Shown here in pieces: positions 1-64,000 of a DNA stretch of 64,000 nucleotides. Both the position numbers and the translations under genes were made by a program. This DNA comes from Gilliamella sp. ESL0441. GTDB taxonomy: Bacteria; Pseudomonadota; Gammaproteobacteria; Enterobacterales; Orbaceae. Within the stretch, counting starts at the first letter, position 1; each line of letters starts with the position of its first letter. The notes under the pieces are model-generated. The model made no database searches. It was not told the origin of the DNA and saw nothing but the letters and a program-made list of their open reading frames with translations. The DNA lies in the NCBI RefSeq assembly GCF_019469185.1, contig NZ_CP048264.1:1860001-1924000 (forward strand). The letters run 5' to 3'.

Positions 1-253
1 CTTGAATATAATCTTGCGTTTGGGCACCATTACGAAATTCCCATGCAACACCATTAAAATTACGTGTGCCATCGAGATTGGCTAGTGGAGTATTATCAAT
101 GAATATATTTTGTTCTGTTAGATCGCCTTGAATTTCCCCTTCACTTAATGCTAAAAGCACTTTGAGCTTTGCTGTTGAAAGCAAATTATCGGGTTGTTCA
201 TAAGGTCTATGTTGTTTTTTTTTACCGCCCTTTTGACCTTCTATTAATTGCAT
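1..253 (-). CDS. Tail tip / host specificity protein J, N-terminal part (runs off window)
   Basis: Reading leftward from the ATG at 253, the product begins MQLIEGQKGGKKKQ, then continues with LLSTAKLKVLLALSEGE and FIDNTPLAN. This is the conserved N-terminus of lambda gpJ-type tip attachment proteins. Only about 84 residues are visible. In lambda the C-terminal region of J contacts the host receptor, so the part that would set the target range is missing here. It is the last gene of the visible tail operon and starts 8 bases after the stop of the I-like gene. Confidence 0.85.
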   Translation of the reverse strand, partial: MQLIEGQKGGKKKQHRPYEQPDNLLSTAKLKVLLALSEGEIQGDLTEQNIFIDNTPLANLDGTRNFNGVAWEFRNGAQTQDYIQ

Positions 254-260
254 AATCCAC

Positions 261-863
261 CTATTGTTGATCTTCTGAATAAATACCCGCGTTAATCACT
301 GCGCCACCAATTTCACGATTACCTAATAAAACAGGAACAGGATATCCCACCGCATTGGTATTAACGGGCGCCCCAAAACCATAATTAGGCTTATTTTCAG
401 TATTTGATGCCCCACCTGCGTTAAATTTAGGCTGAGGGGTAAGTAATTGCACAATGCCACCTAATGCCATGCTCAAACCAATACTAGCTAAAACTGAAGA
501 TGCAGTAATTTCAGCACCCAATAGCGTTAAAGAGGCACCACCAGTAAAGAAAGCACCAATTAAAGCAACGGCTCCGATCACAACTTGTAATAAACCACCA
601 CTTTTGGCGCCTTGAGCTATCGGCATAATCATATAATTTTTGCCATTAACATTAATATCAAACTCATCGATTCCAATATTTTTTCCATCCACAAAAAAGG
701 CAAACTTAATGCCTTTTAAATGAGCCGTACTCATATATTTTTCAAATCCTTTTATTGTCGCACAAAGTGCGCGTAGCAATTCACGGATATTGTTTACGTC
801 ATACGTATGCTTTTTTCCAAATTGCCTTGCCATTGCACCTTTCAAAGTTAACTTACTGAGCAT
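261..863 (-). CDS. Tail assembly protein I-like
   Basis: A 200-residue product if started at the ATG at 863 (MLSKLTLKGAMARQF). The open frame extends upstream to 1013, but that part overlaps the K-like gene and does not look like the family. The central half is a Gly/Ala-rich hydrophobic stretch (about residues 89-143), followed by a polar, Asn-rich tail ending in NREIGGAVINAGIYSEDQQ, typical of lambda gpI. It overlaps the K-like gene by 11 bases and sits just before J. In lambda, gpI is needed for tail tip assembly but is not found in the finished particle. Confidence 0.8.
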   Translation of the reverse strand: MLSKLTLKGAMARQFGKKHTYDVNNIRELLRALCATIKGFEKYMSTAHLKGIKFAFFVDGKNIGIDEFDINVNGKNYMIMPIAQGAKSGGLLQVVIGAVALIGAFFTGGASLTLLGAEITASSVLASIGLSMALGGIVQLLTPQPKFNAGGASNTENKPNYGFGAPVNTNAVGYPVPVLLGNREIGGAVINAGIYSEDQQ

Positions 864-1575
864 TAAATAACTCCTTATGCCGCACAATGCGAACAGTTCT
901 ATCTCGAAAATATTTACCGTAAGGTGTACGTGTAGATAATTGACCGTACAGGTGGTGTAAAATAAGATTATCCCCCACATAAATAGCAGCATGATTTGTG
1001 ACTTGCGAACCAATGCGCATCATAACTATGTCCCCGACTTTCATTTCATTCAGACCGACTTCAACAAATCCTTCTGCTTGCCAATTATCATCATAAAGAT
1101 GCTCTTTCCCACTATCCCACCATTCTCGTGGCACTGAATAATTGTTTAATTTAATCCCATATTCACGATCATAATAATCCATTATTAATGACCAACAATC
1201 AGCGTGACCAAGCAACCATTGCCGTCCGGTATAATCTCGATTTATTCGTGGCGATATTGTGCAAAAATCACCATCAGGGGCAGACATTATTCCCCATTCA
1301 ATACCTGTATAATCACATTGAATACGGTCAAACTCTGACGGAACCAGTGACGTAACATCAGGATGAGAATGAATAATCATGATAATTTCACCTTGTTTTT
1401 CTGCAGCTAACTGTTCTTCTGGTGATATTAAAAAATGCGCTTGTGGATTATCTGAAATGTTTTTACAAGGTAGATAGATCTGTTTTTTTCCCGTATCAAT
1501 AATGAATCCACAAGCTTCATTTGGGTATTCGCTATCCACATGCTTTTTGATTGAATCAAGTAATTTTTGTCGCAT
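853..1575 (-). CDS. Tail tip protein K-like (JAMM + NlpC/P60 peptidase domains)
   Basis: A 240-residue product from the ATG at 1575 (MRQKLLDSIKKHVDSEYP). The N-terminal half is a JAB/MPN-type metalloprotease domain with HSHP followed by SEFD. The C-terminal half is NlpC/P60-like, with the Cys in HADCWSL and a His in NHAAIYVG. This domain order is that of lambda gpK. The NlpC part is expected to cut peptidoglycan peptides during tip assembly or cell wall penetration (family knowledge). The longer frame to 1635 is an upstream extension into the L-like gene and is not used. Confidence 0.85.
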   Translation of the reverse strand: MRQKLLDSIKKHVDSEYPNEACGFIIDTGKKQIYLPCKNISDNPQAHFLISPEEQLAAEKQGEIIMIIHSHPDVTSLVPSEFDRIQCDYTGIEWGIMSAPDGDFCTISPRINRDYTGRQWLLGHADCWSLIMDYYDREYGIKLNNYSVPREWWDSGKEHLYDDNWQAEGFVEVGLNEMKVGDIVMMRIGSQVTNHAAIYVGDNLILHHLYGQLSTRTPYGKYFRDRTVRIVRHKELFNAQ

Positions 1576-1576
1576 A

Positions 1577-2311
1577 TTACTTACCTTGAAGATTAGCCGC
1601 AGGAAAACCGCCAAACGGAAGAGGTTTATTACCATGTCGGGCTTTACAATCTTTTAATAGTCCTCCACATTCATCTTTTGCCGGATCATCAACGGCAATT
1701 CCGTCTTTGGTGAAAAACTTATTTCCAGCATAATCACAGCCTGTACCTGAGCGGTACCATCCGCGCATACACCAAGTACATAGTGTTGTGATTTGCCTGG
1801 TAGGCAATTGTAAATTTTGAATATCAAATGGCGAACAAAGTTCAAATTCAACAATAGCTTTCGTTTCTTCGCGTTTATTATTAATAAAAAATAATTGAAC
1901 TCTTTCTTGAGTTGGATCGGCTGTGGCATTACCTGCTAACCAGTTGTCTGAATCAAGGTATTTTGCCATTGTGGTATGAATTTTTACTCTCGCTTGAACT
2001 AAATCATCATAATCTATACACAATCTAGTCACTCTTCCGTCAATATTACCGATTGACAATTTAGGGGTAGGTTGTGCACCCGTACTACTTAATTCAAGAT
2101 CGCTTAATTCATACGGATACGGTAAATATTCTTTACCTTGCCATTTTATAGAAGGTAAATTTCCAACAGCAAAGGAAGCCCACCCTTCAGCAGAGATATT
2201 ATGAGAATGAAATCGTAAAACCTCATCAAGCCCAAATTTTGTACAATCAACTTCAATAAGTTGTATCAGCTCATTGCCTTCAATGGCTTGTAAATCTTGT
2301 GTTATTGACAT
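1577..2311 (-). CDS. Minor tail protein L-like (probable Fe-S protein)
   Basis: A 244-residue product. The ATG at 2311 is chosen because GGAGAG lies just upstream, in preference to the ATG seven codons earlier. The start MSITQDLQAIEGNELIQL and the C-terminal cysteine cluster (CTWC, then GTGCDYAG, DECGG, KDCKARHG) match lambda gpL. Lambda gpL binds an iron-sulfur cluster through C-terminal cysteines, so the same is expected here. The gene ends 1 base before the start of the K-like gene, implying translational coupling. Confidence 0.85.
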   Translation of the reverse strand: MSITQDLQAIEGNELIQLIEVDCTKFGLDEVLRFHSHNISAEGWASFAVGNLPSIKWQGKEYLPYPYELSDLELSSTGAQPTPKLSIGNIDGRVTRLCIDYDDLVQARVKIHTTMAKYLDSDNWLAGNATADPTQERVQLFFINNKREETKAIVEFELCSPFDIQNLQLPTRQITTLCTWCMRGWYRSGTGCDYAGNKFFTKDGIAVDDPAKDECGGLLKDCKARHGNKPLPFGGFPAANLQGK

Positions 2312-2373
2312 GTTCTCTCCATCAATCCCCAAAACTTAATTAAGAAAATTTTTTGAGGTCTACATTTGAATAA

Positions 2374-2715
2374 TTAAGGTGCATAAGATTGGACAAAAGT
2401 AAAACTTAGCTTTACCACATTCGAAGAGATAAATTCAGATTTGATTGATTCGTTTTGAACACGATATAATCTTTCTTCTCCCCAAGGGTTAACCCACTGA
2501 AAGGAATGAATAATATGGCTGTTAAGAAACTGACGGATTTCAGATAATTCGTTACAATGACCCGTATAGGACAAATCCCATGTTTCACCTGATTTATTGA
2601 TTCCAGAACTCCAAATTTGCGAATATCCATCGTTAAATTTTACTTCTGTGATACTCATTTTTTCCCCTCCATTGGGGGAATGCATTGTTTTCCATTTAAA
2701 TTTATCTACTTTCAT
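2374..2715 (-). CDS. Minor tail protein M-like
   Basis: A 113-residue product from the ATG at 2715, which has GAGGAG 5 bases upstream. The frame opens 5 codons earlier at 2730, but that codon lacks a ribosome site. Motifs NDGYSQIWSSGIN, TWDLSYTG and FQWVNPWGEERLY are those of the phage minor tail protein family that includes lambda gpM. It lies between tape measure H and L, as in lambda, but is separated from H by an unusually long gap of 340 bases. Confidence 0.85.
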   Translation of the reverse strand: MKVDKFKWKTMHSPNGGEKMSITEVKFNDGYSQIWSSGINKSGETWDLSYTGHCNELSEIRQFLNSHIIHSFQWVNPWGEERLYRVQNESIKSEFISSNVVKLSFTFVQSYAP

Positions 2716-3055
2716 ATACTCCTCAAACAAAATTTGGTTTTGAATATGTCTAGGTAATTTAGTTGAATTAAAAACATCAAAATTGAGTAATTAACAATAC
2801 AATTTTTTGACATAAGCGTGAAAACGGATATTTATTAATGTGATCAATTCTAACTTTATGTTTTTTTTTGCAATAAGAAATTAACTTAATTTTGTTGAAC
2901 TGAATCCATTTACGCGCTATAGACGACTAAAATACGATGATATTCCAAGAAATAGGGATGACTAAAAATGAGTTGTTATTGTGTTTTAATATTCGAATAA
3001 GTATTAAAATTATGCCATTTAGAGATTTTAATAAGAATCTAAATGGTTAATATTA
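2716..3055. other. 340-base gap inside the tail operon
   Basis: No open frame or convincing promoter is seen. The stretch is very AT-rich. It contains an inverted repeat close to the 3' end of the tape measure gene (listed separately). All other gaps inside this tail operon are 35 bases or less. It could be a leader for M-L-K-I-J or the remains of a lost gene; neither can be shown from the sequence. Confidence 0.5.
3015..3046 (-). terminator. Hairpin after the tape measure gene
   Basis: Perfect 9-base arms (CCATTTAGA / TCTAAATGG) with a 14-base loop begin 10 bases downstream of the H stop codon. The following minus-strand sequence is CATAATTTTAAT, a poor U-tract. It may be a weak terminator or an mRNA-stabilising hairpin that lowers expression of the genes after H. 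Confidence 0.35.
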
Positions 3056-5656
3056 TTACTTCATCGCATACATGACGTTGTATAACTCTCCTCCCGGTGA
3101 AACTGATTTTTTAAACATCTCATTCATTTGCCGTCTAATAACTGCATCTACTTGAGATTGAACTTGTTTTGGATCGGTATTTTTGCCATGAGTAGAAGTA
3201 CTATTTTCTGAAGACATATTTAATACAATATTGGGATTAACAGTGATTGCATTTGAAGAAGGAGTTGTGCGTTGGGCTAATGCTATCGGAGCCGAAATAG
3301 AGGTATGAATATAACCACCGCTATCGTATCCTTTATGAGAATCATTCATCAGACTATAAAGATAGTCTACACCTAATCGTTTAGTTGCCTCTTTTGTAAA
3401 AACAAACTCGCCTTTATGAACAATTCCTGCTGGTTGGTACTTATTACCTCGTCCGGTAAAACCGCCCGGTTCCAATGCATATCCCACACTTCCACCCGAA
3501 GCATATCCAAGAATTCCCCCCCCTGTATAAGCTTGTTGAAGCCCTCCGGTCGCTTTTCCTCCACCACCAAAACTCGTTAAAGCAGATTGAATAATCTGCG
3601 CTAAAATCAATTTATTAATAATTTCAATTAGATTAACTAAGATAGTTTTTGCAAACTCTTGAAAGTTTGCTTTGCCTGTTGTGACAAGCGTTGTCATCAT
3701 TTGAGACATAGATCCAATTGAATTTTGCGCAAAATCTTTAGCAACACTAAAAACATCTTGAGATGTTTCAGCAAATTCTTTCAAACCAGTTGTTAAACCA
3801 GCTATCCAATCTCCTTTTTGTAAATCTTCTTGCACAAAACTTTCTTCTAAAAGTTGAGCTGCCTCAAGGTAGTTTTGGGTTATAGTGATGATGTTTTCTT
3901 GACTTAGATTATTACTCGGATCTAAATCTTGTTCCTTGTTTCTTTCTAAATTAATTCGACTTTGATACCTTGACGATTGAGATGATGTCATTCCAAAGGT
4001 CGCTTTTTTATCTGCAATCTCATTTTGTAATTGAGTAGAATTGTGAGTACTATTTTGTAAAATCTGTTGGACTTTGATTCGACCATTGATTTCTTCAGAA
4101 ATTGACGCATTTTTTTCATATTGAGTAAGTAACGACGCTTTATTGGCTAGTAAATAACGTTCTTCTGCGGTTAGTCTACTTTTATTGTTTTCTTGTTCCA
4201 AGATGTTAATCTGAGCTTGCAAATCAAAGTATTTTTTACGTTCTGCCGTTATCGCACCGATCGTTGCATTCTGTTCTTTTAATGATTCTAGTTGAATTTG
4301 AAGATTTTTTTCATCCCGTTGACTAGTTTTTAATAATGACGGCGCACTATTTTTTGAAGAAAATAAAGTATTTATTTTATTTACATTGCCTTTATCGCCT
4401 TGAGGGTTGCCAGTTAAATCATTTGATGACTTCAGTATTTTTGTTGAATTGCTGACTTTGGTAATAATTTCTTTAAATTTTATTATAAAATTATCTAAAT
4501 TATCATTTCCTTTACCAGCTATTGATGAAATGTCTCCAAAATAAGCTCCAAGATCATTTAATTTTGCTTCAAACTCGAATGAATTTGAGGCATTTTTAAT
4601 TTCTAACAATTTATTTAAAAAAAGCTTAGCTTCTTCATTAGTTATATTCCAGGTTTTAGCAAGTTGCTCAGTGCTTGATTTAAAAGAACTAAAGATTTTA
4701 TCATACACCTCTTGATTAGCCTCTCTATATTGTTCTTTACTCTCCCAAATATTATCAATTTTTTCAGGTACTTCAATTCCATTTGGATGTTTTTGAATAT
4801 AGTCCAATTCATTAGTTATTCTGTTAAATTTAATCTTTGATTCTTTTAAAATTTCTTCAAACACACCTTTTGAAGACGCAATTGATTTTTCTGAAAGTCT
4901 TTTTGAAGTCTGAATAAATGCCGTCGCAAATTTGGGATTTATATTTGCTAGTTCCTTTAATTCATCAGTAAATGAAACTGTTCCATCTTTATTTAGTTTA
5001 ACAATACTATACAGTTTTTCTTGAGACTCACTTAAACTATCAGTGGCAGATACAGCATTATCAAAATAGTCAAACAAATCCTTACCGACAACGGCACCCA
5101 CTTTAACTATCGTACCAATAGCTTTCCCAACAGGACCGAACAATTCACCAATTTCTATTCCATGTTCCGCCAGTGTCATTAATGGATTTTTCTTCACATT
5201 CGCTTGTGCTGACATCTGTTTCATTTGATTTGAAATCTGACTTAATGCCGCACTCATTTTTTCACTTGTATTGGCAAATGTTTCTTGCGATTCAATTATC
5301 CCAATTAATTGATACTTAGAGCTTTCAATTATTGAATTAAAAACTTGAAAAGCATGAGCATCAATAAATCCATTTCCATTATTGTCAGATAATTGTTGTT
5401 GCACGTAAAGCAGATTATCCAATGCTTTGTTGACCGGATGAATGATCCCTAATAACTTATTATAGACTCCAATTTGGTTATACAAAGATTCCAATTGACG
5501 TTTACTAATATTGTTATGCATTAGTTTAGATGTATTTAGTGTTCTCAAACTTTTATCAGTGGTTTTAAGCTTTACATCTAACTCGTTAATTCTTTTAATC
5601 TCTTTATCAAGATTGCCTGTATCAACTTTTAATGATAATGTAGTTGTTTTTGACAT
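3056..5656 (-). CDS. Tail tape measure protein H-like
   Basis: At 866 residues this is the largest gene of the cluster. The N-terminal three quarters are predicted helical and rich in Lys, Glu and Gln. A hydrophobic segment lies around residues 160-190. The C-terminal part contains FAQNSIGSMSQMM, a Gly-rich run ending in ASGGSVGYA, and GIVHKGEFVFTKEATKRLG, the signature of lambda-family tape measure C-termini. It should set tail length and be threaded by the G/GT chaperones made just upstream. Tail length usually scales with tape measure length; lambda gpH is 853 residues, so a tail of about lambda length is expected (inference). Confidence 0.93.
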   Translation of the reverse strand: MSKTTTLSLKVDTGNLDKEIKRINELDVKLKTTDKSLRTLNTSKLMHNNISKRQLESLYNQIGVYNKLLGIIHPVNKALDNLLYVQQQLSDNNGNGFIDAHAFQVFNSIIESSKYQLIGIIESQETFANTSEKMSAALSQISNQMKQMSAQANVKKNPLMTLAEHGIEIGELFGPVGKAIGTIVKVGAVVGKDLFDYFDNAVSATDSLSESQEKLYSIVKLNKDGTVSFTDELKELANINPKFATAFIQTSKRLSEKSIASSKGVFEEILKESKIKFNRITNELDYIQKHPNGIEVPEKIDNIWESKEQYREANQEVYDKIFSSFKSSTEQLAKTWNITNEEAKLFLNKLLEIKNASNSFEFEAKLNDLGAYFGDISSIAGKGNDNLDNFIIKFKEIITKVSNSTKILKSSNDLTGNPQGDKGNVNKINTLFSSKNSAPSLLKTSQRDEKNLQIQLESLKEQNATIGAITAERKKYFDLQAQINILEQENNKSRLTAEERYLLANKASLLTQYEKNASISEEINGRIKVQQILQNSTHNSTQLQNEIADKKATFGMTSSQSSRYQSRINLERNKEQDLDPSNNLSQENIITITQNYLEAAQLLEESFVQEDLQKGDWIAGLTTGLKEFAETSQDVFSVAKDFAQNSIGSMSQMMTTLVTTGKANFQEFAKTILVNLIEIINKLILAQIIQSALTSFGGGGKATGGLQQAYTGGGILGYASGGSVGYALEPGGFTGRGNKYQPAGIVHKGEFVFTKEATKRLGVDYLYSLMNDSHKGYDSGGYIHTSISAPIALAQRTTPSSNAITVNPNIVLNMSSENSTSTHGKNTDPKQVQSQVDAVIRRQMNEMFKKSVSPGGELYNVMYAMK

Positions 5657-5675
5657 AGATTACCCATATTAAATA

Positions 5676-5693
5676 AACCGACTTTCGTCGGTT
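5676..5693 (-). promoter_or_regulatory. GNRA-tetraloop hairpin between GT and H
   Basis: On the mRNA strand the sequence is AACCGAC-GAAA-GTCGGTT followed by TATTTAATA, starting at the GT stop codon and ending about 20 bases before the H start. A 7-bp stem capped by GAAA is unusually stable for this AT-rich operon. It may be a weak attenuator, an RNase processing stop, or a device that adjusts H levels relative to the major tail protein. Confidence 0.45.
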
Positions 5694-6000
5694 ATTTTGA
5701 TTTGTGTATGATTGTTAAGGCCTGACTTTCCATTAACCGAATATCATTAAAAATTTTTTGGTTTCCTTTAATATCAAGCATTTGCATTACCCAAGGTAAG
5801 CAATTATAGTCAAGACCTAAAATACCACTCATGCTTGTTCTCCACTGCGTTGACATGGCTTGGAATAACTGGAAAGCATCCCAGTTATCTGACCATATTT
5901 CTATATACTCATCTTCATAATCGACTTCCGATAGCCCAAAAGAATCAAGTTCAGCTTTTGAAGGCATTGATGAATAAAGTGCAGTGGCAAGCTCTATGAG
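5692..6000 (-). CDS. Tail assembly chaperone T extension, made as G-T by -1 frameshift
   Basis: The open frame from 5967 encodes 91 residues (MPSKAELDSFGLSE...), resembling DUF1799-type T domains, with TQWRTSMSGILGLDYN. The frame continues upstream without a stop to 6000, exactly where ribosomes would enter after slipping back one base at A AAA AAC in the end of the G gene. No Shine-Dalgarno precedes the ATG at 5967. The predicted G-T fusion is about 205 residues (103 from G, 11 linker codons, 91). In lambda, gpGT recruits the major tail protein to the tape measure and is absent from the mature tail. Confidence 0.8.
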   Translation of the reverse strand, partial: LIELATALYSSMPSKAELDSFGLSEVDYEDEYIEIWSDNWDAFQLFQAMSTQWRTSMSGILGLDYNCLPWVMQMLDIKGNQKIFNDIRLMESQALTIIHKSK

Positions 6001-6308
6001 TTTTTTTCTCGCTGTCCCAACATCTCTTTATAATAAGTATTGGTTATTGCTTGCCAAGCAGCAGGATAGTTATTTAATAAGATATTTAAATTTTCTTGAT
6101 TAAACTCTTCATCCAAATTCCAACCGGATACAATTTTCATCATAAATTCAATGATAGGTTTATCCTTAAGCTCGGTCTCAAACACGGTCAGTTTATCAAC
6201 TGAATAATGTTTGAAATCAAAACTAATTTGACCATCGTCCAATCCAGGACGCGGAATGGAAACTTCACATCTAAATGTCGGATCTGCAATAAGTTTAAAT
6301 TTTGCCAT
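5994..6308 (-). CDS. Tail assembly chaperone G-like
   Basis: A 104-residue product, MAKFKLIADPTFRCEVSIP..., containing FEFMMKIVSGW-like text (IEFMMKIVSGWNLDEEF), typical of phage tail chaperones with a Trp near the middle. It lies between the major tail protein and the tape measure gene, the conserved position of lambda G. Its last codons are GAA AAA AAC TCA TAG, which contain the frameshift heptamer. Most ribosomes would stop here to give G, and a minority would continue into T. Confidence 0.8.
   Translation of the reverse strand: MAKFKLIADPTFRCEVSIPRPGLDDGQISFDFKHYSVDKLTVFETELKDKPIIEFMMKIVSGWNLDEEFNQENLNILLNNYPAAWQAITNTYYKEMLGQREKNS
6000..6006 (-). promoter_or_regulatory. Programmed -1 frameshift site, A AAA AAC
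   Basis: The minus strand reads CGA GAA AAA AAC TCA TAG at the end of the G gene. The heptamer A AAA AAC is in the correct phase for a tandem -1 slip, and the next codons (CTC ATA GAG CTT ...) read straight into the T frame through 11 codons to the ATG at 5967. A -1 fusion at this gene pair is conserved across long-tailed phages, although lambda itself uses a different heptamer (G GGA AAG). Confidence 0.85.
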
Positions 6309-6324
6309 GATTAAAATATCCTAG

Positions 6325-6981
6325 TTAATCTTTATAGAAAGTAATTGCTGGTGATTCAACTGTGGCACTCACTTTTACAGTTTCAATATCATTAATGGCT
6401 GTTGTTGGCGTTGGATCAAAAGCAATACGGACAGAGTCATAACGTGTTTCTTTAGCTTTAGGAACATACATTTTCATTGCAACAACATTATTGGTTAAAT
6501 CCAACTGCTGTAACAATGTGTAGATAGGTAATGAGCTGTCATGAGCAATGGTAAAACTTTTACTTTTCGCTGATTTGATAGTCGGTAATTGACGTTCTGC
6601 ATCATCATCAAGGAACTGAATTTGAATAAATTGCTGTTCACCACCTTCAGTAGCAACCTCTTTAATTTGAGGTAGTTGTTCCCATTCTGTGATTTTGGTG
6701 ATAGTTCCTTGTCCTTCTCCAACAGGGAATACCGTTGTATTACTAGTATTAATATTACCCAAAGTCACTTCATTGTTATTTACATGAGAAATTTTTGCGA
6801 CAATATTATTCAATTTAGTCCATGATGAAGTGAGCATGACTTCGTCCCCGACCACTAGTCCATGCCCTGAATTTAAAGTTACCACTGCTTCTTTAGCATT
6901 AGAAATTGAATTAAAGTTAGTTACTTCATTGTGTGATTTTTGTACATATACACGTGAACCATTAGGTAAAGCAAAACCCAT
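6325..6981 (-). CDS. Major tail tube protein V-like
   Basis: A 218-residue product starting MGFALPNGSRVYVQKSHN. Motifs such as NSGHGLVVGDEVMLTSSW, FIQIQFLDDDAERQLP, RYDSVRIAFDP and a C-terminal TVKVSATVESPAI resemble the lambda gpV/tail tube group. It would polymerise as hexamer rings around the tape measure. It follows the tail terminator gene by 24 bases and has an AAGGAG ribosome site (minus strand, about 6990). The lambda gpV C-terminal Ig-like domain appears absent, since the protein ends at the tube domain. Confidence 0.85.
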   Translation of the reverse strand: MGFALPNGSRVYVQKSHNEVTNFNSISNAKEAVVTLNSGHGLVVGDEVMLTSSWTKLNNIVAKISHVNNNEVTLGNINTSNTTVFPVGEGQGTITKITEWEQLPQIKEVATEGGEQQFIQIQFLDDDAERQLPTIKSAKSKSFTIAHDSSLPIYTLLQQLDLTNNVVAMKMYVPKAKETRYDSVRIAFDPTPTTAINDIETVKVSATVESPAITFYKD

Positions 6982-7005
6982 AATATATATCTCCTTAGAT
7001 TTTAT

Positions 7006-7413
7006 TTAAAATATAGAATCAGCACGATAGTTAAAGCTGATCGGTAGTGTATAACAAGCATTATCCATTTTTGCTGGATAAACACTTGGTATAGAATTTA
7101 CATAAAGTGAAAAGTTAGGACTTGTTAACTCTAAATTGAGTGGAAAATGCTGAATAATATCATCAGATATTTGTTGAGAACGTAACTTACCGCTATTGAT
7201 AGGTGCGACAACAGAAATTTGATAAACACCTCGATAAACCTTCAATTTTCCTTCTGAATCAACGCTTGTTGTTACTTCTGGTAAAATATAAGTTCTGAGA
7301 TAAATATCGGAATGAGAAAGTATTTCACTATTTTCAGCGAAAACAGGTAAGTTTAGTTTCTTTGCAATAATATCAAGGTGAGATTCAAGCAATGCTGAGA
7401 TTGTTGAAATCAA
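7006..7413 (-). CDS. Tail terminator U-like (DUF4128 type)
   Basis: A 135-residue product. The start is a TTG at 7413, supported by AAGGAG 8 bases upstream; the ATG inside that leader (reading ATGATAATTTGA) hits a stop at once. YRGVYQISVVAPINSG and the C-terminal YTLPISFNYRADS are typical of phage tail terminator proteins. It caps the tail and in a phage would join the head. Its retention as first gene of the tail operon, directly after the lysis cassette, marks the point where head genes are missing. Confidence 0.75.
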   Translation of the reverse strand: MISTISALLESHLDIIAKKLNLPVFAENSEILSHSDIYLRTYILPEVTTSVDSEGKLKVYRGVYQISVVAPINSGKLRSQQISDDIIQHFPLNLELTSPNFSLYVNSIPSVYPAKMDNACYTLPISFNYRADSIF

Positions 7414-7564
7414 ATTATCATCTCCTTAGCGACATTTTATAAATAGATCTTGTTAATTATTGTTTGCTCCTAAATTTCATAAAAACTTCAAAAATTAAGG
7501 AAGAGTTTTTTAAATTTATTCAATAAATTCGATTAGAAAAAGCTATTTACACCTGATAAAACAA
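7414..7564. other. Junction between lysis cassette and tail operon
   Basis: A 151-base AT-rich gap with no gene. In lambda-like phages several kilobases of packaging, capsid and connector genes occupy this place. Apart from the U ribosome site near its left edge, no terminator, repeat scar or transposon end is visible. The tail genes may therefore be transcribed by read-through from the lysis cassette. Confidence 0.55.
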
Positions 7565-8041
7565 TTATCTATTACACATAAACAGTGTGTTATTTTGAGG
7601 TGCAATGACTTGACAATAATATTGCTGCCAACCTTCAATTATGGCTCGGTTATAGCCGATTGCGTTGGTGAGACGGTAATAATCTTGTTGAGAAGACTTT
7701 GCAAGTCGTAAGGCTTGCTCAGCAACATCGCCGGTGGTGGCACTATTTCGCTCGATGGCGGCAACTTTGACGCGCAACTCGACAAGACCATTATCCACAT
7801 TATCACGTAAATTCTCTGTTTTAACCTGTTCATCTTTTATTGTCTCAATGATAGTTGACTCAATTTGTTTAATGGCATTATTATTTTGTTGATATGCTTT
7901 AAATTGCGCTTCTAACGTAAGGGTTTTAGTGATAGCTATTTGTTCATCCTTCCAACAGCGATACGCAAAATAGAGCGCAAAAAAAGTGATAAAAATACAA
8001 CAATACGGTAATATTTTAGGGAGTAACGTAAACTTGTTCAT
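7565..8041 (-). CDS. Rz-like inner membrane spanin subunit
   Basis: A 158-residue product. The ATG at 8041 overlaps the endolysin stop as TGATG, implying coupled translation. One N-terminal membrane segment (PYCCIFITFFALYFAYRCW) is followed by a long, charged helical periplasmic domain, the architecture of i-spanins. A second frame inside the gene encodes an Rz1-type lipoprotein, which strongly supports the call. Spanins fuse inner and outer membrane in the last step of lysis. Two cysteines near the C-terminus (YYCQV and MCNR) are seen. Confidence 0.85.
   Translation of the reverse strand: MNKFTLLPKILPYCCIFITFFALYFAYRCWKDEQIAITKTLTLEAQFKAYQQNNNAIKQIESTIIETIKDEQVKTENLRDNVDNGLVELRVKVAAIERNSATTGDVAEQALRLAKSSQQDYYRLTNAIGYNRAIIEGWQQYYCQVIAPQNNTLFMCNR
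7639..7833 (-). CDS. Rz1-like outer membrane lipoprotein (o-spanin), nested in Rz
   Basis: A 64-residue frame lies wholly inside the Rz gene in another phase. It has a classic lipoprotein signal: a basic N-region (MNRLKQR), a hydrophobic core and the lipobox LSSC, followed by a short Pro-rich stretch (ASKLPPSSEIVPPP). The mature protein would be 45 residues, in the range of Rz1. Rz/Rz1 nesting is the standard arrangement in lambdoid lysis cassettes. It looks like a shadow frame by position but is a real gene by its signals. Confidence 0.85.
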   Translation of the reverse strand: MNRLKQRIYVIMWIMVLSSCASKLPPSSEIVPPPAMLLSKPYDLQSLLNKIITVSPTQSAITEP

Positions 8042-8481
8042 CACATCAAACCATTTAAATACACTGTTTTACCGCCATTTTTAATTGCAGTGAGTACTAT
8101 TTGACGGTTTTTGGTTGGACTAAATCCGATATGCACCCATTGATTATGCTCTTGGATAAGCTTATCAAATACCACACCGGCATCAATTAAGCGTTGACAA
8201 ATTTGTTTCGGCGTACCAAATGGAGAACGAAAGTCAACCGCTAAACCCTTTGTATGAGCACTATTTGCAGCACCACCGATCCGGGCATTTAATGCCGGAC
8301 AACGGTAACCGGAAGTAATGATGATTGGGTGCTCAAGGGCTTTTCTGACCAGTTCAAGTTTTATTGCTGTTAATTGGATATTGGGCATCAGTGCTGCCGG
8401 TACTGAATTGTCTATTTTTAGTCGACTGGCGGTCAGTGAATAAGTAAACTCTTCCAGTTTGAAGTGTTCAGTCAATTTCAT
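8041..8481 (-). CDS. Endolysin, peptidase M15 family (D-Ala-D-Ala carboxypeptidase fold)
   Basis: About 146 residues from MKLTEHFKLEEF at 8481, the usual start of this family. The frame opens 11 codons earlier at 8514 without a ribosome site. Motifs SGYRCPALN, SAHTKGLAVDF (zinc His and Asp) and WVHIGF (second zinc His) define the M15_3 zinc peptidases used as phage endolysins. It cuts peptide cross-links of the wall. No signal peptide is present, so release depends on the holin encoded just upstream. A GAGAGG sequence lies about 12 bases before the chosen ATG, a longer spacing than usual. Confidence 0.88.
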   Translation of the reverse strand: MKLTEHFKLEEFTYSLTASRLKIDNSVPAALMPNIQLTAIKLELVRKALEHPIIITSGYRCPALNARIGGAANSAHTKGLAVDFRSPFGTPKQICQRLIDAGVVFDKLIQEHNQWVHIGFSPTKNRQIVLTAIKNGGKTVYLNGLM

Positions 8482-8497
8482 TTGTTTTAATTTCCTC

Positions 8498-8824
8498 TCA
8501 ATTATCATGTTCACGTGTTTTTTTTAATAATTGTTCTTCAAGTGTTTTGATTAATGTGGCACCTGACCACCCCGCTAACCCAGCCACACCGCCTGCCAGT
8601 TCAAACTGCCAGTTAAAGTAACTTGCCGCTAGCAAAACCAAACCGCCAGCAAAGGTGGAGATAAAGATCTGAGCAATTAAAATCATCAGATTGAACTTAT
8701 TACCATTGATAATTTGATAGCAATAACTGGCAAGTGAACCAAGTAAAGTGATAAAAAATAAATAAACGACAACATACCAATTGATATGGTCAGGCTCTTT
8801 GATTGGCATAGGTTTCATCTTCAT
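8498..8824 (-). CDS. Holin (three predicted membrane segments)
   Basis: A 108-residue product with hydrophobic segments near residues 16-37, 46-69 and 74-92, the last Gly/Ala-rich (GGVAGLAGWSGATLIK), and a charged C-terminus. It resembles holins of lambdoid and HP1-like phages. GGAGG lies 6 bases before the first ATG. The N-terminus is MKMKPMPI, so a second in-frame Met occurs at position 3, as in the lambda S MKM dual start. It is the first gene after the terminator pair and would time lysis for particle release. Confidence 0.8.
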   Translation of the reverse strand: MKMKPMPIKEPDHINWYVVVYLFFITLLGSLASYCYQIINGNKFNLMILIAQIFISTFAGGLVLLAASYFNWQFELAGGVAGLAGWSGATLIKTLEEQLLKKTREHDN

Positions 8825-8950
8825 CGTGAGCCTCCTGCTGAGGCAGTTAAAAATAAGAAAGGGTTACGCAGCACTTATGTATAAATTATTTTCTGAGATT
8901 GCTCTGCGAACCCGTTGAATTGTGATAACTGATAGTTAAATCGTAGACAT
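8825..8950. other. Leader between terminator and holin
   Basis: A 126-base stretch on the minus strand between the proximal hairpin terminator and the holin start. No second promoter of good quality is evident. This would be the beginning of the antiterminated late transcript. Confidence 0.4.
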
Positions 8951-8977
8951 AAAAAAACCGCAATGAAGCGGTTTAAT
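8951..8977 (-). terminator. Second intrinsic terminator before the lysis genes
   Basis: The minus strand reads AAACCGC-TTCATT-GCGGTTT followed by TTTTATG, a 7-bp stem with a U-tract. It lies about 140 bases downstream of the late promoter start and just before the lysis cassette, so full-length late transcripts must pass it. Confidence 0.85.
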
Positions 8978-9072
8978 AAAAGAGACTTATATTAATGAAG
9001 TTTATTTAATTTATTTTGATTATTTTATATGAATAAACAGGATGTTAAATAACACATTGCAAATTAAAGGCA
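8978..9072. other. Spacer between the two terminators
   Basis: AT-rich, no frame or clear promoter. RNA that passes the first terminator but stops at the second would be about 165 bases long. Confidence 0.4.
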
Positions 9073-9098
9073 ATAAAAAAGCCCGCTTAGCGGGCTTA
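9073..9098 (-). terminator. First intrinsic terminator (tR'-like)
   Basis: The minus strand reads AAGCCCGC-TAA-GCGGGCTT with a run of T directly after, an 8-bp GC-rich stem and a 3-base loop. It begins about 20 bases after the predicted start of the promoter at 9124-9152. A terminator this close to a strong promoter and next to a Q-like gene matches the lambda pR'-tR' logic. Confidence 0.92.
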
Positions 9099-9123
9099 AG
9101 TAACAATTCTTGATTTTGAGATA

Positions 9124-9152
9124 ATTATACATACATTAGCGTACGTTGTCAA
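9124..9152 (-). promoter_or_regulatory. Perfect sigma70 promoter (pR'-like late promoter)
   Basis: The minus strand carries TTGACA (9152-9147), a 17-base spacer and TATAAT (9129-9124), a full match to the sigma70 consensus at both boxes. Transcription would start near 9117 and run left into two terminators and then the lysis and tail genes. It lies within 50 bases of the end of the Q-like gene. Confidence 0.9.
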
Positions 9153-9170
9153 GATTAACTATCCCATTTT

Positions 9171-9707
9171 TTAAAACACTAAATGTTGCAATAACTCCAG
9201 TTCAGTGCCGGTTAACATCGTTTGCATCGATAATGCACCAATAATGTAACTTTCACCACTACTTTTAATTTTTCGGATATTACCTTCACTACAAGCTAAA
9301 TCCTGAGCTATTTGACGTAAATTTTTAGGTTTAATGATTAATGTAGACGATTTTTGTGTTTTATTTCTTTCGATATAAATATGATCATCGACAATCATTT
9401 CATCACCATAATAGAATTTGATGAGAACTTTCGCTTCTTCTTTTATTTTCGCTATTTTGCTATTTTTCATTGTCGAGATAATTGCATCAATAATTAATCC
9501 ATCTTTATCTAAACAGACTTGTTTATATTCCTTTTTCTGTGATTGATAAAGACTAAAACCTTTTCGTTGTATGTAAGCTTCTTTTCTAGCCCAATTACCC
9601 CATCTGGTTAATACTTGAGTAATATCATAATCAGCGTTCAAGCTTACTTTATTGAGCCATTGTTTCGGGGTAGGACATTCTTCAACATTGATCTGTTTTG
9701 CTAGCAT
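9171..9707 (-). CDS. Q-like late antitermination protein
   Basis: A 178-residue product, start MLAKQINVEECPTP with a GAGGTGA ribosome site. It contains ITQVLTRWGNWARKEA, close to the QVLERWGAWA core of phage antitermination Q family proteins, and a C-terminal helix-turn-helix-like region (LRQIAQDLACSEGNIRKIK). Its place directly upstream of a strong promoter with immediate terminators supports the role of loading onto paused RNA polymerase and allowing late transcription. It would be the activator switch of the lysis and tail genes. Confidence 0.75.
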   Translation of the reverse strand: MLAKQINVEECPTPKQWLNKVSLNADYDITQVLTRWGNWARKEAYIQRKGFSLYQSQKKEYKQVCLDKDGLIIDAIISTMKNSKIAKIKEEAKVLIKFYYGDEMIVDDHIYIERNKTQKSSTLIIKPKNLRQIAQDLACSEGNIRKIKSSGESYIIGALSMQTMLTGTELELLQHLVF

Positions 9708-9858
9708 TATTCACCTCAGGTATTATTTTATTTCTAATCAAAAATTTGTATTTATGCGTCAGTAATAGTTATTTAAATTATTAATCCGCTATTTATTTGC
9801 TTGCTGCTTTTATTAACTTTGTTATTAACATGCTTGTTCATTGAATGAAAAATTAAAA

Positions 9859-9999
9859 TCAGCGCTTAAACTCTTCCTTTACTTTATTAAGTTCATATTG
9901 ATTAATATGTCTTCGACGGTATTCATAAAGTTGTTCAATAAGTTTTTCTGCTTCTTTTATTTTTTCATCAATAGCATCTAATTGTTGTTGAGGCGTCAT
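9859..9999 (-). CDS. Small coiled-coil protein of unknown function
   Basis: A 46-residue product from the ATG at 9999 (MTPQQQLDAIDEKIKEAEKL), with GGAAG 7 bases upstream. It is almost entirely charged heptad-like helix and ends in KVKEEFKR. The longer frame to 10062 has no ribosome site. It lies 150 bases upstream of the Q-like gene on the same strand and could share its transcript. Not recognised as a named family. Confidence 0.55.
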   Translation of the reverse strand: MTPQQQLDAIDEKIKEAEKLIEQLYEYRRRHINQYELNKVKEEFKR

Positions 10000-10033
10000 T
10001 TTTTTTCTTCCATTCTGATAATTTATGTTATTA

Positions 10034-10076
10034 ATATTATCAACAATAAACTGCAAAATCAATAACTATTGTTATT
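10034..10076 (-). promoter_or_regulatory. Candidate promoter with overlapping inverted repeat for the Q transcript
   Basis: On the minus strand TTGATT (10062-10057), a 17-base spacer and TAATAT (10039-10034) form a reasonable sigma70 promoter ahead of the small coiled-coil gene. AATAAC-tatt-GTTATT at 10061-10076 overlaps the upstream edge of the -35 box and could be an operator for a repressor. Confidence 0.4.
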
Positions 10077-10210
10077 TAAATTTAACTTTAACAATATAAT
10101 TTTACACAAAAATAGAGATAATTTATTTAAAATCAATTAAATGAAATAAAAATGTTTATTTGCATCTATTAAAATTCGATAACAAATCCTTTTTTTGATA
10201 ACTTTAGATA

Positions 10211-10239
10211 TTGACAAATTTAATAACTTATATTATCAT
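10211..10239 (+). promoter_or_regulatory. Strong plus-strand promoter candidate
   Basis: TTGACA (10211-10216), 17 bases, TATCAT (10234-10239). The predicted start is near 10246. It drives rightward, divergent from the cluster, toward a strong terminator at 10438. Confidence 0.6.
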
Positions 10240-10245
10240 AATCAC

Positions 10246-10459
10246 CATCAAAACTAATTGAGTTACCAAAAAATTAGCAATACTTCGAGTTACTAGTGGG
10301 GTAATAAGATTCAAGTAGCTAGCAGGGGCATATGAACATTCTGCAGTTTTGATGAGATATTGAAAGAACAATTCATTTAATATGATTGTTATTAGATATC
10401 TGATAAGTGAAACAATGGTTACATTTCACACTCTTTTGCCCCGAAATCGGGGCTTTTTT
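10246..10459 (+). ncRNA. Candidate small RNA or attenuated leader of about 210 bases
   Basis: The stretch between the promoter at 10211-10239 and the terminator at 10438-10459 has no good open frame with a ribosome site, but is less AT-rich in its middle (about 10296-10345, with GTGGGGTAATAAG and AGCAGGGGCAT). A promoter, a structured body and an intrinsic terminator make a small RNA plausible. Alternatively it is a leader whose terminator attenuates the two small genes that follow. No known RNA family is claimed. Confidence 0.45.
10438..10459 (+). terminator. Intrinsic terminator directly before a small gene
   Basis: GCCCCG-AAAT-CGGGGC followed by six T. It ends only 10 bases before the ATG at 10470 and just ahead of that gene's ribosome site, so it acts on the upstream transcript and not on the gene's own end. 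Confidence 0.9.
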
Positions 10460-10469
10460 AGAGGTTATT

Positions 10470-10640
10470 ATGACTAATCGAGATTTTGTAAAAACAGAGA
10501 GAAGATTAAAAGATCGATTTCACAATGATTATCAATTAACACACAGTGAAATTCAATTTGCCCTTTTGTGTACTTTTATTCTAATTATCGGTGGTTTATT
10601 TGGATTTTTTTATTGGATTTTACAAATTGCAACGAGTTAA
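10470..10640 (+). CDS. Small membrane protein, unknown
   Basis: A 56-residue product from the ATG at 10470 with AGAGG 5 bases upstream. The frame extends to a GTG at 10407, but that part runs through the terminator stem and is not used. The charged N-terminal half (MTNRDFVKTERRLKDRF) precedes one membrane segment (FALLCTFILIIGGLFGFFYWIL). It is followed immediately by another small gene. It could be a regulator or immunity-type protein of the neighbouring cluster, but nothing in the sequence shows this. Confidence 0.6.
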   Translation: MTNRDFVKTERRLKDRFHNDYQLTHSEIQFALLCTFILIIGGLFGFFYWILQIATS

Positions 10641-10643
10641 GTG

Positions 10644-10919
10644 ATGAATAGATTATATCAGTTAGTTGAGAATGGCTATGAGCGAAATTATTGGAAAATG
10701 ATGGAGCGCATTGAGGCTCAAGATGCGATAGAAGAATGGATTGATGAACGAGCGTCTACACTTATTAAAAACTTTAGTAATGAAAATGATTGTCAAATAC
10801 TTGAACTGATAAAATCAAAGCTCGATAATCACGCTGTTAATGTTGATATTTACCATCAGTTCATTATTGATATTTGTTATTCGCAAGCTAAACAAGAATT
10901 AAATAATAAATTATATTAA
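10644..10919 (+). CDS. Hypothetical 91-residue acidic protein
   Basis: The start ATG at 10644 lies 3 bases after the previous stop, preceded by an in-frame GTG at 10641. The protein begins MNRLYQLVENGYERNYWKM, is helical and acidic, and contains no recognised motif. Being coupled to the small membrane protein gene it is probably a two-gene unit read from the attenuated promoter at 10211. Confidence 0.6.
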   Translation: MNRLYQLVENGYERNYWKMMERIEAQDAIEEWIDERASTLIKNFSNENDCQILELIKSKLDNHAVNVDIYHQFIIDICYSQAKQELNNKLY

Positions 10920-11015
10920 TTGATAAGTCACTTTATTCAAACTAACTAAATTTTCATAATGAGTTTATAAAACAATCAAATAGAATTCTGATAACTCATA
11001 AATTTGAATAATATA

Positions 11016-11103
11016 TGGCGGTGAGGAAGGGATTCGAACCCTTGATACGTTGCCGTATACACACTTTCCAGGCGTGCTCCTTCAACCACTCGGACACCTC
11101 ACC
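11016..11103 (-). tRNA. tRNA-Ser (anticodon GGA)
   Basis: The minus strand folds as an 88-base class II tRNA with acceptor GGTGAGG, a long variable arm, the T-loop GGTTCGAATCC and an encoded 3' CCA. The anticodon loop CTGGAAA places GGA at 11069-11067. It flanks the phage-derived cluster, with its 3' end facing the cluster. Confidence 0.97.
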
Positions 11104-11174
11104 GTTTTATAGAGCCTGCTTTATATTGGCAGGCTGCATACTATAATGATCGTAACAAAATTTTTCAAGTATTT

Positions 11175-11264
11175 TTAATTCATGCACACAATAATACCGA
11201 AAACAGCAATCACCCCCAACGAGGCGATTACAGTTAATAATGCATATTTTAAATCTGTATTCAT
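11175..11264 (-). CDS. 29-residue single-span membrane peptide
   Basis: From the ATG at 11264, with AGGAG 7 bases upstream, the frame encodes MNTDLKYALLTVIASLGV then IAVFGIIVCMN and a stop. One hydrophobic helix spans nearly the whole peptide. It lies between prc and the tRNA-Ser gene on the same strand. The good ribosome site and the clean membrane helix favour a real small protein. The family is not recognised. Confidence 0.5.
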   Translation of the reverse strand: MNTDLKYALLTVIASLGVIAVFGIIVCMN

Positions 11265-11301
11265 ACTTTATCTCCTATTTTTATTTATTCGCTTTTGTTG
11301 T

Positions 11302-13374
11302 CTATCTTACGGAAATATTGAATGAAGTTATTTCTTCATCACCTTGCCGTAACGCAACATTTGCATAATTTGGAACAAAATCCAGTAATATTTCAATTGC
11401 TTCATCTAAATAAGCATCGGGTTTTTTATAATCCTTAGGTAGATCTTCCATTTTTTTAATTGGCGATAAACCAGCACGATTTAAACGCTCATTCATTCGT
11501 CGTAAATCACGATCTTCGTCATTTTTTTGTTCTGCTTCACGCTCTTTCTTATTTAACGAAACAATATATTGGCTATCTTTTTTATTGTTGAATCTTTTTA
11601 TATCTTGTTCAAGATAAATAAACTCAGGATTATTTGCAATTCGCGATAAATGCTCTTTTTTAAGTTTCGATAGCATTGGTTTAAGATTTGCAACTTTAGT
11701 ATATTTTGCCGAAGGTATCTTATCCCATGGCAGAGCATTATCTAAGAATCGTTCACCTGTTTCATCAACATACTTAGTTCTACTCATTTCAATGTCTGGT
11801 TCAACACCTTTTAACTGCGTACTACCACCGTTAATGCGATAAAATTTTTGAACCGTATATTGAACGCCACCCAATTCTGGCCAATCAGGATGTAAACTTG
11901 CATCCACTGGATAAGCAATATTTCGAGATGTTTGAACTGTACCTTTACCATAAGTCGTTTCACCTACAATTACGGCACGTCCGTAATCTTGCATTGCTGC
12001 AGAAAATATTTCGGAAGCAGACGCACTATATCGATTAACCATAACAACAATTGGACCGGAATACTTGATGCCTTTATTTTTATCGTCATAAACTGTCACT
12101 TTTTGTAAGTTATCGCGTACTTGAACAACAGGGCCTTTATCAATAAATAATCCAGTTAATAGGATAACTTCACCGAGCGAACCTCCCCCATTGTCACGCA
12201 AATCAATAACAAGACCTTTTAAGTTTTCTTTATTAGCTTGCGTTAATAATGATTCTACTTTATCTGTTAATCCAATATAGAAACTTGGAATCTCAATAAC
12301 CCCGACTTTTCCTCGTTCATTATCGATGATCTTCAATTTTGCTTCTCTATCTTCGAAATGAATTTTATCGCGAGTTAATTCTATAACTTTGGGTTTACTA
12401 TTGTTACCTGCTGGTAAAATTTCTAATTTAACTACTGTCCCTTTCGGTCCACGGATTTTATCAACCACATCATCTAAACGCCAACCAATCACATCTTCTA
12501 TCGCAGCGTTATTTTGACCTACACCAATAATTTTATCACCCACAGCAAGTTGCTTACTTTTCTCAGCTGGACCACCAGTTACAAATGACATAATTTCAGT
12601 ATAATCATCTTTTTGACTTAGGGTTGCGCCTATACCTTCTAATGATAGACTCATTTCAGAATCAAAATCACGTTTTTTACGTGGTGCCAAATAACTTGTA
12701 TGAGGATCAATTTCACGAGCAAAAGCATTCATGAAAACTTGAAAAGCATCTTCAGTGTTTGATTGAACTAAAGTTCTTAATACACGGTTATAACGTTTGC
12801 TTAGTATATCTCGTATCTCTTGTTCATTTTTACCGGATAAAGATAAGCTCAGTTCATCATATTTAACTCTTTTATTCCAATAAACATCAAGTTCTTTCTC
12901 TGAACTTGCCCACGAAATATCTTCCCTTTTAAAATCGATACTATCCTTAGATGAAAAATCCATTGGGCGAGCGAGTACTTTTAAAGCATATTGATAACGT
13001 TTATATCGTTTTTGAATAGCTAGATTATAAATATCGTAAGCTAGTTTTAAGTTACCATCTAATAATTCTTGACCTATTGATTCTTGCTTACTTCTAAAAC
13101 GATTAATATCACTTTGCGTAAATATCGCTTTATTTCCGTCTAATAATTTGAAATAACGATCAAAAATCTTAGCTGAAAAGGCACCATTCAAATCAAAATT
13201 ACGGTAATGTGCTTGAGTAAAATAATTCGTTACTCGATTCGCTACGATTTGATGGATTTCATCTTGTTTTAAAGTGGGTAGTTGTTCAGCTGTAGGTTGC
13301 TTAGCATGAGCACTGTGGCTAACTATAAACATCACTAAGCTTAATTTTAAAATACCTTTTAATAAGTTACTCAT
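11302..13374 (-). CDS. prc: Tail-specific periplasmic protease Prc (Tsp)
   Basis: A 690-residue product with a signal peptide (MSNLLKGILKLSLVMFIV...AHA), an N-terminal helical domain, a PDZ domain (about residues 235-320) and an S41 protease domain. The catalytic Ser lies in RYSASASEIF and the Lys in YGKGTVQ. Length matches E. coli Prc (682). It degrades periplasmic proteins with nonpolar C-termini and processes penicillin-binding protein 3. It lies 9 bases downstream of proQ, the conserved proQ-prc pairing. Confidence 0.97.
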   Translation of the reverse strand: MSNLLKGILKLSLVMFIVSHSAHAKQPTAEQLPTLKQDEIHQIVANRVTNYFTQAHYRNFDLNGAFSAKIFDRYFKLLDGNKAIFTQSDINRFRSKQESIGQELLDGNLKLAYDIYNLAIQKRYKRYQYALKVLARPMDFSSKDSIDFKREDISWASSEKELDVYWNKRVKYDELSLSLSGKNEQEIRDILSKRYNRVLRTLVQSNTEDAFQVFMNAFAREIDPHTSYLAPRKKRDFDSEMSLSLEGIGATLSQKDDYTEIMSFVTGGPAEKSKQLAVGDKIIGVGQNNAAIEDVIGWRLDDVVDKIRGPKGTVVKLEILPAGNNSKPKVIELTRDKIHFEDREAKLKIIDNERGKVGVIEIPSFYIGLTDKVESLLTQANKENLKGLVIDLRDNGGGSLGEVILLTGLFIDKGPVVQVRDNLQKVTVYDDKNKGIKYSGPIVVMVNRYSASASEIFSAAMQDYGRAVIVGETTYGKGTVQTSRNIAYPVDASLHPDWPELGGVQYTVQKFYRINGGSTQLKGVEPDIEMSRTKYVDETGERFLDNALPWDKIPSAKYTKVANLKPMLSKLKKEHLSRIANNPEFIYLEQDIKRFNNKKDSQYIVSLNKKEREAEQKNDEDRDLRRMNERLNRAGLSPIKKMEDLPKDYKKPDAYLDEAIEILLDFVPNYANVALRQGDEEITSFNISVR

Positions 13375-13383
13375 GGCAATTCT

Positions 13384-14355
13384 CTATTTAATTATGTGCT
13401 CAGGTTTAACGGTTAATTGCATACCAGAGCCAACTTTTACTTTGATATGATCTTTTTCAATATTGACGATTTGTACCTTTAATGTTTTATTACTTAAACT
13501 CACTTTGACAAAATCACCAATCTGTAGAGTTTTGGGCGCTTTCTGTAAGGAAGAATGAACTAAGTTAGGTTTCAAATCTGTTCGCTTTTTAAAATTCTCT
13601 TTAGCCTTACCTTTGCTTTCTTTTAATTGTTGCTGTGCATAATCCATTTGTTGTTGGGTAATTATTTCGCCTTCGTTACCATCTAAATCAACACGATGCA
13701 CGCCCGTTTTAAGACAATATAAGTATCGCCAATTATTAGTATAAACCCTTAAAGCAATGCGAAGCTTTGTTTTGCTAATTTCTTCTTTACCGTCTAGGCG
13801 AGAAAGAATATCTTGAAAGATACCTATTTTCAGAGGTTTGGCTTCACCTTCAAGACTAAAACATTTCGGAAACTGTTGAGCCAGATAAACAATAATTTCT
13901 TTACTGTTTGTCAATTGAAATTGCTTTTCCATTCTTTTCGCCGTCTCGACTAAACTATTAGAACGAGGTGAAGAATGCACATTTGCTCCAGTTTTATCTT
14001 TATTCTCTTTTTTAGATCGTTGTTTAGCTTTTTCTTTACTAATCTTTAGCTGCTCCTGAGCGAGATCCATCTGTTCTTGTGTAATAACTTCATGATCATG
14101 TCCATTCAAGTCTATCCGATATTTACCTGTTTTAATACTATGCAAATAACGCCAACTTGTTGTATAAGAGCGTAATGCTAAACGTAGTTTAGATTTACTC
14201 AATTCTTGATTTGAATCTAATCGTGAAAGAATATCTTCAAATATATCTATTTTTAATGGTTTAGCTTCACCTTCAAGCGTAAAACAATTAGGAAATAGTT
14301 GAGCTAAATAAGCTATAATTTCTTTATTATTTGTCAATTGAAACTGTTTTTCCAT
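13384..14355 (-). CDS. proQ: ProQ RNA chaperone with duplicated FinO/ProQ domain
   Basis: A 323-residue product, against about 230 for ordinary ProQ. Residues 1-112 and 142-253 are two full copies of the RNA-binding domain, each with PLKI-IF-DILSRLD and SK-KLR-ALR-YT--WRYL. A C-terminal KOW/Tudor-like domain (about 268-323) occurs once. The second copy begins with MEKQFQLTN, like the first, and is preceded by ACGGCGAAAAGA, a vestige of the ribosome site found before copy 1, so it looks like a fusion of two tandem genes. Domain 2 is closer to standard ProQ. An internal start at 13932 could still make a single-domain form. Confidence 0.92.
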   Translation of the reverse strand: MEKQFQLTNNKEIIAYLAQLFPNCFTLEGEAKPLKIDIFEDILSRLDSNQELSKSKLRLALRSYTTSWRYLHSIKTGKYRIDLNGHDHEVITQEQMDLAQEQLKISKEKAKQRSKKENKDKTGANVHSSPRSNSLVETAKRMEKQFQLTNSKEIIVYLAQQFPKCFSLEGEAKPLKIGIFQDILSRLDGKEEISKTKLRIALRVYTNNWRYLYCLKTGVHRVDLDGNEGEIITQQQMDYAQQQLKESKGKAKENFKKRTDLKPNLVHSSLQKAPKTLQIGDFVKVSLSNKTLKVQIVNIEKDHIKVKVGSGMQLTVKPEHIIK

Positions 14356-14371
14356 TAGTTTTTCCGTAGCA

Positions 14372-14776
14372 TTAAAATTTTAAATTATGAAAGGGAAATA
14401 TTGGGTTTTTATTTTGTGCTAATAGTTTTGAGTATTTTTCAAATTTCTGATTACTAGCTTCTGGCTGTTGCTTAACATACCGTATTTTTTTCTGATTAAC
14501 CTCATCTTTTCTGCTTTCAATCCTATTGGGCTTAAACCGTTTAAAAAGGATTATGAAACTTTTTAAATTCCACCTTTTTATAATATCGATATTTAAGATA
14601 ATTCGTGATTTAACTTTACTCATTATTTCATAGACTTTCAAACGATAAACAATATCGCGTAAAATATCAATCTTTAACGGTTTTGTTATCGTTTGAAAAG
14701 TGAAACAAATAGGAAACTGCTGAACTAAATAAGCAATAATCTCTTGACTATCTGTTAGTTGAAATTGTTTTACCAT
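14372..14776 (-). CDS. Degenerate ProQ-like paralogue
   Basis: A 134-residue product starting MVKQFQLTDSQEIIAYLVQQ, clearly the same domain as in proQ, 16 bases upstream of it. The first 50 residues keep the fold (PLKIDILRDIVYRL), but the second half has lost the conserved LR-ALR-YT--WRYL residues that bind RNA, and no Tudor domain follows. It is either decaying or has diverged to a new use. The GGAA ribosome site is retained. Together with proQ it makes three tandem copies of the domain. Confidence 0.75.
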   Translation of the reverse strand: MVKQFQLTDSQEIIAYLVQQFPICFTFQTITKPLKIDILRDIVYRLKVYEIMSKVKSRIILNIDIIKRWNLKSFIILFKRFKPNRIESRKDEVNQKKIRYVKQQPEASNQKFEKYSKLLAQNKNPIFPFHNLKF

Positions 14777-14846
14777 TTGTTATTCCGTTGCAACAAGTTT
14801 CCTAATCTTAAGGCGCTAAAGTATATATCAGCTTATGCAATAACAC

Positions 14847-15206
14847 CTAATCATCTTTTTTATTATGTTTTTTGATGAAAGACATAAAATCTTTGATACC
14901 ATTTCGCATTAACCATGAGGCAACAATGGATTTTTCTTCTGCGGTTAACTGGTCAAAAGCTGTCATCCAAAGTTGAAAAGGTTCGATTGGAGGTATTACA
15001 TAACTCGCACTCTCTTCTTCAATATATAATGCTTTTTTGACATCAAAAGGTAAACTGCCAATATGGTATTCAAGCGCTTTACCACGAACACCTGTACGTT
15101 TACGTGATGTCCATTTTTCGGCTCTTGCTTTACGATTTATACCTTGTATTGTCGAAGGCATCCCTGCAATGTTTGATAGCTCTTTTGATGAGAACCATTC
15201 TTTCAT
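14847..15206 (-). CDS. MuA-N/Mu-repressor-type winged helix DNA-binding protein
   Basis: A 119-residue product from the ATG at 15206 (MKEWFSSKELSNIAGMPS), chosen for the AGGA 8 bases upstream. Residues 1-65 match the HTH_Tnp_Mu type domain (SSKELSNIAGMPSTIQGIN, then WTSRKRTGVRGKALEYHI, SLPFDVKKAL) found at the N-terminus of MuA transposase and Mu repressor. No transposase catalytic domain follows, only a short helical tail. It is divergent from a Ner-like gene, the arrangement of a Mu early regulatory region. It is probably a domesticated transcription factor. Confidence 0.75.
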   Translation of the reverse strand: MKEWFSSKELSNIAGMPSTIQGINRKARAEKWTSRKRTGVRGKALEYHIGSLPFDVKKALYIEEESASYVIPPIEPFQLWMTAFDQLTAEEKSIVASWLMRNGIKDFMSFIKKHNKKDD

Positions 15207-15385
15207 TTTAACCATCCTACTTTTAAATAACCAGAAAAAAATACAGAAATTTAAGAAACTTTGATACAATAATTAAGAAACTAATTATTAAAACTTTTAA
15301 GCCTTTCATAAGCAAATTACTAGTTTTAATAACTTAAAATCATAACATAGATAATCAAAGTTATAAACTAAGAGGGAATAAAAAA
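15207..15385. promoter_or_regulatory. Divergent regulatory region with repeated TTAAGAAACT
   Basis: Between the Mu-type regulator and the Ner-like gene the 10-mer TTAAGAAACT occurs at 15251-15260 and again at 15273-15282, a 22-base period that places both on one face of the helix. TTCTTAAGAA recurs just after the Ner-like gene (about 15687). These may be operator sites for one or both regulators. Confidence 0.45.
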
Positions 15386-15685
15386 ATGGAAATTAAATCC
15401 AGCGACTGGCATCAGGCCGATATTATAGCTGCATTAAAAAAGAGAGGGACAACGTTATCTGAACTATCTCGTCAATCGGGATTTAGTTCAACAACTCTTT
15501 GCAATGCTCTTGTCAGACCATGGACTAAAGGAGAAATTATTATCGCAACAGCCCTTGATTTAGAGCCTAAAGAGATATGGCCTAGCCGTTATATTGATTT
15601 CAAAACTAATCGCCCAATAAAACGAGTGGTAAGAAATATAAAAAGAAAATCAACAACACATAAAGTTGAAAAAAACAAGGAATAA
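15386..15685 (+). CDS. Ner/Nlp (SfsB)-type DNA-binding regulator
   Basis: A 99-residue product. Residues 6-70 (DWHQADIIAALKKRGTTLSE, ...LCNALVRPWTKGEIIIA, ...PKEIWPSRY) are the Ner winged-helix domain of Mu-like phages and of the chromosomal homologue Nlp/SfsB. A basic tail follows. GAGGG lies upstream of the ATG. Mu Ner represses early genes from the divergent side, and the gene here faces a MuA-N-type gene in the same layout. It may be a remnant of a Mu-like element now used by the host, possibly to control the nearby tail cluster (inference). Confidence 0.85.
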   Translation: MEIKSSDWHQADIIAALKKRGTTLSELSRQSGFSSTTLCNALVRPWTKGEIIIATALDLEPKEIWPSRYIDFKTNRPIKRVVRNIKRKSTTHKVEKNKE

Positions 15686-15696
15686 ATTCTTAAGAA

Positions 15697-15744
15697 ATAA
15701 TATGGAAATATAAAGAAATTTATAATTCTATATTTCCATATTAT
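15697..15744. repeat. 16-bp perfect inverted repeat after the Ner-like gene
   Basis: ATAATATGGAAATATA at 15697-15712 is the exact reverse complement of 15729-15744, with a 16-base loop. It lies just after the stop of the Ner-like gene. It may serve as a low-GC terminator or a protein-binding site. Confidence 0.6.
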
Positions 15745-16350
15745 ATGCATTTATTTTCTTAATATTCATTTTGTATTATTTTTGTTGAAAACGATAAAAC
15801 AATCATTGTTGGCTTAAATATTTTATTTTGCTTACTTATCAAATAGATAATTGATAAATAATTTACATATTAAATCAGCTTAAATTGTTTATTTTATTCC
15901 GTTCAATAAGAATCGTTATGCCTGTGCATTAAAAGAATATATTGAGCAAGATATTTTTTAGAAATATAACATAGTTAACATGGTGAAAAAACTTTGTTCG
16001 AAAAGGAAATAATTAATTTATCAAAAACTCTTTTAGAAAAAGCATAAGTAATAATATAAAGTTATAGATACAAGAAAAACTTAACAGGTTATTCAATGAT
16101 GGTAAAAAGCAGATTTTTAATAGTTGAAACAAATAACATTGACATTCCTGTGCTCATCAATTCACTGAATTATTAAAGTATTTGAAAAATAAAAATGGAC
16201 GTTAAATTCAATTAATTTTTAATAATTTCGAGAATTTATGATGTAACGCGCTAACATAACCTAATAATAATTCAATCTTCGTAACATGACGAATAATATA
16301 ATCATTCCTTTTATAAATCACTCAACCGTTTTAAAACAAAGATTCTTTGC
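15745..16350. other. Gene-free stretch before rnpB
   Basis: About 600 AT-rich bases with stops in all frames and no convincing gene. Short pieces look like decayed coding sequence (for example around 15900-15960), but no family can be named. Confidence 0.5.
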
Positions 16351-16378
16351 TAGACAAAAAGAAACATTCCGCTATACT
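16351..16378 (+). promoter_or_regulatory. rnpB promoter
   Basis: TAGACA (16351-16356), 16 bases, TATACT (16373-16378), placed 7 bases before the expected 5' end of RNase P RNA. Confidence 0.75.
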
Positions 16379-16385
16379 TACTGCC

Positions 16386-16768
<383 letters not shown>

Positions 16769-16774
<6 letters not shown>

Positions 16775-17473
16775 TTTCTCTTGAGGATTCCCGTTTTCAG
16801 CAACATTAGCTTGCTTCTTTTTAGTTAGCCAACGTTTTAAAGCTAGCCAGATTGAGAAGATCAATCCTAAAATCAATAAAAATGCAGGAATAAGCATTAA
16901 AAGTGACATGATCTGCTTCTCATAGGTTTTAAAAATTGGTGATAAACCAAATAGATAGCCTAATGTAACAATCAAGAAAATCCATAATGTTGCACTAATC
17001 CAATTATAAATATGAAATTTTCTGCTATGTAACCCAGACAATCCCGCCATCATCGGTAATAATGTTCGTACAAAGGCGATAAAACGACCAATAAATAGGG
17101 CTTGTAATCCATATTTATGGAATAAAACTTCAGATTTATGATGATATTTTTCAGGCAGGTGTTCCATCCAACCTTTTACAAGTTTGGTATTACCTAACCA
17201 AAGGCCTTGTATATAACCTAGCCAAGTTCCTAAGGCAGCAGCAGCTATTAATATGACATTAATTAACCCGAAATGGAAAACATCAAGACTAATTAGCACT
17301 CCTGTTAAAAACAGTAAACTGTCACCTGGTAAAAAAGCCGCCGGCAATACACCATTTTCTAATAATATAATAACAAACAACATACCATATAATGTCCACA
17401 AGACATTAGGGTTTGAAAGTGTTGCAACATCCATATTTATAAAAGCTTGATAAAGAGTAATGATTGTTTCCAT
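16769..17473 (-). CDS. DedA-family membrane protein, YqjA/YghB type
   Basis: A 234-residue multi-span membrane protein. LLENGVLPAAFLPGDSLLF and IGRFIAFVRTLLPMMAGLSG hold the acidic and arginine residues required in YqjA and YghB. The family is linked to lipid flipping, proton motive force maintenance and cell division under stress. The gene converges on rnpB and overlaps its 3' edge, so expression of the two could interfere. Confidence 0.9.
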
Positions 17474-17502
17474 TTATTTTAAAATCCTATTCATCTAAGT
17501 TA

Positions 17503-18960
17503 TTAGTGGTTAATAGTACCACCTACAGTTAAATTATTCACTTTCAATGTTGGTTGCCCAACACCTACTGGTACACTTTGTCCGGCTTTACCACAGACAC
17601 CTACGCCAGAATCTAATGCAAGATCATTGCCTACCATAGATATTTGTTGCATCGTTTCAATGCCGGAACCAATAAGCGTTGCACCCTTTACCGGAGTAGT
17701 AATTTTGCCTTTTTCAATCAAATAGGCTTCTGAAGTAGAAAAAACAAATTTACCTGATGTTATATCCACTTGTCCACCTGCAAAATTAGGTGCATAGAGA
17801 CCATAATCAACACTGCTGATAATCTCTTCAAAACTTGAATTACCTGGCAACATGTAAGTATTCGTCATGCGTGGCATTGGAAGACAAGCATAACTTTCTC
17901 GACGCCCATTACCTGTTGAGTGGGTATTCATTAACCGAGCATTAAGCTTATCGAACATGTAACCTTTAAGTAAACCATTCTCAATAAGTACAGTTTTTTG
18001 ACTTGGTGTACCTTCATCGTCAATAGTCAACGAGCCACGGCGATTCTCTATCGTTCCATCATCTACGATGGTACAAAGTTCAGAAGTCACTTGTTCACCG
18101 ATTTTATTTGAGAATACAGAACTATTTTTACGGTTAAAATCACCTTCTAACCCATGCCCTACTGCCTCATGCAATAATACTCCAGGCCAACCAGCCCCTA
18201 AAATTACAGGCATTGTCCCAGCAGGTGCCGCTTTTGCCGATAATAAAACTAAAGCTTGTCTTACCGCCTCGTGAGCAAAACTGTCTGCTACGGTTTCGGA
18301 GGTTTTGGGATTAATGGTTAAAAAATGCTCATAACCAAAACGACCACCTCCTCCACTTGATCCTCGCTCACGTTTACCATCTTGTTCAACTAACACTGAA
18401 ATAGATAATCTTACCAATGGTCTAATATCCGCACACAACGTACCATCAGTTGCAGCAATTAAAACATCTTCATAGCTACCTGTTAAACTTACTGAAACTT
18501 CAGTTACTTTAGAATCCAAAGAACGAATCAATTTATCAAGATGTTTTAACAACGCAATTTTTTGTTCTTGGCTAAAACTGTTTATTGGATTTAAAGAATG
18601 ATAAATCGGAACGGTATCAACGTTTTTAAGTGGTGTGACTAAAACAGGTGCTTGCACTTTAGTAATCGAATTCGCTGCCACTACACTTTGCTCTAAACGC
18701 ATTAAAGATAGCTGATCCGTATAAGCAAATCCTGTTTTTTCACCAACAATAGCTCTAACTCCGACACCTTGATCACGATGAAAAGAGGCATTTTTAATAA
18801 TGCCATCCTCAATAGACCAACTTTCATAAAAACCCGATAAAAAGTATAAATCGCCATAATCAATTTGTCTTGAACTCAACATATCTAATAAACGCAAAAT
18901 ATCCGTTTGACTTAGATTATTTGGTTGGAGTAATCGATCACTTACTTCAGTTACAATCAT
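17503..18960 (-). CDS. tldD: TldD metalloprotease subunit
   Basis: A 485-residue product (E. coli TldD 481). The zinc-binding [11 protein letters not shown] motif and the Gly-rich surrounds ([12 protein letters not shown]) identify TldD. With TldE it forms a heterodimeric protease that trims unfolded peptides, including microcin B17 precursor and CcdA. TldE is not in this window. It lies downstream of rng, as in enterobacteria where tldD follows the mre-rng block. Confidence 0.97.
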
Positions 18961-19102
18961 AAATTCCTTTATATTTTCTTCTAAATTAAATACAAGTTTA
19001 AAGTTGGTAATACCTATTTGATAGATTAATGTTTATCTCAAGCGTAAACGCTCTACAATGAAATATATTGTTCATTTTTGATATTTCAATACCTTATAGG
19101 AT

Positions 19103-20578
19103 TTACATCAATACTACATCATATTGTTCTTGGATATAAAGTGGTTCAACTTTAACTTCAACACGTTTTCCAACAAACACTTTAACTTCAGCAAGTGCAT
19201 GCGATTCATCATTGTTTAACGCATTAGCAACTGCCGCTGAGGCATACACCAATAGATATTCAGAACGATGTGCTTTATGAACTCGAACTATTTCACGTAA
19301 TATTTCGTTACATACTGTTTCAACAGATTTAACAATACCTCGCCCCTTACAAGCAGGACATTCTTCACATAAAATATGTCCTAAACTTTCACGGGTACGT
19401 TTTCTTGTCATTTCAACCAAACCTAGACTTGAAAATGAATTAATCGTTGTTCTGGCTCTATCTTTTGATAGAAAGTCTTGCAGTGATTGGAGTACACGTT
19501 CTTGATGCAAACTTTGTTGCATATCAATGAAATCAATAATGATAATACCACCCAAATTTCGCAAACGTAACTGACGAGCAATAGCAATGGTTGCTTCAAT
19601 ATTGGTATTAAAAATTGTCTCTTCAAGATTTCGATGCCCGACAAATGCCCCAGTGTTAATATCAATCGTCGTCATGGCTTCGGTTTGGTCAATAATTAAA
19701 TATCCCCCTGACTTCAATTTAACTTTACGATCAAGTGCACGTTGAATTTCATTTTCTGTATCGTAAAGATCGAATATTGGCGCACTTCCACGATAATGTG
19801 ATAATTTGTCCGTGACTTCAGGCATAAATTCTTGGGTAAACTCAACTAGCAAATCATAGGTCAATTTTGAGTCAACTAAAATTCGCTCAATAGGGTCACC
19901 AACGAAATCACGTAACACGCGTTGAGATAATTGTAGTTCACCATATACCAAGTTTTTTGTGGTAGGTCGAGCCATACGCTCTTGAATCTTTGACCATAGC
20001 CGTTTTAGAAAATTAGCATCTTGTTCTAATTCATGGGCGCTTGCACCTTCCGCTGCGGTTCGAACGATAAAACCACCTTGTTCAGTGACATATTGCTCAA
20101 CAATTTTTTTTAATCTTTCTCGTTCTTCTTCGCTATCAATACGTTGCGAAGTCGCCACATGGGCTGAATTAGGACCAGGCATTAAAACTAAATAGCGGGA
20201 AGGTAAGGTAATATCAGTAGTCAATCTTGCACCTTTAGTACCTAAGGGATCTTTGACGACTTGTACCATTATATCCTGCCCTTGACGGACAAGTTCCGAG
20301 ATATCTTTAACTTGAAATTGCTCTTGTTCACTATCTGAAACACATTCAGTATGTGGCATGATGTCAGAAGCATGTAAAAAAGCTGCTTTTTCAAGACCTA
20401 TATCGACAAATGCAGCCTGCATACCTGGTAATATTCGGATAATCTTTCCTTTATAAATATTACCAACAATACCTCGTCGTGATTCACGATCAACATGAAT
20501 CTCTTGTAAAACACCATCTTCAATATAAGCGACACGCGTTTCTGAAGGAGTGACATTCATTAATAGCTCTACAGACAT
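19103..20578 (-). CDS. rng: Ribonuclease G
   Basis: A 491-residue product (E. coli 489). It has an N-terminal S1 RNA-binding domain (GIVGNIYKGKIIRILPGMQA), an RNase H-like and DNase I-like catalytic part with IDINTGAFVG and IIIIDFIDM holding the metal-binding aspartates, and the zinc-link CPACKGRG. It matures the 5' end of 16S rRNA and degrades some mRNAs. It sits 25 bases after mreD in the mre operon order of enterobacteria. Confidence 0.97.
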   Translation of the reverse strand: MSVELLMNVTPSETRVAYIEDGVLQEIHVDRESRRGIVGNIYKGKIIRILPGMQAAFVDIGLEKAAFLHASDIMPHTECVSDSEQEQFQVKDISELVRQGQDIMVQVVKDPLGTKGARLTTDITLPSRYLVLMPGPNSAHVATSQRIDSEEERERLKKIVEQYVTEQGGFIVRTAAEGASAHELEQDANFLKRLWSKIQERMARPTTKNLVYGELQLSQRVLRDFVGDPIERILVDSKLTYDLLVEFTQEFMPEVTDKLSHYRGSAPIFDLYDTENEIQRALDRKVKLKSGGYLIIDQTEAMTTIDINTGAFVGHRNLEETIFNTNIEATIAIARQLRLRNLGGIIIIDFIDMQQSLHQERVLQSLQDFLSKDRARTTINSFSSLGLVEMTRKRTRESLGHILCEECPACKGRGIVKSVETVCNEILREIVRVHKAHRSEYLLVYASAAVANALNNDESHALAEVKVFVGKRVEVKVEPLYIQEQYDVVLM

Positions 20579-20603
20579 AAAAATTTCCTTGATTGAAAGT
20601 CAA

Positions 20604-21089
20604 TTAATTGATCGCATAACGTCGTCTTACAAGTCGCAAAAATAGGTAAATTACTATCCATAATAAACTGTCAATCAAACTTGATAGTAAAATAAGTGGG
20701 GACATAGTTATAATGTGATAAATAGCTATCTGAAATAATATTAATAATAAATTATAACATATTGAGATACCAAATATGATGAAGGATTGCTGCCATAATG
20801 CTAAATTACGCACCAATTGATATCTAAAAATTAATAGATAAGCAATTATCGAAAAAATGAACGCATGGATACCTAATATCGTACCAGAAAATAGATCCAT
20901 GACAAGCCCAAAAATAAAAGCAGTACCTATTCCAACACGATGTGGTAAAGCAATAAACCAGTAAGCCAATATTAACATCAACCAATGAGGTTTAAAAATA
21001 TTGTAAGATGACGACCAAGGTATAATTTGCAAACACAACCCAAAAAATAGGGTAATCCAAATAATTAATATTCCTCTATGGCTCCTCAT
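20604..21089 (-). CDS. mreD: Rod shape protein MreD
   Basis: A 161-residue, highly hydrophobic protein (E. coli 162) with about five membrane spans. GTAFIFGLVMDLFSGTILGIHA is the MreD signature region, and it ends in a basic tail LVRRRYAIN. It overlaps mreC by 14 bases. It is part of the elongasome that links MreC to the cell wall synthases. It is intact although the mreB copy upstream is broken. Confidence 0.95.
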   Translation of the reverse strand: MRSHRGILIIWITLFFGLCLQIIPWSSSYNIFKPHWLMLILAYWFIALPHRVGIGTAFIFGLVMDLFSGTILGIHAFIFSIIAYLLIFRYQLVRNLALWQQSFIIFGISICYNLLLILFQIAIYHIITMSPLILLSSLIDSLLWIVIYLFLRLVRRRYAIN

Positions 21090-21918
21090 GTTTTACTCCT
21101 TGGTCACCCCATAGTAACAATAGATAACGCAGACGTTTTAAATCGGCTGTTGGTGTTGCTGAAATAAGTGGGGATGAATCGCTAATATCAATCTTCACTG
21201 ATGTCACTATCGCTACAGGGTATCCTTCAGGAAATCGCCCATCTAGTCCAGAAGTGACTAAAACATCCCCTACTTTAATGTCAACATTATTCGGTAAAAA
21301 ATCAAGGGTGAGATCATTGTTACATCCATTACCGACAGCAACCATTGATATATCATTTCTTTGTATTTGAACGGGTATTGCATGTTGATAATCACAAACT
21401 AAAATAGCTCTGCTAGTGTTCTGTGCGATTTCGTAAATTTGCCCAACGATTCCCTTTTCATCAATGATAGGTTGCCCTATATATACACCATCATTTTTTC
21501 CTTTATTGATTACTACCTGATAAGCATATGGGTTAGTATCAGCCAATAAAACTTGTGCAGCCATTTTATGCTCTTCATGCCATAAAGGTGCTTTCAATAA
21601 CTCTCTCAACCGATTGTTTTCATGTCTCAAATGTTCAAGCAACAAAAGATCTGCTTTTTTATTCATTAACTCTTCATTTAATTTTTCATTTTCAGAGGCT
21701 AACTCTTCTCGTGTTTTTGCCATTTCATGAAGTGAATCAAACGAAGCTCTAGGTGAATTTGAAACATGATAAAGTGGTGAAACAATACTATCTAAGTAAT
21801 AACGAACTTCGTTAAAAGGACGATAATTTATATCAAGTATTATTAAGATCAAAGCGAGCAATATTGAGGTCAATAATTGCACACTAAGAGGAGAACGATT
21901 AGAAAAAAGTAATTTCAT
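21076..21918 (-). CDS. mreC: Rod shape protein MreC
   Basis: A 280-residue product with one N-terminal membrane span (about residues 15-30), a coiled coil (about 65-105) and a beta-barrel periplasmic domain with INKGKNDGVYIGQPIID, VGQIYEIAQNTSRAILV and VLVTSGLDGRFPEGYPVA. It lacks the Pro/Gln-rich C-terminal tail of the longer E. coli protein (367). It scaffolds the elongasome in the periplasm. Confidence 0.95.
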   Translation of the reverse strand: MKLLFSNRSPLSVQLLTSILLALILIILDINYRPFNEVRYYLDSIVSPLYHVSNSPRASFDSLHEMAKTREELASENEKLNEELMNKKADLLLLEHLRHENNRLRELLKAPLWHEEHKMAAQVLLADTNPYAYQVVINKGKNDGVYIGQPIIDEKGIVGQIYEIAQNTSRAILVCDYQHAIPVQIQRNDISMVAVGNGCNNDLTLDFLPNNVDIKVGDVLVTSGLDGRFPEGYPVAIVTSVKIDISDSSPLISATPTADLKRLRYLLLLWGDQGVKHEEP

Positions 21919-21943
21919 TGTTCAGTACTTACCTATAAAATAC

Positions 21944-22813
<870 letters not shown>

Positions 22814-23278
22814 ATGGATATACGCAAAATTAAAAAATTAATCGAGTTAGTTGAAGAATCAGGTATTTCAGAACTTGAAATATCTGAGGGTGAAGAATCA
22901 GTACGCATTAGTCGCACTGTAGCAACAACAAACTATTCTGCGCCTGTACAAAATATTCAAATACCTCAACCAGCTCCTGTTGTTGTAACTTCAGCTTCTT
23001 CAGCAGAAGAAGTCATCAACGATGTAGCATCAGTTGATGTTTCTGGTTCAACAATAAAATCTCCAATGGTAGGGACCTTCTATCGTACTCCAAGTCCTGA
23101 GTCAAAAGCTTTTGTTGAAGTTGGACAAACTGTCAATGTTGGCGATGTACTTTGCATTGTCGAAGCGATGAAAATGATGAATCAAATTGAATCAGAAAAA
23201 GCAGGGACTATTAAAGCTATTTTAGTTGAAAATGGTCAACCCGTTGAATTTGATCAACCATTATTCATTATTGAATAA
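22814..23278 (+). CDS. accB: Biotin carboxyl carrier protein of acetyl-CoA carboxylase
   Basis: A 154-residue product. The N-terminal part ([18 protein letters not shown]) and a Pro/Ala/Ser-rich linker (about residues 45-75) precede the biotinyl domain. The biotinylated Lys120 lies in [11 protein letters not shown], and the protruding thumb ([15 protein letters not shown]) is typical of the AccB subfamily. It carries CO2 from AccC to the AccAD transferase in fatty acid synthesis. It is followed by accC 42 bases on. Confidence 0.98.
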
Positions 23279-23320
23279 TCAGAATTTATTTAATTAATTT
23301 ATACGATTAAGAGATTGAAT

Positions 23321-24667
23321 ATGCTTGATAAAATTCTTATTGCTAATCGTGGAGAAATTGCTCTACGCATTTTACGTGCATGTAAAGAACTTGGAATTAA
23401 AACTGTTGCTGTTCATTCTTCGGCAGATAAAGATCTGAAACATGTGCTTCTTGCAGATGAAACCGTTTGTATCGGTCCTGCAGCATCTGCCAAAAGTTAC
23501 CTTAATATTCCAGCATTAATCTCTGCAGCCGAAGTAACAGGTGCAGCAGCTATTCATCCAGGATATGGTTTCTTATCAGAAAATGCTGATTTTGCTGAAC
23601 AAGTTGAACGTTCTGGTTTTATTTTTGTCGGTCCAAAACCTGATACAATCCGTTTAATGGGTGATAAAGTATCAGCCATTGAAGCGATGAAAAAAGCGGG
23701 TGTGCCTTGCGTACCTGGTTCAGATGGCCCGTTGAGCAATAATATTGAAACAAACAAAGAAATTGCTAAAAAAATCGGTTACCCTGTTATTATCAAAGCA
23801 TCTGGTGGTGGCGGTGGTCGTGGTATGCGTATTGTTCGTGAAGAAAAAGATCTTGAACAATCGATTAAAATGACCAAATTAGAAGCCAAAACCGCATTTA
23901 ATAATGATATGGTTTATATGGAAAAATTCCTTGAAAATCCACGTCATATTGAAATACAAGTGCTTTCAGATGGTCAAGGTAATGCAGTTTATTTAGGTGA
24001 GCGTGATTGCTCAATGCAAAGACGTCACCAAAAAGTAGTAGAAGAAGCACCAGCCGTCGGTATTACGCCTAAAATGCGTAAATTTATCGGAGAGCGTTGC
24101 GTTAATGCTTGTATTGAAATTGGTTATCGTGGCGCAGGTACATTTGAGTTTTTATTTGAAGATGGCGAGTTTTACTTTATTGAAATGAACACGCGTATTC
24201 AAGTAGAACATCCTGTTACAGAAATGATTACTGGTGTTGATTTAATTCGAGAACAAATCTTAATTGCAGCAGGAAAACCGCTTTCAATTAAACAGAGTGA
24301 TATTCATATTAAAGGTCATGCGATTGAATGCAGAATTAACGCAGAAGATCCAAAAACATTTATGCCATCACCTGGTAAAATTACCCGTTTTCATGCTCCG
24401 GGTGGGTTTGGTATTCGTTGGGAATCTCATATCTATGCCGGTTATACTGTACCGCCATATTATGATTCGATGATTGGTAAATTGATTGCATATGGAGAAA
24501 CTCGTGAAGTAGCAATCGCTCGCATGAAAAATGCGTTAGCAGAACTCGTTATCGATGGTATCAAAACTAATATTGATCTTCATATCGAAATTATGAATGA
24601 TAAAAACTTCCAAAAAGGTGGAACAAATATCCATTACTTAGAGAAAAAATTAGGCATTTACGAGTAG
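23321..24667 (+). CDS. accC: Biotin carboxylase
   Basis: A 448-residue product from the ATG at 23321 ([17 protein letters not shown]), the family's start; a TTG two codons earlier is ignored. The ATP-grasp loop [24 protein letters not shown], and [14 protein letters not shown] are present. It carboxylates the biotin on AccB with bicarbonate and ATP. It is close to identical in plan to E. coli AccC (449). A strong terminator follows. Confidence 0.98.
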
Positions 24668-24763
24668 TCTGCTAATGTCTAATCTCGACAATAATATTGA
24701 TATATTATTATGTTAATTATCTGATTTATCAGATTATTAACAAAACTTAATGATTCCACTTAT

Positions 24764-24792
24764 CCGCCGACTTATGTCGGCGGTATTTTTTT
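24764..24792 (+). terminator. accBC terminator
   Basis: CCGCCGAC-TTAT-GTCGGCGG followed by TATTTTTTT, about 100 bases after the accC stop and just before the end of convergent yadH. Confidence 0.92.
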
Positions 24793-24797
24793 ACCGC

Positions 24798-25568
24798 TTA
24801 GCTTCTTAATCCTTTACCGCTCTCAATTAATCGCCATACAGCAATATACAGAATCACCACAAACAAGATAAGCATAGAAAAAGTGATCCATAGCGAAACA
24901 TCGGTGGTGCCAAGAAAACCATAACGGAAGCCATTAATCATATAGACAATAGGATTCAATTTAGATACCCATTGCCAAAATGTCGGTAGTAACGTAATTG
25001 AATAAAATACACCACCTAGATAAGTCAGTGGCGTTAATACAAATGTAGGAATAATACTAATATCATCAAATGTCTTTGCATAAACTGCATTCAATAATCC
25101 AGCTAGCGAAAATAGAATTGAAGTGAGTAGTAATGTGAAAACGACAAATACCCAAGAGTGAACTTCATATGTCACAAAAAAGAGCGATACTATTGTCACT
25201 AAAGTGCCTGTTAAAATACCTCGAATAACGCCACCACCAACAAATCCCCAAATTAAGATATGTGTTGGTACCGGTGCAACTAAAAGCTCTTCAATATTAC
25301 GTTGAAATTTGGCACTAAAAAATGATGAACAAACATTCGTATAAGAGTTGGTAATTACCGACATCATAATTAATCCTGGTACTATAAATGCCATATAACT
25401 ATGACCACCCATATTGCCAACTCGTGACCCAATTAAATTGCCAAAAATTATAAAATAAAGTGACATAGTAATAACGGGTGGTATCAAGGTTTGGATCCAA
25501 ATTCTTAAAAAACGTATGACCTCTTTGCGCCAGATACTTTTTAAGGCTATCCAGTATAAATTATTCAT
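24798..25568 (-). CDS. yadH: ABC-2 type transporter permease YadH
   Basis: A 256-residue product from the ATG at 25568 (MNNLYWIALKSIWRKEV), matching the length of E. coli YadH. Six membrane spans and the ABC-2 signature region (FSAKFQRNIEELLVAPV; TPLTYLGGVFYSI) are present. The frame extends upstream to 25625 inside yadG and is not used. It overlaps yadG by 8 bases. It is the membrane half of an exporter of unknown substrate. Confidence 0.93.
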   Translation of the reverse strand: MNNLYWIALKSIWRKEVIRFLRIWIQTLIPPVITMSLYFIIFGNLIGSRVGNMGGHSYMAFIVPGLIMMSVITNSYTNVCSSFFSAKFQRNIEELLVAPVPTHILIWGFVGGGVIRGILTGTLVTIVSLFFVTYEVHSWVFVVFTLLLTSILFSLAGLLNAVYAKTFDDISIIPTFVLTPLTYLGGVFYSITLLPTFWQWVSKLNPIVYMINGFRYGFLGTTDVSLWITFSMLILFVVILYIAVWRLIESGKGLRS

Positions 25569-26505
25569 TATCGGCTCCTTTTGTTTGAGTATCATTACGC
25601 ACCAAATCAACAAATAACTCTTCAAGTCGATTGGTTTTATTGCGCATGCTGATTACGTTGATTTTTTGTTGATTAAGTTGCTCAAACAATTGATTTAATC
25701 CATGCTGTTTATCGACTTTAACTTCTAATATACCTGGCTCAATGTTAGTAAAGGTATACCCGGTTAGCTCCAAGGGGTGAGAGGTTGGCAAATAATCAAT
25801 AATAATCGTTTCAGATTGACTATTCGCCAGTAAATCACGCATAGAGGAATTAGCAATGAGTTCACCATGTTGAATAATACCAATATGCCGACATAACATC
25901 TCTGCTTCTTCTAAATAATGTGTAGTCAGAATAATAGTAATACCCTGACGATTAATTTCTCTTAAAAAATCCCACATGGAACGTCGTAATTCAATATCAA
26001 CCCCTGCCGTTGGTTCATCGAGAATTAATAATTTAGGTTCATGAACAAGCGCTCTTGCTATCATCAATCGTCTTTTCATGCCACCTGATAACATGCCTGC
26101 CCGGCTATTACGCTTATCCCAAAGATCTAAAATCCGTAAATATTTTTCAGCACGTTCGAGTGCTAATTTACGGGGTAATCCATAGTATCCTCCTTGGTTT
26201 GCAACAATTTGGAGTACTTCTTCAAACTGATTGAAATTAAATTCTTGTGGCACTAGCCCTAACTGCCTTTTGGCATTGACGATATCTTTATCTAAATCAA
26301 ATCCAAAAATTTTAACTTGACCCGATGTTTTGGTAACTAGCGAACTAATAATACCAATTGTAGTCGATTTCCCGGCACCGTTTGGTCCAAGCAAAGCATA
26401 AAAATCACCTGCCTGAACAGTTAAATTAATACCTTTTAATGCTTCTACACCATTTTTGTAAATTTTTTTGAGTTCAATTAACTCAAGAGCAGGAATAGAT
26501 GACAT
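25561..26505 (-). CDS. yadG: ABC transporter ATPase YadG
   Basis: A 314-residue product. Walker A GPNGAGKST, signature LSGGMKRRL, Walker B LLILDEPTAGVD and the switch His in TTHYLEEAE are all present, with a C-terminal extension typical of drug and polysaccharide exporter ATPases. Partner of YadH. No nearby regulator suggests a substrate. Confidence 0.93.
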   Translation of the reverse strand: MSSIPALELIELKKIYKNGVEALKGINLTVQAGDFYALLGPNGAGKSTTIGIISSLVTKTSGQVKIFGFDLDKDIVNAKRQLGLVPQEFNFNQFEEVLQIVANQGGYYGLPRKLALERAEKYLRILDLWDKRNSRAGMLSGGMKRRLMIARALVHEPKLLILDEPTAGVDIELRRSMWDFLREINRQGITIILTTHYLEEAEMLCRHIGIIQHGELIANSSMRDLLANSQSETIIIDYLPTSHPLELTGYTFTNIEPGILEVKVDKQHGLNQLFEQLNQQKINVISMRNKTNRLEELFVDLVRNDTQTKGADNE

Positions 26506-26762
26506 GTATGTATCCTAAATGAGTAATTTATGATTAAAATGATATAAGATCCTATTTGATGAGATTTAATATTGACAATATAATCAATCATTGTAAAGCG
26601 CTTTTTAGCATTATTTGAATTGATATTAAGATAAAATTATTACTAAATTTAAAAAATTATAAATTTGCTTAATTTAATATTTATTAATTTCGTAAAGCTC
26701 TAATACGCTATAATTCTTAAAGAACTAGTTTAGATATATATTATTGTTGAGGTAGGAATACT

Positions 26763-27335
26763 ATGCTAAAAATCGGACTCGTTTCTGTATCAGATAGAGC
26801 TTCAAAAGGAATTTATGAAGATGAAGGTATTCCTTCACTGCAATCTTGGCTTACAATGGCGTTGAAAACACCATTTAAAATTGAAAAACGAATTATTGCC
26901 GATGAAAAACCACTTATTGAACAAACATTATGCGAACTCGTTGATAATTTACATTGTGATTTAATTCTAACTACTGGCGGAACCGGTCCAGCAATAAGAG
27001 ATGTAACACCTGATGCAACCTTGGCAATAAGTGATCGTGTTATGCCAGGTTTTGGTGAGCAGATGCGTCAAATTAGTCTCCATTTTGTACCTACGGCTAT
27101 ATTGTCCAGACAAGTGGGTGTAATACGAAAAAAATGCTTAATTTTGAATCTTCCTGGTAGACCTAAATCGATCAAAGAAACACTCGAAGGAGTAAAAGAC
27201 ACTCAAGGTAATGTAATAGTAAATGGAATTTTTGCTAGCGTTCCTTATTGTATCGACTTATTAGAAGGACCTTATATTGAAACGAATGAAAATATTATTA
27301 AATCGTTTCGCCCCAAAAATGCGATAAAGACCTAA
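26763..27335 (+). CDS. mog: Molybdopterin adenylyltransferase
   Basis: A 190-residue product (E. coli Mog 195). TTGGTGPAIRDVTPDAT and LILNLPGRPKSIKETLEGV are the MoCF signature regions. It adenylates molybdopterin before molybdate insertion. It stands alone here, so the rest of the molybdenum cofactor genes would have to be elsewhere. AGGTAG precedes the ATG. Confidence 0.97.
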   Translation: MLKIGLVSVSDRASKGIYEDEGIPSLQSWLTMALKTPFKIEKRIIADEKPLIEQTLCELVDNLHCDLILTTGGTGPAIRDVTPDATLAISDRVMPGFGEQMRQISLHFVPTAILSRQVGVIRKKCLILNLPGRPKSIKETLEGVKDTQGNVIVNGIFASVPYCIDLLEGPYIETNENIIKSFRPKNAIKT

Positions 27336-27339
27336 CTTT

Positions 27340-27378
27340 AGTTTTATGCAAATTTCATGCATAATTATGACGATAATA
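27340..27378 (+). promoter_or_regulatory. Possible ArgR operator ahead of argR
   Basis: The stretch TATGCAAATTTCATGCATA followed by ATTATGACG, about 110 bases before argR, contains imperfect ARG-box-like half sites (TGCAT-AATT-ATGAC). Autoregulation of argR is known in E. coli. The match to the consensus is weak. Confidence 0.25.
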
Positions 27379-27486
27379 TAGTAGATTTAATTGTTAAAAA
27401 TGAAAAACGTTAAATCAATAACTATTACAAGTCGTTAAAACGAATCAATTTCAAAACTGTTATAAATAAAATCCCAAAGGTACATT

Positions 27487-27945
27487 ATGAAACAAGATGA
27501 TCTCACTAAAGTTTTTAAAGAGATGCTTAGCCAAGAAAAGTTTAGTTCGCAAGTAGAAATAGTACAAGCGCTTCAAGAACAAGGATTTGATAATATTAAC
27601 CAATCTAAAGTATCAAGAATGTTAACTAAATTTGGCGCGGTGAGAACTCGTAATGCAAAATCTGAAATGGTCTATTGCTTACCAGCTGAAATTAGTGTGC
27701 CAACGACAAGTAGCCCTTTAAAAAATTTAGTGCTGGATATCGATTATAATAGTTCCATGGTCGTGATTCGCACTAGTCCTGGTGCAGCACAGCTTATCGC
27801 AAGATTACTAGATTCAATTGGTAAATCTGAAGGCATATTAGGCTCAATTGCTGGTGATGACACAATTTTTAGTACACCAACGAAAGGGTGTACAGTCAAA
27901 AAATTATACCAGACCATACTGGCTCTATTTGAACAAGAACTGTAA
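27487..27945 (+). CDS. argR: Arginine repressor
   Basis: A 152-residue product. The N-terminal winged helix ([28 protein letters not shown]) and the C-terminal arginine-binding hexamerisation domain ([26 protein letters not shown]) are clear. It represses arginine biosynthesis genes and assists plasmid dimer resolution in relatives. AAAGG lies 6 bases before the ATG. Confidence 0.97.
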
Positions 27946-28061
27946 AGTCATCAAAATTATATTTTATTAATATTCACTGATTTTTAGTGATAACCTATTG
28001 ACACAATTATCAGAATCGTTAATTCTATATGACACTGATTTTGTAACCTATGTTACAAGAA

Positions 28062-28306
28062 CGAAGAGGCGCATTACTCAGGTAAATCATTTTAAGGACT
28101 GGAACTGTTGACAAATGATTGAGGGGATGTAGTGCCGAGATTTGATAACTGTCCAGGAAGTTATTAAATCGACTGCAAGGGCTGAATCCCTTGGGTTGTC
28201 ACCTTAACAGGTGGAGCGCTTCGCGGTGTGTACTTGTTTAACGGTAAATAGAACATACCCCGCTCTATCTCTGTTAAAAATAAAAAATTTTTAATATGAG
28301 GAATCC
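28062..28306 (+). promoter_or_regulatory. Lysine riboswitch (L box) of lysC
   Basis: The conserved L-box core is present: CGAAGAGGCGC at the 5' side, GGACTGGAACTG, GGGGATGTAGTGCCGAGA, GGCTGAATCCCTTGGGTTGTCACC and GGAGCGCTTCG closing helix P1 (28062-28066 with 28219-28223). After the aptamer, GAGCG plus GGTGTGT (28214-28230) can pair with ACATACC and CGCTC (28253-28265), an alternative stem that competes with P1. The expression platform runs to the lysC ribosome site (GAGGA). Lysine should lower lysC expression. Confidence 0.95.
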
Positions 28307-29668
28307 ATGGAAACATCATTTGTAATTGCTAAATTTGGTGGTACCAGTGTTGCCGATTACCAATCTATGGTAAACAGTGCAAATATCGTTATCGCCAATC
28401 CGAATGTCAAAGTTGTGGTATTATCTGCATCTGCAGGTATTACAAATTTGTTAGTAGCCTTAGCTGAAGGACGAGATGCTGAAGTAAGAGCACAACACAT
28501 CGCGAAAATTCAATCCATTCAATATAGTATTTTAGAACAACTTCCTGAAAACCCTACATTGCGTGCTGAGATAGATCAGATAATTGCTAATATTGCCTCT
28601 TTATCAGAAGCTGCTAGTCTAGCTACATCATCGGCCCTAACCGATGAACTTGTCAGTCATGGCGAAATCATGTCATCTAAACTTTTTGTAGAAATATTGA
28701 AAGAAAGACAAAAAAATGTGTTATGGTTTGATGTGCGTAAAGTAATGCGTACAGATAACAAATTTGGCAAAGCCACACCAATAATTGAAGATATTAAACA
28801 GCTCTGCTGTGCGCATTTAAAATCATTGTTTTCCAATAATATCATTGTTACACAAGGGTTTATTGGTTCAGAAAGCACCGGTAAAACCACTACATTAGGG
28901 CGTGGTGGTAGCGATTATACTGCCGCTTTACTTGGTGAAGCATTAAATGCAACACAGATCGATATTTGGACAGATGTTGCCGGTATCTATACTACCGATC
29001 CTAGAATTGCGCCATCCGCTAAACGGATTGACGAAATTTCCTTTGCTGAAGCAGCAGAAATGGCGACATTCGGCGCCAAAGTATTACATCCTGCAACACT
29101 AGTGCCAGCTGTTCGAAGCAATATCCCAGTATTTGTCGGTTCTAGCAAAGCCCCACAAGCAGGCGGAACTATTGTTTATAATACTAACAGTATCAAATCA
29201 GACTTGCCATCCTTTAGAGCATTGGCGTTGCGTCGCAAACAAACATTACTCACCTTAACTAGTTTAAATATGTTACATGCGCAAGGCTTTTTAGCAAATG
29301 TGTTTACTATACTCGCTAAACATAATATTTCTGTTGATTTGGTTACAACTTCAGAAGTCAGCATTGCATTAACTATCGATACTATGGGAACTAATACTAA
29401 TGGGACTAGTTTATTAACCAAAGCACTATTTGATGAGCTATCAACTCTTTGTCATGTTGAGGTTGAAGAAGATTTAGCATTAATTGCTATCATTGGCAAC
29501 AAACTCACATCAACCAAAGGTATAGCTAAAAACGTATTTGGTGTTTTAGATGATTTCGTCATTAGACTGTGTTGTTACGGTGCTAGCACACATAACCTCT
29601 GTTTATTATCAAGAAGTAATGATGCTGAAGAAATTATTAAAATACTCCATAAAACAATATTTGAATAA
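28307..29668 (+). CDS. lysC: Lysine-sensitive aspartokinase III
   Basis: A 453-residue product. KFGGTSVAD (nucleotide and aspartate binding), TLGRGGSDYTAALL, and two ACT domains in the last 150 residues (NISVDLVTTSEVSIALT). It is highly similar to E. coli LysC and catalyses the first step of the aspartate pathway to lysine. Control is by the upstream lysine riboswitch and, by family, allosteric lysine inhibition. Confidence 0.98.
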   Translation: METSFVIAKFGGTSVADYQSMVNSANIVIANPNVKVVVLSASAGITNLLVALAEGRDAEVRAQHIAKIQSIQYSILEQLPENPTLRAEIDQIIANIASLSEAASLATSSALTDELVSHGEIMSSKLFVEILKERQKNVLWFDVRKVMRTDNKFGKATPIIEDIKQLCCAHLKSLFSNNIIVTQGFIGSESTGKTTTLGRGGSDYTAALLGEALNATQIDIWTDVAGIYTTDPRIAPSAKRIDEISFAEAAEMATFGAKVLHPATLVPAVRSNIPVFVGSSKAPQAGGTIVYNTNSIKSDLPSFRALALRRKQTLLTLTSLNMLHAQGFLANVFTILAKHNISVDLVTTSEVSIALTIDTMGTNTNGTSLLTKALFDELSTLCHVEVEEDLALIAIIGNKLTSTKGIAKNVFGVLDDFVIRLCCYGASTHNLCLLSRSNDAEEIIKILHKTIFE

Positions 29669-29678
29669 CGATATCTAT

Positions 29679-29708
29679 GAGGAAGATAAAATCTCTTCCT
29701 CTTTTATT
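29679..29708 (+). terminator. lysC terminator
   Basis: GAGGAAGA-TAAAATC-TCTTCCTC followed by TTTTATT, 11 bases after the lysC stop. Confidence 0.85.
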
Positions 29709-29974
29709 ATTTAGTAAAGCAACAAATCCAATCCAAAAAATAAATTGTAAAGCCAAATAAAATATCTAAACATTTAATAAAAAAAATTATAGAATATAGA
29801 CAATCTACTTTATGTAGTGCGTTCATAAAACTATTCTTTATATTTCAATATAGTCATCAATCTTCATATTGTTTGTTATTAGTGATTTATACGTTTAAAA
29901 AATGTATTGCTTTTAGTTCAATTTACTACATCAGTAAGCTAACATTAAACACAACAAAATAAGGGTAAATTATC
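29709..29974. other. Gene-free stretch before the GlsB-type gene
   Basis: 266 AT-rich bases without a frame. It presumably holds the promoter of the small membrane protein gene that follows, but no clear boxes stand out. Confidence 0.4.
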
Positions 29975-30217
29975 ATGGGTATTATAAGTTGGATTATTCT
30001 AGGATTAATTGCTGGTTGGATCGCTAAATTTTTTATGCCATTAGGCAGTGTAGGAGTGGTTAAAACCATTCTGCTTGGTATAGCGGGTGCCTTGGTTGGA
30101 GGCTATATAAGTACATTCTTTGGCTGGGGTAGCGTAACTGGATTTAATTTTCCAAGCTTGTTTATCTCAGTATTAGGGGCGATTTTATTGATATATCTTT
30201 ATCGTCTTTTTAGATAA
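29975..30217 (+). CDS. GlsB/YeaQ/YmgE family small membrane protein
   Basis: An 80-residue product with three hydrophobic segments: GIISWIILGLIAGWIAKFFM, a Gly-rich GIAGALVGGYISTFFGWG, and a C-terminal span ending YLYRLFR. This is the transglycosylase-associated family, often stress induced; its biochemical role is not settled. It stands as a single gene with its own leader and a downstream hairpin. Confidence 0.9.
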   Translation: MGIISWIILGLIAGWIAKFFMPLGSVGVVKTILLGIAGALVGGYISTFFGWGSVTGFNFPSLFISVLGAILLIYLYRLFR

Positions 30218-30238
30218 AAATTGAAGTTTGTTTAAACC

Positions 30239-30262
30239 TGGCGGAATAATTCCGCCAATTAA
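30239..30262. terminator. Bidirectional hairpin between convergent genes
   Basis: TGGCGGAAT-A-ATTCCGCCA with short AT tracts on both sides, between the GlsB-type gene and the convergent hypothetical membrane gene. Confidence 0.65.
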
Positions 30263-30267
30263 TTTCT

Positions 30268-30600
30268 CTATACAAATAAAGAACATATTTTAATCAATAA
30301 TTTAAATAATCCTTTTATTATTCCAAAACAAATATAACCAACAACTAAGCAAACAAAGAGTGTCGCACATAAGATACCATATGCTATTAACGCTAAAATA
30401 AAACAACCAAACAGTACAGGTATAACATAAATAATGTCGATGGATATTATCCTATTAATAAAAACATAAAAAGCGATTGTTGTCGCTATTAAAATAGTCC
30501 AATAACATATTTTGAAAACTTTCTTTTTAGGTTTAGAGTCAACAGCAATTCCTATCGCTTCCAAACATCCACCTATGGCATCACCAAAATCTAATGGCAT
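30268..30600 (-). CDS. Hypothetical membrane protein
   Basis: A 110-residue product starting MPLDFGDAIGGCLEAIGIAV, with a basic patch (DSKPKKKVFK) and then three hydrophobic segments rich in Ile, Phe and Cys to the C-terminus. AAGGAAT precedes the ATG. It is divergent from cysS. The family is not recognised; it could be a DUF protein of insect gut symbionts. Confidence 0.65.
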   Translation of the reverse strand: MPLDFGDAIGGCLEAIGIAVDSKPKKKVFKICYWTILIATTIAFYVFINRIISIDIIYVIPVLFGCFILALIAYGILCATLFVCLVVGYICFGIIKGLFKLLIKICSLFV

Positions 30601-30712
30601 AATTTATATTCCTTTATTTTTCGTTGTAAAGATGTTAATAAGTAATTTCGCCCTATGTAGATTTTTGTTATATTAATCACCAAAATCACTTATATATAAA
30701 TAGTAAACTATA

Positions 30713-32104
30713 ATGCTCAAAATATTCAATACATTATCTCGAGAAAAAGAAGTTTTTCAATCTATTACACCTAATAAAGTCGGACTTTATGTCTGTGGGG
30801 TGACGATTTACGATCTTTGTCATATTGGTCATGGGCGTACTTTTGTCGCATTTGATGTTGTTTCCCGTTATCTGCGCTTTTTAGGCTATGAGTTAACTTA
30901 TGTCCGTAACATTACAGATATTGATGATAAAATCATTAAAAGAGCCCTTGAAAATGGCGAAACCTGTGAGCAATTGACCGAACGTATGTTACAAGAGATG
31001 TATGCTGATTTTGATGCATTGAATATCAAACGTCCTGACGTTGAACCTCGTGCAACTCAACATATGCAACAGATTATTGAATTGGTAGAAGAGTTAATAA
31101 AAAAAGACCATGCTTATATTGCTGATAATGGCGATGTGATGTTTTCCGTCGATAGTGACCCTAACTATGGTATTTTATCTCGTCAAAATTTAGAACAACT
31201 ACAAGCGGGGGCCCGTGTTGATGTTGTTGATGTGAAACGCAATCCAATGGACTTTGTGTTATGGAAAATGTCTAAACCAAACGAACCAAGTTGGGATTCG
31301 CCATGGGGTAAAGGTCGCCCTGGTTGGCATATAGAATGTTCAGCAATGAATAGCTACCAATTGGGTAATCATTTTGATATTCATGGTGGTGGGTCTGATT
31401 TGATGTTCCCACACCACGAAAATGAAATTGCTCAATCAACTTGTGCCCATGATGGACAATATGTGAATTATTGGATGCATTCGGGTATGGTAATGATTGA
31501 CCAAGAAAAAATGTCAAAATCACTAAATAACTTTTTCACGATTCGTGATGTATTAAAGCATTATGATGCAGAAACAGTTCGCTATTTCTTATTATCAGGT
31601 CACTATCGCAGTCAACTCAATTATAGTGAAGAGAATCTAAAACAAGCTCGAGTGGCACTAGAGCGTTTATATACAGCTTTACGGGATACCGATTCTAATC
31701 ATCCTCATACCACACCAGACAGTGATTATTACCGTCAATTCTGTCAAGCAATGAATGATGACTTCAATACACCTGAAGCTTATTCCACACTATTTGATCT
31801 TGCGCGTGAAATTAATAAAGCAAAAGCGGAAAATGATATGGCGCATGCCAATGAATTGGCAGCCGAATTACGCTATTTATCCTCTGTTCTAGGTTTATTA
31901 GAACAAGATCCAGTCAAATTTTTACAAGGCGAATCACAAGACGATGTTGATAGCACCTTAATTGATGCTTTGATTCAACAACGTAATGAAGCCCGTGCCA
32001 GTAAAAATTGGGCGTTAGCCGATGAAGCTCGAGATAAATTAAATGCTATGAATATCGTGCTTGAAGATGGTGCTAATGGTACCACTTGGCGTAAAAAAAG
32101 TTAG
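30713..32104 (+). CDS. cysS: Cysteinyl-tRNA synthetase
   Basis: A 463-residue product. Zinc and active site [15 protein letters not shown] (HIGH box), [17 protein letters not shown] and KMSKSLNNF are all present. Length matches E. coli CysS (461). Class I synthetase charging tRNA-Cys. Confidence 0.98.
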
Positions 32105-32122
32105 GAATATCAATAAAAGGTA

Positions 32123-32148
32123 AAACACCCATTTAAAAGTGGGTGTTT
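32123..32148. terminator. Bidirectional terminator cysS / trmJ
   Basis: AAACACCCA and TGGGTGTTT arms with an 8-base loop, between the convergent genes cysS and trmJ. Confidence 0.75.
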
Positions 32149-32158
32149 ACGCCACCTG

Positions 32159-32899
32159 TTACAATTTTTTATCCACTGACGTTAAAATACCCCGTAAAAT
32201 ATTTAACTCTTGTTGTTCAATTCGTGCTCGAGTAAATAACCGACGTAAGCGCCCCATAATTTGACCGGGGTGATTAGCATTAATAAATTCTGTCTTCAAT
32301 AAAGTTTGTTCTAAATGCTGATAGAAACGTTCGATATCTTCATCTTTTGGAAACTCAATACTGTCTATATCAGCCTCTGGTTCAGTTAAAACAGAACCCA
32401 AGTTTAACATCGACATACGAATTTCATAACAAAGCACTTGTACTGACATTGCCAAATTCAATGAGCTATACGCTGGATTTGCAGGAATCCCTACATGATA
32501 ATGGCACTTTTGCAACTCCTCATTAGTTAACCCCACTCGTTCACGACCAAAGACCAAAGCAACTTTTGCGTCACTATTCGATGCCTCTTGAATAATTTTA
32601 TCGCCACACTCTTTAGGTGTGAGATTCGGCCATTGTAAGCTGCGAGGACGAGCACTAGTCCCAATCACTAGCCGACAATCTCCAATCGCCTCTTCCAAAG
32701 ATGAAAAAATTTGGGCTTGCTTAATAATGTCACTCGCCCCAGCTGCTAAAGAAATGGATTGAGAATCTGGTTTTATCACCGGATTAACTAAACAAAGATG
32801 CGTTAATCCCATTGTTTTCATTGCTCTAGCGGCTGACCCCATATTACCAGTATGCGAAGTTTCAACTAAAACAATCTTCACGTTATCTAAATAATTCAC
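32159..32899 (-). CDS. trmJ: tRNA (cytidine/uridine-2'-O-)-methyltransferase TrmJ
   Basis: About 246 residues from a GTG at 32899, preceded by GGGG 5 bases upstream; this gives the same length as E. coli TrmJ. The open frame reaches a TTG at 32923. [33 protein letters not shown] and [12 protein letters not shown] are SPOUT-family motifs. It methylates the ribose at position 32 of several tRNAs. Confidence 0.95.
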
Positions 32900-33162
32900 A
32901 TCATCCCCATTAAAATGTATCAAGTTCCTATTAGGAGTAAATAATTAACAGTATATAGGAAAAAGATTGCAAAATGCAGATTTGAAATTTTAGTGATAAA
33001 AATCGTCATAACTCATTTTTAAATGTTAATCACAAAATTTACAGAAAAAACAAATAACTGATTGACGAAATTAAAATAATTTGCCAATGTAGAGACAGAA
33101 CCCTTGTTTGGGTTAGCTCAATTGGTCAGCAAACTTTTTAGCAAACATAGTGGAGGTCAATC

Positions 33163-33495
33163 ATGACGTTAAGTATTACCAGTAAACAAATGGATATTAC
33201 TCCTGCAATTCGTCGTTATCTTGAAGATAAGTTTTCTAAATTAGATAAATGGAGAGCACTGTTAATCAACCCTCACTTTATATTATCAAAGGAGCCCGAT
33301 GGATTTATTGTTGACGCAACCATTGCAACCAAAGGGACACCTTTAGTTGCTTCAGCTAAACACATTGATATGTATGCGGCTATAAATGATCTTATTGGAA
33401 AACTCGAAAAGCAACTCAATAAGATTCAGCATAAAGGGGAATCACGCCGTGCCTTTGATAGCATCAAAGGTGTCGTACCTGAAGAGCAAGTTTAA
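33163..33495 (+). CDS. raiA: Ribosome-associated inhibitor A (hibernation factor)
   Basis: A 110-residue product. [33 protein letters not shown] and [18 protein letters not shown] match E. coli RaiA (YfiA), including its short C-terminal tail. It binds the 30S subunit and blocks translation in cold shock or stationary phase. It lies next to pheA, as in E. coli. TGGAGG precedes the ATG. Confidence 0.95.
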
Positions 33496-33520
33496 ACAAT
33501 AGCTGATCACAAATGAATTA

Positions 33521-33550
33521 AAAGGCACTTTGATAGTGCCTTTATTTTTT
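33521..33550 (+). terminator. raiA terminator
   Basis: AAAGGCACT-TTGAT-AGTGCCTTT followed by ATTTTTT. Confidence 0.9.
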
Positions 33551-33554
33551 AGCT

Positions 33555-33563
33555 TGTTATAAT
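33555..33563 (+). promoter_or_regulatory. pheA promoter, extended -10
   Basis: TGTTATAAT (TGn plus TATAAT) lies 34 bases before the pheA ATG. There is no room for a Phe-rich leader peptide or attenuator between it and pheA. Confidence 0.6.
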
Positions 33564-33596
33564 ATTGCACATCTATTTTTTATTTACTTAAGCCAA

Positions 33597-34748
33597 ATGA
33601 CTGTTAATCCTTTACTACCCTTGCGAGATCAAATTAATGAACTTGATGCGAAGTTATTAGAACTTGTCGCTAAACGTCGCCAAATTTCAACACAAGTCAT
33701 TCAAACAAAAATTGAAGCTAACATTCCTGTACGTGATTTGAAACGTGAACGCTCATTAATCAACTCACTTATTCATCAAGGAAAAGCCTATCATCTTGAT
33801 GATATTTTAATAAAACGGTTATATCAGGTCATTATTGAAGATTCCGTATTATTACAACAGAAGATCTTACAAGAAAAACTCAATCACAACACCATAGCGA
33901 CAGCAAAAGTTGCTTTTTTAGGGCCAAAAGGTTCTTATTCCCATTCTGCTGCGCGACGTTATGCGAGTGCTCACTTTGAAGAAATGACGGAATCCAGTTG
34001 TTCAACTTTTAAAGATGTTTTTGAGCAAGTCGAAAAAGGAATAGTTGATTTTGGTATTTTACCTATTGAAAACTCAAGTTCTGGTTCGATTAATGAAGTT
34101 TATGATCTTTTACAAAAAACCAATTTACATATCATTGGTGAACTTTCATTACCTATTGATCACTGTGTACTTGCTATCGCTGATGCCAAACTGGAGCAAA
34201 TTGACACTATTTATAGTCATCCACAACCATTTCAACAATGCAGTAACTTTTTAGAAAAATCACCTCATTGGAAAATTGTCTATTGCGATAGTACCTCATC
34301 AGCCATGGAGATGGTAGCAAGCCTCAATAAGCCAAATGTTGCAGCAATGGGTAACAAAGACGGGGGTGAATTATATGGACTACAAGTACTTGAACATGAT
34401 TTTGCTAATCAAAAAGAAAATATCACCCGCTTTATTGTGTTAGCTCGACAACCTGTTGACGTTTCAAATCAGATACCTGCTAAAACAACTATCCTAATGA
34501 AAACAGGTCAACAAGCTGGGGCCCTAGTTGATGCATTACTAGTATTGCGCAATCACAACATTGTCATGACGAAGCTGGAGTCTCGACCAATCCACGGTAC
34601 GCCATGGGAAGAGATGTTTTATATCGATTTGCAAGGTAATCTTAATTCTCATGAAATGCAAACCGCACTCAAGGAACTCTCAGCTATTACCTTATACACC
34701 AAAGTGCTTGGCTGCTATCCAAGTGATTCAATTTCATCTCTCATGTAA
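33597..34748 (+). CDS. pheA: Chorismate mutase / prephenate dehydratase (P-protein)
   Basis: A 383-residue bifunctional protein (E. coli 386). Residues 1-90 form the chorismate mutase domain ([20 protein letters not shown]), about 105-285 the prephenate dehydratase with the NITRF active motif, and the C-terminus an ACT domain with [14 protein letters not shown] for phenylalanine feedback. It commits chorismate to phenylalanine. The pheL leader found in E. coli is not seen. Confidence 0.97.
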
Positions 34749-34763
34749 TATATTATTAACACT

Positions 34764-35801
34764 ATGCAAAAATTTTCCAATGCCGTGCTCAAGTGGTATG
34801 AACAGTACGGCAGAAAAACGTTACCTTGGCAAATTGAAAAAAGTTCTTACCATGTTTGGTTATCTGAAGTGATGCTACAACAAACTCAAGTTGCTACAGT
34901 CATCCCCTACTTCAATCGTTTTATTGAGCATTTTCCTAAGATAACCGATTTAGCGCACGCCCCGATTGATGATGTATTACATTTGTGGACTGGACTGGGT
35001 TACTATGCTCGAGCCCGTAATTTACATAAAGCGGCGAAAATGGTTACTGACAAGTTTAAAGGTCACTTCCCTACTCTATTTGATGATGTCGTTGCTTTAC
35101 CCGGTGTTGGGCGTTCAACTGCTGGCGCAATTTTATCGCTATCTCAAAACCAACATTACCCTATTTTAGATGGTAATGTAAAACGGGTTTTAACACGCTT
35201 TTTTGCAGTTGAAGGTTGGCCTGGCAATAAAAACATTGAAAATAGACTTTGGCAATTGAGTGAACAGGTCACACCAAAACACGAGGTAGCAAAATTCAAT
35301 CAAGCGATGATGGATATTGGCGCAATGGTTTGCACCCGCACCAAACCTAAATGTAACTTATGTCCACTACAAAGTGATTGCATCGCTAATCAAACAGACA
35401 GTTGGCAACAATACCCTACCAAAAAACCGAAAACAACCATTCCTGAAAAATCGGCTTATTTTCTGATGCTTGAATACAATCAGTGTATATGGCTTGAAAA
35501 ACGACCACCATCGGGTATTTGGGGCGGTTTATATTGCCTACCACAATTTGCAACAGAGCAAGCATTAATCAATTGGCTAAACGATTGTGGAATTCAAACA
35601 ACCCCACCAAAACAAATGATTTCTTTTCGCCATACTTTTAGCCACTTTCATTTAGATATCATACCGATTCATTGCATCATGGTTAACAACACGAAATGTT
35701 TAGATGAAAGTAATGGCTACTGGTATAACTTAACAGCAGAAAATGCAAAAATTGGTTTAGCAACACCCATTTACAATTTATTGCAGCAATTGAATGCATG
35801 A
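34764..35801 (+). CDS. mutY: Adenine DNA glycosylase MutY
   Basis: A 345-residue product. Helix-hairpin-helix [13 protein letters not shown], catalytic Asp in [13 protein letters not shown], the 4Fe-4S loop [17 protein letters not shown], and a C-terminal NUDIX-like domain ([17 protein letters not shown]) that reads 8-oxoG. It removes A opposite 8-oxoG. It starts 15 bases after pheA. Confidence 0.97.
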
Positions 35802-35963
35802 TTTAGAAATAATCTTCAGACAGAAAGTTAAAATTATTGATGAAACAAGTTTAAAATTAATTTGTTTTAGCAACTAGCTATTGAATTAGCTATATTATAT
35901 TTTAAATATTCTTCACAAAAAGTTGGTAATTAATTGTTCACCAGTAATTTAAAGGAATTCCAT

Positions 35964-37004
35964 ATGGCTAAAATATCTTATTTGAACACACCCTTTACGA
36001 TCAAAAAATTATCTTTAAAAAATCGTATTGTTATGCCACCAATGTGTCAATATCAGGCTAAAGACGGCCTACCGAATGATTGGCATTTTATTCATTATGT
36101 TTCAAGAGCTGTTGGGGGCGTTGGATTAATTATTGTTGAAATGACTAACGTTGCACCAAATGGACGAATCTCGCCTAATTGTCTAGGTTTATGGAATGAT
36201 GAGCAACGAGATCAGTTCAAACGTATTGTTGATGCCGTTCACGCCCAAAATGGCAAAATAGCCATTCAAATTGCCCATGCAGGGCGTAAAGCTTTAGGAG
36301 CTGATGATGTGGTATCTTGCTCTCCTCTTCTTTATGACGGCACTAACGAAGCTAATAAACAGTGGCAATATCAAATGCCAAGAGAATTATCAAAAAATGA
36401 AATCGCTGACATTATTCAAAAATTTAAAGAATCAACTCAACGGGCAGTTGAAGCAGGTTTCGATGCAATTGAAATTCATGGTGCACATGGTTACTTAATA
36501 CATCAATTCAGTTCACCTAAAACCAATTTACGAACCGATGAATATGGTCAAGATAAGTTGCTATTTGGCGAACAAGTCATTAAAGCAGCTAAATCCGTTA
36601 TGCCAAATGACATGCCACTTATTATTCGCTTTTCAGCCCAAGAATATGGTAAAGATGGATATGGTATTGATTATGGATGCAAGATTGCTAAACGTTTTGC
36701 TGATGCAGGTGCAGACGTTTTAGATGTCAGCGGTGGTGGTGACGGACAACTCGATCCCGCTCACACCCCTGATTTTCATGCCGGTTATCAGGTTTACTTG
36801 GCTAGCGCGATAAGACAATCGATAGATTTGCCAATAATAGCTGTTGGTATGCTTGAAGATCATTACTTAGCCGATTATGTTTTAAGCCGAGGCGATGCAG
36901 ATTTAATAGCTGTTGGTCGAGGCTTATTAAATGATCCATATTGGCCTTTACGTATTCCTTCATCGCCATTTATTCCGACATCATATCAAATAGCATTCAA
37001 ATAA
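35964..37004 (+). CDS. Old Yellow Enzyme family NADH:flavin oxidoreductase (YqjM-like)
   Basis: A 346-residue product from the ATG at 35964, with AAGGA 7 bases upstream. MPPMCQYQAKDGLPNDWHF (with the Cys that tunes the flavin), IQIAHAGRKA and EIHGAHGYLIHQFSSP identify the thermophilic-like YqjM class. It reduces activated C=C bonds with NADPH; the physiological substrate is unknown. A stand-alone gene. Confidence 0.92.
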   Translation: MAKISYLNTPFTIKKLSLKNRIVMPPMCQYQAKDGLPNDWHFIHYVSRAVGGVGLIIVEMTNVAPNGRISPNCLGLWNDEQRDQFKRIVDAVHAQNGKIAIQIAHAGRKALGADDVVSCSPLLYDGTNEANKQWQYQMPRELSKNEIADIIQKFKESTQRAVEAGFDAIEIHGAHGYLIHQFSSPKTNLRTDEYGQDKLLFGEQVIKAAKSVMPNDMPLIIRFSAQEYGKDGYGIDYGCKIAKRFADAGADVLDVSGGGDGQLDPAHTPDFHAGYQVYLASAIRQSIDLPIIAVGMLEDHYLADYVLSRGDADLIAVGRGLLNDPYWPLRIPSSPFIPTSYQIAFK

Positions 37005-37063
37005 TTTAATCAAAAAAGTTATATCCTGTAGCACAAGTTACAGGATAATTAACATCAGCTAAA

Positions 37064-38248
37064 TTATATCTTCATGGCATATTTGATTAACTGTTTTTTT
37101 AATGGTGAACAGTGATCGATAGTATTCATGCCTACCGTTCTTACTGCCTTTTTAAGCAAATTATCCCCATTAAACATATCTTGAATAGTTTGCATTGCCG
37201 CTAACATTACCACCGTATCTTTACGACGCGTAAACTGAAATGATTTTAGATTACTGACTAAACCAATATCCTGATTCGCATCGATTAATTTTTTTATTGT
37301 CGATACTAACAAGGCCGAATCTTGAAAACCTAAGTTGACTCCTTGCCCGGCTAAAGGATGAATTGTGTGCGCTGCATCGCCAACTAAAACTAAACGATGT
37401 TTAATAAACTGCTTGGCAAAGCGTGCTTTCAAGGGAAATATCATTCTCGGATTAACCAACTGACAAAAACCTACTTTATCACCGGTTAATTGAAATAATT
37501 GATATGAAAACTCCGTTTCGGATAATGAAACTAAATTAGCTGCATTGTCAGGTTTAGTTGACCATACTAAACAACTTCTATTAGGATGATAAAGCGGAAG
37601 AAAAGCAACTATACCATTAGGATAAAAAATTTGCTTTGCACAAGCATGATGTGGAAATTCAGTTTCAACAGTTGTAATTAGGGCATGATGAATATAATCG
37701 CGTTCAAAAACAGCAATGTTTTCATGATTACGTATCCAAGAATTTGCACCATCTGCACCAATTATAAGTTTAGCTTGTAAAGTAACCTGATCTGCCAATG
37801 TCAAAAATGCACAATTATCATCAAACTCACTATTAATCACTTCTTGACTAAAAAGCGTAATATTGTTGCTAGCCAAAGCATTGTGATAGAGATAATGAGA
37901 TATAACATGATTTTCAATGATATAACCTAAATTTGGATAACCATAATCTGTAGCATGTGCAGATAAATGAGCCTGCCCATTCTTTTCCCACACATCTATT
38001 TCTGCAAATTCTTGTACTCGACCACTTGAACAAAGCGCATCCCAAATACCAATTTGAGTAAAATAGCGCTGGCTAGCACCATTTAGCGCTGAAGCTCTGA
38101 CCCCAATCTTATCCGTTTGTAAACATTCATGTTGATGAATATTTTTATCAATAATGGCAATTTTCAAATCATAATGACTTAAAGCACAAGCCGTTGCCAA
38201 ACCTACTAAGCCACCACCAACAATGGCTACATCAAATTGAATACTCAT
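37064..38248 (-). CDS. ubiI: FAD-dependent 2-octaprenylphenol hydroxylase UbiI (VisC)
   Basis: A 394-residue product. N-terminal FAD-binding VGGGLVGLATA, GADGANSWIRN and LVGDAAHTIHPLAGQGVNLG are the Ubi hydroxylase motifs. Alignment by eye is closest to E. coli UbiI rather than UbiH or UbiF. It introduces the C5 hydroxyl in ubiquinone synthesis. The tatA-like gene is directly upstream (7 bases). Confidence 0.85.
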   Translation of the reverse strand: MSIQFDVAIVGGGLVGLATACALSHYDLKIAIIDKNIHQHECLQTDKIGVRASALNGASQRYFTQIGIWDALCSSGRVQEFAEIDVWEKNGQAHLSAHATDYGYPNLGYIIENHVISHYLYHNALASNNITLFSQEVINSEFDDNCAFLTLADQVTLQAKLIIGADGANSWIRNHENIAVFERDYIHHALITTVETEFPHHACAKQIFYPNGIVAFLPLYHPNRSCLVWSTKPDNAANLVSLSETEFSYQLFQLTGDKVGFCQLVNPRMIFPLKARFAKQFIKHRLVLVGDAAHTIHPLAGQGVNLGFQDSALLVSTIKKLIDANQDIGLVSNLKSFQFTRRKDTVVMLAAMQTIQDMFNGDNLLKKAVRTVGMNTIDHCSPLKKQLIKYAMKI

Positions 38249-38255
38249 ATTTTAA

Positions 38256-38429
38256 TTATTTATTATCTAATTTAGGATCATTATTGGATTCAATATCTTC
38301 ACTCATTTCCTTTTTAAATCCTTTCAATGCCGAACCTAAATCAGCCCCTAAGTTTCGTAGCTTTTTAGTGCCAAATAACAACACGACGACGGCAAGAAAG
38401 ACTAAAAGATGTGGGATACTAAATGACAT
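38256..38429 (-). CDS. TatA/TatE-type twin-arginine translocase subunit
   Basis: A 57-residue product: [20 protein letters not shown], then [20 protein letters not shown] and an acidic tail. One short membrane helix, the FG hinge and an amphipathic helix are exactly the TatA plan. GAGG lies 8 bases before the ATG. No tatB or tatC is adjacent; it forms a two-gene unit with ubiI. It may be the only TatA or a TatE-like extra copy. Confidence 0.9.
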
Positions 38430-38545
38430 AATAAAATCCTCTTAATTAAATTTTATTAATTCGTCTAACAATAGAATTGTAAACAAATGGTATATATTTT
38501 TATGTATTATACCTTTTTAAAAAGAGATTTCATAAGAAGTTTAAA

Positions 38546-38577
38546 CAAAAAAAAAGACCTGCATATAAATATGCAGG
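38546..38577 (-). terminator. Minus-strand intrinsic terminator with no assigned transcript
   Basis: The minus strand reads CCTGCAT-ATTTAT-ATGCAGG followed by TC and nine T. It terminates leftward transcription coming from 38.58-39.07 kb, where no minus-strand gene is seen. Confidence 0.8.
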
Positions 38578-38578
38578 C

Positions 38579-39074
38579 CAACATGAAATATAAGGAATAT
38601 AAGGAAAGAAAACAATGAAAAATCCTTACACTGCTTATTATCCATTTTTTTTCGTTTTAGTCAACGTTTTTATTTGTTTTTTTATTTATTTTAAAAATAA
38701 ACTAAATTTCAAAATAATTCTTTTAAAATCAATACAAAACATACTTAAAAATAGCAACGCATTAAAATTGGCGTATTTGATATATATCAAATATGAACAA
38801 AAAAGCATTTAAAAAGCAAATGAAAAAAAATTTTTTCGCAGAAAATAAATAATTTTCAGCAGAAAAACAAAAATATTTATTTTTTTAAAAAAACCATATC
38901 AATCATTTTTTTGTACGAAAAGCAATCTAAAAACTTGACTATAAAACGAACATTTCAACTCAGAATTATATAAAAAAACTTTTTATATCAGCTTTTCAGT
39001 TGTTGTGCTATGTAAAACTTATAAAATATACACTATAATTAAAAAACGGAAGTAATAGGAGAAACAAATTAGAA
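38579..39074. other. Very AT-rich stretch upstream of the CI-like repressor
   Basis: 496 bases with long A and T runs. It holds the small doubtful frame at 38615 and, near the right edge, a TATAAT (39035-39040) that could be the repressor gene's -10 box. The unexplained leftward terminator at 38546 hints at a short minus-strand RNA from this stretch. Confidence 0.45.
38615..38812 (+). CDS. Doubtful small membrane peptide
   Basis: A 65-residue frame (MKNPYTAYYPFFFVLVNVF...) with AGGAAAG before the ATG and one strong hydrophobic segment, followed by a Lys/Asn/Ile-rich tail of the kind that random AT-rich DNA yields. No family recognised. The ribosome site is the only positive sign. Confidence 0.25.
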   Translation: MKNPYTAYYPFFFVLVNVFICFFIYFKNKLNFKIILLKSIQNILKNSNALKLAYLIYIKYEQKSI

Positions 39075-39764
39075 ATGAATATGATTAAAAATAAAAATGT
39101 AAAAACATTTAAAGATAGATTACATAGCTCAATGCAAGGTTTATCTGTTTCTGCCTTCGCTAAAAAATGTGACATGTCTGAAACCGTAATTAGAGACTAT
39201 TTATCTGGTAAAACTTATCCATCACTTACACGCTTAGAAGTGATTGCCGAAAAATGTAATGTTTCATTCAATTGGCTAGCTACGGGTTATAAATTAGAAG
39301 TGTTAGATCCAAAAAATGACGATGATGTTTACAATGAAAATATCTATCGCATTCCTGTTTACAAAAAACAATTACCCACTAAAGAAGAAGCACAATTACA
39401 ACGCTATGTCCGTGAAACTCCACCAGTTATGAATTACCCAATTGTCGAAGGTTGGGCATCTCATCGAGGATTGGACATAAAAAAACTAATTATTTATTGG
39501 GCTAAAGGCGATTTGATGTCACCGGAAATCAACAACAACAATGGACTTATTATTAATACAGACGTCGGCGAAATAATTGACGGTGCAATTTATTTAGTTG
39601 AATATGAAGATATCACTTTTTTACGAAAAGTTCGCTTAACGCTCAATGGTTGGATACTGATTTGCAATAATAATCAATACCCTACAATTGAAGTATCTAA
39701 AACAGATTTCAATAAATATCATTTTGTAGGTCGTGTTGTACAAATTATCAAAGATATTTTTTAG
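39075..39764 (+). CDS. CI-like phage-type repressor, XRE HTH plus S24-like domain
   Basis: A 229-residue product. Residues about 12-70 are a helix-turn-helix domain (SVSAFAKKCDMSETVIRDYL). The C-terminal half resembles LexA/CI peptidase domains (GLIINTDVGEIIDGAIYLVE, FLRKVRLTLNGWIL). Where self-cleaving repressors have GDSM, this has GDLMSPEI, so the nucleophile serine seems replaced by Leu, though the general Lys region is kept. If so it would not autocleave in SOS. It is an orphan gene with no prophage around it. The start is uncertain since the GGAG lies about 13 bases upstream. Confidence 0.8.
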   Translation: MNMIKNKNVKTFKDRLHSSMQGLSVSAFAKKCDMSETVIRDYLSGKTYPSLTRLEVIAEKCNVSFNWLATGYKLEVLDPKNDDDVYNENIYRIPVYKKQLPTKEEAQLQRYVRETPPVMNYPIVEGWASHRGLDIKKLIIYWAKGDLMSPEINNNNGLIINTDVGEIIDGAIYLVEYEDITFLRKVRLTLNGWILICNNNQYPTIEVSKTDFNKYHFVGRVVQIIKDIF

Positions 39765-40019
39765 TTAATTAATAGTCAAAAATTTTTATTCAAGATATAA
39801 TTGTAAAACAAGGGAGAGCAATAAAATTTTTCTCCCTTACTACTTCTTTTTAGTACATTTCTTTAGTAAGAATAGGTGAAATATCAAATGTTTTTTATTC
39901 AATTATCAATACCGCTTTAAATACAAAAATATTCTATTCTAAAGTGATCAACTTCAATTCTCATATTTAATATTATTGACTAAATTCAATGCGCAATTTT
40001 AAGAACAATTAGGTCTACT

Positions 40020-41855
40020 ATGTATCGATTTTTTGAAAAATTGGTGTCACCTTATCCTAAAAGTGAACCACAGCCAGCAGCAAAAGGTTTTTTAAATTTT
40101 ATATGGCAGTCCACAAAAGGCACTCGATTATTTATGTTATTACTGGTGATATTTAGTGCACTAAGTGGAGCGTTTGAAGCTTTTTTATTTGCAGCACTTG
40201 GTAAAGTTGTTGATTGGCTAGCTGTTGTTGAACCTAATCAGCTATGGCAGAAAGAAAAAACAACTTTATTATTATTAACTCTTATTATTTTATCGAGTAC
40301 TTTGATTATTGCTTTGCAAACAATTATAAAACATCAATGTTTAGCCGGTAACTTTCCTATGAGAATGCGCTGGAATTTTCACCGTTTAGTCCTTAATCAA
40401 AGCATGCGTTTTTTTCAAGATGAATTTGCAGGAAGAATATCAGCTAAAGTTATGCAAACAGCGCTTGCTGTTAGAGATACCTGTTTTTTAGTTGCCGATA
40501 TTTTAATCTTTGTTCTTATTTCGTTTATTACGATGGCGGCAATAATTGGACAGTTAGATCCATGGTTACTTCTCCCTTTTATTGGCTGGTGCATCATTTA
40601 TGCTTTAGCTATGTATTATTTTATTCCTCGTTTAAGTAAAGTTGCCAGTATGCAAGCTGATGCACGCTCGACGATGACCGGACGAGTGACAGATGCGTAC
40701 ACAAATATTATGACAGTTAAACTGTTTTCGCATGCAGGCAATGAAGCCAAATATGCACAAGAATCAATGGATGAGTTTTTAACGACAGTCAACAAACAAA
40801 TGCGTTTGGTAAGTAGTTTTGAGATTGTAAATCATCTATTATCAATTTTATTAATATTATCAACAACCGGCATTGCATTATGGTTGTGGTCAAATCAATT
40901 AGTGGGAATTGGCGCAATTGCAACCACCACGGCAGTAGCACTTCGATTAAATGGTCTATCCCATTGGATTATGTGGGAAATGGCAGCTTTATTCGAAAAC
41001 ATTGGTGTTGTAAAAGATGGTATCAATACCTTCTCAACCGCAAAAACAAATGTGGATAAACCAAATGCAAAAGATCTTGTGATAACGCAAGGAAAAATTG
41101 AATTCCAAAATATACATTTCACCTATGATGAAAAAATCGGCAATACAATTATTGAGGATTTAAATTTAACAATCAAATCCGGTGAAAAAATAGGACTTGT
41201 TGGGCGTTCTGGTGCGGGTAAATCAACACTGATTAACTTATTGTTACGATTCTACGATTTGCAAAATGGAAAAATAATTATTGATGGGCAAGATATTACA
41301 GAAATTAGTCAAGAGAGTCTGCGAGCTCAAATTGGAATGGTGACACAAGATACCTCATTGTTACACAGGACAGTTCGTGAAAATTTACTCTATGGTAATA
41401 ATCAAGCTACTGAAGAAGAAATGATTAATGCAGCTAAAAAAGCTCATGCAGATAAGTTTATTCAAACTTTAATTGATGCAAGCGGTAGAACTGGTTACGA
41501 TGCCTTTGTTGGTGAACGGGGTATAAAATTATCTGGTGGACAAAGACAACGAATAGCAATAGCTAGGGTTATTTTAAAAAATGCACCGATATTATTATTG
41601 GATGAAGCAACAAGTGCATTAGACTCTGAAATTGAGCAAGCCATTCAAGAAAGTCTTTATACATTGATGGAAGGTAAAACTGTTATTGCTATTGCACATC
41701 GATTATCAACAATTGCAGCGATGGACAGATTAATCGTACTTGATCAAGGAAAAATAATAGAGCAAGGCACACATCAAGAATTATTAGATAAAAATGGGTT
41801 ATATGCTCAACTTTGGAAACATCAAAGTGGTGGTTTTTTACCTGATAATTTATAA
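40020..41855 (+). CDS. ABC exporter, fused membrane and ATPase domains
   Basis: A 611-residue half-transporter. About six membrane spans (residues 35-320) are followed by an ATPase domain with GRSGAGKST, LSGGQRQRI, ILLLDEATSALD and AHRLST. It belongs to the MsbA/multidrug group but differs from MsbA itself by its longer N-terminus. It probably works as a homodimer. Substrate unknown; it stands alone. Confidence 0.9.
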   Translation: MYRFFEKLVSPYPKSEPQPAAKGFLNFIWQSTKGTRLFMLLLVIFSALSGAFEAFLFAALGKVVDWLAVVEPNQLWQKEKTTLLLLTLIILSSTLIIALQTIIKHQCLAGNFPMRMRWNFHRLVLNQSMRFFQDEFAGRISAKVMQTALAVRDTCFLVADILIFVLISFITMAAIIGQLDPWLLLPFIGWCIIYALAMYYFIPRLSKVASMQADARSTMTGRVTDAYTNIMTVKLFSHAGNEAKYAQESMDEFLTTVNKQMRLVSSFEIVNHLLSILLILSTTGIALWLWSNQLVGIGAIATTTAVALRLNGLSHWIMWEMAALFENIGVVKDGINTFSTAKTNVDKPNAKDLVITQGKIEFQNIHFTYDEKIGNTIIEDLNLTIKSGEKIGLVGRSGAGKSTLINLLLRFYDLQNGKIIIDGQDITEISQESLRAQIGMVTQDTSLLHRTVRENLLYGNNQATEEEMINAAKKAHADKFIQTLIDASGRTGYDAFVGERGIKLSGGQRQRIAIARVILKNAPILLLDEATSALDSEIEQAIQESLYTLMEGKTVIAIAHRLSTIAAMDRLIVLDQGKIIEQGTHQELLDKNGLYAQLWKHQSGGFLPDNL

Positions 41856-41913
41856 TATTTATTGAATAAAATTGTGTACATGCTTTTAAACTAAAGCATG
41901 TACAAACAATTCA

Positions 41914-43350
41914 TTACTGGATAAAATTTTTATAAAATTCAGATTCAAATCGCATTATTGCACTATTTTTGGGTTCATCTCTTCTTTCTGGATGATATCC
42001 CGAAAGTAATTGAACAAAAGCAATATAACCACCATCTGATTTTTCAATAAAGCCGGCTAAATTATAACTCCCTTGAATATACCCTGTTTTAGCTCGTATT
42101 GCTTCTTTGAATGGTGGTTGATTAAAACTTTTTCGATTCTGCAATGTACCATCAGTTCCTGAAATTGGTAGTTTTTCAATAATTTCAAGTTCGGTATCAT
42201 GGGCCGATATATATTGTAAAATTTCCATTATTTTATCAGCACTCACTAAATTTAATCGCGATAATCCCGAACCATCAGCAATAACAACATTTTCTAAATT
42301 TATTCCAGCTTTAGTTCGTAAAATTTGTTTAACCGCATCACGACTATTTCGCCATGTACCTTGGATATTAAAATGATGAGCGCCCAGCGTTCTAAAAATT
42401 GTATCCGCATATAAATTATTTGATTTTTTGAGCATAGTAGTTAACAGTTCCGAAAGTGGAGCTGACTTACTCGAAGTTAATAATGTTAATTTAGCCGCTG
42501 TTTTTTGATTGCGCTCTGTAATCGTACCTGTGTAAGAAATATTCTGTTGTTTAAGCTCCCGTTTTAAAATAGCAGAAAAATAATCAACACCATTTAAAAC
42601 CGCAAATTTTAATGAGGCTTTATCAGAACTGGCAGGAATACAACCTGATAAATAGTAGCGATTTTTTTCAGAATAACTTGCGTCAAGTTCACAATATTTG
42701 TCACTTAAATCTTTACTATTTTTGGCAATGGTACGTACATTACCCGTTACTGTGACAGGAATATTAGTTGGTCCAGATACAGATGCTTTATTACCGATTT
42801 TTCCAGGCGTAATAGTCGCATAAAAACAATTATCATCAATAATTGCAGCTGAAGGTGGAGCATTGTAACAAGCTGTTAGATTATTCCAAGACCAACCTTC
42901 TGCCTTATCATGGCCTGTGAAAATAGAAGTATCTAAAATCACTTTGCCCGAAATTTTTTCAATACCTTTTTGATGTAAAGTTGCTAACATACTTTTCAAA
43001 CGTTCACGAGTAAAGCTAGGATCGCCACTCAATTGAACAATCAAATCCCCATTAAGCTGCTTGTTCTTGATTGAACCATTAGTTAGCATTCGAGTTTCAA
43101 ATTGAAAATCGCTGCCTAATTCTAGTTGTGCAGCAAGTGCAGTAATTACTTTTTGCACACTTGCAGGCTGTTTAAACTGATCACTTTTATATTTAGCTAA
43201 TGTCTTGGGTTTTTTGCCTACGGATTGAACTAAAATTGACAAGTCACTGCCCTTTGGTAATGAAGACACGTAAGGTTCAACAGATTGGGCTTGTAATAAA
43301 CTTGAAAAAAAAGCAATAAAAAACAGACTAATAGATCTGAAATTTTTCAT
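41914..43350 (-). CDS. dacB: D-alanyl-D-alanine carboxypeptidase/endopeptidase PBP4
   Basis: A 478-residue product from the ATG at 43350 (E. coli 477), with a signal peptide (MKNFRSISLFFIAFFSSLLQAQ). Active site SVQK, SNN (KSNNLYAD) and KTG (RAKTGYIQG) are in order, with the large insert between them characteristic of class C PBPs. It trims and opens peptidoglycan cross-links. The 26 codons upstream in the same frame are not used. Confidence 0.96.
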   Translation of the reverse strand: MKNFRSISLFFIAFFSSLLQAQSVEPYVSSLPKGSDLSILVQSVGKKPKTLAKYKSDQFKQPASVQKVITALAAQLELGSDFQFETRMLTNGSIKNKQLNGDLIVQLSGDPSFTRERLKSMLATLHQKGIEKISGKVILDTSIFTGHDKAEGWSWNNLTACYNAPPSAAIIDDNCFYATITPGKIGNKASVSGPTNIPVTVTGNVRTIAKNSKDLSDKYCELDASYSEKNRYYLSGCIPASSDKASLKFAVLNGVDYFSAILKRELKQQNISYTGTITERNQKTAAKLTLLTSSKSAPLSELLTTMLKKSNNLYADTIFRTLGAHHFNIQGTWRNSRDAVKQILRTKAGINLENVVIADGSGLSRLNLVSADKIMEILQYISAHDTELEIIEKLPISGTDGTLQNRKSFNQPPFKEAIRAKTGYIQGSYNLAGFIEKSDGGYIAFVQLLSGYHPERRDEPKNSAIMRFESEFYKNFIQ

Positions 43351-43691
43351 CAAAATTGACTCAAAAAGATTTAAATTAAATAGATAAAATAGGGTTATAA
43401 ATATATCGTTTTTTAGTAAAGCTATCAATCTTTAAACTATCACTTTTTGTACTAAAATAGTTTAAAAGCAAACAAACTTTAATATGTAAGAGAATTAATC
43501 AACTCAATAAACAAGTTACAATAAAATAATCACCTTAATGACTTTCCTTTTTCAATACAAACACTATTGATTTGTAGAAAAAGCTCATAATTTTAATCGA
43601 ATATATTTAATATATATAAACGATATCGACCTTAAGATCTAACTGACTACAAAAAGTTAGCAGGGATTGCCCCTGCCTTAATTAGTAGAGT
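43351..43691. other. dacB-cycA spacer
   Basis: 341 AT-rich bases with the cycA terminator at its right end and no gene. Confidence 0.5.
43651..43676 (-). terminator. cycA terminator
   Basis: The minus strand reads GCAGGG-GCAAT-CCCTGC followed by TAACTTTTTG, 16 bases after the cycA stop. Confidence 0.75.
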
Positions 43692-45068
43692 TTATTCAGT
43701 TCTTTTTCGTGAACGAATAAAATAGCTTATGCCTAAAATAATAAACCAAATAGGTGTTGCAATTAATGCATGACGTGTATCATCTTGGAATGTCAGTAGC
43801 ACAAGAACAAATATGAAAAAGGCTAGACTAACATAACACATCAAAATTCCGCCTGGCATTTTAAATTGAGATTGCTGATGTAGATTAGCTTTTTTATGAC
43901 GATAAGCAATATATGAAATCAGAATCATAGACCATATAAACATAAATAAAATAGCCGATATGGTTGTAACTATAGTAAAAGCTTCAATCACATTTGGTAC
44001 AGTATAGATCAGAACGACACCACCAAATAAGCAACTGCATGAAAATAATAGACCATTAGCCGGAACGGAACGTTTCGATAATTTACCAAACGGTTCAGGT
44101 GCATCTTGTTTTTTAGCCAACCCAAATAGCATACGACTGGTTGAATAGACGCCACTGTTAGCTGATGAAGCAGCCGAAGTCAGTACCACAAAGTTGATAA
44201 TACTAGCGGCAGCAGGTAATCCAATCATAGTAAACAATTCTACAAAAGGACTTTTATCAGGAGAAATCAAAGTCCAAGGTGTTACACTCATGATAATAAT
44301 TAATGCAAATACATAGAAAAAGATAATACGGGCAGGAACAGAATTAATTGCATTGGGTAAATTTTTATTAGGATTGACCGTTTCGGCAGCGGTGGTACCC
44401 ACAAGCTCAATACCTACAAAAGCAAAAATTGCAATCTGAAAACCAGCAAAAAACCCCATGGTGCCATTTGGAAAAAAGCCACCATATTCCCATAGGTTAG
44501 AAAATCCAGCGGTACTATTTGTCAAATCTGAATGAAAAGAAGTAAAAATCAATACAAGTCCAATTATAATTAACGCAACAATTGCAGCAATTTTAATCAT
44601 TGACATCCAAAACTCTGTTTCACCAAACATTTTTACTGTCAATAAATTTAATACCGAAAGTAAAACAACAGTTAATAACATCGGTATCCAAGCGGGTAAA
44701 TCAGGAAACCAATGTTGTGCATAACTGGCAATTGCAACAACGTCTGCAATTCCTGTTATCACCCAACAAAACCAATATGTCCAACCTGTAAAAAAACCTG
44801 CCCAAGGCCCTAATAAATCATTGGAAAAATCACTAAAGGACTTGTACTCCAAATTTGACAACAGAATTTCTCCCATTGCTCGCATTACAAAAAATAACAT
44901 AAATCCAATAATCATATATACTAAGATAATTGAAGGACCAGCAAGACTAATGGTTTTACCTGACCCCATAAATAACCCAGTTCCAATTGCACCACTAATT
45001 GCAATCAATTGAATATGACGATTAGAGAGATTTCTTTTTAGATCATTGTTTGAGGATGTAATGCTCAT
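43692..45068 (-). CDS. cycA: D-serine/D-alanine/glycine transporter
   Basis: A 458-residue protein with about 12 spans of the amino acid/polyamine/organocation family. NRHIQLIAISGAIGTGLFMG, SGKTISLAGPSI and FQIAIFAFVGIELVGTTAAE match E. coli CycA closely throughout. It is a proton symporter for glycine and small neutral D-amino acids. The neighbouring dacB releases D-alanine from the wall, which CycA could recover (inference from adjacency). Confidence 0.95.
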   Translation of the reverse strand: MSITSSNNDLKRNLSNRHIQLIAISGAIGTGLFMGSGKTISLAGPSIILVYMIIGFMLFFVMRAMGEILLSNLEYKSFSDFSNDLLGPWAGFFTGWTYWFCWVITGIADVVAIASYAQHWFPDLPAWIPMLLTVVLLSVLNLLTVKMFGETEFWMSMIKIAAIVALIIIGLVLIFTSFHSDLTNSTAGFSNLWEYGGFFPNGTMGFFAGFQIAIFAFVGIELVGTTAAETVNPNKNLPNAINSVPARIIFFYVFALIIIMSVTPWTLISPDKSPFVELFTMIGLPAAASIINFVVLTSAASSANSGVYSTSRMLFGLAKKQDAPEPFGKLSKRSVPANGLLFSCSCLFGGVVLIYTVPNVIEAFTIVTTISAILFMFIWSMILISYIAYRHKKANLHQQSQFKMPGGILMCYVSLAFFIFVLVLLTFQDDTRHALIATPIWFIILGISYFIRSRKRTE

Positions 45069-45259
45069 CGCTATTCTTACCTTTTATGTCGTAGCTTTTA
45101 ATTTTATCAGGAATATAGGACTATAAAGTCTATATCATTAAATCTCAAGTTGAAATATAATTAAAACTTTTTATGGCAAGTTACAAATTATCAGTAGTTT
45201 CTTATAATAGAATTGTGTAGCATAACAATCACTGTTTTAAAATCATTATAATTAATAAG

Positions 45260-46339
45260 ATGAAAGAAATTATCAAACATTATCGGATTTACTTGTTATT
45301 TGTTTTTTTTATTTCAACTTTAATCTCAGGTTGCCAAAATAACTCAACCAAACAAGGTCAACAATATAAGGACGGGAAATTTAAACAACGATTAAATATT
45401 AGTTATCCTGATTTAGATACACCCGTAAATATTACGGATTATATTGTACAAGTAGATAAAATTAGAACTGCATCACCGGTTTTATATAGCCAAAATGAAC
45501 ATATCTATAAAGCTATCGATGATTGGATAAATCGCTTATTAGGATCCAATGAATTTGATAAAGTTGGCTTAAACAGTTACGAAATGGCAGGACAAGATGG
45601 ATATGGTAATGTCCATTTAACTGGATATTATACCCCTGTAATCAAAGCTAGGCACAAGCCTGACGCCAAATTTAAGTACCCTATTTATAAAATGCCGACA
45701 CATGTAAAACGAAAGTTGCCTAACCGGGAACAAATATACAAAGGTGCTTTATCAGGAAAAGGGCTTGAAATCGCTTATAGTAATTCCTTGATGGACAATT
45801 TTATTATGGAAGTACAAGGAAGTGCATATATCGATTTTGAAGATGGAACCCCATTAGTATTCTTCGGTTATGGCGGTAAAAATGGTCATGGTTATTCAAG
45901 TATCGGTCGGATTTTAGTTGAACAAGGTGAAATTGAAAAAGAAAAAATATCAATACAAGCCATTAAAGATTGGGCCAAAAATAAAAATGAAAAACAACTT
46001 AAAGAATTGCTCATACAAAACCGTTCATTTGTGTTTTTTAACCCAAAACATAATGCTGAAGTCAAGGGTGCTGCCGCTGTACCATTGATTGCTAATGCAG
46101 CTATTGCTTCAGATAAATCTCTTGTTCCGCTAGGCTCCGTGGTTTTAGTGGATGTACCGCTTCTGGATAATGATGGTCAATACCGTGGTAGGAGAGAAAC
46201 TCGCCTAATGGTAGCCCTTGATGTGGGGGGAGCAATAAAAGGCCAACATTTCGACCTTTACCTTGGTATTGGTGAAGCATCAGGTCAATTAGCAGGTTTC
46301 TACAACCATTTTGGTCGTGCTTGGGTAATTAAACCCTAG
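45260..46339 (+). CDS. mltA: Membrane-bound lytic murein transglycosylase A
   Basis: A 359-residue lipoprotein with lipobox LISGC (Cys25). The MltA barrel and 3D domain include LTGYYTPVIKARHKP, FVFFNPK and the catalytic Asp region LDVGGAIKGQHFDLYLG. It cleaves glycan strands with formation of 1,6-anhydroMurNAc in the outer membrane. Confidence 0.95.
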   Translation: MKEIIKHYRIYLLFVFFISTLISGCQNNSTKQGQQYKDGKFKQRLNISYPDLDTPVNITDYIVQVDKIRTASPVLYSQNEHIYKAIDDWINRLLGSNEFDKVGLNSYEMAGQDGYGNVHLTGYYTPVIKARHKPDAKFKYPIYKMPTHVKRKLPNREQIYKGALSGKGLEIAYSNSLMDNFIMEVQGSAYIDFEDGTPLVFFGYGGKNGHGYSSIGRILVEQGEIEKEKISIQAIKDWAKNKNEKQLKELLIQNRSFVFFNPKHNAEVKGAAAVPLIANAAIASDKSLVPLGSVVLVDVPLLDNDGQYRGRRETRLMVALDVGGAIKGQHFDLYLGIGEASGQLAGFYNHFGRAWVIKP

Positions 46340-46409
46340 ATCTATAGCATCGACGTGATTAAAAGAAACTGTTAAAATAAGGATAGAGCGGCTCAATTAA
46401 GGATAACTC

Positions 46410-46991
46410 ATGAGATTATGCGATCGAGATATTGAAGCATATTTACAAAATGGTAAATTAAAAATTACACCTCAACCGGCATCGAATTGTATTAATGGTG
46501 CGACTGTTGATGTTAGATTAGGTAATCAATTTCGGACTTTCCGAGAACATACAACCCCTTTTATTGATCTAAGTGGTCCCAAAGAAGAAGTTTCTGCAAC
46601 ATTAGAACGAGTAATGAGTGAAGAAATGGTACTACCTGAAGGTGATGTGTTTTATCTTCATCCCGGAGAACTTGCTTTAGCGGTCACATTAGAATCAGTC
46701 ACCATTCCTGATGATTTAGTGGGTTGGCTAGATGGACGTTCTTCCCTAGCCAGACTTGGGCTGATGGTCCATGTCACAGCACACCGTATCGATCCAGGCT
46801 GGCAAGGTCAAATTGTATTAGAATTTTATAATTCAGGTAAAATCCCGTTAGCGTTAAAACCAGGTATGACTATTGGTGCCTTAAGTTTTGAAACTTTAAC
46901 AGGGCCTGCTGCAAGACCTTATAATCGTCGACAAGATGCAAAATATAAAGACCAACATGGTGCAGTTGCCAGCCGTATCGATAAAGACTAA
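46410..46991 (+). CDS. dcd: dCTP deaminase
   Basis: A 193-residue product, same length as E. coli Dcd. [27 protein letters not shown] and [13 protein letters not shown] are the family motifs. It makes dUTP for thymidylate synthesis. It is followed by asmA, as in E. coli. Confidence 0.98.
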
Positions 46992-47024
46992 ATCAGTTTA
47001 CAACTATAATATAGGAACACTAAT

Positions 47025-48965
47025 ATGATAAAAAAAATATTGGTTACTTTTTTAATTTTAATTTTTATAATTGCAATAGGGATCGTATCACTTATTGTTT
47101 TTGTTGATCCCAACAATTTCCGTGGATTTATCTCTGATAAAGTGAGAGATAAAACAGGATATGAATTATCTATTGAAGGTGATTTACGTTGGCACATCTG
47201 GCCACAAGTCAGTATATTAACCGATTCAGTTAAATTAACCGATACAGGTGCTCAAAAACCAATTTTGACCGCTGATAATATGCGACTTGATGTAGAACTA
47301 TTTCCATTATTTTCTAAAAAAATAGTTGTCAAAAATGTATTTGTTAAATCAGCCGTTATCAATGTTACTGATGACAGTAAAGGTCAAGTAGCAAAAAGTA
47401 AAGAAAGTAATAGCACCGCAAAACAACCAGTACCAAATACTGAAGATAAATCGCAACAAAATGAAGAAAAAGAAAAATCTAGCTGGAAATTCACATTAAA
47501 CAAATTTGAAGTTGCAGATAGTACTTTGGTTTTTCAGAACAAAGATACATTAATTAACTTCAGAAATCTTAACCTAATAGTTCAACAAAATAGCGAAAAA
47601 TATCTTTCAGTTGATATTAAAGGCAATATTGACCGAAATCAGCAGGATTTATATTATTCCGCCATTGCTGACATTGATTTAACTCAATTTCCAAATATTG
47701 CAAAAATTGATTTAAAAAAATTTGATTACACACTCAAAGGAATTGGTATTCCTAATGATGAGTTAGTGGGTAATTTGAAAGGAATCATTAATTATCAAAA
47801 AAATCCACAAAGCATAAACACACAAAATTTAATTTTTTCAATTAATGATAATATTTTTACAGGTAATGTAAATGTAAACCTAAATACTAAACCTTCTTTA
47901 GAATTAAATCTTAATTCTGACAAGTTAAACGTTAATACATTTATTTCAAATAAAGAAAAATCTAAAGAAAATACGAACATTAACCCTCAACAAACAACAC
48001 CTGTTGTATCAAGCGTTAACAAATCAACAAACGAGCTTACCTTTCTTAATGCTTTCGATGCCAATCTTAAATTAAACATTAAGCAATTAATCGCTAACAA
48101 AATGATATTAACTAATGTTTATGCTGATTTACAAAACAATGATGGTGTTGCAACAATTAAGGCTATCAATTTTGACTTTGCTGATGGCACGGTAACCACC
48201 AATGGGGTCGCTAATGGCAAACAAAAAAATACTCTAATCAAGCTCAACACTAAAATTAACAATGTTGATTTAAATAACTTTTTTAATCAGATTGATACAG
48301 CCAAAGATTTAGTTGGACGCTTTAATGCTTCAGGCCAATTAGAGATCAATACAATTAAAGCCAATAAGTTATTAGAAAACTTACATGGAAATCTTGCTAT
48401 CAATATAGCTAATGCAAAACTTGATAATATTAATATCCAAAACATTATTAATGCTGCCGCAGCTAAATATTCTAAGGATGTTTTAACACCTGAAAATCAA
48501 AATAAATATACTGAATTCCATACAATTGAAGCTAAAGCTAACTTAAATAATGGTAATTTAGAACTTACCACCTTAACTGCTGATTCTGAAACAATTGATA
48601 TTATTAACGGTTCAGGAAGAGTTGGTATGTTAAAAAAAGATATTGATGTGAATCTAAATATTAAAATGTTAGATGGTTGGAATGGCAAAAGTGATACCAT
48701 TGCTAAATTGCAACAAATGACTATTCCACTACGTATTTATGGTCAATTTACTAAACTTCATTATCAGATAGATCTTAATCAAGTATTTAAAGATGTACTA
48801 AATGACAAATTACAGCATGGACTTGAAAAACTTCGAGAAAAAATTGAAAAACGAAATTCAAAAGATAACGACAAAGACAAAGACAAAGACAAAGACAATA
48901 ATGACTTTAAGTCTAAATCACGGCAAAAAGCGGCTAATATATTAAGCGAATTGTTAAAGAAATAA
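47025..48965 (+). CDS. asmA: AsmA family outer membrane assembly protein
   Basis: A 646-residue product with one N-terminal membrane span (about residues 5-27) and then the AsmA domain (VDPNNFRGFISDKVRDKTGY, LRWHIWPQVSI). The C-terminal part repeats beta-rich segments and ends in a charged KDKDKDKD run. The family forms bridge-like proteins implicated in phospholipid transport to the outer membrane. Confidence 0.92.
   Translation: MIKKILVTFLILIFIIAIGIVSLIVFVDPNNFRGFISDKVRDKTGYELSIEGDLRWHIWPQVSILTDSVKLTDTGAQKPILTADNMRLDVELFPLFSKKIVVKNVFVKSAVINVTDDSKGQVAKSKESNSTAKQPVPNTEDKSQQNEEKEKSSWKFTLNKFEVADSTLVFQNKDTLINFRNLNLIVQQNSEKYLSVDIKGNIDRNQQDLYYSAIADIDLTQFPNIAKIDLKKFDYTLKGIGIPNDELVGNLKGIINYQKNPQSINTQNLIFSINDNIFTGNVNVNLNTKPSLELNLNSDKLNVNTFISNKEKSKENTNINPQQTTPVVSSVNKSTNELTFLNAFDANLKLNIKQLIANKMILTNVYADLQNNDGVATIKAINFDFADGTVTTNGVANGKQKNTLIKLNTKINNVDLNNFFNQIDTAKDLVGRFNASGQLEINTIKANKLLENLHGNLAINIANAKLDNINIQNIINAAAAKYSKDVLTPENQNKYTEFHTIEAKANLNNGNLELTTLTADSETIDIINGSGRVGMLKKDIDVNLNIKMLDGWNGKSDTIAKLQQMTIPLRIYGQFTKLHYQIDLNQVFKDVLNDKLQHGLEKLREKIEKRNSKDNDKDKDKDKDNNDFKSKSRQKAANILSELLKK
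48870..48897 (+). repeat. Hexanucleotide repeat in asmA
   Basis: About five tandem copies of GACAAA encode alternating Lys-Asp near the C-terminus. A change in copy number keeps the frame, so it varies length rather than switching the gene off. Confidence 0.75.
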
Positions 48966-49020
48966 CCAGCAATATCGCTAAAATATGATTAGTTTTAAAA
49001 TTAGATAATAGCAAAAATGA

Positions 49021-49050
49021 AAAAAGGTGAGGATACCTCACCTTTTTTTA
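49021..49050. terminator. Bidirectional terminator asmA / hslU
   Basis: AAAAAGGTGAGG-ATA-CCTCACCTTTTTTT, a perfect 12-bp stem with A and T tracts on both sides. Confidence 0.95.
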
Positions 49051-49066
49051 TATTTAATATAAATAA

Positions 49067-50395
49067 TTATAAAATAAACTTGCTAAGATCTTCATCAGCA
49101 ACAAGTTTATCAAGATGATCACCTACATACTTAGCATCAATAGTAATCGTTTGACCACCAAGTTCACTCGCTTCAAATGATACTTCTTCCATTAAGCGTT
49201 CTAATACGGTATGTAAACGACGAGCACCAATATTTTCATTTTGTTCATTAACTTGCCAAGCAGATTCCGCAATTTTACGAATACCATCTGCCGTAAAATC
49301 AATGTTAACTCCTTCTGTTGCCATAAGAGCCTTATATTGTACAGTTAGTGAAGCATTCGGTTCAGTTAATATGCGCTCAAAATCTTCACTTGTTAGTGCT
49401 TGCAGTTCAACTCTTATTGGTAAGCGACCTTGAAGTTCAGGAATTAAATCAGATGGATTAGCTGTTTGGAAAGCACCCGAAGCAATAAATAAAATATGGT
49501 CGGTTTTCACTGCGCCATGTTTAGTTGAAACAGTACATCCTTCAACAAGTGGTAATAAATCACGCTGTACACCTTCACGTGAAACATCTGGACCCGATGA
49601 ATTACCTCGTTTACAGACTTTATCAATTTCATCAATAAACACTATACCATTTTGTTCAACAGCTTCAATGGCTTCATGTTTAAGATCTTCAGGGTTAACT
49701 AATTTAGCCGCTTCCTCTTCAATCAACTGTTTGAATGCATCTTTGATTTTCATCTTGCGTGGTTTCGTTTTTTGTCCACCTAAGTTTTGAAACATTGATT
49801 GCAGTTGGCTTGTCATTTCTTCCATACCTGGAGGAGCCATGATCTCAACACCAATGTTTACTCCTGCAATTTCGATTTCGATTTCTTTATCATCAAGAGC
49901 ACCTTCACGCAGTTTTTTTCTAAATGCTTGTCTTGCTGTCGAATCAGTATTATTTTCAACTTGGCCCCAACCATCTTTTGAAGGCGGCACTAGAACATCT
50001 AAAATACGTTCCTCTGCTAATTCTTCAGCACGGTTACGATTTCTTTCCATCGCTTCTTGACGAATCATCTTAACCGCAGAATCTGTCAAATCTCTGATAA
50101 TTGAATCAACTTCTTTACCAACATATCCTACTTCAGTAAATTTTGTTGCTTCAACTTTAATAAATGGAGCACGAGCAAGTTTTGCTAATCGTCTTGCTAT
50201 TTCAGTTTTACCAACACCAGTTGGGCCTATCATCAAAATATTTTTAGGGGTAACCTCATGTCGTAATGCTTCATCTAGTTGCATTCGGCGCCAACGGTTA
50301 CGTAATGCAATTGCAACAGACCGTTTTGCTTTATCTTGCCCTATGATATGTTGGTTTAATTCGCTTACAATTTCGCGAGGGGTCATTTCAGACAT
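49067..50395 (-). CDS. hslU: HslU (ClpY) unfoldase ATPase
   Basis: A 442-residue product (E. coli 443). Walker [10 protein letters not shown], Walker [26 protein letters not shown] sensor region and the C-terminal tail LSKFIL that docks into HslV are present. It unfolds substrates for HslV, encoded 27 bases upstream. Confidence 0.98.
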
Positions 50396-50422
50396 AATAA
50401 AATTCTCTTAAATCAGTTTAAA

Positions 50423-50950
50423 TTAATAATTGAGTTCTTCGATTGTTTGGAAATTATTGGTATAAACACAAATATCACCAGCAATCGATAAAGATTTTTG
50501 CACAATATCATGCGCCGATAGTGAAGTATTATCAAGTAAGGCTCGTGCAGCCGCTTGTGCATAAGGTCCTCCTGATCCTATAGCAATCAAATCATCTTCT
50601 GGTTGAATAACGTCCCCAGTACCAGTGATAATCAGTGAAGCACTTTCATCAGCAACAGCAAGCAAAGCTTCTAATTTGCGTAGCATTCTATCTGTTCGCC
50701 AATCTTTTGCTAGCTCAACAGCAGATTTGGTTAAATGACCTTGATGCATTTCTAATTTACGCTCAAATAACTCAAACAGTGTAAAAGCATCAGCAGTACC
50801 ACCGGCAAAACCTGCAATCACTTTATTGTTATATAAACGACGAACTTTACGTGCATTCCCTTTCATGATAATACGTTCGCCTAGTGTGACTTGACCATCT
50901 CCACCGATTACAACTTGACCTTCTCGACGGACACTGACAATTGTTGTCAT
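50423..50950 (-). CDS. hslV: HslV (ClpQ) protease
   Basis: A 175-residue product starting [20 protein letters not shown]. The Thr after the initiator Met is the proteasome-type nucleophile. [10 protein letters not shown] and [14 protein letters not shown] are typical. It forms double hexamer rings capped by HslU. It is a heat shock operon in relatives. Confidence 0.98.
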
Positions 50951-51102
50951 ATTCTGCTCCTTCTCTTACATAAATAACTATATTCGGAATGAATAGAATA
51001 TATATTGGGATGATTAATCCATTTTCAACATCTTAATTTAAAGATGTTGAGGATTTATTTATATGACAATAACACTATGTTATTAAGAAAGTTTTACTAG
51101 CA

Positions 51103-52173
51103 TTAGTTAGGAGTGTAATTAATTTTCATTAATTTTACTTCATTATAAAGTTCTTGGGAAGGAATCGGCATATGTGCTAGCTTGGCTGCTGCAACTGCCT
51201 CACGACATAATGGTTCATCACCGCCTAATACTTTTAAACTCAATATCAAACCATCTGGAGCAATTAATATTTCCAGGTTACAATATTTTCCCGCATAAAG
51301 TTTGTTTGGATTAATAAACTTATTACTTATAGCTGTTCTTACCGAATTTATATATTTATTTTTTGCATCATTCGAATTACCTTTACTTGATGCAGGACTA
51401 TTAGATGAACTTGGTTTACCTGAAGTGAGTCCGCCAAGAAGGTCATTGACTGCTTTTTCATTCTTGGCAGCCTCAGCTCTCTGCTTAGCTAATTGTTTCT
51501 CTTTTTTCGCCTTTTCTTGTGCTGCTTTTTTTTCAGCTTCTAATCGTTCTGCTTCTTTTTTGCGTTCCGCTTCTAGCTGTTCCTGTTTTTTTCTTTCCGC
51601 CTCAATACGTTCGGCTTCTTTTTTACGATCAGCTTCTAGTTGTTCTTGCTTCTTTCTTTCCGCCTCAATACGTTCGGCTTCTTTTTTACGATCGGCTTCT
51701 AGCTGTTCTTGCTTCTTTCTTTCCGCCTCAATACGTTCGGCTTCTTTTTTACGATCGGCTTCTAGCTGTTCCTGTTTCTTCCTTTCCGCTTCTAATCGTT
51801 CTGCTTCAAGTTGATCTTGTTTCATTTTTTCATCAAGCTTCAAACGCTCCATTTCCAATTTTTTTAGAAGCTGTTGTTGTTCAAGCTGCTTTTGTTGTAA
51901 TGCTTCAGTTTGTTTGTTTATCTGATCGTCAATTTGTTCTCTTAATCGCTGTTGATTGATTTGGCTTTGTGATTGCCTTTGTCTTTGCTCAACCATAATA
52001 GAAGGATCAACCATAATAGCATTCAGAGATTGACCATTGATGTCACCGTAACTATTACTATCATCTTGCATAACTTTATAGCATAAAATTATGATTAAAA
52101 TCACATGCAAGACAATAGACACAATTATGGCCAGACTTAATTTTGAATTTGATTTTTTAAACATTGCTGACAT
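51103..52173 (-). CDS. tolA: TolA cell envelope protein
   Basis: A 356-residue product with an N-terminal membrane helix ([20 protein letters not shown]), a long charged helical domain II (about residues 60-245) and a C-terminal globular domain III ([35 protein letters not shown]). Domain II contains four near-identical 21-residue units ([21 protein letters not shown] type). It links TolQR to Pal and is needed for outer membrane constriction at division; in other species it is also the import route of colicins and filamentous phage. Confidence 0.95.
51545..51796 (-). repeat. Four tandem 63-bp repeats in tolA
   Basis: Units at 51545-51607, 51608-51670, 51671-51733 and 51734-51796 are nearly identical in DNA, each encoding 21 residues of helical domain II. 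Units 2 and 3 differ at only a few bases, indicating recent expansion. Copy number changes would alter the reach of TolA in the periplasm without breaking the frame. Confidence 0.92.
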
Positions 52174-52195
52174 TTTTCATTTAGATTTTTAAATA

Positions 52196-52612
52196 TTAAA
52201 TTGGTTGAGTCATCAATCCAACCGATTTAACACCGGCAGATTGCAATAAATTCAACGCCTTTATAATTTCATCGTAGGGAACTTCCTTAGATCCACCAAC
52301 CAAAAATACAGCTTTTTCATTCAAAGCCAATTGCTGTTTGGCTTCTGCAATAATTTGTTCTTGAGTAATATTTTCTTGTCGGACATCATCTACCCTAAGT
52401 GCATAAACGCCAATCCCGATAACCTCTAAAATTATTGGTTTATCAGAAGATGGAACTGTTTTCGATTCTGCTGCTTCAGGTAAATCTACTTCCACACTCT
52501 GATTCACAATTGGTGCGGTTGCCATGAAAATAAGCACTAATACTAGCAAGACATCCAGCAAAGGTACAATATTGATTTCAGATTTAGTTGAATAACGTGA
52601 ACGTCTTCGCAT
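52196..52612 (-). CDS. tolR: TolR
   Basis: A 138-residue product. One membrane span with the proton-relay Asp (INIVPLLDVLLVLVLIFM), then the periplasmic ExbD-like domain. It couples proton flow through TolQR to TolA. It starts 2 bases after tolQ. Confidence 0.97.
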   Translation of the reverse strand: MRRRSRYSTKSEINIVPLLDVLLVLVLIFMATAPIVNQSVEVDLPEAAESKTVPSSDKPIILEVIGIGVYALRVDDVRQENITQEQIIAEAKQQLALNEKAVFLVGGSKEVPYDEIIKALNLLQSAGVKSVGLMTQPI

Positions 52613-52614
52613 AA

Positions 52615-53295
52615 TTATTTCCTAACAGCAACAACTTGACGTTGTAAAATAGCAGAAAATTCATCAATAAAGTTAAGATAACTTTGTTCAATTCGACTGA
52701 CTTTTAATGATAAGCGGTTATAAGCCATAACAGCAGGAATCGCTGCAAACAAACCGATGGCAGTGGCAATCAAAGCTTCAGCAATACCTGGAGCAACCAA
52801 TTTTAACGTCGCTTGTTTAGCGTCACTTAAAGAAATAAATGCATGCATGATTCCCCATACAGTACCGAATAAACCGATGTATGGGCTAATTGAACCAACT
52901 GTACCTAAAAAAGGAATATGCATCTCTAAATTATCAAGTTCCCGATTCATAGCTAACCGCATGGAACGTGATGCGCCATCTAAAGCAGCTTCTGGCATAT
53001 TAGGATTGATTTGGTATAAGCGAGTGAACTCTTTAAAACCTGAATAAAAAATATGTTCTGTTCCAGCAAGTTGTTCTTTACTTAATTTTGCTTTTTCAAA
53101 AAGAACATTTAACTCATCAGCAGCCCAAAAACTATTATCAAATTCTTGAATTTGTTTTTTTGCTTGACCTAAAACTCTACTTCGCTGAAATATGATTGCC
53201 CAAGATATGATTGAAAATACTAATAAAAGCAACATAACACCTTGAACGAGTAGGCCCGCATTTAAAAACAATTTAATAATATTCAGATTATCCAC
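52615..53295 (-). CDS. tolQ: TolQ
   Basis: A 226-residue product with three membrane spans. [20 protein letters not shown] and [20 protein letters not shown] carry the conserved channel residues of the TolQ/ExbB/MotA family. It forms the pentameric motor with TolR. It abuts ybgC directly. Confidence 0.97.
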
Positions 53296-53703
53296 TTATA
53301 TAAACTCCAAAACTAATGACTTAGGAAGCCCACATGGCTTCATTTTACTTATATCAACACATGCAATAATAACATTAGCTGAACTAACTACTTGCTTATC
53401 TTGATTAATAATAGTTTGCTTAAAAAAAATCGATGCTTTGCGAATTTGATCTACTTTACATGTAACCGTTAACAAATCATCTAAACGAGCTGGAAGGTGA
53501 TAGTTAATATCCATCTTTTTGACAACAAAAGCAATATTTTCTTGCAATAACTTATGTTGGCTAATTCCAAGATCTCTTAACATTTCAGTTCTAGCACGTT
53601 CATAAAATGCAAGATATCTAGCATGATAAACTACTCCACCGGCATCGGTGTCTTCATAATAAACTCGGGCATTCCAATTAAATTCTTTCATACTGTCATT
53701 CAT
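53296..53703 (-). CDS. ybgC: YbgC acyl-CoA thioesterase
   Basis: About 135 residues from the ATG at 53703 (MNDSMKEFNWNARVYY), which has AGAG 9 bases upstream; the frame opens at 53727. The hotdog-fold active site YYEDTDAGGVVYHARYLAFYE is present. It hydrolyses short acyl-CoA and interacts with acyl carrier protein. First gene of the tol operon, as in enterobacteria. Confidence 0.94.
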   Translation of the reverse strand: MNDSMKEFNWNARVYYEDTDAGGVVYHARYLAFYERARTEMLRDLGISQHKLLQENIAFVVKKMDINYHLPARLDDLLTVTCKVDQIRKASIFFKQTIINQDKQVVSSANVIIACVDISKMKPCGLPKSLVLEFI

Positions 53704-53826
53704 ATATATAAACTCTATGAGAGTCATTATAACGAATTATCAATTACGCTGCACTATGATATAGAATTCGCCAAATGAAAACAATTATCATTTGTAACAA
53801 AATCTATTTTTAAATTGCTTAAATAC

Positions 53827-53852
53827 GAAAAAGGTGACTAACAGTCACCTTT
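53827..53852 (-). terminator. cyd operon terminator
   Basis: The minus strand reads AAAGGTGACT-GTT-AGTCACCTTT followed by TTC, between cydX and the ybgC-tol operon. It separates the two transcription units. Confidence 0.85.
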
Positions 53853-53872
53853 AGTTAATTATTCATGCTTTT

Positions 53873-53986
53873 TTATTGATTATTGTCGGACTCTTTATCT
53901 CCACTATGATTTTCGACCCAAAGTCCTGTAACAGCTGAAAGCATAACCGCTGCAATAATCCCGATAAACCATAAAAAGTAATACAT
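53873..53986 (-). CDS. cydX: CydX, small subunit of cytochrome bd oxidase
   Basis: A 37-residue product MYYFLWFIGIIAAVMLSAVT then GLWVENHSGDKESDNNQ, with AAGG 7 bases before the ATG and 9 bases after cydB. The start M-Y-Y-F-L-W, one membrane helix and the E-N-H motif after it match CydX of E. coli. It stabilises the haem centre of the bd oxidase. The ybgE gene that follows in E. coli is absent. Confidence 0.92.
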   Translation of the reverse strand: MYYFLWFIGIIAAVMLSAVTGLWVENHSGDKESDNNQ

Positions 53987-53995
53987 AATAATACC

Positions 53996-55135
53996 TTAAT
54001 AAAGTGAATGTTTATTATTTTCAATATGATTTTTATCAAGTCGCCCAAACATTTTGATATACGACCATGTAGTATAGAACAAAATGATAGGTAAAAATAT
54101 GAGCACAACAAAGAACATAATGTTAAGTGTTAATTGACTTGATGTTGAATCCCATATAGTTAAACTTGCATTAGGCATAATGCTTGAAGGAATAATGAAC
54201 GGGAATGTTGCAATTCCATAAGTTAATAAAACACAAGCAATGGTTAACGTTGATAAAATAAACGATAATGCATTTTTATTCATACCTGAACAAATAATGT
54301 TAAGTAAAGGTAGTAAAATCCCCAATACAGGCACAATCCATAAGATTGGACAATTCATATAATTGCTTAGCCATGATGCATCCGTAGAAACTGTTTTATT
54401 TAATGGCTGTGATGTTGCAGAATGATCTAAAGAAGTTACAACTTCATAACCATGCATACCAAACATAACCCATACCCCAGCGAATAAAAAAGCAACCACT
54501 AAAACTACACATGATATTTGTGTTGCTTTTCTTGCTCTTAAATAAAGCTCACCTGAAGTTTTAAGCTGTAACCAAGCACCACCATGCGCAACAAATAGCA
54601 TTAAGCTAACAATACCGACTAATATCGCAAAAGGATTTAATAAACCAAAAAAGTTACCATCATAGAAGACACGGTAAGATCCATCAAATCTAAATGGCAC
54701 ACCTTCTAATAAATTACCAAATGCCACACCAAAGACCAATGCAGGAACAAAACTACCAATAAAAATTCCAGCATCCCACAAATTTCGCCATTTCGAATTT
54801 TCAAGTTTACTACGATAATCGAAACCAATTGGTCTAAAAAATAGCGCACAAAGCACTAGAATCATCGCAATATAAAAACCAGAAAATGAAACAGCATAAG
54901 CAAATGGCCATGCTGCAAAGATACCCGCACCTGCAGTAATTAACCACACTTGGTTACCGTCCCAATGTGGCGCAATCGCATTTATCATAATACGACGTTC
55001 TGTATCTGTTTTGCCAATAATCGGAAGTAGAATCCCTACTCCCATATCAAAGCCATCAGTGACAACGAAACCAATCAATATCACGCTTATTAGCAACCAC
55101 CAGATAGCACGTAGAATTTCATAATCAATCATCAT
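53996..55135 (-). CDS. cydB: Cytochrome bd oxidase subunit II
   Basis: A 379-residue product (E. coli 379) with about nine membrane spans. DYEILRAIWWLLISVILIGF, GFDMGVGILLP and IAPHWDGNQVWL are the CydB signature. It is a high-affinity terminal oxidase suited to the low oxygen of a gut. Confidence 0.97.
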   Translation of the reverse strand: MMIDYEILRAIWWLLISVILIGFVVTDGFDMGVGILLPIIGKTDTERRIMINAIAPHWDGNQVWLITAGAGIFAAWPFAYAVSFSGFYIAMILVLCALFFRPIGFDYRSKLENSKWRNLWDAGIFIGSFVPALVFGVAFGNLLEGVPFRFDGSYRVFYDGNFFGLLNPFAILVGIVSLMLFVAHGGAWLQLKTSGELYLRARKATQISCVVLVVAFLFAGVWVMFGMHGYEVVTSLDHSATSQPLNKTVSTDASWLSNYMNCPILWIVPVLGILLPLLNIICSGMNKNALSFILSTLTIACVLLTYGIATFPFIIPSSIMPNASLTIWDSTSSQLTLNIMFFVVLIFLPIILFYTTWSYIKMFGRLDKNHIENNKHSLY

Positions 55136-55154
55136 TGTGTATACTCCCTTAGTC

Positions 55155-56726
55155 CTATTCTGTTATTGGTTGTGTCTTTTCATAATGATATTTGCCTGTA
55201 CCTAAGGAACTAGGACCTAAACGAGCAAATTTAAACATTAAAAACATTTCAGCAACTAAGAACAAAGTATAAAGCCCACAAATCAATATCATCGTGAATA
55301 ATACTTCACCAGGAGTTAGAGATGAATTTGCAACACCTGTAGGAAGAATATCTTGAATTGCCCATGGTTGACGACCATATTCTGCGACAAACCAACCACA
55401 TTCACATGCTAGCCATGGGAATGGTAAAAATAAAACTAACATACGATGTAACCAACGTTTTTCACCAATTTTATTTTTATATGTTACCCAAACCGATAAA
55501 GCTGTTCCTAGAATCATTAACAAACCAAGACCGACCATGCCTCTAAATGACCAAAACAGAGGCCAAACAGCTGGAATAGAATCTTCAGTCGCCGCTTTAA
55601 TATGCTCTTCTGTCGCTTCAGAAATGGTAAGATTATCTCTATCTGTAAATCGTTTAACTAAGTAACCGTAGCCTAAATCTGCTTTATTATCTTCAAATGC
55701 CTTAACAACAGCAGGATCCTGATTACCTTGCTGAATTTTCACCAGATTAGTATAAGCTAAAATACCTTTGCGGATTCTTGCTTCATTACTTGTCAGAATA
55801 TCTTTTAACCCTATTACTTGAGTATCTAATGAACGTGTTGTCATGATGCCCATCGCATATGGTATTTCAATCGCAAATAAATTTTCTTTATTTTTTTGAG
55901 AAGGAAAAGCAATAACATTAAATGATGCTGGAGCAGGTTGAGTTTCCCATTCCGCTTCGATAGCAGCAAGTTTAGCCGGTTGAACGGTTGTCATTTCATG
56001 GCCAGCTTCATCACCCATAATTGCAACAATGATAGAAGCTATAAATCCAAACATGGCCGCAACAGCAAAAGAGCGTTTTGCAAACTGAACATCACGTTTT
56101 TTAAGTAAATAGTAAGAACTGATACTTAATACAAATATTGCACCCGTTAAATAACCTGCGGCAACAGTATGTACAAATTTATATTGTGCAACCGAATTAG
56201 TAATTAACTCATAAAAGTTTGCCATTTCCATACGTGAGTTAATAGGATTGAAATCAGAACCTATTGGGAACTGCATCCAACCATTAGCCACAAGAATCCA
56301 TAAAGCAGAAAAATTAGAACCAAATGCTACACACCATGTCACTAACAGGTGTTTTCCTCGACTCAGTCTATCCCAACCAAAAAAGAATAAACCAACCATT
56401 GTTGATTCTAGGAAGAATGCCATCAAACCTTCAATTGCTAATGGCGCGCCAAAAATATCACCGACGTAATGTGAATAATAAGACCAGTTAGTGCCAAATT
56501 GAAACTCCATTGTTAAACCAGTTGCTACACCAACTGCAAAGTTGATTGCAAATAGCTTACCCCAAAATTTGGTCATATCCTTCCAAACTTGCTTACCACT
56601 AACAACATATACAGTTTCCATTATCGCTAGCATAAAGGCTAGTCCTAGCGTCAATGGGACAAAAATAAAATGATACATTGCCGTGAGTGCAAATTGGAGG
56701 CGTGATAGTTCTACTATATCTAACAT
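55155..56726 (-). CDS. cydA: Cytochrome bd oxidase subunit I
   Basis: A 523-residue product from the ATG at 56726 ([20 protein letters not shown]), with GGGAG upstream; 522 in E. coli. The haem ligand His19 region, [20 protein letters not shown] and [10 protein letters not shown] are present. A long Q-loop (about residues 250-390) makes it the L-type of CydA. Last gene before sucD on the same strand, with about 100 bases between. Confidence 0.97.
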
Positions 56727-56824
56727 GATTGCTCCCTTTCCTCTAATGCCCACAAAAATATTACGTTTCTAAATATTGTACACCAATATTTTGATAATAA
56801 AAATTGATGAATGTCAAAAAAACG

Positions 56825-57694
56825 TCACTTAAACTGTTTTTTTACTGCATCACCAATTTCAGTAAGACTATTCACAACAGTGATACCAGCAGCTTTTAAT
56901 ACTTTCACTTTTTCTTCCGCTGTTCCTTTGTTACCCGATATTATTGCACCCGCATGCCCCATACGTTTACCTACAGGAGCTGATACGCCTGCGATATAGG
57001 CAATCACTGGCTTACTGACATACTTTTTGATATATTCAGCTGCTTCTTCTTCTGCACTGCCACCTATTTCTCCAATCATGACAATTGCTTTTGTTTTCGG
57101 ATCTTGTTCTAAAAGCGCTAAAATAGAAATAAAATCACTACCAGGGATAGGATCCCCTCCGATACCAATACAAACAGATTGACCAAGTCCAATATCTGTT
57201 GTTTGTTTAACCGCTTCATAAGTTAGTGTACCAGATCGAGACACGATACCAACATGACCTGCTAAATGAATATGAGCAGGCATAATACCAATCTTGCATT
57301 CATCAGGAACAATAATACCGGGACAATTTGGTCCTATCATTATTACATCGGTCTCTTTTAATTTTTCTTTAATAACCAACATATCTAAAGTTGGAATGCC
57401 TTCAGTTATACAGACAATTAATTTAATGCCTGCTTCTATAGCCTCAAGTATAGAATCTTTACCAAATGCTGCGGGTACATAAATCACACTTGCCGTTGCT
57501 CCTGTTGCATCAACGGCTTCTTTAACAGTATTAAAAACGGGCAATCCTAAATGGACAGTTCCTCCTTTACCAGGAGTAACTCCCCCGACTAGCTTAGTAC
57601 CATATTCAATAGCTTGTTGCGAATGAAAGGTCCCTTGACTACCTGTAAAACCTTGACAGATAACCTTAGTATTTTTGTTAATCAAAATAGACAT
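56825..57694 (-). CDS. sucD: Succinyl-CoA synthetase alpha subunit
   Basis: A 289-residue product, same length as E. coli Suc[14 protein letters not shown] (CoA binding) and the phospho-His loop [11 protein letters not shown] are present. With SucC it interconverts succinyl-CoA and succinate with nucleotide phosphorylation. It follows sucC by 24 bases. Confidence 0.98.
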
Positions 57695-57718
57695 AATAAC
57701 GTTTCTCCACCTTTCTTA

Positions 57719-58891
57719 TTATTTTGCAACAGTAACGATTTTTTGTGCTGCGTCAGTTAAACTTTCAGCTGTCATCACATTCAATTTACTTTCAGTTAAA
57801 ATCTTTCTCGCCAATTGTGCATTATTACCTTCTAGTCTGACGACCACAGGAACGGTTAAACCAATTTCTTTTATTGCAATAATAATCCCTTCAGCAATTA
57901 AATCACAACGGACTATCCCACCAAAAATATTAACTAAAATAGCGCTGACGTTTTTATCTGATAATATGAGTTTAAAGGCTTCTGTAACACGTTCTTTAGT
58001 CGTTCCCCCCCCAACATCTAAGAAGTTAGCTGGTTGGCCACCATAAAGCTTGATAATATCCATCGTCGCCATCGCAAGACCTGCGCCATTGACCAAACAA
58101 CCAATATTACCATCAAGCGAAACATAACTAATTCCATGCTTAGCCGCGATTGATTCACGTACATCTTCTTGCGTTGTATCTCTTAAAATATTTAAATTAG
58201 GGTGTTTAAATAGTGCATTATCATCCAAAACTATTTTAGCATCTAAACAAATTAAATCTTCCGAATCGGTAATAACTAAAGGATTAACTTCCGCTAAAGA
58301 CATATCATTTTCTAAAAATAAGGTAGCAAAGTTAACAAACAGTTTAGCGAATTGATTAATAAGTTTTCCAGATAATCCTAATTTAAAAGCTAACTCTCTT
58401 CCTTGAAACGCACAAGGACCAGTTAATGGATCAAGCGCAACTTTATGAATCAAATGAGGGGATTTTTCAGCAACACTTTCGATATCAACCCCACCTTCAG
58501 TTGAAGCCATAATAACGACACGTTTAATACTGCGATCAATCACAGCACCTAAGTAGAGTTCTTTTTGAATATTGGAAGCTTTTTCAATTAAAATTTGATT
58601 GACTGGTTGACCTTCAGATGTGGTTTGATAAGTCACAAGCTGTTGACCTAACCATTTTTCAGCAAAAAGTTTTATTTGATTAAAATCATTGGTGCATATT
58701 ACGCCACCAGCCTTACCTCGACCACCTGCATGAACCTGACATTTTGCTACCCATGCACCTAACTCGGATTTTGATGCTAATTCAGCTAGCGTGTCTTGAA
58801 CTTCATCAATTGAGTTACAAACAAAACCTTCAGGCACGGGTAAATTATATTGCTTAAAAAGAGATTTGGATTGATATTCATGCAGGTTCAT
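57719..58891 (-). CDS. sucC: Succinyl-CoA synthetase beta subunit
   Basis: A 390-residue product (E. coli 388). The ATP-grasp fold with [13 protein letters not shown] and [13 protein letters not shown] identifies it. It is the first gene of its operon: upstream lies divergent fldA, not sucAB. The pair may therefore serve succinyl-CoA supply rather than a full TCA cycle. Confidence 0.98.
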
Positions 58892-59071
58892 AAAGAAATT
58901 CCATGACTTAAGTTAATATTAAAAAATAGTCACAATTCTAATGCAAGATAAATAAATTGTGTAGTAAATAATATCTTATATTTATTGTATTTGAGAATTA
59001 TTGCTGATAATAAGTGACAATGATATACTCAAAAGCTAATTTAATATCGTAATAATTGTAAAGGTAAAAAT

Positions 59072-59584
59072 ATGAAACAAGTTGGGATTTTTTTTGGTAG
59101 TGACACAGGTAATACAGAAAAAGTTGCTGAACAAATCCAACTCATTTTAGGGAGTGATAAAGCAGATCTTTTTGATATTCGAAACGCTACAAAAGAGCAT
59201 ATAGAAAAATATGACTACCTTTTTTTCGGCATTTCAACTTGGTATTATGGTGATCCACAAGCTGATTGGGAAGACTTTTTTCCTAACCTTGAACAAATCG
59301 ATTTTAATGGAAAAACTGTTGCTATCTTTGGTTGTGGTGACCAAGAAGATTACGCTGAATTTTTCTGCAGTGCAATGGGCATGTTACGTGATATTATTGA
59401 ACCTAATGGCGCAAAAATAGTTGGGCATTGGCCAATTGAAGGCTACAATTTTGAGGAATCTAAAGGTTTAGTAGATGATGACCATTTTATTGGTTTAGCT
59501 ATAGATGAAGATCGTCAACCAGAATTAACCACAGAACGTATTCAAACTTGGGTTAAACAAGTTAAAGCAGAAATGAATATTTAA
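59072..59584 (+). CDS. fldA: Flavodoxin 1
   Basis: A 170-residue product. FFGSDTGNTEKVAEQI is the FMN phosphate loop; STWYYGDPQADW and FGCGDQEDYAEFF are FMN ring loops of long-chain flavodoxins. It is an electron carrier for radical SAM enzymes and others. It lies just before fur, as in E. coli. Confidence 0.97.
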   Translation: MKQVGIFFGSDTGNTEKVAEQIQLILGSDKADLFDIRNATKEHIEKYDYLFFGISTWYYGDPQADWEDFFPNLEQIDFNGKTVAIFGCGDQEDYAEFFCSAMGMLRDIIEPNGAKIVGHWPIEGYNFEESKGLVDDDHFIGLAIDEDRQPELTTERIQTWVKQVKAEMNI

Positions 59585-59668
59585 TCTATTGAAATGATTT
59601 CTTTTATTTTCCGTTCATCATTTTTATAATAAACAATTTATAGCAACTAAACTATATTGGGATGTAAT

Positions 59669-60127
59669 ATGACAAATCATGATAGAGATAATAATGCAGC
59701 GCTGAAAAGTGCGGGTTTAAAGGTTACATTACCTCGTTTAAAAATACTAGAATTGCTGCGTGACCCTTCGTGCCAGCATATTACCGTAGAAGATCTTTAT
59801 AAAAAGTTACTTGATATGGGAGAGGAAATCGGTCTTGCTACCGTTTATCGCGTGCTGAATCAATTTGATGATGCAGGGATTGTCACTCGCCATAACTTTG
59901 AAGGTGGGAAAGCAGTTTTTGAACTTGCAACACAACAACATCATGACCATTTAATTTGTTTAGATTGTGGTGAAGTCTTTGAATTCCGTGATGAAGTGAT
60001 CAATGCGAGGCAAAAGGAAATCGCTGAACAATATGGTGTGAAATTAACTTTTCATAGCCTTTATCTTTATGGTCATTGTGATTCCGGTAACTGCAAAAAA
60101 CACCCTGAACTTCATACTAAAAAATAA
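59669..60127 (+). CDS. fur: Ferric uptake regulator
   Basis: A 152-residue product from the ATG at 59669 (MTNHDRDNNAALKSAGLKVT). DNA-binding helices (LATVYRVLNQFDDAGIV), metal site HHDHLICLDCGEVFEF and the C-terminal CDSGNCKKH zinc site are present. Four codons of upstream frame to a TTG are ignored. Confidence 0.98.
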   Translation: MTNHDRDNNAALKSAGLKVTLPRLKILELLRDPSCQHITVEDLYKKLLDMGEEIGLATVYRVLNQFDDAGIVTRHNFEGGKAVFELATQQHHDHLICLDCGEVFEFRDEVINARQKEIAEQYGVKLTFHSLYLYGHCDSGNCKKHPELHTKK

Positions 60128-60149
60128 GCCTATTTTATAGGCTTTTTTT
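60126..60149 (+). terminator. fur terminator
   Basis: AAGCCTAT-TTT-ATAGGCTTTTTTT, starting at the fur stop codon. Confidence 0.92.
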
Positions 60150-60193
60150 ACTTTTCAAATTATCGTAATTCTTCTGTTAGGTTAGTAATTAAA

Positions 60194-60739
60194 ATGAAAC
60201 AGCTTTTAAACTTTATCCCGCTTGTTGTCTTTTTTGTCTTTTTGACAATGTATGATATTTTTATTGGTGTTCAAGCATTAATGATTGCATCATGTGTATC
60301 ACTTGTTATTGGAATGATTTTATACAAAAAAATTGATAAAGTAGAATTAATTTCCTTTTTGATGGTGATGATTTTTGGTGGTATTACGCTCGCCACAAAA
60401 GAAGCGATATTCATAAAATGGAAAGTAACAATTATTAATTTTTTATTTGCATCTGTTCTATTAATCAGTCAATCTATATTTAAGAAAAACTTAATTCAAA
60501 AAATGTTAGGCAAAGAGTTACAATTAGATGACATTATTTGGAATAAACTGAATTTAATATGGATAGTCTTTTTTATACTTTGTGGAACGTTCAGTTTGAT
60601 TGCAACTTATTATATGTCTGATAACTTTTTTTGGAAATTTAAAGTATTTATTTTACCCATTTTATCATTGTTATTATCTTTGATTTCAGGAATTTATATT
60701 TTCAAAAATATTGATAAAAAAGATCTAGAAAGTAAATAG
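60194..60739 (+). CDS. yciB: YciB inner membrane protein (IspZ family)
   Basis: A 181-residue product with five membrane spans. KQLLNFIPLVVFFVFLTMYD, FIKWKVTIINFLFAS and LGKELQLDDIIWNKLNL match E. coli YciB almost block by block. It is involved in envelope integrity and septation. First gene of yciB-yciA-cls here. Confidence 0.95.
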   Translation: MKQLLNFIPLVVFFVFLTMYDIFIGVQALMIASCVSLVIGMILYKKIDKVELISFLMVMIFGGITLATKEAIFIKWKVTIINFLFASVLLISQSIFKKNLIQKMLGKELQLDDIIWNKLNLIWIVFFILCGTFSLIATYYMSDNFFWKFKVFILPILSLLLSLISGIYIFKNIDKKDLESK

Positions 60740-60762
60740 CATATGCAGGAGTATCTTTAAAT

Positions 60763-61221
60763 ATGAGACAAAATATTGAAAGTCCTAAAGGACAATTAGT
60801 ACTAAGAACACTTGCTATGCCTTCGGATACCAATCCTCATGGACATATTTTTGGTGGTTGGATTATGTCTCAGATGGATCTCGCTGGGGGAATTTTATCG
60901 AAAGAAATAGCTAAAAACCGAGTTGTAACTGTTAATGCTAGCAGTATTACTTTTCATAAACCAGCAATGGTGGGAGATGTCGTGTGTTGTTATGCGCATT
61001 GCCTAAAAACAGGTAGAACATCAATGACTATCGCTATTGAAGTTTGGATTAAAAAATTAATCGACACAGAAGATACAACTCAACGTTTTCGTATCACGGA
61101 TGCTGTTTTTACCTATGTTTCAGTTGATAAACACAATAATCCCAAGCCATTGCCTGAAATATTTCAATATTTTGATTGTAACAAAGATCCAATTAGTAAA
61201 CTAAATCTTAATAATAGTTAA
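60763..61221 (+). CDS. yciA: Acyl-CoA thioesterase YciA
   Basis: A 152-residue product. The hotdog active site HGHIFGGWIMSQMDLAGG and VTVNASSITFHKPAMVGDVV are family hallmarks. It hydrolyses a range of acyl-CoAs. It is followed by cls 5 bases on. Confidence 0.95.
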   Translation: MRQNIESPKGQLVLRTLAMPSDTNPHGHIFGGWIMSQMDLAGGILSKEIAKNRVVTVNASSITFHKPAMVGDVVCCYAHCLKTGRTSMTIAIEVWIKKLIDTEDTTQRFRITDAVFTYVSVDKHNNPKPLPEIFQYFDCNKDPISKLNLNNS

Positions 61222-61226
61222 TAAAT

Positions 61227-62690
61227 ATGCAATTATACTCATTTCATACATTAGTTAGTACGTTGATATTTCTGATATATTGGTTGCTGATTGTTGCAAC
61301 CACATTACGTATTGTCTTCAAACGAAGACCAACAACTTATGTGATTGCATGGATGTTAATTATCTATATTTTACCTATTGTTGGAATCATACTCTATTTC
61401 GCAATCGGTGAGGCACATTTAGGACAACAACGAGTAAAACGAGCTCAGCAAATGCGTCCTACTATTGCTAAATTTATTCAAAGACTTGAAGATTTTCCTG
61501 ATATTTTTACAACAAAAGTTAGTCAAGTCAGCAAACCTATATTTCAATTATGTAAACATCAGACTGGACTTGATGGTATAAATGGCAACCATATTGAGCT
61601 ACTGAGCGAAACTGATGAGATATTTGATCGCTTAATTAATGACATTAATCAAGCAACCTCGAATATTGAAATGGTATTTTACATTTGGAATGAAGGTGGT
61701 AGAGCCAATGAAGTTGAAAATGCACTAATCGCAGCAACAAAGCGTGGAGTAATTTGTCGTTTAATGGTGGATTCAGCTGGTAGCCGACACTTTATTAGAA
61801 CCAATGCAAGTAAACGTATGCGTGATGCGGGGATCATAATTGTTGAAGCTCTTAAAGTAAATTTACTTCGTTTTATGTTTAGACGACTTGATTTACGTCA
61901 ACATCGCAAAGTAGCTATCATTGATAACTATATATCTTATACTGGTAGTATGAATATTGTCGATCCACGTTTTTTTAAACAAAATAAACACATTGGTAAA
62001 TGGGTCGATATCATGGTACGAATGAATGGCCCCGTTACAACATTGATGGGTGCAATATATGCCAGTGATTGGGAGTTAGAAACAGGTAAATATTTAGCCC
62101 TACCACAAATTACAGATTTTGCAGAACCGCCTGAAGACAAAAAACATATTATGCAACTTATTGCTTCAGGGCCAGGATATACTGAAAATATGATTCATCA
62201 AGTACTATTGACAGCAATCTATTCTGCACAAGAACAAATTATTTTTACTACCCCTTACTTAGTTCCTAGTGATGACATACTCCATGCTGTTGTTACCGCG
62301 GCTCAGCGAGGAGTAGAAGTTATCATTATAGTACCAAAAAAGAATGACTCTCTAATGGTTAAATGGGCCAGTCGAGCTTTCTTTTCCGAACTATTGGATG
62401 GGGGGGTCAAACTTTATCAATTTAATGATAACTTGTTACATACTAAAAGTGTACTAATCGATAATCAGCTTAGTCTTGTCGGTACGGTAAATTTAGATAT
62501 GCGAAGTTTATGGCTTAATTTTGAAATTACAACGGTTATTGATGATGCTGAATTTGCAAACTCATTATCTATCCTATTGCAAAAATATTTATCACAATCC
62601 GATCCTGTCAATGTATCCGAATGGAAAAAACGCCCAATTTGGCAACATATTATTGAACGGCTATTTTACTTTTTTGCTCCGTTATTATAA
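61227..62690 (+). CDS. clsA: Cardiolipin synthase A
   Basis: A 487-residue product with two N-terminal membrane spans (about residues 8-27 and 38-60) and two phospholipase D HKD motifs: HRKVAIIDNYISYTGSMNI and HTKSVLIDNQLSLVGTVNLD. It condenses two phosphatidylglycerols to cardiolipin. The tonB and yciI genes that lie between yciA and cls in E. coli are absent. Confidence 0.95.
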   Translation: MQLYSFHTLVSTLIFLIYWLLIVATTLRIVFKRRPTTYVIAWMLIIYILPIVGIILYFAIGEAHLGQQRVKRAQQMRPTIAKFIQRLEDFPDIFTTKVSQVSKPIFQLCKHQTGLDGINGNHIELLSETDEIFDRLINDINQATSNIEMVFYIWNEGGRANEVENALIAATKRGVICRLMVDSAGSRHFIRTNASKRMRDAGIIIVEALKVNLLRFMFRRLDLRQHRKVAIIDNYISYTGSMNIVDPRFFKQNKHIGKWVDIMVRMNGPVTTLMGAIYASDWELETGKYLALPQITDFAEPPEDKKHIMQLIASGPGYTENMIHQVLLTAIYSAQEQIIFTTPYLVPSDDILHAVVTAAQRGVEVIIIVPKKNDSLMVKWASRAFFSELLDGGVKLYQFNDNLLHTKSVLIDNQLSLVGTVNLDMRSLWLNFEITTVIDDAEFANSLSILLQKYLSQSDPVNVSEWKKRPIWQHIIERLFYFFAPLL

Positions 62691-62728
62691 TAAAATTTAA
62701 ATCATTTGGTATTCAAAACGGATAATTA

Positions 62729-63556
62729 TTAGTAGCCGTTTTGAGACAGATCGGGTTGAAACTGGTTGCTATTTATTCGAAAAACATCGGTTTGTATTTC
62801 TCCATCTTTACCAAGTTTAATTTCTCGCCAACCGGGTGCCTCTAAAGATAAATTAAACTCATAGGATGCCGGTTTAAATTGCACGCAAGTTGAAGGTGTC
62901 GAAAATGCTTTGCAACCATACCAAGAATGCATTTGATTTTGATGTATATGCCCCCACCCTACTCCACTTATTTTAGGATAGTTTTGGATGATATTTTTCA
63001 ATTGATCACTATTTTTCAATATATGTTGATCTAGCCAATGACATCCTGACTCGATAGCGTGATGATGTAAAAAAACAAGAGCATATCTATCATTATAGTT
63101 TTCAAGCGTTTTTCGTAAAAACGCTAGCTCTAAATCAGATAAGTAACCATATGCTTGCCCTACTACTTGACTATTTAACAAAATTAAAAGCCAATTATCA
63201 CCCAATAAAACAACTTTATTTTCAGCTAGTTGGTAATCTTTAAAAATAATCTGCATGTAAGCATAGTTATCATGATTTCCGGCTAGCCAGACACAAGGCG
63301 TATTTAATTTTTGGATTTGCTTTGCAAATAACGAGTAAGCTTCTTTAGAGCCATCTTGTACAAAATCACCTGTTGCTACAATCAAATCATATTGTTTTTT
63401 TAAAGATTTTATCTCATCCATAACAGAGAGAAAACTTGCATTTGAATCAACACCTAATAACTGATTATTATCATTAGCAAATAAATGCGTATCAGTAATA
63501 TGCAATATATTACCGAAATCGCTATTTTTTATTGGAAGGTGTAAAAATGACTGCAA
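62729..63556 (-). CDS. cpdA: 3',5'-cyclic AMP phosphodiesterase
   Basis: A 275-residue calcineurin-type phosphoesterase (E. coli CpdA 275). Metal ligands appear in order: ITDTHLF, ATGDFVQDGS, AGNHDNYA, HHHAIESG and GWGHIHQNQ. It lowers cAMP and so tunes CRP. The yqiB gene between nudF and cpdA in E. coli is missing here. Confidence 0.95.
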   Translation of the reverse strand: MQSFLHLPIKNSDFGNILHITDTHLFANDNNQLLGVDSNASFLSVMDEIKSLKKQYDLIVATGDFVQDGSKEAYSLFAKQIQKLNTPCVWLAGNHDNYAYMQIIFKDYQLAENKVVLLGDNWLLILLNSQVVGQAYGYLSDLELAFLRKTLENYNDRYALVFLHHHAIESGCHWLDQHILKNSDQLKNIIQNYPKISGVGWGHIHQNQMHSWYGCKAFSTPSTCVQFKPASYEFNLSLEAPGWREIKLGKDGEIQTDVFRINSNQFQPDLSQNGY

Positions 63557-63684
63557 AATTTACCTCAGCATCTGTTTTATTTTCAATTTTTATTATCAAC
63601 TTAGTCATTAAATAGGACATTATGATTGGCTTTGATATTTATTTTTTTATTATAAATTCAAGTACGCTTACAAAGTGTAAAATG

Positions 63685-63721
63685 GATCACATTTTTATGA
63701 AAGAAAAAATTAAATGTGATC
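63685..63721. terminator. Inverted repeat between nudF and cpdA
   Basis: GATCACATTT at 63685-63694 pairs perfectly with AAATGTGATC at 63712-63721 across a 17-base AT-rich loop. It lies right after the nudF stop. It may be a weak terminator; each arm also resembles half of a CRP site (TGTGA), which is notable beside cpdA. Confidence 0.4.
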
Positions 63722-63731
63722 ACTTAAAATT

Positions 63732-64000
63732 TTATTTCCATTCTTCCTGTAACAACGCATAATTGAGCTGTAACCATTGAATTGCAATAATTGATGCAGC
63801 ATTATTGATAACTCCTTCTTGAACCCATCGATAAGCTTGCTCTCGACTGATTACGTGCACTTTAATATCTTCGTTTTCTTCGGCTAATCCATGAATTCCT
63901 TTAGCTGTTGAGGAATCAACTTCACCAACTAATATGTGCAGTTTTTCAGTTAATCCACCTGGCGATGCTAAATAACTAATAACAGGTTTGCAACGCCCTA
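63732..64000 (-). CDS. nudF: ADP-ribose pyrophosphatase, C-terminal part (runs off window)
   Basis: The last 88 residues are visible, ending in QLNYALLQEEWK. KPVISYLASPGGLTEKLHIL, GIHGLAEENEDIKVHVISRE and NNAASIIAIQWLQ align with the C-terminus of E. coli NudF. The NUDIX box lies beyond the window edge. Confidence 0.9.
   Translation of the reverse strand, partial: GRCKPVISYLASPGGLTEKLHILVGEVDSSTAKGIHGLAEENEDIKVHVISREQAYRWVQEGVINNAASIIAIQWLQLNYALLQEEWK

Follow-up and report, generated by a model that had tools for sequence, protein, structure and literature searches.

Is a lysis cassette that runs straight into a lambda-type tail operon what is left of a prophage, or is it a flexible (F-type) tailocin? 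The question is raised by one end of the window, a 64,000-nucleotide stretch of the closed, 2.75 Mb, Gilliamella-type chromosome of Gilliamella sp. ESL0441, for which the original prediction, made from the letters of the DNA, was an F-type tailocin. The genes that it had named, namely Q, holin, endolysin, Rz/Rz1 and U-V-G/GT-H-M-L-K-I-J, are all present with open frames according to PHROGs and Pfam (Table 1), and the gap of about 150 bases seen in place of head genes measures 151 bp (Rz end at 7565 to U start at 7413). J extends past the edge of the window, and its whole frame is present in the flanking sequence (1106 aa, L002 16333-19653). The locus therefore encodes a full lambda-type tail of the non-contractile kind (tube, tape measure and tip) with holin, M15 endolysin and Rz/Rz1 in the tail cluster, and a PHROGs scan and a phrog_2 search brought up no capsid, portal or terminase genes there. 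G-T is probably made by a -1 frameshift at the slippery heptamer A AAA AAC (6006-6000), which is present in 5 of the 6 loci examined, this locus counted in. We found no publications combining "tailocin" and "Gilliamella".

Table 1. Features of the tail, lysis and regulatory region, in window positions.
Feature	Position	Strand	Evidence or remark
J, central tail tip/fibre, 5' part	1..253	-	phrog_31/2589; Pfam FNIII-A_GpJ, Phage_Tail_Tip
I, tail assembly protein	261..860	-	phrog_32, 1.2e-60
K, minor tail protein	853..1575	-	phrog_30, 1.3e-114
L, minor tail protein	1577..2311	-	phrog_18, 1.3e-102
M, minor tail protein	2374..2730	-	phrog_14, 7.5e-27
H, tape measure protein, 866 aa	3056..5656	-	phrog_24, 4e-80
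G and G-T	5692..6308	-	phrog_569, phrog_680
V, tail tube protein	6325..6981	-	phrog_584; PF08813, 1e-51
U, tail terminator	7006..7413	-	phrog_179; PF13554, 1.5e-21
Rz	7565..8044	-	Rz1 nested, 7639-7833; phrog_13, phrog_3198
Endolysin, M15 peptidase	8041..8514	-	PF08291, phrog_894
Holin	8498..8824	-	PF16083, phrog_6384
Two terminator-like hairpins with T runs	8951..9097	-	about 9097-9075 and 8973-8951; between late promoter and holin; by eye
Late promoter	9123..9152	-	TTGACAACGTACGC-N9-TATAAT (TTGACA-17-TATAAT)
Q antiterminator	9171..9707	-	PF06530
orf67, upstream of Q	9859..10062	-	phrog_1402
Four operator-like palindromes, RATAACNNNNGTTATY	10017..10237	.	at 10017, 10061, 10197 and 10222; 0-1 mismatch
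orf77 and orf92, tRNA end of island	10407..10919	+	tblastn to L094, L095
tRNA-Ser(GGA)	11016..11103	-	ARAGORN; right border of island; empty sites in 30/35 genomes

Left of J, no head genes were found; a fibre switch and a recombinase lie there instead, followed by prmB. Leftward extension shows that the prmB-to-prc interval of 19.4 kb is the entire island, the element spanning about 1852296-1870919 of the genome. Reading leftward from J, there are two small genes, a fibre, a chaperone, a second fibre tip and chaperone on the opposite strand, a tyrosine recombinase, prmB and aroC (the last two names were assigned by eye). For the PHROGs scan of this island, 18 ORFs came from within the window and 8 from the left part; it yielded no head, portal or terminase genes, nor did packaging or integration genes turn up there. 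When the genome was searched with phrog_2, which we take to be the terminase large subunit, the nearest strong match lay about 420 kb from the island, inside a prophage whose open frames indicate a head and a tail of its own; matches near 30 bits occur in nearly every genome, and by judgement we took these as background rather than terminases. Integration at tRNA-Ser via repeats was rejected, because the two border stretches compared share no direct 12-mer.

We then compared the site from prmB to tRNA-Ser/prc in 35 genomes of the genus: 30 are empty, 3 carry the locus and 2 are unresolved. The tailocin locus is therefore not a core trait. The other two carriers are wkB308 (G008) and wkB108 (G011; the window's own genome is G000), in each of which tail or fibre genes lie next to prmB on one contig and lysis or regulatory genes lie next to tRNA-Ser/prc on another, so that placement at the same site is inferred across contigs. 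By tblastn, orf77 and orf92 are both present again in wkB308, and orf77 only in wkB108. Because a related headless tail operon occupies the same site in these two strains, the locus is best read as an F-type tailocin, and we are fairly confident that it is one, with predicted SOS/Q control, an apparently invertible fibre and a probable shared regulon with a second locus.

This second locus is an R-type (contractile) tailocin at 1514329-1530708 of the same chromosome, about 320 kb from the F locus. It encodes sheath, tube, baseplate, tape measure and lysis genes and no heads, as found by tblastn with the R-type proteins of wkB308 (ORFs were listed for L121 1-12600 and L130 1-12000, and the remainder was covered by tblastn alone), and it has its own lysis cassette as well as its own recombinase and inverted repeat. 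In wkB308, an R-type tail and Q-CI-tRNA-Ser-prc stand together on contig C37. A tandem of R and F in that genome was considered and rejected: the lysis cassettes are 98.7% identical, contig C20 places the left flank of the R locus as in G000, and we claim no tandem because C37 may be an assembly chimera.

The regulation of the R and F loci looks cross-wired. A search for the extended late promoter, with one mismatch allowed, returned four sites in the 2.75 Mb genome, one at the F locus and three at the R-type locus, with 0 matches in the reversed control. The F-locus copy is the only intact Q that a search of the genome recovered, and a close CI repressor with an S24 domain is encoded at the R locus only, with none at the F locus. 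Because the repressor is encoded only at the R-type locus, both tailocins probably belong to one regulon, with CI supplied from R, Q supplied from F and late promoters at both; CI and Q would then act in trans between the loci. In this one-regulon reading, the R locus has lost its activator and the F locus its repressor.

Alternatively, the two loci could be regulated separately, the absence of CI at F and of Q at R being coincidental losses that leave the F locus constitutive or dead. This would fit if orf67 is a regulator of its own, and the operator-like sites at the R locus of G000 are few (one). Against it, all of the extended late promoters fall at the two loci, and four operator-like sites persist upstream of Q though F encodes no CI. 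None of 1000 shuffles reached four such sites, for a motif picked after looking at the loci; genome-wide the motif is without enrichment (118 sites vs 132 in the reversed control), and none lies upstream of CI in wkB108. On balance, we consider separate regulation unlikely, though a serious contender. The fullest form of the one-regulon reading is that of a two-locus arsenal, in which Q fires all four late promoters, neither weapon is made or silenced alone, and both are re-aimed by inversions from arm-less integrase descendants. This form is tentative, and we would give it slightly less than an even chance.

If the F locus were instead a decaying lambdoid prophage, its head, replication and integration genes would have been lost by chance while the tail genes are still there. 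Several observations fit such decay: tail gene relatives occur in probable prophages (in G016, the second tail cluster and a terminase match with one internal stop are about 19 kb apart), U is in pieces in G005 and was not found in wkB108 or G028, the G028 endolysin matches 37 of 157 aa only, and the recombinase has a phage integrase as its ancestor. Chance loss would, however, have to account for six loci (G000, G008, G011, G005, G028 and G016a) in which tail terminator or tube genes follow the lysis genes within about 0.7 kb, three of them (G000, G008 and G011) at one chromosomal site, with saturated dS between G000 and G011. It would also have to account for tail genes in which no aligned stretch from wkB308 or wkB108 contains a stop, and for regulatory signals, a slippery site and a fibre switch that look intact in G000. 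The expectation that related strains would keep the tail genes undisrupted was borne out for all of them in wkB308 and for those found in wkB108, where U was not found; this check covers two other species, one genome each, and H of wkB108 spans a contig break, with only its last third aligned. Between G000 and wkB308, omega does not exceed 0.20 in 8 of the 10 tail genes compared, with U at 0.43 on five changes and T unchanged, a pattern of purifying selection that could partly be inherited from phage life. For this pair, dS is 0.00-0.12 in the tail block vs 1.87 in prc; the block was exchanged recently between them, and they are therefore not two independent witnesses. Neither a Q nor a recombinase like those of the window's genome was found at the wkB108 locus. 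Taken together, decay strikes us as improbable.

The fibre segment left of J is bounded by a perfect 20-bp inverted repeat and lies beside the tyrosine recombinase gene. In wkB308 the segment has the opposite orientation to that in G000, with breakpoints at the repeat; both fibre tips are in frame, and the natural alternative fusion ORF is present in wkB308. The fibre tips are thus apparently exchanged by DNA flipping, and the recombinase is the likely inverting enzyme. The enzyme is a PF00589 tyrosine recombinase (1.4e-18), not a serine recombinase of the Gin/Cin/Ein type. It is 38.5% identical to phage 434 Int across the core-binding and catalytic regions, and the closest named proteins in phage records are phage integrases. 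It keeps the residues R, K, H, R, H and Y but starts at Int residue 55, so that the first 54 or so Int residues, the arm-binding domain, are missing. Among seven close relatives, five likewise start at residue 55 and that of G014 at 51, while the wkB108 protein aligns ambiguously and its frame is also short (308 aa vs 356).

All five loci that have a recombinase identity of at least 67% and enough sequence (L002, L093, L121, L122 and L124) carry a repeat no more than 20 bp from the 3' end of the recombinase gene, L002 and L093 being one locus in two species. Outside this count are L140/L151 and L142, which duplicate the G000 R locus and G011 C70, and L123, L128 and L141, which end too soon. 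The exception is a 63% relative (G016a; L125), which has no 13-bp repeat. Switches in relatives of about 40% identity were rejected, as none of the five (G032, Erwinia, Pectobacterium and two IMG/VR contigs) has a 14-bp inverted repeat nearby, with the sequence of two ending 1.3-2.0 kb past the gene. Within the 20-bp repeat, the half-sites CCTA/TAGG form a dyad, which is what one would expect of a tyrosine recombinase core site. The repeat has 0 exact matches in IMG/VR; a degenerate form matches nine stretches there (L141 and L145-L152), three of which, L141, L149 and L151, were inspected. Could the gene nevertheless be a leftover integrase beside an idle repeat, the change of orientation being due to ordinary homologous recombination? 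The phage integrases among its nearest relatives and the G016a exception would suit this. Lambda Int, however, needs the arm-binding domain that is missing here, the repeat accompanies the recombinase in every close locus counted and none of the distant ones, and 20 bp of dyad is short for homologous recombination. We therefore think there is little chance that the integrase is a leftover.

A split phage or satellite, in which the tails are joined to heads from another prophage in the cell, would fit two observations: U, the tail-to-head joiner in lambda, is retained in G000, and at about 1.42-1.45 Mb of the same chromosome lies a prophage whose genes include terminase, portal and capsid-like ones (named by eye). 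We rejected that prophage as the source of heads because it encodes a tape measure of 1050 aa and other tail-like genes itself. In addition, the island yielded no packaging or integration genes and no direct 12-mer shared by its borders, and G011, G005 and G028, whose related tail clusters are likewise headless, score no higher than about 33 bits with phrog_2, a single profile that may miss other terminases. We regard this reading as very improbable.

If the locus is an F-type tailocin, SOS induction would lead to cleavage of the CI/S24 repressor and free Q, which would let RNA polymerase pass the terminators downstream of the late promoter. Read-through would then produce holin, endolysin, spanins and a headless lambda-type tail, and lysis of the cell would release tails that hit relatives with the right receptor. 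Receptor choice would be set by the side fibre, whose C-terminal part and chaperone would be swapped by inverting the 1.86 kb segment, likely by the arm-less, lambda-Int-like tyrosine recombinase next to the repeat. Three points go beyond the original prediction: a fibre that can apparently be inverted, an R-type tailocin as partner and the lack of a repressor gene at the F locus itself.

How does this arrangement compare with known systems? In Pseudomonas aeruginosa, one strain carries both R and F pyocins, and a single pair, the repressor PrtR, cleaved with RecA, and the activator PrtN, controls both (PMC8609362); the title of a cited work relates the F-type pyocin to lambda. The predicted Gilliamella tailocin is like the F-type pyocin in its headless flexible tail with holin and lysin and in the presence of R and F types in one strain. 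Unlike the P. aeruginosa cluster, the Gilliamella loci lie about 320 kb apart with a lysis cassette each, activation is probably by a Q antiterminator and not a P-box activator, the repressor and activator genes are at different loci, and the fibre is invertible. Carotovoricin Er and xenorhabdicin are both R-type, and the invertase of the former is of the serine (Gin/Cin) family. In Pectobacterium, the fibre locus of carotovoricin Er undergoes DNA inversion, with the ein invertase present or absent, according to PMC13195805. Gilliamella likewise has DNA inversion at a tailocin fibre locus, but the likely enzyme is a tyrosine recombinase, present at both the F-type and the R-type locus. In Xenorhabdus, PMC13280938 describes a xenorhabdicin fibre region inverted between sister strains, at loci without an invertase gene; fibre orientation also differs between G000 and wkB308, whereas here a recombinase gene lies beside the segment. 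A similar mechanism is that of Rin, a predicted arm-less tyrosine recombinase that flanks variable receptor-binding C-termini in Bifidobacterium prophages and, as a shufflon of Actinobacteria prophages, acts on several variable segments with 11-bp sites (PMC6109161). As in a Rin-like switch, an arm-less tyrosine recombinase stands beside short inverted crossover sites that divide constant from variable fibre parts, and inversion at the repeats is seen between G000 and wkB308; the likeness drawn here is one of mechanism, and the Gilliamella switch differs in being two-state, in its 20-bp sites and in residing in headless elements. Compared with lambda Int and phage 434 Int, the catalytic residues are kept and the arm-binding domain is not.

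Many closely related Gilliamella strains live together in the bee gut, and a headless flexible tail is probably a weapon against such close relatives. In the abstracts surveyed, the weapons described for bee gut bacteria are of the type VI secretion kind. To these, a tailocin whose tip can be switched would add a second bee-gut weapon, with which two receptor kinds could be targeted by one cell lineage. It would also offer a clear example of a phage integrase that has lost its arm-binding domain and has seemingly been turned into the inversion enzyme of a headless element. Finally, if the split regulators act in trans, this would explain why two weapons in one genome escape separate loss.

We found that the gene order proposed in the original prediction, in which Q, a late promoter, holin, endolysin and Rz/Rz1 run into tail genes U to J across a gap of about 150 bases, is correct: all of these genes are present in the window, which covers positions 1860001-1924000 of a closed chromosome of 2,754,041 bases, and the Rz-U gap is 151 bp. 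A slippery A AAA AAC joins G and T, and was found in five of the six loci examined, this one included; the same pattern search found no such heptamer in G016a, a locus of another Gilliamella genome. When the sequence was extended left past J, into L002 (genome 1840601-1860600), we found fibre genes, a recombinase, prmB and aroC, and no head, portal or terminase genes were found there. In a search across the genus with phrog_2, which we take to be the terminase large subunit, the closest strong hit on this chromosome falls at 1427772, about 420 kb off. The prophage at that position encodes MuA/MuB-like, portal-like and capsid-like proteins as well as a 1050-aa tape measure and tail proteins (named by eye from open frames). 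With a whole tail and lysis module and no head genes found, the locus is supported as an F-type tailocin as far as sequence can go. No gene lies in the interval between H and M; its counterpart in Gilliamella sp. wkB308 measures about 290 bp.

Features of the F-type (F) and R-type (R) loci and of related stretches
Feature	Location	Strand	Remarks
orf67, Q, late promoter, holin, M15 endolysin, Rz/Rz1	window, first 11 kb	minus	
U, V, G/GT, H, M, L, K, I, J	window, first 11 kb	minus	lambda tail genes
H-M interval	window 2731-3055		325 bp
F lysis cassette	window 7572-9152		
proQ	window 13384-14355	minus	323 aa, two ProQ/FinO domains
J, complete	L002		1106 aa
91-aa gene, 228-aa gene	L002, beyond J		
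Side fibre	L002		431 aa
Fibre chaperone	L002		110 aa, PF02413
Chaperone; fibre tip (tip B); tyrosine recombinase	L002	opposite to fibre	175 aa; 187 aa; 294 aa, PF00589
prmB, aroC	L002, beyond recombinase		named by eye
Inverted repeat, first arm	L002 12581-12600		directly 3' of recombinase stop codon
Inverted repeat, second arm	L002 14418-14437		within fibre gene
R-type locus	chromosome 1514329-1530708 (L121 9329-20000, L130 1-5711)		
R lysis cassette	L130 2155-3729		
Mu-like prophage fibre tip	L155 19129-19833		prophage at 1.42-1.45 Mb
Recombinase beside other fibre genes	L122 8151-9741		G. apicola ESL0177
Recombinase beside other fibre genes	L124 7427-9439		wkB108

Comparison across strains placed the island at this site in ESL0441, with related tail genes at the same flanks in wkB308 and wkB108; it is absent from 30 of 35 genomes. 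In those 30, prmB and prc are 376-469 bp apart, too short for the island, and in ESL0441 the distance is 19,359 bp. prc was found in 35/35 genomes; prmB had E-value matches in 35/35 and an ortholog in 34/35. The remaining genome (G031), with weak paralogs only, allowed no judgement of the site, and the two genes are on different contigs in wkB308, wkB108 and G033. In wkB308 and wkB108, prmB is adjoined by tail or fibre genes and tRNA-Ser/prc by lysis or regulatory genes. Ten tail proteins of wkB308 are 96.7-100% identical to those of the window, and the nine found in wkB108 are 49-84% identical. A tape measure search gave matches in 10/35 genomes. Clusters in which lysis genes stand next to tail genes, with no head genes between them, also occur elsewhere in the genus: in G016 near 1.45 Mb, in G028 (contig C22, endolysin cut short) and in G005 (contig C21, which stops at the holin). 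U was not found in wkB108 or G028 and is fragmented in G005. Beside prc, ESL0441 has part of a third ProQ/FinO copy upstream of proQ; wkB308 and G031 also have a second copy, and 27 of the 30 loci examined (1500 bases beside prc) have one.

Between ESL0441 and wkB308 the tail genes contain no stops, and omega is 0-0.20 in eight of ten, with 0.43 on five changes in U and no change in T. Against wkB108 omega is 0.06-0.21, rough values since dS is saturated. Between ESL0441 and wkB308, dS is 0.00-0.12 in the ten tail genes, 0.07 in the recombinase and 0.04 in the constant part of the fibre, whereas prmB reaches 0.22, aroC and Rz 0.35, holin, endolysin and Q 0.71-0.83, and prc 1.87; by these values the tail and recombinase block was recently exchanged between the two lineages. 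Divergence is far greater in tip B and in the two chaperones (dS 0.38-0.77).

The arrangement of the fibre genes points to a switch. The 20-bp inverted repeat is perfect and is read in the same phase on both sides (PIYVVG), so that either tip would complete the fibre in frame. In wkB308 (repeat match 19/20), the flanks align directly with those of ESL0441 and the segment aligns in reverse (L002 13086-14437 to L093, contig C40, 5190-3839; L002 12581-12904 to L093 5674-5351), the direction changing at the repeat, and the N-terminal part of the fibre and the second tip form one open frame. Contig C41 of wkB308, which begins at the repeat, has 1166 identical bases in overlap with C40; this fits, without proving, a mixture of both orientations in the sequenced culture. 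Contigs C41 and C37 both start at fibre repeats or close to them, and near-identical lysis cassettes may have made C37 a chimera. At E up to 1, the two ESL0441 tips share no similarity. Over 177 aa, tip B has 59% identity with the Mu-like prophage tip, and fibre tips thus seem to be exchanged between phage and tailocin.

Among phage records, the recombinase is closest to lambdoid integrases, with 38.5% identity to phage 434 Int. In alignment it starts only at Int residue 55 and lacks the arm-binding domain, and it retains the catalytic set R155, K178, H248, R251, H271 and Y280. In all five repeat-checked loci with 67% or more identity and enough sequence, an inverted repeat lies no more than 20 bp from the end of the gene; two of the five are the same locus in ESL0441 and wkB308. 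The repeats share the dyad CCTA-N9-TAGG. No 13-bp repeat was found at the G016 relative (63%), and no 14-bp repeat at five relatives of about 40%. Similar recombinases with inverted repeats also stand beside other fibre genes (phrog_327, phrog_381), which we take to be P2-like, in G. apicola ESL0177 and wkB108.

The same chromosome carries an R-type locus with fibre, baseplate, tape measure, tube, sheath, Rz/Rz1, endolysin and holin genes, an arm-less recombinase (83%), a 20-bp inverted repeat (TCCTATTTATGAGGTAGGTG) and a CI repressor that has both an HTH and an S24 domain. Sheath relatives occur in 10/35 genomes; some of these loci are probably phages, since G002 and G021 each have a terminase match no more than 8 kb away. 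In ESL0441 the lysis cassettes of F and R are 90.7% identical in DNA, and the two of wkB308 are 98.7% identical, against 82.6-87.2% between species; this pattern suggests that gene conversion has acted inside each genome.

Regulatory elements appear to be divided between the two loci. With one mismatch allowed, the late promoter pattern with its conserved spacer, TTGACAACGTACGC-N9-TATAnnA, has four matches in the genome (one at F and three in tandem at R, before holin), and downstream of each come a hairpin and a T run (by eye); the reversed control occurs nowhere in the genome. Within this genome an intact Q was found only in the window, R having a 53-aa remnant (40%), and the only close CI is at R; after it, the best match reaches 31% over 74 aa. 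A CI-like gene lies near tRNA-Ser in wkB308 (by profile) and wkB108 (by eye), but ESL0441 has none there. Four sites matching RATAACNNNNGTTATY with at most one mismatch lie upstream of Q in ESL0441 (mean 0.022 in dinucleotide shuffles) and four upstream of CI in wkB308, a number reached in 0/1000 shuffles in each case, the motif having been picked after two of these sites had been seen. The R locus of ESL0441 has one site (reached in 12/1000 shuffles), none was found at the wkB108 locus, and across the genome the motif shows no enrichment (118 sites against 132 in the reversed control). We infer that CI from R would repress the F-locus Q, and that this Q would fire the R promoters, the two tailocins probably forming a shared, split regulon.

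The R and F pyocins of one strain are under PrtR/PrtN control (PMC8609362), carotovoricin uses DNA inversion (PMC13195805), and Xenorhabdus (PMC13280938) and Rin (PMC6109161) offer comparisons for the tailocin fibre and the recombinase switch, respectively. Neither a tailocin in Gilliamella nor a tailocin with a shufflon was found in the open-licence literature, a scope that makes both absences weak; within the same literature, a tailocin is mentioned together with a tyrosine recombinase only for XerC and pyocins. What would be novel in an F-type tailocin is the likely tyrosine-recombinase fibre switch, together with a probable split regulon shared with an R-type tailocin.
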